Below are positions 1 to 34,187 of a stretch of DNA of 34,187 nt, piece by piece. Both the position numbers and the translations under genes were made by a program. The DNA is from Levilactobacillus parabrevis ATCC 53295 (GTDB lineage Bacteria > Bacillota > Bacilli > Lactobacillales > Lactobacillaceae). The stretch is taken from contig NZ_AZCZ01000010.1 in NCBI RefSeq assembly GCF_001434055.1, positions 28,583 through 62,769 of the forward strand, read 5' to 3'. Within the stretch, counting starts at the first letter, position 1. Each line of letters begins with the position of its first letter. The notes under the pieces are model-generated. The model had not been told where the DNA came from, made no database searches, and was given only the letters and a program-made list of their open reading frames with translations.

Positions 1-120
1 AAAGCGGTCTTGAACCTCGACTTGAAGCCGTCAGGGTCGGACGTCTCCAAGCTCGTCCCATGACCTAACCTGACAGAAAACGTCAGCCAAGGTCATCGAC
101 ACGGCTGGCTGCATTCCCAA
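1..120 (+). ncRNA. Structured RNA-like element, copy A (5' part outside window)
   Basis: Nearly the same sequence as the element at the far end of the window (34081-34187), in the same register, differing mainly in loops. Visible parts are the 3' strand of hairpin P2 (CTTGAACC at 10-17), hairpin P3 (CTTG 21-24 with CAAG 48-51, plus CCGTC with GACGT inside), the closing strand GTCCCA (55-60), and hairpin P4 (ATGACCT with AGGTCAT, CTGAC with GTCAG inside). From the other copies the missing 5' strand should contain GGTTCAAG. The family has no name I recognise. The strand is inferred from the other copies, which lie 3' of genes and read this way. The boundary at 120 is approximate. Confidence 0.55.
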
Positions 121-196
121 CCTCCTCCGGCTAGATTGAGTTTCAATTTCAAAATTAGTCGTTCGACTATGTCTTCTATAATTTTTGTTCAAAAGT

Positions 197-245
197 AAGG
201 CTGCGTTTCCCAGGTTTCTTTGACACGGTGGAACGCGGCCTTTTG
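197..245 (+). terminator. Rho-independent terminator
   Basis: AAGGCTGCGTTTCC (197-210) pairs with GGAACGCGGCCTT (230-242), followed by a T-run. It lies 3' of structured copy A and probably ends that transcript or the gene left of the window. Confidence 0.7.
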
Positions 246-289
246 TGTATCTTTGGGAGGGGCGTAGTGAGAAGCTGACTTTGGATGGT

Positions 290-545
290 CTGGTTTGGAG
301 CGTTGGGTTTACGCTCGCCAAGATATCCGGAAATATGCGGCCTCCGAAACGAGTTCCACTAGCCAGATTCCTGCCCGGCGTAGTTGTTACTGGCTATGTG
401 GATTTGAAGCATTAGACTTGTTTTCGCCAACATATCCGGAAACTTTCGGCTTCTGAAACGAGCTACGCAAGCCAGATTCTTCCGCTTAGACAAATAAGAG
501 ACTCCTGTCCGGCGTAGCCGAACAGAAGCCTCCTATTTCCCTAAT
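290..545 (-). repeat. Two units of the ~130-bp dispersed repeat family, minus orientation
   Basis: On the minus strand this stretch contains two copies of a module that also forms the array at 11281-11815. The shared core is a GTTTCAGAGGCTGCA-like segment, then an A/T-rich stretch ending in TTTCC, a GATAT-like box, GGCGA and a TCTAACGC-like end. The core falls at about 310-345 and 440-475. A short hairpin lies at 502-528 (12 bp, 3-nt loop); two of its pairs are G-T wobbles on the minus strand but C-A mismatches on the plus strand. No ORF is credible here. Confidence 0.7.
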
Positions 546-583
546 GCTCAGAATCTAAGCGGCTTGCTCCGCTCTCTGAACCT

Positions 584-1255
584 TTAATCGGGTAATTCAC
601 TTTGTGCCGTGTTGTGCATAACGAGGTACAGAATCCAATAACAGAATAGCTGAATGAATGTCAGTAGCCCGACGAAGATCCACATGTTGCTGGTCCACAT
701 GTCCATGATGGGACGGATGAACTGCTCTGGATTGATAAAGAGGTAAATGGTGTGGATCCGTAAGAACCGGCCAATATAGAGGCCCACCGATGTTAAGAAG
801 GTCAGGATGACTACGATGACGACGCGGGCGATGCCGTTGCCCTTGGCAATCCGTTGACTGATGACCTGGCTGACGTAGTTAAGGCTCCAGAAGCCCAGTA
901 GTGTACAGCTCATGGCGCTAATAATCATGTAAGTGAAGTAGATCCACAAGTGTGGTGTGACCCGCAATAGGCCACTTAAGGCGTATGGCTGCAGGAGCGA
1001 CAGGTGGAACAGGTCGGTCAGCAGGTACGGGGCGTTGGGATAGAAGAGGAGCCACAGGAGCAAGAGTGGCCAGAATAGCCAGGCGCTCTTGGGCCGCGTC
1101 TTCCCCAGGTGAAAGCTCAGCTCAATCGGGATGTATCCCAGGAAGGTGTTCAGCACCAGAAAAGAGAAGGGATCCTTGGCGCGGAAATATAGGAAAATCA
1201 GCCATGCCACGAAGAATATTCGAATTTCCCACCGGGCCCGCCGATTCATTGCCAT
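584..1255 (-). CDS. DUF1361 family integral membrane protein
   Basis: Predicted multi-pass membrane protein of about 223 aa. It has six or so hydrophobic segments and the family's conserved YPNAPYLLTDL motif near residue 75, with a second conserved region around the IGRFLRI segment. The biochemical role of DUF1361 is not known. A GTG at 1270 would add five residues, but AAAGGA (1267-1262) is well spaced only for the ATG at 1255, so that start is chosen. The gene is transcribed away from cdaA, with about 250 bp between the two starts. Its 3' end runs into the dispersed repeat at 290-545, and no classical terminator with a T-run was seen after the stop. Confidence 0.85.
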   Translation of the reverse strand: MAMNRRARWEIRIFFVAWLIFLYFRAKDPFSFLVLNTFLGYIPIELSFHLGKTRPKSAWLFWPLLLLWLLFYPNAPYLLTDLFHLSLLQPYALSGLLRVTPHLWIYFTYMIISAMSCTLLGFWSLNYVSQVISQRIAKGNGIARVVIVVILTFLTSVGLYIGRFLRIHTIYLFINPEQFIRPIMDMWTSNMWIFVGLLTFIQLFCYWILYLVMHNTAQSELPD

Positions 1256-1465
1256 CACCAATCCTTTCACGAAATATCTACCCTTATTCTACAGCCTTTG
1301 CGCTAAAAACGAACAGAATATGACTTCTAGTTTACCAGAATATTAGCGAAATATTTTCGTGAAATTGTCGATTTAAGTAGAGCTTAACGTTTCTGTAAAT
1401 TTTGCGACCAATGACCGGCTAATTCCGGCGTTTCTGAGGATTCGGGGCGAAATGTAAGCGGGGCC

Positions 1466-1475
1466 GTGCTATAAT
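1466..1475 (+). promoter_or_regulatory. Extended -10 promoter of the cda-glmM operon
   Basis: TATAAT at 1470-1475 is preceded by TG-N (1467-1469), an extended -10. No good -35 lies at 17 bp. It is 30 nt upstream of the cdaA start, with GGAGGG as the ribosome site. Confidence 0.65.
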
Positions 1476-1505
1476 GAAATCTGAATTCAATTTGGAGGGA
1501 AAGTC

Positions 1506-2354
1506 ATGAACCTGGATTGGGGCAATCTCCTTACAATAGGGAATCTAGTCAACCTACTCGACATTCTTGTCGTTTGGTTTGTCATTTATGAATTGATCGT
1601 GATGTTACGGGGAACCAAAGCTATTCAGCTCTTCCGGGGCGTCATTTTGATTTTACTGGTGAAGTTCGTCAGTGCTTACCTTGGCCTCAACACAGTTTCG
1701 TGGTTGGTCGATCAGGTTATCAACTGGGGGGTTATCGCCATTATTATCATCTTCCAGCCCGAGATTCGACGCGGACTGGAACATTTGGGCCGGGGCTCCT
1801 TGTTCGTGCGAATCCGTCATGAAAATGAGGCGGCTAACCACATGATCGAAGGCCTGGATAAGGCTATTCAGTACATGTCCAAGCGACGAATTGGGGCGTT
1901 AATGACCATTCAGCGTGATACCGGGCTCGAGGATTATATCGAGACGGGGATCGATTTGGATGCGGAGTTGACCGGTGAATTGCTGATCAACATCTTTATC
2001 CCCAACACGCCTTTGCATGATGGCGCCGTGATTATTCGGGATAACCGAATTGCCGTGGCTGCGGCCTACCTTCCACTGTCTGAGAGCAACCTGATTCCTA
2101 AGGAGTTGGGAACGCGTCACCGGGCAGCCGTCGGGATCTCCGAAGTGACGGACGCCTTGACCATCGTAATTTCAGAAGAAACGGGTGAAGTCTCCATCAC
2201 CAAGAACAACGAGCTCTTACGAGGGTTAACGCAGGCTGATTACCTGAAGTTCTTGCGTGATGAGTTAGTCAATGAAGAAGCGGCCAACAACGGTAACGTC
2301 CTAGTTAAGGCGTTAGACTGGTTTGATGAACGCTTTAGAGGGGGGCGGCGCTGA
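1506..2354 (+). CDS. cdaA: Diadenylate cyclase CdaA (membrane-bound DAC)
   Basis: Makes cyclic di-AMP from two ATP; c-di-AMP controls potassium and osmolyte uptake and wall homeostasis in Firmicutes. The 282-aa protein has three N-terminal membrane helices (about residues 10-34, 41-60, 66-84), a linker, then the DAC domain. The two catalytic motifs are intact: DGA (172-174, in PLHDGAVII) and RHR (204-206, in GTRHRAAVG). Length is normal for CdaA. The start is supported by GGAGGG 7 nt upstream. The stop overlaps the cdaR start in TGATG, indicating translational coupling, and glmM follows. This cdaA-cdaR-glmM order is conserved in Firmicutes, where CdaR and GlmM bind CdaA and modulate its activity. 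Confidence 0.97.
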   Translation: MNLDWGNLLTIGNLVNLLDILVVWFVIYELIVMLRGTKAIQLFRGVILILLVKFVSAYLGLNTVSWLVDQVINWGVIAIIIIFQPEIRRGLEHLGRGSLFVRIRHENEAANHMIEGLDKAIQYMSKRRIGALMTIQRDTGLEDYIETGIDLDAELTGELLINIFIPNTPLHDGAVIIRDNRIAVAAAYLPLSESNLIPKELGTRHRAAVGISEVTDALTIVISEETGEVSITKNNELLRGLTQADYLKFLRDELVNEEAANNGNVLVKALDWFDERFRGGRR

Positions 2355-3322
2355 TGAAAAACGAGCGTTACACAACGTGGCTATACCGCATTCTCGCCCT
2401 CATTTTAGCCATCCTGTTATTCTTCTACGTGAACAGCACCAAGTCGTCTAATAATTCGCAGTCAACGAGTTCTAATACGAATACATCATTGACGGCGACC
2501 AAGACGATGACGGTGTCGGTCCCTTTACAACTCAACGTCAACAGCAATAAGTACTTCGTTACGGGGTATCCGCAGAAGGTCAAAGTGACCTTACGCGGGC
2601 CGCTGGCGTTAGTGACAACGACGGCCAACACGCAGAATTTCAAGGTCTATGCGGCCCTGAGCGATCTGGGTGTCGGTAAACATCGGGTCACACTGCACCA
2701 AGAGGGGCTGAACCACGAGATTGAGTCGAGCATTTCACCGGCTAAGATTACGGTGGATATTGAACCCCGCAAGACAGTGTCCTTCCCCGTGAAGGTTCGC
2801 TACAACAGTCAAAACATTGCGGCGGGTTATTCTGCTGGCAAGGCAACTTCCGATGTTACCAGCGTCAAGGCGACCGGAGCGGCTAATGAGATTTCACGGA
2901 TCAAGCAGGTGACGGCCCAGTTAACGGTGCCGCAGAACTCGAAGAAGACCGTAAATAGTCAGGCCGTGATTGAAGCCCTAGACAGTAGCGGTAAGACCGT
3001 CAACGTCATTTTGACGCCATCGACGACCACCGTGAACCTGCCGATCACTTCGGATGGTGAGAGTAAGAAGGTCGGCTTAGACCTGAACGCGAAGAATGGT
3101 TCGTCCGGAACGACGTATAAACTAACCAGTAACGTGACCAAAGTTACTGCGTATGGGAGTGCCTCGCAATTAAAAGATTTAGATAACGTGGCAGTCGATG
3201 TCGATGTCAGTGACGTCAAGAATAATTCAACCAAGACGGTCACACTCGACACGAGTGATAATAATGTAACGGCGTTCGATCCTTCCACCATTAAGGTGAC
3301 GATCAAGGCCACAGCAAATTAA
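2354..3322 (+). CDS. cdaR: CdaA regulatory protein CdaR (YbbR-domain)
   Basis: Membrane-anchored regulator of CdaA. The 322-aa protein has one N-terminal membrane helix (about residues 10-26, rich in L/I/A, ending FFYVNS), a Ser/Asn/Thr-rich linker (to about 48), and then a long extracellular part made of repeated beta-rich YbbR units of about 80 aa (roughly 50-135, 138-225, 228-320). The family recognises no known ligand for certain; in related bacteria it binds CdaA and alters cyclase output. Its ATG overlaps the cdaA stop by one base, and 30 nt separate it from the chosen glmM start, so all three should share one transcript. Confidence 0.93.
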   Translation: MKNERYTTWLYRILALILAILLFFYVNSTKSSNNSQSTSSNTNTSLTATKTMTVSVPLQLNVNSNKYFVTGYPQKVKVTLRGPLALVTTTANTQNFKVYAALSDLGVGKHRVTLHQEGLNHEIESSISPAKITVDIEPRKTVSFPVKVRYNSQNIAAGYSAGKATSDVTSVKATGAANEISRIKQVTAQLTVPQNSKKTVNSQAVIEALDSSGKTVNVILTPSTTTVNLPITSDGESKKVGLDLNAKNGSSGTTYKLTSNVTKVTAYGSASQLKDLDNVAVDVDVSDVKNNSTKTVTLDTSDNNVTAFDPSTIKVTIKATAN

Positions 3323-3352
3323 AAAATTGTTTGAGAAATGAGGAATATGACG

Positions 3353-4708
3353 ATGAAGTATTTTGGAACTGATGGCGTCCGGGGCGTCGCAAACCAAGAA
3401 TTGACCCCAGAGCTGGCCTTTAAGGTTGGCCGGTATGGTGGTTACGTTTTGACCCAACACGCAAATAGTGAGAACAAGCATCCCCAAGTTCTCGTTGCCC
3501 GTGACACACGGATCTCTGGCCAATTGCTGGAAAATGCGTTGGTTTCTGGACTCCTGTCAGTCGGTATTGAAGTCCTACGGTTGGGGGTTATCTCAACGCC
3601 AGCCGTTGCTTACTTGGTGCGCACGCAGGGTGCCGCTGCTGGGGTGATGATCACGGCTTCCCACAACCCCGTTGAATACAACGGAATCAAGTACTTTGGG
3701 AACGACGGTTACAAGCTGTCCGATGAAATGGAAGAAGAAATCGAAGCCCTGTTGGATGCGCCTAGTGACGACCAGCCGCGGCCGGCAACGGACGGCTTAG
3801 GCACGGTCGAAGACTACTCCGAGGGTAGCCAAAAGTACATTCAATTCCTGGAACAAACAATCGCTGACGACCTGGAAGGCCTGCACATTGCCGTGGACTC
3901 CGCCAATGGAGCCACGAGTGGCTTGGTTTCTCGGTTATACGCCGATTTGAACCTGGACTTTGACACGATCGCCACGACGCCCAACGGCTTGAACATCAAC
4001 GACCAAGTTGGTTCGACTCATCCAGAACAATTGCAGAAGTTCGTTGTTGAAAAGGGCGCCCAAATTGGGTTGGCCTTTGATGGCGATGGTGACCGCTGCA
4101 TTGCGGTCGATGAAAAAGGGAACATCGTTGATGGCGATAAGATCATGTATATCTGTGGGAAGTATATGGCCGAACACGGCCGCCTGAAGAAGGATACGAT
4201 TGTCACCACGGTGATGAGTAACCTGGGGATGTACAAGGCGATGGAAGCCCACAATCTGAAGTCCGTCAAGACGAAGGTTGGGGACCGATACGTGGTTGAG
4301 GAAATGCGTAAGTCCGGGTACAATCTGGGTGGTGAACAGTCTGGTCACGTGGTGTTCTTGGACTTCAACACGACCGGGGATGGCCTGTTAACCAGCTTAC
4401 AATTGCTTCACATTTTAAAGGTGACTGGCAAGAAGCTGTCTGAATTAGCAGCCGATGTCACGACTTACCCACAAAAGTTAGTCAACATTAAGGTAGCGGA
4501 TAAGCAAGCCGCTCAAGAAAACCCTAAGGTTCAAGACGTTATTGCCACCGTTGAAAAGGAAATGAACGGTGACGGTCGGGTCTTGGTACGGCCTTCCGGG
4601 ACTGAACCTTTACTGCGGGTCATGGCAGAAGCGCCAACTGAAGAAGCAGTGGCGGGATACGTCGACCGCATCGCCGATGTCGTCCGCGCCGAAGTCGGTG
4701 TGGAATAG
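3353..4708 (+). CDS. glmM: Phosphoglucosamine mutase GlmM
   Basis: Interconverts glucosamine-6-phosphate and glucosamine-1-phosphate on the way to UDP-GlcNAc for peptidoglycan and teichoic acids. All four alpha-D-phosphohexomutase signatures are present: the phosphoserine loop TASHNP (Ser about 103), the metal loop DGDGDRC, the sugar loop GGEQSGH and the phosphate loop [12 protein letters not shown]. In-frame ATGs exist at 3338, 3347 and 3353. The last is chosen because GAGG (3340-3343) is 9 nt upstream and it gives the usual N-terminus [11 protein letters not shown] (451 aa). It closes the cda operon; in other Firmicutes GlmM can inhibit CdaA. It is followed by structured element B. Confidence 0.97.
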
Positions 4709-4719
4709 GTCTGAAAGTA

Positions 4720-4901
4720 TCACCTTTGGACACGAATGACGCCTTACCGGGTGGCACAAATGAACTGGAACGCGGAGGGCGGACGCCTAAAGCCAAGAAG
4801 CGGTCTTTAGGCTTGTTTTGAACCTCAGTTGGAAGAACGTTTTGTGGCTTCCCGATGTCCGCCCAGGCGTTCTGGATTATTTTCAGCGCCTGGCAAGGTG
4901 A
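4720..4901 (+). ncRNA. Structured RNA-like element, copy B (between glmM and glmS)
   Basis: An RNA-like fold can be drawn from the sequence. Outer helix P0 is TCACCTT (4720-4726) with AAGGTGA (4895-4901). P1 is GGGCGGAC (4777-4784) with GTCCGCCC (4857-4864). P2 is GCCTAAAG (4785-4792) with CTTTAGGC (4805-4812), enclosing a loop CCAAGAAGCGGT shared in form with copy D. P4 is AGGCG (4865-4869) with CGCCT (4887-4891). P1 and P2 have no mismatch. The 3' strand also matches the terminator 5' arm downstream, so an alternative fold is possible. I do not recognise it as a named riboswitch; it could be a 3'-UTR element of glmM or a separate sRNA. Confidence 0.6.
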
Positions 4902-4944
4902 CCTAAGAGCACAGCTTAAAAATTGAAATTGTAAAACCAGTTGA

Positions 4945-4982
4945 AAAAGGGCACCTTGCCACGTTGGCAGGGCGCCCTTTTC
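4945..4982 (+). terminator. Rho-independent terminator between glmM and glmS
   Basis: GGGC and CCTTGCCA (4949-4960) pair with TGGCAGGG and GCCC (4964-4977), flanked by A- and T-runs. It ends the cdaA-cdaR-glmM transcript. The 5' arm CACCTTGCC (4952-4960) is also perfectly complementary to GGCAAGGTG (4892-4900) in copy B, so the terminator may be conditional. Confidence 0.88.
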
Positions 4983-5031
4983 AGAAAATTAGATTATAAA
5001 TATTATGATAGACCAGTTTCGAGTTTTTTAA

Positions 5032-5060
5032 TTGACAACCCCTAGGAAACACTGTAAAGT
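5032..5060 (+). promoter_or_regulatory. glmS promoter
   Basis: TTGACA (5032-5037), a 17-bp spacer and TAAAGT (5055-5060). It lies after the glmM terminator, giving glmS its own start and a leader of about 125 nt. Confidence 0.75.
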
Positions 5061-5093
5061 ATAGTCATTCAGAAATGTTTTTCAAGACGTTTC

Positions 5094-5109
5094 AGTCTAT
5101 ACCAATTTT
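5094..5109 (+). promoter_or_regulatory. NagR/dre-like operator in the glmS leader
   Basis: AGTCTATACCAATTTT reads AAAATTGGTATAGACT on the other strand. This is very close to the dre box (ATTGGTATAGA-type) bound by the GntR-family regulator NagR/YvoA. It lies about 35 nt after the -10, where a bound repressor could block transcription. The same core occurs twice at nagB. No nagR gene is in the window. Confidence 0.6.
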
Positions 5110-5192
5110 AAAGAAAACAGATACATTTCTCAATTAAATTAACCGACCCTCTCAATGTTTTGGGACTGGCGTCGAGAAAAGGAAGACGACTT

Positions 5193-7010
5193 ATGTGTGG
5201 AATTGTTGGTGTTACTGGTAATGACAATGCCGTTAAAATCTTACTGAACGGACTAGAGAAGCTGGAATACCGGGGCTACGATTCAGCCGGTATCTACGTA
5301 AATGATCAGAAGGGTAAGGATTACTTGGTTAAGACCAAGGGCCGAATCTCCGAATTGCGTTCTAAGGTGACCCCTGACGTTCACGGGTCAACCGGGATTG
5401 GTCATACGCGCTGGGCTACTCATGGCGTGGTAAGCGTGGACAATGCTCACCCACATTTCTCTAACGACGACCGGTTCTACCTGGTTCACAACGGTGTGAT
5501 CGATAACTTCCAAGAACTTAAGGCTAAGTACTTGAGTGATGTTCCTTTCAAGAGTCAAACGGATACCGAAGTTGTTGTTCAATTGATCGACAAGTTTGCC
5601 GTTGAAGACAACTTGGACGCTAAGGCCGCCTTTCTGAAGACGTTGAGCCTGTTAAAGGGTTCCTCATACGCCTTCTTAATGATGGATCGCGAACAACCAG
5701 ATACGTTATTCGTTGCCAAGAACAAGAGTCCACTGTTGATCGGTGTTGGCGATGGCTTTAATGTGGTCTGCTCCGATGCCTTGGCCATGTTAACGGAAAC
5801 TCATGATTTCTTGGAATTGATGGATGGTGAAGTGGTTACCATCACACCAGGTAAGGTCGCTATCCAAGACGCCGAAGGCAATCCTGTAGAGCGGAAGCCA
5901 TTCCACGTTGACATGAATGCCGACGCTGCTGACAAGGGAACCTACCCATTCTACATGTTGAAGGAAGTCGACGAACAACCTAACGTTATGCGTAAGTTGG
6001 CACAGACTTACCTGTCAGAACACGGTGTACCTCAGATCGATGACAAGTTGATCAAGGCCATGGAAGCAGCCGACCGCCTGTACATTGTGGGTGCGGGGAC
6101 CAGTTACCATGCCGGGTTAGTTGGAAAGCGGCTCTTTGAAAAGTTGGCGCACATTCCAACGGAAGTTCACGTTTCTTCTGAATTTGCCTACGAACAACCA
6201 ATGCTTTCCGAGAAGCCATTCTTTATCTTCCTGACCCAATCTGGTGAAACGGCCGACAGTCGTGAAGTTCTGGTTAACGTGAACGACGCTGGCTATCCAA
6301 GCTTAACGATTACTAACGTTCAGAACTCCACGTTATCCCGTGAAGCAACCTACACGTTGTTACTCCATGCCGGTCCAGAAATTGCCGTGGCTTCAACCAA
6401 GGCCTACACCGCTCAAATTGCGTTGGAAGCTATCTTGGCTAAGGCCCTCGGTGAAGTCACTGGCCAAATCGTGGCCCAAGACTTCAACATTCGCCAACAA
6501 CTTGGTTTGGTCGCTACTGGGATGCAAGCCATCGTCGACGAAAAGGACAAGTTGGAAAAGATTGCTAATGACTACCTGATGCAGTCTAACCGGGCCTTCT
6601 ACATTGGCCGGGGGATCGATCACGCGGTTTCTCTGGAAGCAGCTTTGAAGCTGAAGGAAATCTCTTACGTCCAAGCTGAAGGGTTCGCTTCTGGTGAACT
6701 GAAGCACGGAACGATTGCCTTGATTGAAAAGGACACGCCAGTTATCGGCTTCATCACGCAAGCCAAGACGGCCGGCCTGACGCGGAGTAACCTGCAAGAA
6801 ACTATGGCACGGGGGGCAAAGACCTTGACCATTGTTCGTGAAAGCCTCGCGATTGATGGCGACGACCTGATCTTACCAGACGTTGACGAAATGTTAATGC
6901 CATTACTGAGTGTGGTACCAGCCCAACTGTTGGCTTACTACACCAGCTTGAACAAGGGCCTCGACGTGGACAAGCCACGGAACTTGGCAAAGAGTGTTAC
7001 TGTCGAATAG
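5193..7010 (+). CDS. glmS: Glutamine:fructose-6-phosphate aminotransferase GlmS
   Basis: Makes glucosamine-6-phosphate from fructose-6-phosphate and glutamine, the committed step of UDP-GlcNAc synthesis. The ATG at 5193 is chosen because the mature enzyme must begin with the catalytic Cys (MCGIVGVTG) and GGAAG lies 7 nt upstream; the longer reading frame from 5160 is not used. The 605-aa protein has an N-terminal class II glutaminase domain (1 to about 240; HTRWATHG motif), two SIS domains (sugar isomerase; about 285-425 and 455-590, with SQSGET) and the C-terminal KPRNLAKSVTVE tail. No glmS ribozyme core was found in the leader, so regulation is more likely through the dre-like box and possibly the upstream terminator. 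Confidence 0.98.
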   Translation: MCGIVGVTGNDNAVKILLNGLEKLEYRGYDSAGIYVNDQKGKDYLVKTKGRISELRSKVTPDVHGSTGIGHTRWATHGVVSVDNAHPHFSNDDRFYLVHNGVIDNFQELKAKYLSDVPFKSQTDTEVVVQLIDKFAVEDNLDAKAAFLKTLSLLKGSSYAFLMMDREQPDTLFVAKNKSPLLIGVGDGFNVVCSDALAMLTETHDFLELMDGEVVTITPGKVAIQDAEGNPVERKPFHVDMNADAADKGTYPFYMLKEVDEQPNVMRKLAQTYLSEHGVPQIDDKLIKAMEAADRLYIVGAGTSYHAGLVGKRLFEKLAHIPTEVHVSSEFAYEQPMLSEKPFFIFLTQSGETADSREVLVNVNDAGYPSLTITNVQNSTLSREATYTLLLHAGPEIAVASTKAYTAQIALEAILAKALGEVTGQIVAQDFNIRQQLGLVATGMQAIVDEKDKLEKIANDYLMQSNRAFYIGRGIDHAVSLEAALKLKEISYVQAEGFASGELKHGTIALIEKDTPVIGFITQAKTAGLTRSNLQETMARGAKTLTIVRESLAIDGDDLILPDVDEMLMPLLSVVPAQLLAYYTSLNKGLDVDKPRNLAKSVTVE

Positions 7011-7036
7011 AGTCACCGTTAAATTTTAACTATTTC

Positions 7037-7072
7037 AAGGGGAATCCTGCTGTTGTGGGATTTCCCTTTTTT
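7037..7072 (+). terminator. glmS terminator
   Basis: AAGGGGAATCC (7037-7047) pairs with GGGATTTCCCTT (7057-7068) and a T-run follows. Confidence 0.85.
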
Positions 7073-7120
7073 GTAGCGCGTCGTTTTGGCGCACCGGCTG
7101 GCGGGGGTAAAGCATTTCAC

Positions 7121-7149
7121 TTGCGCAATATAGGCTTTCGTTGTATAGT
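7121..7149 (+). promoter_or_regulatory. Promoter of the 40-aa ORF
   Basis: TTGCGC (7121-7126), 17-bp spacer, TATAGT (7144-7149). The start codon follows 37 nt later. Confidence 0.6.
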
Positions 7150-7186
7150 ACATTCATGAAAACTTTGAGAAAGCGAGGTGAAAGTC

Positions 7187-7309
7187 ATGAAGTATACGAA
7201 ACGAGTCGATGCTCATAAAAACCAGAAGCAACGGGATGCGACGTTTGATAAATTCAAGAAACAACAAAATGCGTTAAGCGCCAACCGGCGGGGTGTTCGT
7301 CGGAAATAG
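7187..7309 (+). CDS. Small basic protein of unknown function (40 aa)
   Basis: A 40-aa ORF beginning MKYTKRVDAHKNQKQRD and ending RRGVRRK, very rich in Lys, Arg, Gln and Asn and without a hydrophobic segment. It is a self-contained unit: a promoter at 7121-7149, GAGGTG 6-7 nt before the ATG, and a terminator at 7313-7346. That arrangement makes it likely to be expressed. I do not recognise the family. The charge suggests binding to nucleic acid or ribosome, but this is only inference from composition. It sits alone between glmS and nagB. Confidence 0.65.
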   Translation: MKYTKRVDAHKNQKQRDATFDKFKKQQNALSANRRGVRRK

Positions 7310-7312
7310 GGT

Positions 7313-7346
7313 GGTCACTGTTAAGAGCAGTGAGCATCCTTTTTTG
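7313..7346 (+). terminator. Terminator of the 40-aa ORF
   Basis: TCACTG (7315-7320) pairs with CAGTGA (7328-7333), with extra G-C pairs outside, then a run of Ts. Confidence 0.75.
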
Positions 7347-7476
7347 TTGGATAGGTGGACGAATGATGGGTTTAGCTGTCTGGACCGGTAGTGATTCAGC
7401 AAGTCGCTATATTGTAGGGTGTTTCATAGATTTAGTCACAATTTTCAAAAAAAGTTGGAAAAGATGAGCATTTTAC

Positions 7477-7518
7477 TTGAAAAATTGGTATAGAGCATTT
7501 ATAATTGGGCTATACCAT
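7477..7518 (+). promoter_or_regulatory. nagB promoter with paired NagR/dre-like operator
   Basis: Promoter TTGAAA (7477-7482), 17-bp spacer, TATAAT (7500-7505). Two inverted boxes flank the -10: TGGTATAG (7486-7493) and CTATACCA (7510-7517). Each resembles the dre half TGGTATAG of NagR/YvoA. The position fits repression lifted when glucosamine- or GlcNAc-6-phosphate accumulates. Confidence 0.7.
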
Positions 7519-7540
7519 TAGGAGAGGGAGACTGAATGAA

Positions 7541-8263
7541 ATGAAGCAATTAACAAACATGAACGTCCAAATCGTCAGTGACAAGCAGGCCGGGGGTCAG
7601 GCTGGATTCAATGTATTCCAACAAGCCATCGCCAACGGTGCCAAAGTATTAGGTTTGGCAACTGGGAGTACGCCCGTCACGATCTACGAACAACTTGTGG
7701 CGAGTGATCTGGACTTCAGTCAGTTAACGTCCGTTAATCTTGACGAATACGTGGGGCTGAATGCAGATCATCCGCAAAGCTACCATTACTTCATGCAACA
7801 TCATTTGTTTAACCAAAAGCCGTTTGCCAACTCTTACGTGCCAGATGGATCTAACCTGGACGCTGCGGCAGCAACTCACCAATACGATCAAATCATTGCA
7901 GAAAATCCAATTGACTTACAATTGCTTGGACTGGGTCAAAACGGTCACATCGGGTTCAACGAACCGGGGACTGATCCCGAATCAACAACGCATAAGGTAG
8001 CGTTGACGCCATCGACTATCGCCGCCAACGCCCGCTTCTTTGATGACGCCGACGAGGTTCCCCGTTACGCCTATTCCATGGGGATCGGGTCGATCTTACA
8101 AGCAAAGCAAATCTTGATTGTGGCTTACGGCGAAGCCAAGGCTGCCGCAGTTGCCGCCATGATCCAAGGCCCAGTAACGCCCGACGTTCCAGCCAGTTAC
8201 TTGCAGACGCATCCAAACGTCCACGTGATCTTGGATGAAGCAGCTGCGAGTCAACTGGACTAA
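7541..8263 (+). CDS. nagB: Glucosamine-6-phosphate deaminase NagB
   Basis: Converts glucosamine-6-phosphate to fructose-6-phosphate and ammonia, the reverse direction to GlmS. The 240-aa protein shows the NagB signatures [17 protein letters not shown] (catalytic Asp/Glu region) and [14 protein letters not shown] (His in the active-site loop). It is the short form lacking the C-terminal allosteric extension of E. coli NagB, as usual in Firmicutes. The ATG at 7541 is chosen over the TTG at 7505; GAGGGAG ends 10 nt upstream. A two-codon frame ATG-AAA-TGA (7536-7544) overlaps the start codon. The promoter carries two dre-like boxes, linking it to glmS. No clear terminator follows. Confidence 0.96.
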
Positions 8264-8366
8264 CCAACTTGGGATTACACCTAAATCTTATCAATTTTTC
8301 TTTAAGCACCTCCGCAAGTTATGTTATTCTTAACTTGGAAGCGATTTTAAGGGGGAAATTGGTAAG

Positions 8367-9788
8367 ATGAAGCGAACTAAGAAATGGCTATTGGCCGCAC
8401 TCATGGTGGGTGTGGGCCTGAGTAGCATTGGGGGCACGGGTCATGCGGCGACCACTGATCCTCAAGGGTTTATTAACCAGCTGAAGAGTCCGGTAGTGTC
8501 TGTAGCTAACCAATACAAACTCTACCCGTCCGTTATGATGGCTCAGGCGGCCTTAGAAAGCGCCTGGGGAACCAGTGACCTAACAACCCAGGCCAATAAC
8601 TACTTTGGTGTGAAGGGCAGTTACAATGGTCAGTCTGTCAGTATGAAGACGGCGGAGTATGACGCTAACGGTAAACTGTACTATACGACAGCTAACTTTC
8701 GAAAATATCCGAGCGCTAAGGCCTCGATGACTGATAATGCGCAGCTCTTACGCAACGGGACGAGTTATAACCCAACAATCTATAGTGGTGCTTGGCGGGA
8801 AAACGCCGCATCCTATTCAGCTGCGGCTAATGCACTGACAGGTGTTTACGCGACGTCACCCAATTATGGGACGAGCTTGATCAAGGTTATCGATCAGTAC
8901 GGCTTGAATACGCTGTTGGACGGGAATACGGGTAGTTCTGGTGATTCTGGGTCCAACACAACGAAGCCGACGAAACCCACGGTAACGTATGCCAAGGCAA
9001 AGTACTACGGCGCTGCCGGGAATCAGACGGCGCGATTGAGCAGCAAGCATACGCACTATGTGTTGTACAATCACGTGAAGGGGACGCGCGCTAATATTAC
9101 CAAGACATCGTGGGGTAAGTTAAATGATTACACGGGCCAACAGACCTATTTGGACATGCGTGCGGTGAAGACCGATCCGAAGTCGGGCAAGAAGACGACG
9201 TGGTACCGGGTTCGCTTCTCCAGCAAGAGTACTGCCAAGAAGTATTGGCTTTATACAGAGGGCTTAACATTGCCGACCGTGAAATACACCAAAGGTTTGG
9301 CCACGGTCAAGGTAAATAGTGGGATGAGTGGTAGTTACTATAATCACGTGTTCAATTCGCCCTACCTCGCTAAGGCGATGGGGCCCCTCAAAAAGTTAAC
9401 GGCGAAGTCATACACGGCGGATAACCAAGCGGTGCGGACGCAGGACGGTTACAAGACGATCTGGTACCGTATCAAGGTTGGTTCTAAGAAATACTGGATC
9501 GCCTCGACGGAAGCTGCGGCAAGTCCTCAGTATGATTACGTTGTTTATACCAAGACGAGTGGAACCAAGAAACTCAGCAATAAGTACAGCAAATATAACC
9601 TTTACAATCACATTAAGAAGACCCATTTTGACCAAAAGACATCGAAGTGGCCGAGTGGCAGTAAGAAGGGCGCCAAGGTCACATTCGATTCGAAGGGTGT
9701 CAAGACAGCCTACAAGACGACCTGGTATCGGATTCAGTTCAGCGGCAATAAGACCAAGTACTGGGTCGATGCGAGAGCCTTACAATAA
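8367..9788 (+). CDS. Secreted GH73 N-acetylglucosaminidase (autolysin) with GW-like modules
   Basis: Predicted peptidoglycan hydrolase that cuts between GlcNAc and MurNAc during wall turnover or cell separation. The 473-aa protein has a signal peptide (1 to about 27, KK then a hydrophobic stretch ending GHA), a GH73 domain (about 30-185) with the catalytic Glu at 64 in AALESAWG and the NNYFGVKG motif, a short Gly/Ser/Thr/Pro linker, and three C-terminal modules of about 85 aa (about 208-300, 303-385, 388-473). Each module has a YNHV-like strand and a WYRI/V...YW segment typical of GW/SH3 modules that bind lipoteichoic acid. No membrane or LPXTG anchor is present. It has its own terminator, and tagH follows. 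Confidence 0.92.
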   Translation: MKRTKKWLLAALMVGVGLSSIGGTGHAATTDPQGFINQLKSPVVSVANQYKLYPSVMMAQAALESAWGTSDLTTQANNYFGVKGSYNGQSVSMKTAEYDANGKLYYTTANFRKYPSAKASMTDNAQLLRNGTSYNPTIYSGAWRENAASYSAAANALTGVYATSPNYGTSLIKVIDQYGLNTLLDGNTGSSGDSGSNTTKPTKPTVTYAKAKYYGAAGNQTARLSSKHTHYVLYNHVKGTRANITKTSWGKLNDYTGQQTYLDMRAVKTDPKSGKKTTWYRVRFSSKSTAKKYWLYTEGLTLPTVKYTKGLATVKVNSGMSGSYYNHVFNSPYLAKAMGPLKKLTAKSYTADNQAVRTQDGYKTIWYRIKVGSKKYWIASTEAAASPQYDYVVYTKTSGTKKLSNKYSKYNLYNHIKKTHFDQKTSKWPSGSKKGAKVTFDSKGVKTAYKTTWYRIQFSGNKTKYWVDARALQ

Positions 9789-9799
9789 CAGGTATGAGA

Positions 9800-9827
9800 G
9801 AGTCGTGGTTCATGCGCGGCTCTTTTC
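9800..9827 (+). terminator. Terminator of the GH73 gene
   Basis: AGAGTCGTG (9800-9808) pairs with CGCGGCTCT (9816-9824, with G-T wobbles), followed by TTTT. Confidence 0.7.
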
Positions 9828-9905
9828 GTTTGGACGGCAGCGGGCAGCGTGGGCTATAAGAAAAGTGTAAGGCCAACGAGAAATTACCCACAGACGCTCG
9901 TTTTT

Positions 9906-9914
9906 TGGTATAAT
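9906..9914 (+). promoter_or_regulatory. Extended -10 promoter of tagH
   Basis: TGGTATAAT, with TATAAT at 9909-9914, 76 nt before the start codon; no good -35 is seen. Confidence 0.55.
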
Positions 9915-9989
9915 ACACAAGACTGAGCTCGCCGGTTAATAGCGAGCCTTACTAGAAAACGTTAATAACTGAGTTAGGAAGTTTAATTC

Positions 9990-11072
9990 ATGGATAATTC
10001 TTACAAAATTAAGGTCCAAAATGTCACGAAGGAATATGACCTCTACAAGAGTCAGGCTGAAAAATTGCGGTCATTCTTTTCCCTGAGAGGGGCAAAGGTG
10101 CCACACTTCTGGTCACTGATGGGCATTTCACTGGAGGTCAAATCAGGTGAAACTCTGGGATTGATTGGGGTCAACGGGTCTGGGAAGTCCACGTTGTCCA
10201 ATATTATTTCCGGAATCATTCCACAAACGACTGGGGTTGTGGATGTCCGTGGTGATACCTCAATCATTGCGATTGGTGCCGGACTGCGGGGAAACCTGAC
10301 GGGATTGGAAAACATTCGGTTGAAGGCGCTGATGCAGGGGTTAACGAACCCCGAAATCGATGCTTTGATGGATGATATCGTTGGTTTTGCCGATATTGGT
10401 GATTTCTTATACCAACCCGTTAAGAGCTACTCCTCCGGGATGAAATCACGGCTGGGCTTCTCCATCGCCGTGCACGTTAACCCAGATATCCTGATCATTG
10501 ATGAAGCGTTGTCCGTTGGGGATGATACCTTCTATCAAAAGTGTGTGGACAAGATTGCTGAGTTCAAAGATGAAGGCAAGACCATCGTCTTTGTCAGTCA
10601 CTCTTTGAAGCAGGTCGAGATTCTTTGTGACCGAGTTGCTTGGATTCACTACGGTACATTGAAGGAAATCGGTGCTACGGCGGATGTGGTTAAGCACTAC
10701 CGCGCATTCACTAAGTGGTTCAAGGGTCAAACGAAGAAAGAAAAGAAGCACTTCCAGCGTCAAATGAAGGAAAACCAAAAGTCATTTGATATTGATGCTT
10801 ACCAGCAGCAGGTCACAGACGAGCTACAGGCGGCAGACCCCAACGCCACCAACGTTGCGGCTAAGGTCAAAAAGGACTTTTACGGTTCTGTGATCAGCGA
10901 AAAGATGGGCTGGGGCACACGAATTCTGGCCTTTGCGGTAGCAATCGTCTTTGTCCTGACGTGTCTCGTCAACATTTCCGGCCATTCGGTGGGGGATGTT
11001 GTCCAGCATCCAGGCAATCTGATTCACCCAGAAACGGTCCTCCACGATACTGATGCCGGTAACCCCAGATAA
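9990..11072 (+). CDS. tagH: TagH-like ATP-binding protein of a teichoic acid exporter
   Basis: ABC ATPase that would energise export of wall teichoic acid (or a related wall polymer) through a TagG-type permease. The 360-aa protein has Walker A GVNGSGKST (60-68), signature SYSSGM (146-151), Walker B ILIIDEA (167-173) and the H-loop SHS (203-205). The NTPase part ends at about 240. A charged region follows and then one hydrophobic segment (about 312-330), as in TagH proteins with a C-terminal membrane-anchored tail. AGGAAG 9 nt upstream supports the start. The usual partner tagG is not adjacent or elsewhere in the window, so the permease must be encoded elsewhere. A terminator lies 140 bp downstream. 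Confidence 0.88.
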   Translation: MDNSYKIKVQNVTKEYDLYKSQAEKLRSFFSLRGAKVPHFWSLMGISLEVKSGETLGLIGVNGSGKSTLSNIISGIIPQTTGVVDVRGDTSIIAIGAGLRGNLTGLENIRLKALMQGLTNPEIDALMDDIVGFADIGDFLYQPVKSYSSGMKSRLGFSIAVHVNPDILIIDEALSVGDDTFYQKCVDKIAEFKDEGKTIVFVSHSLKQVEILCDRVAWIHYGTLKEIGATADVVKHYRAFTKWFKGQTKKEKKHFQRQMKENQKSFDIDAYQQQVTDELQAADPNATNVAAKVKKDFYGSVISEKMGWGTRILAFAVAIVFVLTCLVNISGHSVGDVVQHPGNLIHPETVLHDTDAGNPR

Positions 11073-11213
11073 AAATTAGAAAACTATGATAAAACAGATA
11101 GATTTTTTTCATTTTTCATGGTATCTTTAACTTACCATTTATTTACCCCTTTATTTAATTTCCCAATGAATTGAATAGAGGTTTATCTCTCATTTGGTGA
11201 AGACTAAATGGCG

Positions 11214-11245
11214 GAGCACGGTCGATAGCGACGGTGCTCTTTTTG
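11214..11245 (+). terminator. Terminator downstream of tagH
   Basis: GAGCACGGTCG (11214-11224) pairs with CGACGGTGCTC (11229-11239) with one G-G mismatch, followed by TTTTT. The 140 nt between the tagH stop and this hairpin are AT-rich with no gene seen. Confidence 0.88.
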
Positions 11246-11280
11246 TATAAGAGAGTGAAGCAAGGCGCTAAGGTTCTGAG

Positions 11281-11815
11281 CATTAGGGAGGTAAGGCCTT
11301 CTGTTCGGCTTCGCCGGACAGGAGGCCTTAGCTTTCTAAGCGGAAGAACCTGCCTTGCGGAACTCGTTTCAGAGGCTGCATATTTCCCAAGTATTCTGGC
11401 GAGAGTGAGTTTAACGCTCTAAATCAAGGTAGTCGGCAACTGCTATGCCGGGCAGGAGTCTCTTATTTTTCTAAGCGGAGGGGACTGCCTTGGCGAACGC
11501 GTTTCAGAAGCCGCAAGTTTCCGAATATCAGGGCGAGAGCAAATCTAACGCACTAAGCCAACACAACAATTAGAAGCGTCGGGAGGCCTTAGCTTTCTAA
11601 GCGGAAGAACCTGCCTTGCGGAACTCGTTTCAGAGGCTGCATATTTCCCAAGTATTCTGGCGAGAGTGAGTTTAACGCTCTAAATCAAGGTAGTCGGCAA
11701 CTGCTATGCCGGGCAGGAGTCTCTTATTTTTCTAAGCGGAGGGGACTGCCCGAGGGAACGCGTTTCAGAGGCTGCAAGTTTCCTGATATGGGGGCGAAAA
11801 CAAGTCCAAATCTGT
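11281..11815 (+). repeat. Tandem array of four ~130-bp repeat units (A-B-A-B)
   Basis: Four related modules lie head to tail in a gene-free stretch. Each has CTAAGCGGA near its start, a GTTTCAGAGGCTGCA-like core, a TTTCC or TTTCCC block, a GGCGA box and a TCTAACGC-like end. Types A and B alternate. A 169-bp block is identical at 11321-11489 and 11582-11750 (period 261 bp) and the flanks then differ sharply, which suggests recent duplication or gene conversion. Two more units lie at 290-545 in the opposite orientation. There is no transposase gene or terminal inverted repeat. Short frames here are not credible genes. The rest of the gap (11816-11970) holds nothing recognisable. Confidence 0.85.
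11292..11330 (+). other. 18-bp hairpin with 3-nt loop at the head of the repeat array
   Basis: Positions 11292-11309 pair without a break with 11313-11330 around a TTC loop. Two of the 18 pairs are T-G wobbles on this strand and would be A-C mismatches on the other, so the plus strand is the probable RNA. The same hairpin type is seen at 502-528 on the minus strand. Confidence 0.75.
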
Positions 11816-11970
11816 AAGTCAATATAAAAACTAGAAATCACCCCAATCAAAGGGCCCTTACCTCGCTATCCCAATTGTCAAAAAAATCCCGCAATAATCT
11901 CCCCAACCGGCCCCAGTGCGAATTTAGGCTACTTTTATCAGAATTACCCCCTGTTTAATTCCGAAAAACT

Positions 11971-11998
11971 TGGTATGATTTAAATGTAATCGGTTACA
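11971..11998 (+). promoter_or_regulatory. Extended -10 promoter with cre-like operator
   Basis: TGGTATGAT (TATGAT 11974-11979) is followed at once by ATGTAATCGGTTACA (11984-11998). The latter fits the CcpA cre consensus WTGNAANCGNWNNCA at every fixed position and is nearly palindromic, so a local LacI-type repressor is an alternative. The position around the transcript start predicts repression of the operon at 12033. Confidence 0.65.
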
Positions 11999-12032
11999 TA
12001 TGAGAAACTAGAAAAATGAGAGGCGGGATTAA

Positions 12033-13169
12033 ATGGCTATTGCGCAAATTAACGTTGCCGTCGTCGGGTGTGGTGTCATCAGTGATATTTACTTGCAGTC
12101 GCTTCAGGACAAGTTTGCTGTGACCAATGTCGTTGCTTGCTCCGACCTGAATCCGGAGAAGATGCAGGCCAAGGCGGAAAAGTACCACATCAAGGCGATG
12201 AATTACGCAGATATCTTGGCGGACCCAACGATTCAACTGATTGTGAATCTAACGACGCCTAAGGCCCACTACAGTATTATCAAACAAGCCCTGGAACACG
12301 GTAAACACGTCTTTTCGGAGAAAATGATTGCCGTCGAGTTGTCGGATGGTCAGGAACTTTGTGAATTAGCGCAGTCGAAGAATTTACGGCTTGGTGTGGC
12401 GCCAGATACCTTCCTGGGTGGCGGAATTCAAACGGCTAGGTACATGGTGGACCACGGATTGATCGGCGATCCCTTGTCAGTCGTGGTCTCGTTGAATCGG
12501 AACTTCCGCGTTTACGCTGATATTTTTCCCCACATGAATCAGCGAGGCGGTACGTTACCGTTTGACACGGGTTGCTACTACCTCACCGCGCTGGCCAGTA
12601 TTCTGGGCCCAGCCAAGAGCGTGAGTGCCTTTGGTCGACGGTATCAGCCAGAACGCATCGGTCAACGGACCGATAAGCCGTGGTTTGGTGAAAAATCAAC
12701 GGTCGAGGCCGATAACATCCTGACGGCGACCGTGGCCTATCAGGATGGGGTGCTGACAACGGTTCACTTTAATTCTGAAAACATTTTAAATGAACAGCCG
12801 CAGATGACGTTGTTCGGGTCCGATGGCATCCTGAAGATGGGGGATCCCAATAACTTTGATTCTCCCAACTATCTGACTAAACAGTTGAACGAACCGGTTA
12901 AGTTCCCGTTTACCCACGGCTTTTTGGAAAACTCACGGGGATTAGGAGTTGCCGACATGGCTTGGGCCATTCAACAGAATCGGCCGCACCGTGCCAGCAT
13001 GGAGATGGCTTATCACGTCTTTGAACTCATTCACGGCATGTATCAGAGCGCCGAGACGGAGACGGTTTACCACATGCAGTCCACGTTTGACCGGCCACAG
13101 CCCTTGCCAACGGGGTACCTGGATAATGGTTTCTGGGGACCGACCGAGGAAAGTGCCTTAGCATTCTAG
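12033..13169 (+). CDS. Gfo/Idh/MocA family NAD(P)-dependent oxidoreductase
   Basis: Probable sugar or polyol dehydrogenase; substrate unknown. The 378-aa protein has an N-terminal Rossmann fold with VVGCGVIS (about 10-17) and the family EK motif as SEKM (about residue 95) where EKP is usual. The C-terminal alpha/beta domain carries DTGCYYL, which holds the active-site Asp/His-type region. A GAGGCGGG-like ribosome site precedes the ATG. It is first in a probable operon with a VOC protein (16 nt later), a UPF0303 protein and an AraC regulator. The cre-like promoter suggests a carbon-catabolic role. Confidence 0.88.
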   Translation: MAIAQINVAVVGCGVISDIYLQSLQDKFAVTNVVACSDLNPEKMQAKAEKYHIKAMNYADILADPTIQLIVNLTTPKAHYSIIKQALEHGKHVFSEKMIAVELSDGQELCELAQSKNLRLGVAPDTFLGGGIQTARYMVDHGLIGDPLSVVVSLNRNFRVYADIFPHMNQRGGTLPFDTGCYYLTALASILGPAKSVSAFGRRYQPERIGQRTDKPWFGEKSTVEADNILTATVAYQDGVLTTVHFNSENILNEQPQMTLFGSDGILKMGDPNNFDSPNYLTKQLNEPVKFPFTHGFLENSRGLGVADMAWAIQQNRPHRASMEMAYHVFELIHGMYQSAETETVYHMQSTFDRPQPLPTGYLDNGFWGPTEESALAF

Positions 13170-13185
13170 AAAGGAAGTTAGCATC

Positions 13186-13608
13186 ATGGAAATTAGTCGT
13201 ATCGCACACGCTTCATTCAAAGTCACAGATATGGCCGCCGCAGTTGATTTTTACTGTAACGGGCTGGGATTCACCGACAAGTTTGAGCTACCAGACGAGC
13301 AGGGGCGGCCATGGATTAAATACTTGGAAATTCAACCGGGCCAATTTTTTGAGTTGTTCTACGATAACGATCAGCTTCCCAAGGCCACGCACGGATATGA
13401 CCTGTGTGGGTATCTTCATCTAAGCCTGGAGGTCCCTGATATTGAGGCAACCAAGCGTGAACTGCTAGCAAAGGGGTTACCAGTCAATAGTGAAATCAAA
13501 TTCGGGCCGGATAAGTCTTATCAACTTTGGTCAGCCGATCCCGATGGCAATCAGATTGAGTTCATGCAGTACTCACCAGATTCCTTCCAGTTAGTGGGGC
13601 GAAATTAA
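13186..13608 (+). CDS. VOC (glyoxalase/bleomycin resistance) superfamily protein
   Basis: A 140-aa protein with the paired beta-alpha-beta-beta-beta modules of the vicinal oxygen chelate fold. Likely metal ligands are His8 (ISRIAHASFKV), a Glu in the FFELFY strand (near residue 57), a His in YLHLSLEV (near residue 78) and the Glu in the conserved C-terminal DPDGNQIEFMQY. This pattern fits lactoylglutathione-lyase-like enzymes, but VOC proteins also include isomerases and dioxygenases. Given the neighbouring oxidoreductase, a role in sugar or aldehyde conversion is plausible, not shown. AAGGAAG lies 9 nt upstream of the ATG. Its stop overlaps the next start (TAATG). Confidence 0.85.
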   Translation: MEISRIAHASFKVTDMAAAVDFYCNGLGFTDKFELPDEQGRPWIKYLEIQPGQFFELFYDNDQLPKATHGYDLCGYLHLSLEVPDIEATKRELLAKGLPVNSEIKFGPDKSYQLWSADPDGNQIEFMQYSPDSFQLVGRN

Positions 13609-14069
13609 TGAAAATGCCGACGATGGCCGAAGTTCAAGCCGAAGAAGCGGACTTACAATTTACGAGTTTTAGCAACGAGACGGCCTTGCAACTCGGCCAG
13701 CAATTAGTGGCCTTGGCTCAGAAACGCCAGGCCGCCGTGACCATTGACATCACGCGTAACCGCCAGCAGCTGTTCCACGCGGCCATGCCGGGGACGGCAA
13801 TCGATAACGATAAGTGGTTGCAGCGCAAAATCAATACGGTTTATGAGTACGGGACCAGTAGCTTGCACAAACAGTTGGAAATGACTGCGCGGGGTCAAAC
13901 ACTAGAAGAAGCCGCCGCGCTCGATGCGCGACACTACGCGGCCGCGGGTGGGGGCTTCCCCGTTGTCATCAAAGGGACTGGTCTCGTGGGCAGTATCGCC
14001 GTCTCGGGACTGGCCTCAGAGGAAGATCACCAGCTGATCGTCGATGAGTTACGCGTGTTCTTGCGGTAA
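13608..14069 (+). CDS. UPF0303 / heme-degrading-domain (GlcG/HbpS-like) protein
   Basis: A 153-aa cytoplasmic protein of the UPF0303 group, which belongs to the GlcG/HbpS fold. The family shape is recognised from the DNDKWLQRKINTV segment, the GTSSLHKQL stretch and the Gly-rich GGGFPVVIKGTGLVGSI region followed by a GLASEEDHQL segment. Family members are often found beside sugar or glycol dehydrogenases; a direct heme function is not demonstrated for UPF0303. The first ATG overlaps the VOC stop by one base (a second is two codons on, at 13614), showing tight coupling. The AraC gene starts 22 nt after its stop. Confidence 0.85.
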   Translation: MKMPTMAEVQAEEADLQFTSFSNETALQLGQQLVALAQKRQAAVTIDITRNRQQLFHAAMPGTAIDNDKWLQRKINTVYEYGTSSLHKQLEMTARGQTLEEAAALDARHYAAAGGGFPVVIKGTGLVGSIAVSGLASEEDHQLIVDELRVFLR

Positions 14070-14090
14070 AAAAGTTAGAGGGGAACCGGC

Positions 14091-14945
14091 ATGAAAAGAT
14101 TGCCACTGATCAATACACAATTTACCCTGTTTGGCGGGCACATGGAGACGGTACCGCCGGGCTGGCACTGGAAGCCGGAAGCCCACTTGGCATTTGAGCT
14201 GATGTACATCGTTTCCGGAACGCAGCGGACCACTTCCGAGATTGGCGAGCTGATCACCCGTGCTGGCGAGTTCATCATCATTCCACCGGGCATTCGGCAC
14301 AACAACTATGTGGTGGGGGACCAGCCGCTGGACTACTTTGCCATTCACTTTAATCTGGACGATCCGTCCTTTAAATACATGCTGACGCGGGAGTATGCCA
14401 ATCAAATCGTGCGGTCGGATTGGGCAGTTTACGATGACTTGAAGGCTTGTACGACGCAGCTGATGACGTTATTTTCAAACAAATACGGCCTGACGGACAA
14501 ATTGAATATTGAGATGAGCACGATCAACTTGATCATGATTCTCTTGGAAGCCGTCCAAACCCAGGCTCAGTTCAGTTTTGACGAGACGAACCCTGACCAA
14601 TTTCTGTTGTGCACCAAGTTGGCTAGTGACCTGAAACAGCAGGTAGATAACCAGATTTATTATGGCGAGCATCCGACTCATATTTCCATTGCTGCGGTCG
14701 CGAGACGGTACAACATTAGCCAAAGTTATGCCTTGGAGTTGTTCAAGAAATATTACGGGGAGTCGCCGCAAAGTTATCTGATCACCCTGAAGCTAGAGGT
14801 GGGGAAGAAACTCCTGTGCCAACCCAAGATGCAGGTCAAACAGGTCGCGGAGCGGTTGGCCTACGCCGATGCCAGCCACTTTGGTCGAGAATTCAAAAAA
14901 CATTTTGGATTGTCGCCACGAGAATATGCGCAAGAGCACCGCTAA
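14091..14945 (+). CDS. AraC-family transcriptional regulator with cupin sensor domain
   Basis: Probable regulator of the operon it closes. The 284-aa protein has an N-terminal cupin domain (about 15-100; paired His in GWHWKPEAHLAFEL and the PPGIRHNN motif near residue 65) that should bind a sugar or related effector, and a C-terminal pair of helix-turn-helix motifs. The first HTH lies in ISIAAVARRYNISQSY (about 203-218), the second in VKQVAERLAYADASHFGRE (about 248-266), followed by the typical FGLSPREY end. GAGGGG 7 nt upstream supports the ATG. No clear T-run terminator follows the stop. Confidence 0.92.
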   Translation: MKRLPLINTQFTLFGGHMETVPPGWHWKPEAHLAFELMYIVSGTQRTTSEIGELITRAGEFIIIPPGIRHNNYVVGDQPLDYFAIHFNLDDPSFKYMLTREYANQIVRSDWAVYDDLKACTTQLMTLFSNKYGLTDKLNIEMSTINLIMILLEAVQTQAQFSFDETNPDQFLLCTKLASDLKQQVDNQIYYGEHPTHISIAAVARRYNISQSYALELFKKYYGESPQSYLITLKLEVGKKLLCQPKMQVKQVAERLAYADASHFGREFKKHFGLSPREYAQEHR

Positions 14946-15122
14946 AGTGGCCAAAAATGCGTTAAACGGAAAACACTTTCCAAAAGTTAAAAATAATTGT
15001 TAAATAATTTCCACCTTCTGTAAACATCGTGTAAATCCCGCCATATCAAGCTTATGACGATGATGGGGCGTAGCAGTGAGCCAGGATAATCATCAAACCC
15101 AACAATTATTTCACGAAAAACA

Positions 15123-15151
15123 TTGACAGCGCTTACAAAGAACGGTATATT
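15123..15151 (+). promoter_or_regulatory. Strong promoter overlapped by a cre-like site
   Basis: TTGACA (15123-15128), 17-bp spacer, TATATT (15146-15151). The segment 15123-15137 (TTGACAGCGCTTACA) matches the cre consensus WTGNAANCGNWNNCA with one mismatch and covers the -35, predicting repression by CcpA. Between the AraC stop (14945) and this promoter I see no gene. Confidence 0.75.
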
Positions 15152-15157
15152 ATAACT

Positions 15158-15243
15158 CGTAAGGTATTAATAATTACCTTCTAATCAATTCTCTTTCTCT
15201 CTTATGCCGACCACTACCATTCCCTGGTAGTGGTTTTGTTTTT
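15158..15243 (+). ncRNA. Candidate CcpA-controlled small RNA (~86 nt)
   Basis: A near-consensus promoter is followed about 50 nt later by a terminator hairpin, CCACTACCA (15211-15219) with TGGTAGTGG (15225-15233) and a T-rich tail. The predicted transcript has a 5' hairpin (AAGGTA with TACCTT, about 15161-15181), an unpaired pyrimidine-rich middle (TTCTCTTTCTCTCTT), and the terminator. A pyrimidine-rich stretch can pair with ribosome-binding sites. The only ORF is seven codons and has no ribosome site. An alternative is a leader attenuator for the gene at 15342, which appears to have its own -10 at 15257. Confidence 0.6.
15209..15243 (+). terminator. Terminator of the candidate sRNA
   Basis: Perfect 9-bp stem (15211-15219 with 15225-15233), 5-nt loop, then TTTTGTTTTT. 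Confidence 0.88.
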
Positions 15244-15341
15244 GTCTAAAACCCTGTATAATTGAGGCCGGTAGCGTTGCTGCGATGTGCGTTAAATTGC
15301 CGGTGGCAACCAAGAGTGTTCACAATGAAAGGTGAGAATTG

Positions 15342-15650
15342 ATGAAAAGTCATGAAACGTTTACCTTAATCGAAGAAATTACCCGTTTGGACGGGAGTAA
15401 ATACATGGAGATCAGTGACATGGTTCAGAACGGCCGTGCCGAGTTGGCCGTGGAACGGGGATTGATCAAACAAGTCCGCATCCTCCAGCTCAACATCGCG
15501 CATACGCCGCACGTTCAGGCCTATGAGGATTACGTAAACGAGAATTATGAGATGCCCGCCGAAGATTTCAAGACCTTTCAGGAGTGGGAGAAGCCGGCTG
15601 AGATGCAAAAGGAAGTCGATGCCATCCTCCACGAAAACCATATTGGCTAA
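15342..15650 (+). CDS. Hypothetical protein (102 aa)
   Basis: Soluble, acidic protein with no signal peptide or membrane helix and mixed alpha/beta character; the second half is mostly helical and rich in Glu. I do not recognise a family. AAAGGTGAG 6 nt upstream supports the ATG at 15342 rather than the TTG just before it. TATAAT at 15257-15262 may be its own promoter. It stands alone, with the sRNA-like cassette upstream and structured element C starting about 25 nt after the stop, so the element may be part of its 3' UTR. The ORF looks real from its ribosome site and codon use like the neighbours. Confidence 0.7.
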   Translation: MKSHETFTLIEEITRLDGSKYMEISDMVQNGRAELAVERGLIKQVRILQLNIAHTPHVQAYEDYVNENYEMPAEDFKTFQEWEKPAEMQKEVDAILHENHIG

Positions 15651-15675
15651 CGAATAAACAGCGCTTGCCGCTTGC

Positions 15676-15842
15676 GCCAGCCAGGGGTTCTGCCGCTGTG
15701 GGGACCGTCTGCAGCCAAAGGACGGGCTTCCGGCTCGGTTTGAAACCTCACCAAGTTCAGGTGAGTTTCCAAACTCGTCCCACGGTGTAAGGCCGGGAAG
15801 AATCAAGCGCCCGGTCTAACGCCGTTACCACCCCTGGCTGGC
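15676..15842 (+). ncRNA. Structured RNA-like element, copy C
   Basis: Outer helix P0 is GCCAGCCAGGGG (15676-15687) with CCCCTGGCTGGC (15831-15842), 12 bp without mismatch. P1 is CTGTGGGGAC (15696-15705) with GTCCCACGG (15777-15785), one bulged G. P3 is AAACCTCACC with GGTGAGTTT (about 15743-15768). P4 is GGCCGGG (15791-15797) with CCCGGTC (15810-15816). The segments GTGGGGACCG, AGCCAAAG and CTCGTCCCA are shared with copies A/D. P2 is less clear here; CCGTC (15706-15710) can pair with GACGG (15721-15725). It lies 3' of the 102-aa gene. Confidence 0.6.
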
Positions 15843-15934
15843 TCCAGCTAAGCGAAGGTTTTTCATGCATTAGCCAAGTGATGGCTAGTCAAATGAGCAA
15901 TAATTTAATGGCCTTCAATAATCTATAAGTCATC

Positions 15935-15977
15935 TAGTTTGACCGGAAAGTTAAGTTGCCGGTCAAACTATTTTTTT
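15935..15977 (+). terminator. Terminator after structured element C
   Basis: TAGTTTGACCGG (15935-15946) pairs perfectly with CCGGTCAAACTA (15959-15970), then seven Ts. It ends transcription through the 102-aa gene and element C. Confidence 0.93.
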
Positions 15978-15996
15978 ACGCTTAATAAAGCCTTTG

Positions 15997-16010
15997 TTAT
16001 CATATGATAA
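15997..16010. promoter_or_regulatory. 14-bp perfect palindrome, possible regulator site
   Basis: TTATCATATGATAA. The shape resembles metal- or redox-regulator boxes but does not match the Fur or PerR consensus. It lies about 220 bp before the likely NEAT-gene promoter. The rest of 15978-16206 shows nothing recognisable. Confidence 0.35.
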
Positions 16011-16229
16011 GTAAGAACCTTACGTCATCGATTATTTTAGCAATGTTTGTTTAGGTCAAGTTAATTGCGCGTGATACCGGCAATCCGGCTTGGGTGACTT
16101 GGGATTACGAAATGCAGTCGGTTAGATTTTTTGACGAAAGATAACAGACTTTTACAGTCACTAATCACCCGATAAGCCTATTCTGACGGCGTTTGCGGAG
16201 TCTTTATTGTGGAGCTCACAGGTGAATCA

Positions 16230-16271
16230 TGCTACTATGTAATCGGATTCATTAATTAAATGATTTTACAT
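16230..16271 (+). promoter_or_regulatory. Promoter and operator region of the first NEAT gene
   Basis: Extended -10 TGCTACTAT (TACTAT 16233-16238). The segment ATGTAATCGGATTCA (16237-16251) fits the cre consensus at all fixed positions. It also forms the left arm of a larger imperfect inverted repeat, ATGTAATC (16237-16244) with GATTTTACAT (16262-16271). Either CcpA or a heme/iron regulator could bind; the sequence does not decide. Confidence 0.5.
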
Positions 16272-16290
16272 ATTTTGGGAGGGACACATT

Positions 16291-17013
16291 GTGAAAAAGT
16301 CTTTGACAGTGTTTAGTGCATTACTGATGTTAACGAGTGTCGGTGCGGGTATCCCAGCAGTTCAATTGGGGAGTGCGCCCACAGCTCAAGCGGCTGCGTT
16401 GAACGCGACGAAGTTGGCTAATGGGAAGTATAGTGTGAAGTATGCGATTTATAAGACGGGGACGACTACCGCTTCTGATGCGGCTAGTTACTTTAATGCC
16501 AAGGCAGCTGTTTCCGTAAAGAGCAAGAAAGCTGCGGTAACGTTGACCGTTACTAAGGCTGGGAACCAGTTTATCAAGCAGATGACGTTGGATGGTAAGA
16601 CAGGGACCGTAACGAAGAAAGCCAACGGCAATACCTACACCTTCCGCAACGTTAACCTCAAGAAGAGTCACACGTTGGGCTTTGCGTTGACTGTGCCTAT
16701 GAACGGTAAGGAAGTTACGATGAACGAAGCGGCGACCCTGAAATTTAAGACCAGCACGCTAGCCGCAACGACCAAGGTCAAGTTGAGTACCAAAAAGGTC
16801 AAGGCCAAGGCTAAGAAGGTTGCTGGGACCACGACCAAGGGGGCCAAGGTTACCGTTAAGCATAACAAGACCACGTTAGGCAAGACGACCACCAAGAAGG
16901 CTACTTACAAGGTCAAGTTAAAGAAGGCCGTTAAGAAGAACTGGAAACTGAAAGTGACGGCTACTAAAGCCGGCTACAAGACAGTGACGAAGACCATTAC
17001 CGTCGCTAAGTAA
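16291..17013 (+). CDS. Secreted NEAT-domain protein (putative hemophore)
   Basis: Likely binds heme outside the cell and passes it to the anchored NEAT proteins encoded next. The 240-aa protein starts at GTG with GGGAGGG 7 nt upstream. It has a signal peptide (1 to about 34, ending AQAA), one NEAT-like domain (about 42-155; SDAASYFNAKA resembles the heme-loop helix) and a Lys/Thr-rich Ig-like domain (about 160-240). There is no LPXTG motif or C-terminal membrane segment, so it is released or held by charge. The usual YXXXY heme-ligand pair of NEAT domains is not evident (TYTFRNV instead), so heme binding is uncertain. It has its own terminator. Confidence 0.8.
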   Translation: MKKSLTVFSALLMLTSVGAGIPAVQLGSAPTAQAAALNATKLANGKYSVKYAIYKTGTTTASDAASYFNAKAAVSVKSKKAAVTLTVTKAGNQFIKQMTLDGKTGTVTKKANGNTYTFRNVNLKKSHTLGFALTVPMNGKEVTMNEAATLKFKTSTLAATTKVKLSTKKVKAKAKKVAGTTTKGAKVTVKHNKTTLGKTTTKKATYKVKLKKAVKKNWKLKVTATKAGYKTVTKTITVAK

Positions 17014-17023
17014 GCAGATACCG

Positions 17024-17056
17024 AGATCACCGTCAATGGGGCGGTGGTCTTTTGTT
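17024..17056 (+). terminator. Terminator of the secreted NEAT gene
   Basis: AGATCACCG (17024-17032) pairs with CGGTGGTCT (17042-17050), one G-T wobble, followed by Ts. Confidence 0.8.
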
Positions 17057-17100
17057 TATCATTCGATAATTCAACAGTTAAGGGATTTAGGGCAATAAGT

Positions 17101-17129
17101 TTGGTAGCAGCGAACCGGTTTGGTAGAAT
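17101..17129 (+). promoter_or_regulatory. Promoter of the heme-uptake operon
   Basis: TTGGTA (17101-17106), 17-bp spacer, TAGAAT (17124-17129) with a TG-N extension. It should drive the five overlapping or closely spaced genes from 17192 to 21791. No Fur-type box was seen. Confidence 0.6.
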
Positions 17130-17191
17130 GAAAGCGGGTACAACTCTCGTGGATTCAGTCACGGGAAGAATTGAATTGGGGTGAGTGTGCA

Positions 17192-18394
17192 ATGCGAAAG
17201 TTGCGACAGAGTTTACATATTATAGGGTTAATCGTGGTGGGGCTACTCGCCATGGTTGCCTTCGGTGGGCAGCAGGCTCAGGCTGCCACGTTAGATGATG
17301 GTATCTACGTGGTGCCAACAAAGATCATTAAGGCAAATAGTACAGCGACCTCGACGGCCAATCAGTTCTTCGGGAACGATGCGGCCGTGCGCATCAAGGG
17401 TGATCAGACGACAGTGCTGATGACCAGTAACGGGGCGCAGTATATCAAGTCCATGACGATTGCTGGGCAGAAAGCGACGGTGGTCAAGACGGTCAACGGT
17501 CAGGCAATCTATCAGGTTAATCTGACGAAGCAAGCTAGTCCGTTGCCGGCAACGTTTAGTCTGACGACACCGGTCGGCAGTATGAAGGAGTCCGCACGAC
17601 TGGTCCTGACCTGGGCCAAGGCTGAAAAGGATAATACGAGTACCAACACGGCCGACTTGCTTAAGCAAGCCACGGCATTAACGGCGACCGCTACTAGTTC
17701 AAGCAGCACTGTTAGTGTCCCGAAGTCGACGACTGCAGCCAAAACGGCACCATCTTCGGCCAAGACGACCGCAACGACACCGACGACACAGTATTGGAAG
17801 TATCAAGTGTTGAAGGCCGATACCATGTCACCTTCGGACGCCAATCAATACTACACGCACACGGCCAAGGTAACGCCGACTCAGCATGGCTACCGGGTGA
17901 CACTGACCGTCAGCTATGCAAAGTCCCTGAAGTTGGGACCCAAGGCGGTCGTTCCTAAGACGGTGGATGGTGTGGCGGTACCCGCCGGCCGGGTTACGTA
18001 CGGTCAGAGTGGTCAGAACTACACGATGACGTATTGGTTCGATATCCAGCATACCAGTGAGCTGACGGCCAAGCTGATTCCAGGAAAAATTCACGTGACG
18101 GTACCAGCGATGAACATCAGCGAAACCTTCCCGATTCGTTTCCGGTTTGCGACAAGCGGGTCAGCGGATCAAGCAACGGCCGCTGCAGTGGCTGCCTTGC
18201 CAACGACCAAGAATAAGCAAACGAGTGGTCAGAATGACGATTCGACCGTAACACCAACGACCCACCATGTTGCCAAGGCAACGTTGCCGGCTACTGGTGA
18301 GGAGCCCAGTTCATGGGCAATTTTGGGCTTGATTGGGTTGAGCGTCAGTGGCGGTCTGCTGGTTTGGGAGGCGAAGCGGCATGCGCAGGATTAG
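17192..18394 (+). CDS. LPXTG-anchored cell-surface protein with two NEAT domains
   Basis: Predicted wall-linked heme receptor. The 400-aa protein starts at ATG 17192 (GGGGTGAG 6 nt upstream; the TTG at 17171 is not used). It has a signal peptide (to about 32, ending AQAA), NEAT-like domain 1 (about 34-145), a Ser/Thr/Ala linker, NEAT-like domain 2 (about 195-320), a second linker, and the sorting signal LPATGEE followed by a hydrophobic helix and EAKRHAQD. Domain 2 contains YTMTY, the YXXXY pattern that ligates heme iron in NEAT domains; domain 1 lacks it (AIYQV). No sortase gene is nearby, so the housekeeping sortase A is the probable partner. The next gene overlaps the end by 14 nt. Confidence 0.85.
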   Translation: MRKLRQSLHIIGLIVVGLLAMVAFGGQQAQAATLDDGIYVVPTKIIKANSTATSTANQFFGNDAAVRIKGDQTTVLMTSNGAQYIKSMTIAGQKATVVKTVNGQAIYQVNLTKQASPLPATFSLTTPVGSMKESARLVLTWAKAEKDNTSTNTADLLKQATALTATATSSSSTVSVPKSTTAAKTAPSSAKTTATTPTTQYWKYQVLKADTMSPSDANQYYTHTAKVTPTQHGYRVTLTVSYAKSLKLGPKAVVPKTVDGVAVPAGRVTYGQSGQNYTMTYWFDIQHTSELTAKLIPGKIHVTVPAMNISETFPIRFRFATSGSADQATAAAVAALPTTKNKQTSGQNDDSTVTPTTHHVAKATLPATGEEPSSWAILGLIGLSVSGGLLVWEAKRHAQD

Positions 18395-19169
18395 ACAATT
18401 AGTATTAACTATCGCCGCGGTGCTGGGAGGGTTGGCTCTGCTGACACCGCTTGCGGTGCACGCCCAGACGATCGACTACAGCGCACTCAAATACGGCACG
18501 AAGGAAAATTCGATGGCCAGTGGCTATTTCGTCCATCCCGCGACGATAGCTGTGAAGAATCACGCTTACGTGGTGACGATGGACCTGAAGACGGCGAAGA
18601 AGCTGACGAGTTGGCCGGTCCGCGTGCTCTCGGTCGACGGCCATGCTCCGGAGAACGTCCGGAAGGTCAAGGATGGCGCTGGCAATTCTCACGTTTACTA
18701 CAGCTTTACAACGACTAATTTGAAACGCAACATCAACGCCAAACTGGCGATCAACGTGCCAGACGTCTACAAGGCTAAGCACAACATTACTTTTCGCTTT
18801 AAAACTAACAGTTTACCAGCGCTAGGGAGCAAGGCAACGACGCAGACCACGCGGACCCAACGGACGACTCAGGGGAAAGCGGCAAGTGCCTCGTCGGTGA
18901 AGCCGGCCGCCACGACCGCCAGTCAGGAGGCGGCTAGTTCCAGTCAGGCCAGCAGCAAGGCCAAGGCTAAGTCGGCCGCAGCTGCGACGAGCAGCACGTC
19001 CAGCCAGCCGGCGAGTCAATCGTCTAAGACGAGTCGTGATTCGCAGCAAGCCAGCGCCAGTGATCAGGTTCCCCAACAAAAGACCCACTGGGGTGGCTTG
19101 ATCGGCGGTGTCGCAGCCATCGTGCTGTTAGTTGGTGGCGGCAGTTGGTGGTATTTCGGTAAGCACTAG
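18381..19169 (+). CDS. Membrane-anchored NEAT-domain protein
   Basis: Likely passes heme from wall NEAT proteins to the transporter at the membrane. The 262-aa protein has a signal peptide (1 to about 29, ending VHAQ), one NEAT-like domain (about 30-145), a long Ala/Ser/Thr/Gln-rich low-complexity stalk (about 150-235), and a C-terminal membrane helix (about 238-257) with a short YFGKH tail; there is no LPXTG. The domain has VYYSF at the expected ligand strand, only partly like YXXXY. ATG 18381 is chosen (GGGAGG 9 nt upstream) over the longer frame; it overlaps the preceding gene by 14 nt. The binding-protein gene follows after 12 nt. Confidence 0.8.
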   Translation: MRRIRQLVLTIAAVLGGLALLTPLAVHAQTIDYSALKYGTKENSMASGYFVHPATIAVKNHAYVVTMDLKTAKKLTSWPVRVLSVDGHAPENVRKVKDGAGNSHVYYSFTTTNLKRNINAKLAINVPDVYKAKHNITFRFKTNSLPALGSKATTQTTRTQRTTQGKAASASSVKPAATTASQEAASSSQASSKAKAKSAAAATSSTSSQPASQSSKTSRDSQQASASDQVPQQKTHWGGLIGGVAAIVLLVGGGSWWYFGKH

Positions 19170-19181
19170 GAGGTCTGGCAG

Positions 19182-20078
19182 ATGCAAAATCCAAGGAAAA
19201 TTGGGCTATGGTCACTGACGGTCCTACTCGTGTTGGGCATCATTGGCGGTGGCTTTGCGTGGCAACATCAGCAGCAGAAGCAGCGGCAACCACGCATTGT
19301 CGCCACGACTTACGCGGTGGTTCAGATTGCTGATAAGCTCGATCTGCCATTGGTGGGGATTCCCACGACGGCGAACCAAATTCCCAAACGTTATCAACAC
19401 GTGACCAAGGTGGGAAGCCCGATGAATCCCAGCGTGGAAAAGATTACGGCACTGAAGCCCACGGCAGTCTATTCGGTGACCACGCTCAGTGATCAGTTTG
19501 GCAAGGCTTTTAAGGCGCAGCACGTGGCACCCCATTTTCTTGACCTCACGAGTGTGGCCCACCTTGAGACGACGTTGACCCAACTCGGCAAACGCTATCA
19601 GCGGCAGAGCGCGGCGGCTAAGCAGGTCGCTAAGATTCAGGCGGCCAAACGAACAGCCAAGCAGCGGGCCCAGAACCAACCGGCACCGCGCGTACTGGTC
19701 ATCATGGGCTTACCTGGCGCAAATTACATGGTTGCCACCAATTGCGCCTACGTGGGTGATTTGACACGCTTAGCGGGCGGTGAGAATGTCTTTACCAGTA
19801 AAGATCAGGAGTACATTCAGCCCAACGATGAGGCCATTCAGAAGGCTAATCCGCAGGTGATTCTTCGTTTGGAACACACGATGCCTAAAATGGTGACGAG
19901 TCAGTTCAATCAGGAATTTAAGGATAACAAGATGTGGGCGACAACGTCTGCTGTGAAGCACCACCGGGTTTACGACCTTCAGGAACCGACCTTTGATGCG
20001 ACGGCTAACATGCAGGCAGCGGCCGCGCTCGAGCAAGTCAGTCACTGGCTCTATCCCACAAAGGGGGCTGGGGCATGA
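19182..20078 (+). CDS. IsdE-like heme ABC transporter substrate-binding protein
   Basis: Predicted to capture heme at the outer face of the membrane. The 298-aa protein has one N-terminal membrane helix (about 9-27) and a periplasmic-binding-protein class III fold (about 37-295). IsdE of Staphylococcus binds heme through a Met and a His; here Met81 (GSPMNPSVEKI) and His232 (RLEHTMPKM) lie in matching contexts. Unlike usual IsdE proteins there is no lipobox Cys after the hydrophobic stretch, so it appears to be held by an uncleaved helix. AGGAGG lies close upstream. The stop overlaps the permease start in ATGA. Confidence 0.82.
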   Translation: MQNPRKIGLWSLTVLLVLGIIGGGFAWQHQQQKQRQPRIVATTYAVVQIADKLDLPLVGIPTTANQIPKRYQHVTKVGSPMNPSVEKITALKPTAVYSVTTLSDQFGKAFKAQHVAPHFLDLTSVAHLETTLTQLGKRYQRQSAAAKQVAKIQAAKRTAKQRAQNQPAPRVLVIMGLPGANYMVATNCAYVGDLTRLAGGENVFTSKDQEYIQPNDEAIQKANPQVILRLEHTMPKMVTSQFNQEFKDNKMWATTSAVKHHRVYDLQEPTFDATANMQAAAALEQVSHWLYPTKGAGA

Positions 20079-21046
20079 CTAAACGCGCAGGCTGGTGGTA
20101 TGGCGGCGTATTGGGACTCCTCGTCGGTACGATCGCGGTGGCCCTCATGGCTGGGACGACTTGGATCGGCCCGGGACGGCTGTGGACGATTGCGAGTCAA
20201 CCAGCCAGTCGCGACTTTGTGACGGTCTTTAACCTCCGGCTGCCCCGAATCGTGAGCAGCTTGATTTGCGGGGGAAGTCTGGCGGTTGCCGGCGCGCTCT
20301 TCCAGGCGGTTTTTCGAAATCCCATTGCTGATCCCAGCATCTTAGGGATCAGCTCGGCGGCAGACTTTTTCAAGCTCGGCGGGGCGCTACTGTTGCCCTG
20401 GTTGCCCGGTCGTAACTGGGTACTGGCCCTGATTGGGGGCTTAGTGGCCCTGACGATTTTGACCAGTGGTAAAGCCTTGCGAGACCCGTACCGCTTAATT
20501 ATTGTGGGGGTGGCCCTCGATGCTACGTTTGTTGGCCTAGCCCGACTCGTTAGCAGCGGTCAGGCTGCTCAGGTCATGCAGAGTACCTTTAACGCCGTGA
20601 CTTGGCGTGATACTGTGGCTTTACTGATTCTGGGCCTTTTAGGGCTCGTGGTGGCCTTACTGTTAGCCCCCTGGGCCAATTACTTAAAATTAGCGGATAC
20701 GGCGTTACAGACGATTGGCGTGCCTGTCAGGGTGATCCGGTGGAGCTTACTCCTACTGGGGATGTACCTGGCTGTCAGCGTGACGGCCATTGTGGGAACG
20801 ATTCCCTTTGTCGGCATTGTGATCCCCAACTTAGCCCGTCGTTTCGTGGGACACGACTATCAGACGCTGATACCGTTCTCCATGTTGGCGGGCGCCTGGT
20901 TGATGCTGGCGGCGGATACGCTGGGCCGAACGATTATCGTACCCAGTGAGATCTCCGCAGCGACCATGATGGCTGTGATCGGTGGGCCATTTGTGATTAT
21001 TCTCTTACAACGGGGGCGAGGTTTCCATGGAATTACAACACGTTAG
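20075..21046 (+). CDS. IsdF-like FecCD-family heme/iron permease
   Basis: Membrane channel of the heme importer. The 323-aa protein has about eight to ten hydrophobic helices across its length and the FecCD signature regions FNLRLPRIVSSLICGGSLA and FRNPIADPSILGISS near the N-terminus, with GTIPFVGIVIPNLARRFVGHD near residue 240 as the site that contacts the ATPase. Its length is normal for the family. The start overlaps the binding-protein stop by 4 nt and the ATPase start lies 20 nt inside its 3' end, so the three subunits should be made together. The NEAT genes upstream point to heme rather than siderophore as the cargo, by inference. Confidence 0.88.
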   Translation: MTKRAGWWYGGVLGLLVGTIAVALMAGTTWIGPGRLWTIASQPASRDFVTVFNLRLPRIVSSLICGGSLAVAGALFQAVFRNPIADPSILGISSAADFFKLGGALLLPWLPGRNWVLALIGGLVALTILTSGKALRDPYRLIIVGVALDATFVGLARLVSSGQAAQVMQSTFNAVTWRDTVALLILGLLGLVVALLLAPWANYLKLADTALQTIGVPVRVIRWSLLLLGMYLAVSVTAIVGTIPFVGIVIPNLARRFVGHDYQTLIPFSMLAGAWLMLAADTLGRTIIVPSEISAATMMAVIGGPFVIILLQRGRGFHGITTR

Positions 21047-21791
21047 TTACCAGTACCTTGGGCAGGAGAATGGGGTCATCGACCTATCGGGAACGTTTCC
21101 GGCGGGGAAAATCACTACGATTATTGGGCCAAATGGTGCTGGCAAGTCGACACTCCTCAAGATTTTGTCACGACAAGTCACACCGCGTACAGGAACCGTG
21201 ACGCTGGCGGAGCGACCACTGACGGCGTACGCGGCCAAGGCGTTGGCGCAGAAGATTGCGGTCGTTAGTCAACGCCATGAGCTATATGACGACATGACGG
21301 TTGCCGCCGTGGTCAAGATGGGGCGGTTACCCTATCATGGTCTGCTGGCAACGGTGCCGGACGAAGAGGTGGCCGATTTTCTCGCACAGACGGCCCTCAC
21401 GTCACTAGCGGCTGCTCATCTGGATGATCTGTCGGGTGGGCAGCAACAACGCGTCTGGCTGGCGATGGCCTTGGCCCAGGAACCACAAGTCTTATTGCTG
21501 GATGAACCCACAACTTATCTGGATGTGCACTACCAGCAAGCGTTGATGGCGCAGTTGCGGCAACTCGCCGCAGCGGGGATGACAGTGATTCAGGTCCTAC
21601 ATGACATCAATCAGGCGTTCACGGTCAGCGACTGGCTGTGGCTTTTGCAGGATGGCCGACTGGTGGCCACGGGGACGCCTCATGATTTGCGGCGAGCCCC
21701 GTTGTTGGCTGAGACTTTCCAGACGCCGATTGAGATTGTGAATGTGCCGCGGCTGGGACCGTATATTGTGCAGGTGCCAGAAGCGACATAG
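21027..21791 (+). CDS. FecE-like ATP-binding protein of the heme importer
   Basis: Powers the importer. The 254-aa protein has Walker A GPNGAGKST (about 34-42), Q-loop VVSQRHE, signature LSGGQQQRV (about 136-144), Walker B VLLLDEPT (about 155-162) and an H-loop VLHD. Its length and motif spacing fit the iron/heme/B12 importer ATPases. GCGAGG 6 nt upstream of the ATG (21027) supports the start within the permease gene. It is the last gene of the operon. After it come two weak inverted repeats (CTTAAT with ATTAAG near 21865; ATAGCG with CGCTAT near 21885) but no terminator with a T-run. Confidence 0.9.
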   Translation: MELQHVSYQYLGQENGVIDLSGTFPAGKITTIIGPNGAGKSTLLKILSRQVTPRTGTVTLAERPLTAYAAKALAQKIAVVSQRHELYDDMTVAAVVKMGRLPYHGLLATVPDEEVADFLAQTALTSLAAAHLDDLSGGQQQRVWLAMALAQEPQVLLLDEPTTYLDVHYQQALMAQLRQLAAAGMTVIQVLHDINQAFTVSDWLWLLQDGRLVATGTPHDLRRAPLLAETFQTPIEIVNVPRLGPYIVQVPEAT

Positions 21792-21936
21792 TGCTGGTTG
21801 TTGCAAGCCGCCTATACTTATACCAATGTAAAAAACGGCGAATTTGTCGCAAGTTTTAACTGGACTTAATAAAAAATTAAGACGATAGCGTGGACCGCTA
21901 TACAGTTCTTTACAATACAAGTCGATTGCCTATTAT

Positions 21937-21978
21937 TTGAAAGCGCTTGCTCCGTCAGTGGGCGAAAGGTGTTATCAT
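21937..21978 (+). promoter_or_regulatory. cre-like site and promoter of the flavodoxin gene
   Basis: TTGAAAGCGCTTGCT (21937-21951) matches the cre consensus with one mismatch. An extended -10, TGTTATCAT (TATCAT 21973-21978), lies downstream, 34 nt before the start. Confidence 0.55.
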
Positions 21979-22011
21979 TTAGCTAACGATTAAGCATGAA
22001 GGGTGGAATCA

Positions 22012-22488
22012 ATGATGGGACAATCAGTTGTACTTTTTCTTTCCAATACGGGGCATACGAAAGCGGTTGCCCAAAAAATTGCGACTGCAACGGGGGCCCA
22101 ACTCGTAGCGATTACGCCTCAGCAAGCCTACACGGCGGCTGATTTAGACTGGAATGACCACACGAGTCGCAGTTATCGTGAAATGCACGCTGGGCGGGTG
22201 CGACCGGCAATTCAGCCAGTCGATGCAGCCGTGGTTGCACAGGCCACGACGATTTATCTGGGATTCCCACTGTGGTGGGCCACGGCACCGCGGCCAGTTG
22301 ATACGTTGCTGGATAGTCTGAACTTCACGGGCAAGGCCATTTGGCCATTCTGTACGTCGGGGTCATCGCCAATTGATGAGGCAACGGCACAACTGCGTCG
22401 GGATTATCCGGCGGTTGCGTGGCATGCTGGCCGGCGGTTTACGACCCAGATGACGGGGGACGATGTGCGGGCTTGGTCGCAGCGTTAA
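22012..22488 (+). CDS. Flavodoxin-family protein
   Basis: FMN-binding electron carrier or NAD(P)H-type reductase of the flavodoxin-like fold, about 158 aa. The phosphate-binding loop is LFLSNTGHTKAVA near the N-terminus, and YLGFPLWWATAPRPVDTLLD is the typical second FMN-contact region, followed by FCTSGSSPIDEA. This Flavodoxin_4-like pattern is common in lactobacilli and often serves quinone or redox-stress functions; the partner is unknown. ATG 22012 or 22015 is preferred over GTG 22003, because AAGGGTGG (21999-22006) ends 5-8 nt before them. A cre-like site lies upstream and a perfect hairpin terminator downstream. Confidence 0.85.
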   Translation: MMGQSVVLFLSNTGHTKAVAQKIATATGAQLVAITPQQAYTAADLDWNDHTSRSYREMHAGRVRPAIQPVDAAVVAQATTIYLGFPLWWATAPRPVDTLLDSLNFTGKAIWPFCTSGSSPIDEATAQLRRDYPAVAWHAGRRFTTQMTGDDVRAWSQR

Positions 22489-22525
22489 GTAGTTTGTGAC
22501 TTGATAAGGTTAATTGAAATCTAAA

Positions 22526-22574
22526 AGAGTTCCATCAAAGCTATCAATAAAATAGCTTTGATGGAACTCTTTTT
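22526..22574. terminator. Bidirectional terminator (19-bp perfect stem)
   Basis: Positions 22526-22544 pair without mismatch with 22552-22570 around a 7-nt loop; Ts follow on the plus strand and As precede, so it can also stop minus-strand transcription from the polyphosphate operon. Confidence 0.93.
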
Positions 22575-22626
22575 GGGGCTAATTTAGATTTGCTTAGGGC
22601 TTCCTCTAATTATCTCTAGCCGAAAC

Positions 22627-22737
22627 GTGCGCCAAGGAGCAGCCAGCTGCGCTTAACGTCATAAGGAGAACAATCCAAACCCGGGATTTTTCTCCTTATG
22701 ACGTTAATGCTCACTGGCTAACCGCTCCTTTCTGCAC
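22627..22737. repeat. Nested inverted repeat downstream of ppx (~111 nt)
   Basis: Concentric arms: GTGC with GCAC, AAGGAGC (22634-22640) with GCTCCTT (22724-22730), GCCAG (22642-22646) with CTGGC (22714-22718), and 18 bp TTAACGTCATAAGGAGAA (22653-22670) with its exact complement (22690-22707). It has no T-run, so it is not a plain terminator. It could be a 3'-end stabilising hairpin of the ppk operon or a miniature mobile element. No target duplication was identified. Confidence 0.75.
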
Positions 22738-22741
22738 TCTT

Positions 22742-23677
22742 TTACTCTACCCCGTTCTTAATCTCATTAATCCGGTTGAACAGGATACCATCCCGTAATC
22801 CGGCGTTGGAGAACGTGATCTGCTGGGAATCCAGTAACCGCATGAGTAGGGTTACTGGAATCAGACCGCCGATGATGATGTCTGCCCGGTCCTTGGATAA
22901 GCCGGGGACCTTCTTACGGCCTGCTAGGTCTAGACCCAACAGTTGAATTAGGGTGGCGTAGACGTCTTCAGCCGATAGCTTGTAGCCGTGGACGTCTTCG
23001 AAATTTAAGAAATTCTTCTTGCGTCGGTTGATCTTGGCCAGTGTCCGGTTGGCACCGCCTAACCCAATGATGGGCAGGTTCGTTGCTTCGCGGAGCCACC
23101 AGACGTCGTTGAAGACGCTGTTGACGAAGGTCATCGCTGCGAAGAGGGAGTCGGCTTTAATCACGTCACTCTCCAAGTAGCTCTGTGACAGGGTCACGGA
23201 ACCCAGGGGAATCGAGACGACCTGCTTCATCTGTTGGTTCTGAACCAGAATCAATTCGGAAGAGGCCCCACCGGTATCGACCAGTAAGCCATTGACCACG
23301 GGGAGGGTATTGACGACTCCCAGGTAATCGTAGCGGGCTTCCGTGGCGCCAGAGATGACGTTGAAGGATAAACCAATCTTATCTTTGACTAACTTGAGAA
23401 ATTGTTTCTGATTGCTGGCTTGACGGACGGCCGCGGTTGCCACGGCTTGAATGTCCGGCTTGTCGAGTTGACTGTAAATCTTTTTAAATTCGCCCAGTGC
23501 GGTGAGGGTCCGCGCGATTGATTCGGGCTGTAGGACCCGTTCCTCGCCCATGTTTTCCGATAGACGGACGTAGCGCTTGACCTGTTCGATGGTCTTATGG
23601 TTACCAGCACCATCAATTTCGCTGATGGTCATACGGACTGAGTTTGAACCTAAGTCGATAACGACTAAGTTTTCCAT
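22742..23677 (-). CDS. ppx: Exopolyphosphatase/GppA family phosphatase
   Basis: Hydrolyses terminal phosphates of polyphosphate or pppGpp. The 311-aa protein has the Ppx/GppA N-terminal phosphate loop VVIDLGSNSVRMTISEI, a conserved TATAAVRQASN-like second segment, the DTGGASSELILV phosphate-2 motif and GLGGANRTLA. It has only the two ASKHA half-domains, without a C-terminal HD domain, matching the short Ppx form. It is the last gene of a three-gene minus-strand operon; the ATG abuts the ppk stop. Synthesis and degradation of polyphosphate are thus co-transcribed. A nested inverted repeat and a bidirectional terminator lie downstream. Confidence 0.92.
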   Translation of the reverse strand: MENLVVIDLGSNSVRMTISEIDGAGNHKTIEQVKRYVRLSENMGEERVLQPESIARTLTALGEFKKIYSQLDKPDIQAVATAAVRQASNQKQFLKLVKDKIGLSFNVISGATEARYDYLGVVNTLPVVNGLLVDTGGASSELILVQNQQMKQVVSIPLGSVTLSQSYLESDVIKADSLFAAMTFVNSVFNDVWWLREATNLPIIGLGGANRTLAKINRRKKNFLNFEDVHGYKLSAEDVYATLIQLLGLDLAGRKKVPGLSKDRADIIIGGLIPVTLLMRLLDSQQITFSNAGLRDGILFNRINEIKNGVE

Positions 23678-25842
23678 TACTGAGGACTCCGATCAATGGG
23701 GGATTTTGGTTGATTCTTGGGACTAAGCATTGGTTTGAATTGCCGCGGAGCGTTGACAGCCTCCGGGGAATGGTCGTCACCGATTTTACGCTTATTCGTG
23801 GCTTCTTGCATGAAAGTCGCTTGCGCATCCAGGGGATCGAGGCCGCGCCGGTCGACTCGGGTGAAGGTCCGGTCGGCGAGGAGTACCCGTGTCTGAACGT
23901 TATCGTGCCAGAGGGTGGCAAAGATATCGAAGACCCGTTGCCGCAGATTGGATTGCAAAATAGGGAAGAGTAGCTCTACCCGGCGGTTCAGGTTCCGCGT
24001 CATCAGGTCGGCACTGGACAGGTAAATCAGGGGGTCACCGTTGTTGGCGAAACCGTAGATTCGACTGTGTTCCAAGAAGCGGCCGACAATCGAATGAACC
24101 TCGATATTCTCACTGATTCCGGGGATGCCAACGTTTAAGCAGCAGATCCCTCGGACAATTAGCTTGATGTGGACGCCGGCGTGAGAAGCTTCGTAAAGCT
24201 TGGCAATCATGTCGGAATCGGACAGTGAATTCATCTTCATTTCAATCCAAGCGGGTTGCCCAGCCTTGGCATTACTGATTTCCTGGTCAATCTTGGAGAC
24301 GATGAATTCCCGGATGCCATCGGGAGACATGTGGAGTTGGTGGAAGTAAGGTGGTTCGGAGTAGCCAGACAACATGTTAAAGATGTTGGAGGCGTCAATC
24401 CCCATGTCGGTGTTGGTCGTCATCAGTCCGAGGTCGGTGTAGAAGTGGGCGGTGACATCGTTGTAGTTCCCGGTCCCCATGTGCATGTAGCGGCGAATCC
24501 CATCGGGTTCTCGCCGGACGACGAGAGCCAACTTACAGTGGGTCTTCAGGCCAATCAAACCATAGATCACGTGACAGCCCATCTTTTCCAGTTGTTGGGC
24601 CCAGTGGACGTTGTTTTCTTCATCGAAACGGGCCTTAACTTCGACCAGCACGGTGACCTGCTTGCCATTCTGTGCGGCGGAGCCCAGGTACTTGATGATT
24701 GGCGAGTTAGCGGATACCCGGTACAGGGTCATCTTGATAGCCAGCACCTCGTCATCGTAGGCTGCCTGGCGAATGAACTCGGTGACGGCGGAGAAGGAGT
24801 CAAAGGGGTGGTGCACCAGGACGTCACGGTGGCGAATCGTCTTGAAGATGTCATCGTCGGCGGTGACCCCCGGCGTCTGAGCGGCGGTAAAGGCCGGATA
24901 GAGCTGGTCGTCGTGATTGCTGATCTGCTTGGTCCATTTGCTCAGGAAGGTTAGGTCAATCGGCCCACCAATGCTGTAGACGGCGTAATCGGCAACTTTA
25001 ATGGCGGTTGCCAAGCGTTTCTCCAGAGAGTCAGAAATGCCGGCTTCCACTTCCATCCGCACGGCACTCCCGTGTTCCCGGCGCTTCAGCTGTTGTTCGA
25101 CCTCCTTCAGTAAATCGGAGGTGTCTTCTTCAGCCACATCCAAGTCCATATCCCGGATGACCCGGTAGTTCGCAGCTTCTTTGACCTCGTAGCCGATGAA
25201 CAGGTTGCCAATGAAGGCTTTGATGATGTCTTCTAGCAGAATGAAATCATTGTCGGCACCCGGTAGGCGTACAGTTCGAGGGAAAATGTCGGGGACTTGA
25301 ACGGTGGCAAAACGTTTATCCTTCTTATTACCGTCCTTGAAGAGTCGCAGGGCAATATTCAGCGTGTTATTCCCAATGAATGGGAAAGGCCGTGAGCTGT
25401 CGACAGCCATGGGCGTTAGGGCCGGAGAAATCTCATCGTTGAAGTATTTCTGAATGAAACGAAACTGCTGCGAGGAGAGTTCCTTAACGATCTTAAGGTG
25501 AATATTTAAGTTAGCCAGAAGGGGCAACAGCATCCGATTCAGCGTGGAGTACTGCTTGACCACTTGGTCGTGGGCCTTGGCGTTGACTGCCAGCAGTTGA
25601 GCTTCGGCCGTCATCCCTGACGCGTCGGGCTTGGCATAGTTGACCGCTGCCAGTTTCGAGAGCGAAGCCACCCGGACCATGAAGAATTCGTCCACGTTAC
25701 TCTGGGTGATGCCGAGAAACCGCACACGTTCCAACAAAGGATTGGCCTTGTCGCGGGCTTCTTCCAGGACGCGGTCGTTGAAGTCTAGCCAGCTGAGTTC
25801 CCGGTTGGTATAGTACTTGACGTCTTTATAATCCATTGTCAT
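23677..25842 (-). CDS. ppk: Polyphosphate kinase Ppk1
   Basis: Reversibly transfers the ATP gamma-phosphate to polyphosphate chains. The 721-aa length is typical of Ppk1. Four domains are recognisable: the N domain starting YYTNRELSWLDFNDRVLEEA, the head domain, and the C1 and C2 domains of the phospholipase-D-like fold. The autophosphorylated His lies in LKTHCKLALVV, followed by the MHMGTGNYND loop; the second conserved His is in GRFLEHSRIY. AAAGGAG is 9 nt before ATG 25842, which overlaps the preceding gene's stop by 4 nt, so translation is coupled. It sits between two Ppx-like genes. Confidence 0.97.
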   Translation of the reverse strand: MTMDYKDVKYYTNRELSWLDFNDRVLEEARDKANPLLERVRFLGITQSNVDEFFMVRVASLSKLAAVNYAKPDASGMTAEAQLLAVNAKAHDQVVKQYSTLNRMLLPLLANLNIHLKIVKELSSQQFRFIQKYFNDEISPALTPMAVDSSRPFPFIGNNTLNIALRLFKDGNKKDKRFATVQVPDIFPRTVRLPGADNDFILLEDIIKAFIGNLFIGYEVKEAANYRVIRDMDLDVAEEDTSDLLKEVEQQLKRREHGSAVRMEVEAGISDSLEKRLATAIKVADYAVYSIGGPIDLTFLSKWTKQISNHDDQLYPAFTAAQTPGVTADDDIFKTIRHRDVLVHHPFDSFSAVTEFIRQAAYDDEVLAIKMTLYRVSANSPIIKYLGSAAQNGKQVTVLVEVKARFDEENNVHWAQQLEKMGCHVIYGLIGLKTHCKLALVVRREPDGIRRYMHMGTGNYNDVTAHFYTDLGLMTTNTDMGIDASNIFNMLSGYSEPPYFHQLHMSPDGIREFIVSKIDQEISNAKAGQPAWIEMKMNSLSDSDMIAKLYEASHAGVHIKLIVRGICCLNVGIPGISENIEVHSIVGRFLEHSRIYGFANNGDPLIYLSSADLMTRNLNRRVELLFPILQSNLRQRVFDIFATLWHDNVQTRVLLADRTFTRVDRRGLDPLDAQATFMQEATNKRKIGDDHSPEAVNAPRQFKPMLSPKNQPKSPIDRSPQ

Positions 25843-27377
25843 TTGTGTAATCTCCTTTGTTTAAACACGGGTTGCAGGCCGAATACGTCGGTGAAGAACT
25901 GGGCCTTGTAGTTGAACGCCCAGCGGATCAGGGAGAGGTCGTCGTCGCTGAATGCGGTGATGATGACCTTGTTGGTCCGAACGGAGACTGAGATGCGTTG
26001 AATGGTCTGTTGGTGCGCATCATCGAGGGCATCAGCCAAGCGGAGAATCGCCGCCAGCTTGGCCACAGTTAAGCGTTTGTTGGGCGTGAGTTGGCGGAAA
26101 TGGGTGATGTCTTCCGCGGGGGTTCGGGTGCTGTGATAGCGCGAGACGGCCGCAATAATCTGAATTTCTTCCGCCGACAGTCCCAGCATCTCGGATTGTT
26201 TGAGTACGTAATCTGAGTGCAGATAGTGTTCGTGGGTGTCGATGAAGCCGCCGATATCGTGAACGATGGCGGCAACCTGCAGGAGTAAACGGTCGCGGGC
26301 GGTCAGGTGGTGAAGCGTCTTGAGCTGATCGAAGAGGTGGAGGGCAAAGTGCCGGACCAACTCCATGTGATGTGGTTCTACACGATACCGTTGCGCGAGA
26401 TCATTGGCGGCCGCTAGAATCTGATTTTCAAAGTGATACTTCTGATTGCCGGCTAGGATCTCTTGGTTAGTGGTTAATCCGTCCAAGACGTTGAGGTTGA
26501 CCAAATGAAGCTTGTCAGCGTGAACCACGGCGAGCAACTTCTGAATCAGGAGAACTTCGGGTAAGACGAGCTCGACGTTTTCTTCCGTGAGATGTAGGCG
26601 TTCCATCAGGTATTGATCGGACGCACCGATGACCTCGCGGCTAAACTCGTTGAATTGCTTGAGGGGTAGGGTGAAACTGACTTCATCTTTAGGAATGAAG
26701 TAGTTATTCAGTGGTGCCGCCCCAATCAAAATAACCTGGTTGTTCGCCGTCTGTAGGCGCTCTGGCAAGAAACGGTAAAAGTCATCGACCTTACTGTTAA
26801 TGTAGTCGTCAAGGACGTCGACCGGGTTGGGAGCGGTGGCTCGCAAGCTTTGCAGCACTTCCTTGATACGAACGGGGCCAAGCTTCATGTTGTGCGAGGC
26901 CACCAGATTATCGTGAGCGAAGAAGGACAGGGTCGCACTTCCGGAGTTCAGACCGATGATGGCCGCGTGCTTCTTGACTAGGTGGTGATAGCCATCGAAC
27001 TTCAAAGCGATGGCTTCGTTACGGACGAACGACTCTTCCCCCAAGGAGAGCCACTTGATACTGAGACCGGTCCGCACGAAGATCTGATCGCGAATGAACT
27101 CGGCGTTGGGCGCAGTGGAGAGGGCTTGTGAGCCCCAGAGTTGGTAGTTGGTGACACCATAGTCCTTAATGACTTGGAGAAATCCCCGCAACGCCTCGGC
27201 TGCCTCGGCAACCGTTTCAAAATCAATTTCTTCATGGTTGTAAATATTTTCCCCAATGGCGACGGTCGACTTGACCCGCTCGGTCTGGGCACCGGTTTTC
27301 AGGTTCACGATTGACAGTTCCATACTGGAAACATTTACGAGCATTGCGCCAAAATAATTATCAGCCATAAACTTCAT
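25839..27377 (-). CDS. Ppx/GppA phosphatase with C-terminal HD domain
   Basis: First gene of the polyphosphate operon; likely an exopolyphosphatase or (p)ppGpp-related phosphatase. The 512-aa protein has two divergent ASKHA half-domains (about 1-305; LVNVSSMELSIVNL replaces the usual DLGSNS, and IGLNSGSATLSFFAHD replaces DTGGGS) and an HD-type domain (about 320-500) with VHDIGGFIDTHEHYLHS supplying His/Asp metal ligands. The altered phosphate loop lacks the standard Asp-Ile-Gly-Ser signature, so the first domain may sense rather than hydrolyse. The start is less certain: two ATGs (27377, 27368) and only a weak AGAAAG ribosome site. Confidence 0.85.
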   Translation of the reverse strand: MKFMADNYFGAMLVNVSSMELSIVNLKTGAQTERVKSTVAIGENIYNHEEIDFETVAEAAEALRGFLQVIKDYGVTNYQLWGSQALSTAPNAEFIRDQIFVRTGLSIKWLSLGEESFVRNEAIALKFDGYHHLVKKHAAIIGLNSGSATLSFFAHDNLVASHNMKLGPVRIKEVLQSLRATAPNPVDVLDDYINSKVDDFYRFLPERLQTANNQVILIGAAPLNNYFIPKDEVSFTLPLKQFNEFSREVIGASDQYLMERLHLTEENVELVLPEVLLIQKLLAVVHADKLHLVNLNVLDGLTTNQEILAGNQKYHFENQILAAANDLAQRYRVEPHHMELVRHFALHLFDQLKTLHHLTARDRLLLQVAAIVHDIGGFIDTHEHYLHSDYVLKQSEMLGLSAEEIQIIAAVSRYHSTRTPAEDITHFRQLTPNKRLTVAKLAAILRLADALDDAHQQTIQRISVSVRTNKVIITAFSDDDLSLIRWAFNYKAQFFTDVFGLQPVFKQRRLHK

Positions 27378-27546
27378 CTACTTTCTATTTCTATTCAACA
27401 TATGGGTGGAACAGGATGCACTGACTTTTCTTAGTCTTAAGATCTGCGAATAATGGGTAAAGTGTTGTAACTCATAACTTTAGAAATAATGTTGGTGTGT
27501 GAACAATCTTGGCATCCGCAGGCGAATGGGATGCTCACGAGAGCGG

Positions 27547-28368
27547 TTATTCCGTGAAGACCTGGTTATCCATGATGACTTTCTCCAGATGCTTCTCAGT
27601 TCGCTGACTTTCCGGTGGCAGTGCCATGTAATCGCCATACATCCTCGTTAAAATGCTAGCATACATTTTAGGCACCTGGACCGTGAGATGCTCGAATGGC
27701 ATCGCCGTTAGGTCGGTTACTTCCGCAACGGTGAAGACTTCCTTGTTGTAACTGTATTGTGACGCGAGATTCTTGACTTGTAAGAGTGCTTCGTCGCCCT
27801 GGTACTGCGTCATGAGGGCCTGGCGTTCGGCCTTCAATGCTCTGACATCTGCTAGTTGTTCTGCTGACAGGGGACTCTGCAGTTTGCGCAGGGGATTGTC
27901 CACCAAGTGGTAGCGTAACTGGAAGAGAATTCGGGTGTTCAACACCTGAAACTTCGTGAGTTGTTCACGCTGTAGCCCGGTATCCAGAGGAATCCGGTCC
28001 AAGGGGAAAATGTCGATGAAGATGCCCTTACGTGCGGCATTGACATTGTTCTTCTCCTCGATGTAGGTGTTCCGATCGAGTAGTTTGGCATAGCTCAGAC
28101 CGTAATTTTCATCACTAGCAGGGGTCTGCAAGAAGTAGTGGGTGTCAGCCAGCAGTGCAGGTGCCGCGGCTAGCAGCCGGTCGTAATCCGCTCTGAGGAG
28201 GCCAACGTCCATGTCATCGTCCCAGGGGATGAAGCCCTGGTGGCGAATCGTACCTAGTAGCGAGCCGCCCATCATAAAGTAGGGCAGTTGGAGCTGGTCA
28301 CACAAGCTGATCAGTTGTGCCAGATTGCCAAGCTCAACTTGGTGAATTCGGTCGATTAATCGCGTCAT
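27547..28368 (-). CDS. LicD-family phosphotransferase
   Basis: Likely adds a phosphate-linked group (as LicD adds phosphocholine) to a teichoic acid or surface polysaccharide. The 273-aa protein carries the nucleotidyltransferase-like core MMGGSLLGTIRHQGFIPWDDDMDVG, with the metal-binding DDDMD pair, then KGIFIDIFPLD, both hallmark LicD regions. ATG 28368 is chosen because AAAGGA lies 6 nt upstream; the longer frame adds eight unlikely residues. The transferred group cannot be told from sequence. The 170 nt after its stop include a hairpin GCATCC with GGATGC but no T-run. An upstream lipoprotein gene is 63 nt away on the same strand. Confidence 0.88.
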   Translation of the reverse strand: MTRLIDRIHQVELGNLAQLISLCDQLQLPYFMMGGSLLGTIRHQGFIPWDDDMDVGLLRADYDRLLAAAPALLADTHYFLQTPASDENYGLSYAKLLDRNTYIEEKNNVNAARKGIFIDIFPLDRIPLDTGLQREQLTKFQVLNTRILFQLRYHLVDNPLRKLQSPLSAEQLADVRALKAERQALMTQYQGDEALLQVKNLASQYSYNKEVFTVAEVTDLTAMPFEHLTVQVPKMYASILTRMYGDYMALPPESQRTEKHLEKVIMDNQVFTE

Positions 28369-28431
28369 AAAAGGTCCTTTCCAATTACACAAATTTTAGA
28401 AATATTTAGGAATCTAATCGCTTAGTTTCCA

Positions 28432-29013
28432 CTAGTTTAAGTTATACTGACTCGTATGAACAACTTGACCGTGGGTGTCGCTGAAGGTGACACTAACGGG
28501 GTCCGTGTTCTTGGGTTCAAACATTGCCAGCCCCTTCGCCGTTTTTCCGGGTTTAACCGGCATGACGGTGTTGTTTAACAGGTCGTTGTCCTTGGTCTGG
28601 CTGGTGGTGAATGCCAGGTTACCAGTTCCTAACTTCTTACCATCCTGTTTGGCAGTGACCGAACTTTCCCACAGGTCGCTAGGCACGATGGCCTTACTTT
28701 GTTGGTTAGTTACGGTATAATAGATAACGAATAAATTCCGGTTCGCCGTGGCACTGGCTGTGACGTCAGTTCCCGTCAGATTGTAGGTCACGTGGTCAAT
28801 GGTGAACTGTGAGTTGGCGAACGTGGCGGTCTTGGCTTGCGACGACTGACTGGTACTGCTGGAACTGTGCGTGTGTTGACTGTGACTGGACTGAGCCGTT
28901 TGACTAGTCCGATGACTGCTGCTTGACTGGGCGTTTTTGGTCCCAGTAGCCCCGCAACCAGCAAGTAACAGCAACAGGCTTAAAGCGGTTCCAATTTTTA
29001 ATGATCGATACAT
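28432..29013 (-). CDS. DUF5067-type lipoprotein
   Basis: A 193-aa predicted lipoprotein. The signal peptide ends in a lipobox, LLAGC, with Cys20 as the lipid-modified residue. A Ser/Thr/His/Gln-rich stalk (about 25-60) leads to a beta-sandwich domain (about 63-193) with LFVIYYTVTNQQSKAIVPSDLW, the pattern of DUF5067/DUF4352 domains of lactobacilli. The function of such domains is unknown; they are immunoglobulin-like. GGAGGGG 5 nt upstream supports the ATG. The licD gene follows on the same strand, and a divergent MarR gene starts 141 bp away. Confidence 0.85.
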   Translation of the reverse strand: MYRSLKIGTALSLLLLLAGCGATGTKNAQSSSSHRTSQTAQSSHSQHTHSSSSTSQSSQAKTATFANSQFTIDHVTYNLTGTDVTASATANRNLFVIYYTVTNQQSKAIVPSDLWESSVTAKQDGKKLGTGNLAFTTSQTKDNDLLNNTVMPVKPGKTAKGLAMFEPKNTDPVSVTFSDTHGQVVHTSQYNLN

Positions 29014-29154
29014 GTTTTCCCCTCCAAATGCTACCCCTTTATTTTAGCATAGGTTGGTCCAGACCACCTGCTAATTTGGGTGAAAAAAGCTGGTATTTGC
29101 TGGGCGTAAATGCTAATATAAAAATCGTATTTTGAGAAATGTAGGTGGGTAATC

Positions 29155-29598
29155 ATGGCTGAGCAAGAGCAGTCGCTATTGGACGCGTTTATTGACGTCT
29201 ACATGAGTTCACTCAAGTATTTGGATGAATTTGTTTCAGAACCGGCAAAGGAGTTTCATCTCTCCTTCGAACAATACTTGATCCTACGAGAGATCACGCG
29301 AAATCATGACGTGACGCTAATGGATATTGCCAGCAAACGGCAGGTCACGCGGAGCGCTATTTCTCGCCAGATCAAGGTGTTGTTAAAGCAGGGGTACTTA
29401 CGCCAACAGCCGGATGAAAACGATCGCCGCCGGTTGTATTTGATTGCAACCGATGCGGGTAAACGCGCTGAACGCGTGATACGTCAGCGGATCAACCAGC
29501 GTTTTCAAGGCTGGGTCGATGTTTACGGCAACGAGCGGGCCCACGATATTCTGACATTCATCCAGGACTTTAGTCAGGTTACCCGCATGAAAAAGTAG
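29155..29598 (+). CDS. MarR-family transcriptional regulator
   Basis: A 147-aa winged-helix repressor. The central part (LTLMDIASKRQVTRSAISRQ-like segment, about residues 58-80) is the HTH, and ENDRRRLYLIATDAG (about 91-105) is the wing with the conserved DxRRxxL-type motif. It belongs to the MarR/SlyA group, sensing small molecules or oxidants. An extended -10, TGCTAATAT, is near 29111-29119 and GTAGGTGGG precedes the ATG. It is divergent from the lipoprotein gene and could regulate it or the small ORF downstream; neither is shown. Confidence 0.92.
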   Translation: MAEQEQSLLDAFIDVYMSSLKYLDEFVSEPAKEFHLSFEQYLILREITRNHDVTLMDIASKRQVTRSAISRQIKVLLKQGYLRQQPDENDRRRLYLIATDAGKRAERVIRQRINQRFQGWVDVYGNERAHDILTFIQDFSQVTRMKK

Positions 29599-29657
29599 TC
29601 AACGGCTACGGAGAGTTCCCATAACTCAAGGATGGGAATAAAAGGAGATTGAAGTCA

Positions 29658-29834
29658 ATGAGCAAAAAGCGCATGAGTGACGAAGAGGCCAAGCGCTGGC
29701 GCAAGATTGTCTTCATGGACGATGACCACGATGACAAGCGGTCGCCCCGATCTACCAGATCTTACGTGTACAGTGAACCATCTACGCATAAGTCATGGTG
29801 GCACCGGTTAAAAGGGCGGTTGACCCGTCGCTAA
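29658..29834 (+). CDS. Small charged protein of unknown function (58 aa)
   Basis: Starts MSKKRMSDEEAKRWRKIV, then an acidic FMDDDHDD run and a Ser/Arg-rich tail ending RLKGRLTRR; no membrane segment. ATG 29658 is preferred over TTG 29649: AAAGGAG (29641-29647) lies 10 nt upstream. A short hairpin (TTCCCAT 29616-29622 with ATGGGAA 29632-29638) precedes the ribosome site. It is 60 nt downstream of the MarR gene and may be co-transcribed. I do not recognise a family. The alternating basic and acidic blocks suggest a protein-binding role, by inference. Confidence 0.65.
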   Translation: MSKKRMSDEEAKRWRKIVFMDDDHDDKRSPRSTRSYVYSEPSTHKSWWHRLKGRLTRR

Positions 29835-29844
29835 AATTGAAAGT

Positions 29845-29890
29845 GGACCACACGACCCTAACGCAGTGTCAGGGAGTGTGGCCCATTTTT
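29845..29890. terminator. Bidirectional terminator between convergent genes
   Basis: GGACCACAC-GA-CCCT (29845-29859) pairs with AGGG-A-GTGTGGCCC (29871-29884), then ATTTTT. It lies between the 58-aa ORF and the convergent OsmC gene. Confidence 0.8.
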
Positions 29891-29893
29891 GGT

Positions 29894-30343
29894 TTAACTC
29901 TCGACTGGTGTCGCGGCAGAAAATTCGGTGACGAGCTTGACGACAACGTTATCGCTATTCCCGATTAGCTTGGCGACGGGACACCGCCGTTCAGCCAGAT
30001 CAACCATGGCAACGGCGGTCTCGTGATCAACGCCGGGAAGCTTAACTTCGGCGGTCAGGTAGAATTGGAAACCACGTGTATCGCGAGCCATTTCAACGAT
30101 GGTGTGAACCTGTGAGCTGTGTGGCAGGTCACGTCGTTCTTCAATGGCTTCCAGTGTGGCGTTCAAACAAGTGCTGAGCGCCAAACCAATGAATTGTTCT
30201 GGATTAGCGCCAGGCGCATCGTTGAGTGGGTGGCTAGTCAAGACATCCAGACCACCTGGGACGTATGAGTGACTTTCGAGACCGGCATCGTTAGCGGCAA
30301 CGGTTCGGTAGAGTGGTGGAAATTTTTCGCGGTCAATGGCCAC
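29894..30343 (-). CDS. OsmC/Ohr-family peroxiredoxin
   Basis: Removes organic hydroperoxides using a thiol pair. The 149-aa protein has both conserved cysteines: one in LSTCLNATLEA (about residue 59) and one in ERRCPVAKLIGNSD (about 124). The length is normal for the family. The start codon is GTG (30343-30341) with AGAAGG 7 nt upstream. A weak promoter (TTGCAT, 17 bp, TAAAAA on the minus strand, about 30417-30389) precedes it. Whether it is an Ohr (organic peroxide) or OsmC subtype cannot be settled by eye; the nearby MarR gene is not next to it, so OhrR-type regulation is not suggested strongly. Confidence 0.88.
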   Translation of the reverse strand: MAIDREKFPPLYRTVAANDAGLESHSYVPGGLDVLTSHPLNDAPGANPEQFIGLALSTCLNATLEAIEERRDLPHSSQVHTIVEMARDTRGFQFYLTAEVKLPGVDHETAVAMVDLAERRCPVAKLIGNSDNVVVKLVTEFSAATPVES

Positions 30344-30673
30344 AACGGCACCTTCTTTCTAAGGATTAATTACCTTAAGATTACGCTGTTTTTAGCTAAA
30401 AAACAAACGAAATGCAATGGTTTGGAAGGGCTTTCTCATGAGGTAAACCACTGACCGTTGATATAATGAATTGTTGCAAAGCGGTAAGAACTGGCGTGAT
30501 GACAATCGGTTGCACACAACACCTATACCAATTTGAAGATTAACAATCAATACGTCACCGTTCAGGACCTTATAGTCATATTCAAGCCTTAGTTTGCAAG
30601 GGAAACCAACCGATTTTGCTCTGTAAAGTTTTTGTAATAATTGCGATTACCCCCTAGACCGCTTAGCCAAAAA
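30344..30673. other. Gene-free stretch between the OsmC gene and the 59-aa ORF
   Basis: The leftmost part holds the likely minus-strand OsmC promoter. ACCTATACCAATTT (30521-30534) resembles the dre core seen at glmS and nagB but has no amino-sugar gene beside it. The only frames are very short and lack ribosome sites. Nothing else is recognised. Confidence 0.5.
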
Positions 30674-30682
30674 TGCTATAAT
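30674..30682 (+). promoter_or_regulatory. Extended -10 promoter of the 59-aa ORF
   Basis: TGCTATAAT, with TATAAT at 30677-30682, 48 nt before the start; no convincing -35 is seen. Confidence 0.6.
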
Positions 30683-30730
30683 GGAGTCAACAGGAATCAG
30701 AACACTGGCGCAATGTTTGGGGGGAGCCAT

Positions 30731-30910
30731 ATGTTAACAGAAGAACTGTTGAATGAACGGAAGAAGTTTCAAATGGTGACGTGGCGAGCGCAGAAACATG
30801 GGGCTCAAGTCATCGAGCGCGATATGATGCAACAATTTACGGCGACAATTGCACAGCAAGAAGCAATTGTGGCAGCCGCTAATCGGCGGGAGCCTGCTCC
30901 GGTTGGTTAG
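30731..30910 (+). CDS. Small hypothetical protein (59 aa)
   Basis: Begins MLTEELLNERKKFQMV and is mostly helical, rich in Gln, Glu and Ala, without a membrane segment. ATG 30731 is chosen over an upstream frame: GGGGGGAG lies about 5 nt before it and the promoter is 48 nt upstream. No family is recognised. The predicted single long helix could form a coiled-coil, by inference. It is followed by a separate small membrane ORF. No T-run terminator was seen between the two. Confidence 0.7.
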   Translation: MLTEELLNERKKFQMVTWRAQKHGAQVIERDMMQQFTATIAQQEAIVAAANRREPAPVG

Positions 30911-31002
30911 TCTACCGCGGATATTTAAGTCGTGATGTGGTAAACGTTTTCGATACGTTTTGTTTTATGGTAAGCTGTGCGCAATAGATGGGGGGCACCA
31001 TC

Positions 31003-31119
31003 ATGAAGCATCCTGGCATGTATTACGTTTATTACACATTGGGCTGGTTATTCGTTGGAACAATGGCCTTTGTGATCTATCACATGGCGTTGCTGTGGAT
31101 TATTACCAGTCACTTCTAA
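31003..31119 (+). CDS. Small single-pass membrane protein (38 aa)
   Basis: A 38-aa ORF starting MKHPGMYYVYYTLGWLFVG and ending IITSHF, almost wholly hydrophobic and able to form one or two membrane segments. GGGGGG is 7 nt upstream of the ATG, and a hairpin with T-run follows the stop directly, so it looks like a real expressed unit. A cre-like sequence with two mismatches (30938-30952) lies upstream. I do not recognise the family. A type I toxin is possible from size and hydrophobicity, but no antisense RNA was identified, so that is speculation. Confidence 0.65.
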   Translation: MKHPGMYYVYYTLGWLFVGTMAFVIYHMALLWIITSHF

Positions 31120-31123
31120 GTAA

Positions 31124-31170
31124 ACAAAGGCGGCGTGTCTTCTGAATGGAAGGCGCGTCGCTTTTGTTTT
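31124..31170 (+). terminator. Terminator of the 38-aa ORF
   Basis: ACAAAG and CG-rich arms (31124-31141) pair with AAGGCGCGTCGCTTTTGT (31150-31167) with internal mismatches, followed by Ts. Confidence 0.7.
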
Positions 31171-31197
31171 CTGTACCGGTTAAAATATGTAAATAAT

Positions 31198-31228
31198 AAA
31201 AAAGCTAGTTACGATTTACGCAACCAGC
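31198..31228 (-). terminator. Terminator of the DUF1304 gene (minus strand)
   Basis: On the minus strand GCTGGTTGCG and CGTAACTAGC pair around TAAAT, then TTTTTT (31198-31203). It is about 160 nt after the gene's stop; nothing else is recognised between. Confidence 0.8.
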
Positions 31229-31388
31229 AGAATAGAAGTATGTGTACGGCTTCAACGGTGTTAATAATGGCTAAATGTCTAATTAACTCCTCCAACGATT
31301 GAAGACCCGCAGCAGGCTCTCACCTGAATATGTAAACTCATTATAACCTGCCAACCGACTTCTGTAAACCACATATTTAAAGATTCGC

Positions 31389-31760
31389 TTAAACTATTAA
31401 GATTAGTAAAACGAGTAACGTCACGAGGGCCGGCATTCCTTGCAGCCAAAAAATTTCTTTCTTGGCGGTAAAACTACCGTATAGGGCGACGAGGACGATG
31501 AAGATCAAGAGGACGGCGGTGGCCAGTAGACTGGCGCGACCGGTGATGACCCATTGAAGGGCGATAAGGCTGAGACCCAACATGCCGTTATAGATACCTT
31601 GATTGCCAAGGGCGACTTGGGCTTCCGGACGTTTGACGAATTCTAACGGCATGCCGAATGACCTCGCCTGAGTCTCGGGCTTACCAAACATTTCCAGACC
31701 CATAATCCCCAGGTGTTCGATGGCGACGACGTAGATAAGTATATTTAGAATGATTTGCAT
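31389..31760 (-). CDS. DUF1304 family membrane protein
   Basis: A 123-aa protein with four hydrophobic segments. The family motif is visible as AIEHLGIMGLEMFG (about 13-26) and LGNQGIYNGMLGL (about 51-63). DUF1304 proteins have no established function. AGAAGGA 8 nt upstream of the ATG supports the start. It stands alone, with its own terminator at 31198-31228 on this strand. The flanking genes face away or run the other way. Confidence 0.88.
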   Translation of the reverse strand: MQIILNILIYVVAIEHLGIMGLEMFGKPETQARSFGMPLEFVKRPEAQVALGNQGIYNGMLGLSLIALQWVITGRASLLATAVLLIFIVLVALYGSFTAKKEIFWLQGMPALVTLLVLLILIV

Positions 31761-31976
31761 TAGTTATTCCTTCTTTCAAAGTCGATTAGGTGTTAAAATT
31801 AAAGGTGTTCAGTGGTCACCGATTAATAAAAAAATTGTTGCGGCTTTAAGCTAATTTTTAGTTTGGCGTGTAGAATAATAATTAGGTAATATGTGCCAGG
31901 GGAGTTCAAGCGCTTTGGAGAAACATGAATCGCGTCACACCAACCTTTATGGCAAATTTGAATGGAGGAATTATTT

Positions 31977-32474
31977 ATGAGACTCCTAGACTTGAGTGGA
32001 CAACAATTCGGCAGACTGACGGTTATCCGGCGGGACGGAACCGCAAAGAACGGGAACGCAACGTGGCTGTGTAAATGTAGCTGTGGCAACCTGGTTACAG
32101 TTGACAGTTACCGCCTGCGTCACGGAATTACCGTCAGCTGCGGTTGTTACCGGCGAGACATCAGTAAGGCCCGGCTCACGAAGGATCCCCGGACACGTAA
32201 ACAAATTGGAAACGCCACTAATTTACCATTGGTTAATGGCTCCAACGTTGCCGCACTTACAAAGATCAGTTCCCGGAATATTTCTGGGGTGATCGGCGTG
32301 AGTTTCGACAAGCGTTCCGGCAAATGGGCAGCACGTCTATTTTACCACGGCCGCTACGTTTTGAATCAAACTTTTAGCGACTTTAACGATGCGGTTGCTG
32401 CAAGACGGCAAGCCGAGAAACAATTGAATCAAAAAGAAGATTTAAAAACGGTTGAGGAATCCGCCGAAGGCTAA
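31977..32474 (+). CDS. Zinc-ribbon / AP2-domain DNA-binding protein
   Basis: A 165-aa protein with an N-terminal Cys cluster (WLCKCSCG ... SCGCYRRD, about 30-60), likely a zinc ribbon, and a C-terminal AP2/integrase-type beta-sheet domain (about 102-150; SGVIGVSFDKRSGKWAARLFY). This combination is common in phage and homing-endonuclease-related proteins, but the HNH nuclease motif is absent, so it is probably not a nuclease. ATG 31977 is chosen because GGAGG (31964-31968) is 8 nt upstream, inside a longer frame from 31962. No other phage genes are nearby, suggesting a single acquired gene. It has its own terminator. Confidence 0.78.
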   Translation: MRLLDLSGQQFGRLTVIRRDGTAKNGNATWLCKCSCGNLVTVDSYRLRHGITVSCGCYRRDISKARLTKDPRTRKQIGNATNLPLVNGSNVAALTKISSRNISGVIGVSFDKRSGKWAARLFYHGRYVLNQTFSDFNDAVAARRQAEKQLNQKEDLKTVEESAEG

Positions 32475-32508
32475 ACGGCGAATCCACCAGTCAGTATAGA
32501 AGCCAAGC

Positions 32509-32536
32509 AGTCGGTCTGAGAAGGCCGGCTTTTTTG
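32509..32536 (+). terminator. Terminator of the AP2-domain gene
   Basis: AGTCGGTC (32509-32516) pairs with GGCCGGCT (32523-32530, with G-T wobbles), followed by TTTTT. Confidence 0.75.
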
Positions 32537-32555
32537 GTGAGCAGGACCGGATTGA

Positions 32556-32585
32556 TTGACGGCGAGCTACCTAATTGGGTATGCT
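32556..32585 (+). promoter_or_regulatory. fumC promoter
   Basis: TTGACG (32556-32561), 18-bp spacer, TATGCT (32580-32585), 33 nt before the start codon. Confidence 0.65.
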
Positions 32586-32618
32586 GGAACCGACTGAAAA
32601 CGCGAGAGGAAGGTTAAC

Positions 32619-34007
32619 ATGGAATATCGTGAAGAAGCAGATACGTTGGGGACGGTGCGGGTACCAGCAACGGCTTTGTGGGGGGCACAGACTGAACGGA
32701 GCCGGCATAACTTTACCACGGGTCCCTTGATGCCACTGCCGGTGATTCGGGCACTGCTACAGATCAAGTTGGCTGCTGCGACAGCGAACCGAGACCTCGG
32801 TGAGATTCAAGAAGAAAAGGCGCAACTGATTATTCGCGCGGCAACCGATCTGCTGGCGCTACCCGATGACGAGCTACAGCGTGATTTTCCCCTCCACGTC
32901 TACCAGACGGGGTCCGGGACACAGACCAATATGAATGTTAACGAAGTAATTGCTCACCAGACGATTAAATACGACCCAACTAGTGGGGTGTTGCCTAACG
33001 ATGACGTCAATCATGGACAGAGCTCTAACGATACCTTTCCCACGGCAATGGCGATTACAGCACGGGTGGCTGTGCGTGAACTGGAGGGGGCCGTCCAACA
33101 CTTGATTGATGAGTTAGCGGTTAAGGAAGCGGCTTATGAAAATGTCGTTAAGATTGGCCGCACCCACCTGCAGGACGCTACGCCGCTGACCTTTGGCCAA
33201 GAGGTCAGTGGGTGGGTCAGCATGCTGGAACACGACTGGGACTTTCTCAAGTCACTGGATGATTCATTGCTTGAATTGCCGATTGGGGGTACGGCCGTGG
33301 GAACGGGACTGAACGCGGTGCCGGGATTTGCCACGGCGGTCGCCGCACAGCTGAGCAAGGTTTACGACCAACCCTTCACTGCGAAATCCAATAAGTTCTT
33401 TGGGTTAGCGGCCCATTCCGGCATCAACGTGGTCCACGGTGGCCTAAAGACGTTGGCGAGTGATCTCTTGAAGATTGCCAATGACGTGCGTTTTCTGGCA
33501 AGCGGCCCTCGGGCGGGGTATAACGAATTGAATATTCCCGCTAACGAACCCGGTTCCTCTATCATGCCGGGGAAGGTCAATCCCACCCAAGCGGAGGCTT
33601 TGACTATGGCGGCTACTCGGGTCATGGGCAACGACGTCACGATCACCGTGGCTGCTTCCCAGGGGAACTTTGAGATGAACGTTTATAAACCCGTGATTAT
33701 TGAAACCTTCCTAGAATCGGCGGACCTGCTGACGGGAACGGTCTCTGGTTTCGCGGATAAATTGATTCACGGCATGACGGTCAATGCCGATCGCATGGCG
33801 GAATTGGTGGCTACCTCATTGATGACTGTTACGGCGTTGTCACCCTATATTGGTTATCACGCCAGTGCAGAAATTGCTCAGGCAGCCGAACGCGAGGGGA
33901 CAACGCTACGTGAGGCGGCGGTGAAGTCGGGTCAGGTGACGGCGGCGCAGTTCGATCAGTGGGTCAACCCATTAGCCATGACCAACCGTGACCGGTCAAT
34001 GGACTAA
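32619..34007 (+). CDS. fumC: Class II fumarate hydratase FumC
   Basis: Interconverts fumarate and malate without an iron-sulfur cluster. The 462-aa protein has the superfamily signature GSSIMPGKVNPTQ (near residue 316), GRTHLQDATPL and TGSGTQTNMN, which together mark class II fumarases more than aspartase or argininosuccinate lyase; the start EYREEADTLGTVRVPA is also typical. Lactobacilli use it in a reductive malate/fumarate branch. GAGAGGAAGG lies 6 nt upstream of the ATG. It has its own promoter and stands alone; structured element D begins just after the stop. Confidence 0.96.
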   Translation: MEYREEADTLGTVRVPATALWGAQTERSRHNFTTGPLMPLPVIRALLQIKLAAATANRDLGEIQEEKAQLIIRAATDLLALPDDELQRDFPLHVYQTGSGTQTNMNVNEVIAHQTIKYDPTSGVLPNDDVNHGQSSNDTFPTAMAITARVAVRELEGAVQHLIDELAVKEAAYENVVKIGRTHLQDATPLTFGQEVSGWVSMLEHDWDFLKSLDDSLLELPIGGTAVGTGLNAVPGFATAVAAQLSKVYDQPFTAKSNKFFGLAAHSGINVVHGGLKTLASDLLKIANDVRFLASGPRAGYNELNIPANEPGSSIMPGKVNPTQAEALTMAATRVMGNDVTITVAASQGNFEMNVYKPVIIETFLESADLLTGTVSGFADKLIHGMTVNADRMAELVATSLMTVTALSPYIGYHASAEIAQAAEREGTTLREAAVKSGQVTAAQFDQWVNPLAMTNRDRSMD

Positions 34008-34029
34008 GCTTTTGTATAGGTGGTGACTG

Positions 34030-34187
34030 TCGCCTGCGGTTGCCAGAATTCCGCCTGCTGTGGGGACCGGTAAAAGCCAAAGTGCGGTCTTTTACCTCGA
34101 CTTGAAGCCGTCAAAAGTGGACGTCTCCAAGCTCGTCCCATGACCTAACCTGACTAAAAGGCGTCAGCTAAGGTCATCGTCACGGCC
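34030..34187 (+). ncRNA. Structured RNA-like element, copy D (3' end outside window)
   Basis: P1 is TGGGGAC (34060-34066) with GTCCCA (34135-34140), one bulged G. P2 is GGTAAAAG (34069-34076) with CTTTTACC (34089-34096) around a CCAAAGTGCGGT loop. P3 is CTTG with CAAG and an inner CCGTC with GACG. P4 is ATGACCT (34140-34146) with AGGTCAT and an inner CTGAC with GTCAG. All parts match copy A, with differences mainly in loops. It lies in the 3' region of fumC. The 5' boundary is approximate; the outer helix cannot be seen because the 3' strand is cut. Confidence 0.6.

Follow-up and report, generated by a model that had tools for sequence, protein, structure and literature searches.

Dispersed non-coding palindromic repeats in Levilactobacillus parabrevis and its relatives that look more like mobile DNA than like a gene for RNA

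EFAR repeats of the enterococci are reportedly small, non-coding, palindromic and modular, with parts of the target stem left at their ends, and their empty sites are said to be stem-loops of 24-37 bp whose outer stem is retained. EFAR appears to be the nearest known system to the repeats described here, in a comparison of described features rather than of EFAR sequences themselves. A passage of PMC3733652 counts EFAR among the MITEs, its reference list includes De Gregorio et al. (2009, FEMS Microbiol Lett 292:7-12), and an entry of PMC2267715 lists Efa-1 of E. faecalis, a pair of adjacent stem-loops, with the figures 163 and 65(18), here taken as length and members; we infer that Efa-1 is EFAR. 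MITEs such as ERIC, RUP, NEMIS and Bcr1 are presented in parts of PMC3733652 as non-coding elements of 70-300 bp with terminal inverted repeats, lying beside genes and able to fold. The same source describes the REP/BIME repeats, which go with RAYT transposases, as high-copy, mostly intergenic sequences of 20-40 bp; many form inverted pairs, they frequently lie 3' of genes, and some are inserted within palindromes.

The stretch of DNA analysed here (the window, 34,187 nucleotides) holds four places, A to D, that a sequence-only reading had taken for copies of one structured RNA with a single fold and changing stems. For A, C and D this proved right as to family and fold: by profile matches and by matches to R1, a model built from an alignment of 57 copies (A2), they are genuine copies of one non-coding repeat of ~190 bp, alpha, with one branched fold and differing stem letters. 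Copy A (1..137, + strand; profile match 2-137) comprises the interior and right part of an alpha cut by the window start; in the genome (G000:C2:28468-28717) its R1 match of 171.3 bits spans a one-N scaffold gap, past which its left part lies (genome context L013). The GGTTCAAG that the sequence-only reading predicted just left of the window reads GGTCCAAG in the genome, with a C-A mismatch against CTTGAACC. Copy C (15665..15853, + strand; profile match, R1 132.3 bits) is a whole alpha that has a short gene on one side and, downstream, a terminator-like hairpin with a T-run (15936..15977, + strand, found by eye from the sequence), and its ortholog in the sister genome G010 (X7:34630) has an element identity of 0.899. 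Copy D (34027..34187, + strand; profile match, R1 139.8 bits), 3' of fumC and cut by the window end, also has an R1 match spanning a one-N scaffold gap and an ortholog in G010. In the sister MAG L031, the fumC site of copy D is occupied at 11415-11599 by another stem set. At both window ends (positions 1 and 34187), the one-N gaps lie within repeat copies, with identical sequence on either side, and they are probably an assembly artefact. All four places lie directly 3' of a gene, as had been read from the window for B, C and D and as genome context indicates for A.

Alpha ends in imperfect inverted repeats of ~38 bp, judged by eye from the alignments, and its closing stem (among helices 1-3 of the pair-counting analysis described below) encloses P1, with P2 and P3 inside it, and P4. 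Fold energies were far under those of shuffled sequences, with z of -4.94 for B, -4.67 for C and -3.51 for D. The absence of a named RNA family was borne out, since Rfam covariance models at curated cut-off gave 0 matches in the whole window and a search with copy D in E-value mode returned one hit under its cut-off (14.9 bits, E 0.5); the tRNA/tmRNA finder matched at none of the four places. A literature search covering few subscription journals returned no paper recognisably on such a repeat family in Lactobacillaceae. Alpha resembles EFAR in its similar length, its non-coding and palindromic nature and its host order, the lactic-acid bacteria, but its fold is one closing stem with branches instead of two side-by-side stem-loops.

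The element turned out to be a dispersed repeat of high copy number and patchy occurrence, unlike regulators that keep to fixed loci. In its own genome, R1 gave at least 146 matches at E<=0.01 among the best 150 of 872 candidates scored, at least 103 of them with 98 bits or more; this count takes in some beta elements (see below) and weak pieces, and copy D is counted twice owing to the scaffold gap. With 40 of 124 candidates scored, BLAST with copy D against the same genome returned at least 43 matches at E<=1, and one or more BLAST matches turned up in 26 of the 35 genomes of the genus. In the family, R1 matched at least 32 of 151 genomes, which belong to 9 of 40 genera, with no more than 17 candidates scored for each genome. 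Across the order, where 10 candidates were scored per genome, at least 8 of 246 genomes matched, every one of them from the own family, in which respect alpha appears to depart from EFAR. A search of 34 named records found strong matches in L031 and L. angrenensis (L032) and weak ones in Lacticaseibacillus porcinae and two Companilactobacillus records, and plasmids and phages gave no match at the sensitivity used. The sequence 3' of fumC in L032 is the same as in G003, another genome of the genus studied here.

Copy B had been read as a fourth copy of the same element, and this had to be given up. Its first half (4739..4829, + strand) is the left half of a different element, beta, in sense orientation (beta profile positions 3-93, 78 bits), and its second half (4806..4899, - strand) is a second beta left half, inverted (positions 5-107, 32 bits). 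The halves pair with each other into a long hairpin, so that the long P1 of B is pairing between two inverted copies. Copy B is a remnant of beta, a family related to alpha with which it has the core in common, the ends being different. In G010, the same glmM-glmS gap still contains beta(+), alpha(+) and beta(-), with a whole beta at the locus of B and the inverted beta at X7:45481. A third set of ends, gamma, was seen in flanks where beta is nested (L281 15503-15693, from C52 of G010; L262 7548-7738, from the own C69), and nesting was observed both for alpha within beta ends and for beta within gamma ends. Downstream of B lies a terminator-like hairpin (4947..4980, + strand, by eye) that is also present in G010. 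The adjoining glmS leader (4980-5160) is well conserved by eye across 13 genomes, and no glmS ribozyme or other Rfam match was found for it in the window.

In a sample of 791 kb of own sequence and 389 kb of G010, with elements kept at a profile score of at least 35, 112 elements (76 alpha, 36 beta) and 51 elements were found, respectively; the contigs had been chosen among known copy carriers, which biases this density, and contigs chosen by length held 40 elements in 400 kb. By a simple gene caller, none overlapped a called gene (0/112 own, 0/51 in G010; 0/163), and gaps with an element had a median of 622 bp (n=119) versus 180 bp without one (n=664). The left end was the one nearer to a gene in 149 of the 159 elements having genes on both sides, and among 40 close pairs (less than 900 bp apart, no gene between) the right ends faced each other in 36, four were in tandem and none had the reverse arrangement. 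High copy number, mostly intergenic location, many inverted pairs, frequent placement 3' of genes and, for some copies, insertion within palindromes are traits that alpha and beta share with REP/BIME, from which alpha differs in its ~190 bp against 20-40 bp.

Other repeated DNA was also observed in the window. An element-free gap at 11072-12033 contains internally repeated DNA that resembles two other gaps of the genome, C46 2737-4150 and 34133-35138 (~73-97% over 63-439 bp, among the matches listed), and apparently belongs to a repeat family of its own, dispersed or in tandem. Another gap, at positions 22488-22742, has matches to C46 14949-15900 at 78% over 127 bp, plus further gaps, among the matches listed, and seem to be another dispersed repeat.

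The changes on both sides of a stem that keep its pairing, noticed in the sequence-only reading, were strongly confirmed once covariation was counted. In A2 (57 copies), counted over the 39 pairs of the R1 structure, which omits P1 and the greater part of P2, 95.2% of cells were paired, and covariation was found at 28 of the 39 pairs, with 339 cells changed on both sides, far above both controls (92.4 in shuffles; 19-44 with a slid partner). Such covariation favours the structured RNA first proposed, taken here as one that lies at mRNA 3' ends, is either cis-acting or stable, and might serve mRNA protection, processing or termination; alpha and beta differ from MITEs in having covarying inner stems. 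The further claim, that these changes mark selection on transcribed RNA, failed in a direct test. Pairing selected in RNA would be expected to tolerate G-U but not A-C. In structure-blind alignments, with pairs kept if at least 70% Watson-Crick, the broken pairs of alpha were A-C in 172 cases and G-U in 87 (112 sequences, 59 pairs), and those of beta 76 and 37 (44 sequences, 65 pairs), an A-C surplus of about 2:1. T-box loci run through the same pipeline as a control (30 genus loci) gave 6 A-C and 34 G-U, or 33 G-U to 6 A-C without one duplicate, these being best-scoring and hence less varied loci. The sequences tested were those within length and score limits: from the own genome and G010 these were 88 of 109 alphas and 44 of 54 betas, to which 24 alphas from other genomes of the genus were added. 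The A-C excess was present in both orientations relative to the near gene, and even the same-orientation copies had A-C:G-U ratios of 79:46 in alpha and 18:11 in beta. Since A-C exceeds G-U on the plus strand, this strand is apparently not kept as RNA.

The placement of the copies also speaks on the proposed 3'-end RNA. Own alphas had the orientation of the nearest gene in 48 cases and the opposite one in 26, and own betas in 15 and 21; over both genomes, 87 of 159 copies ran with the near gene and 72 against it, so that copies occur on either strand and the fixed orientation relative to the gene that is expected of a cis-acting RNA was not seen. In the 87 same-orientation copies, the terminator-like site of the near gene lay beyond the element in 45 and before it in 21, which favours an RNA of the mRNA 3' end, while the copy number, the nesting and the absence of 17 of 19 mapped elements in a related species (below) count against it. 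Taken together, a 3'-end RNA is unlikely. Insertion targeted to terminators was rejected as a rule, as the terminator lay beyond the element in only 45 of these 87 and beta also occurs in divergent gaps (11 of 36 own). A promoter logic for copies upstream of genes was rejected as well, since a promoter-like site scoring at least 9 was present in the gap for 28 of 62 copies and within 200 bp on the right of the element for 32 of 62.

When the minus strand is read, the same counts become a mild G-U excess, G-U:A-C being 172:87 in alpha and 76:37 in beta, which may reflect single-stranded DNA, an RNA from the minus strand or mutation bias. A structured RNA made from the minus strand would agree with this excess of about 2:1 and with its being higher (63:21) in alphas whose minus strand runs along the near gene than in the others (79:46). 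Nevertheless, the ratio is weaker than that of the T-box control (34:6), and such an RNA, in same-orientation copies, would run antisense to the neighbouring gene and depend on a promoter within the right flank, which differs from copy to copy. An RNA of this kind is very unlikely. Alpha looks like mobile DNA of an undescribed type, not an RNA gene.

The comparison of resident copies between species gave a different view of the stems. For 36 of the 112 own elements the two flanks map together in the G010 sample (for 74 not both flanks were present there, and in 2 they were too far apart), and at these places G010 had an element of the same family and orientation in 30, another element in 4 and none in 2. 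A candidate for a clean empty site, C54:6595, was discarded, as G010 keeps a 19-nt left remnant, which indicates deletion. No recent copies were found among 61 own alphas, the closest being 90.9% identical; with no near-identical copies and 30 of 36 elements kept in G010, movement must be old or slow. Eleven of the 22 alignable ortholog pairs were at least 88% identical, and in these paired sites differed at 60 of 1292 (4.6%) and unpaired sites at 86 of 662 (13.0%). Since paired sites diverge less than unpaired ones, stems are constrained in resident copies, and free drift of resident copies was dropped. This result also favours the 3'-end RNA discussed above, and of the earlier claim it upholds that pairing matters in some way, stems being more conserved than loops in close orthologs. 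Element identity between species had a median of 0.902 (27 pairs) against 0.76 for right flanks, and element-free gaps had a median of 0.868 (50 gaps), about the rate of unpaired sites in elements. Stem constraint, together with elements being more alike than their right flanks, is not expected of an inert insert.

The 11 close pairs contained 52 one-side changes (27 A-C, 12 G-U, 13 other), 3 compensatory changes and 1 other double change. The other 11 pairs, of low identity, contained 92 compensatory changes, and in examples such as C69:14604 versus X52:8533 the interior differs wholesale and the flanks and closing stem are kept. Most both-side changes between orthologs thus come in bulk, in interiors that differ wholesale, which again speaks against selection on RNA; we infer that these bulk differences are exchange between copies. 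A neutral correction of quasi-palindromes, in which template switching rewrites one arm from the other with no selection, would fit the long adjacent inverted repeats, the both-side changes in bulk and the lack of a plus-strand G-U preference. It predicts, however, about equal numbers of both-side changes and reversions, against the 3 compensatory and 52 one-side changes seen, and the flank arms do not co-evolve (below), so that it is already disfavoured and quite improbable.

Besides the element itself, its flanks carry a signature, which sets alpha and beta apart from MITEs: the left and right flanks of a copy pair better with each other than with the flanks of other copies (128 copies). In 127 copies, own flanks paired at -11.62 kcal/mol versus -7.68 for shuffled partners over 0-25 bp, and at -9.32 versus -7.09 kcal/mol over 25-50 bp; no such pairing was found past 50 bp, nor around 157 element-free gaps. 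With 60-bp flanks, the median score was 11.0 versus 7.0 for mismatched flanks (141 copies), 84 of 141 exceeding the 95th percentile and 58 the 99th, and 57 not exceeding the 95th. In a looser 350-bp alignment, 15 of 139 exceeded the 99th percentile, and in 9 of these 15 longest cases the arms extended into the coding end of the gene. For copy D, flank alignment placed the left arm of the flanking inverted repeat at the end of fumC including its stop codon (33989..34012, + strand), with the inverted copy to the right of D, outside the window; none of 200 shuffles was as good in the own genome, and L031 also shows this arm. Among the 30 genomes tested, it was not detected in G010 despite the same element there, and of the remaining 28 there were 27 in which it does not stand out, the exception being G012, which is element-free and reaches 0.02. 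When arms were swapped between species, pairing did not weaken (within -22.92, cross -23.36 kcal/mol, p 0.30, 20 pairs), and ongoing co-evolution of the arms was rejected. Without co-evolution after the species split, the arms would date from insertion and then decay.

The third species, G011, provided empty sites. There, 19 own or G010 elements could be mapped, in 14 distinct gaps, and 17 of the 19 were absent, in 12 of the 14 gaps. Gaps with a single element were ~170-405 bp longer than their G011 counterparts, the growth exceeding the element by ~100 bp at most of these loci. At C1:115692, the left flank holds the gene's own terminator, which is present in G011, and the right flank is an inverted copy of that terminator not seen in G011. 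X7:7706 is alike, with a native left arm and an inverted right arm not seen in the empty site of G011. The inverted-copy score was beyond all controls at C1:115692 and at 0.0036 of controls at X7:7706. In a 110-bp test on 17 elements, the left flank matched the empty site in 16, a result confounded by the gene sequence included; the right flank beat shuffles in direct orientation in 3, among them C1:115692 (14.9 versus shuffles at most 14.0), and 15 of the 17 inverted-copy scores were within 7.0 to 14.3.

The main rival for these arms is insertion of the EFAR type, in which the element enters existing, unrelated stem-loops whose outer stems stay as arms, with no fold-back copying. It would explain an own locus (C35, ~32.0 kb) where the flanking arms form a bare hairpin and the same arms enclose an alpha in G010, a configuration due either to insertion into a ready-made hairpin or to loss. 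The nesting of alpha in beta ends and of beta in the ends of a third family, as well as the stem-loop empty sites of 24-37 bp reported for EFAR, point the same way. In contrast with this one locus, C1:115692 and X7:7706 speak against it, for by eye their empty sites in G011 show the left arm once and no second, so that the right arm looks new there and not part of a target hairpin; likewise, gaps that grow ~100 bp more than the element and arms that reach coding ends are not what it predicts. Insertion of the EFAR type is a doubtful but serious alternative. As the arms do not co-evolve after the species split, they probably arose in a single event, when fold-back copying accompanied insertion.

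No machinery for such movement was identified among the candidates searched. Target-site duplication showed no k-mer excess over shuffled partners at many offsets and lengths, in a test of the copies whose ends could be recognised, 33 of 88 for alpha and 34 of 40 for beta. The partner search covered two protein families, PF01797 and PF00078: Y1 transposases were absent from the carriers G002, G003, G009, G020 and G029, and 3 of 30 Y1 loci held an element match, while RVT_1 was found in neither G000 nor G010. A Y1 transposase or reverse transcriptase was rejected as partner, its presence being inconsistent with the carriers. Alpha and beta share with MITEs the terminal inverted repeats (imperfect, by eye), the lack of coding capacity and, for alpha, the size, the placement beside genes and the ability to fold, and appear to differ from them in having neither an excess of target duplications nor, in the two families tried, a cognate transposase; the absence of Y1 transposases from five carriers also separates them from REP/BIME.

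The reading that alpha and beta are related non-coding palindromic mobile DNAs of Lactobacillaceae chromosomes, inserted by fold-back and with their DNA pairing kept, is one to which we give about even credence. The element would pass through a single-stranded hairpin and insert next to the end of a gene, and its right end would fold back onto the closing stem, so that synthesis would continue across the left flank. In this way, the inserted DNA would carry on its right an inverted copy of host sequence of ~25-60 bp, at times more than 100 bp. Copies would then exchange interiors by non-allelic recombination through their shared loops and ends, swapping whole stems. What is kept would be DNA pairing, perhaps of the single-stranded minus strand, and not a sense mRNA; copies often lie between stop codon and terminator and may be transcribed, which looks like a consequence. 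The fold-back scar would account for most observations, namely the arms, the longer right side, the left end near genes and the restriction to inverted pairs. The proximity of left ends to genes and the facing right ends would follow if the right side gains an arm and the left flank must exclude elements. Mobile DNA of this kind leaves unaccounted the constraint on resident stems, the absence from plasmids and phages, and the mover.

Palindromic repeats that are small and have no known transposase have long been a puzzle. Alpha and beta bring to it numerous copies, sister species that carry or lack them, and a scar, specific to each copy, from which the step of integration might be learned. 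They also carry a warning, as dispersed copies may covary so strongly that they pass for a family of RNA genes, and the ratio of G-U to A-C is a cheap separator of dispersed repeats from such families. Tentatively, they may represent mobile DNA of a class whose integration proceeds by fold-back, the element's own branched hairpin priming the copying of the host flank, so that every insertion would bring along an inverted copy of nearby gene-end sequence; if true, this would explain why the elements are oriented towards genes, why their pairs stand tail to tail and why target duplications are lacking.
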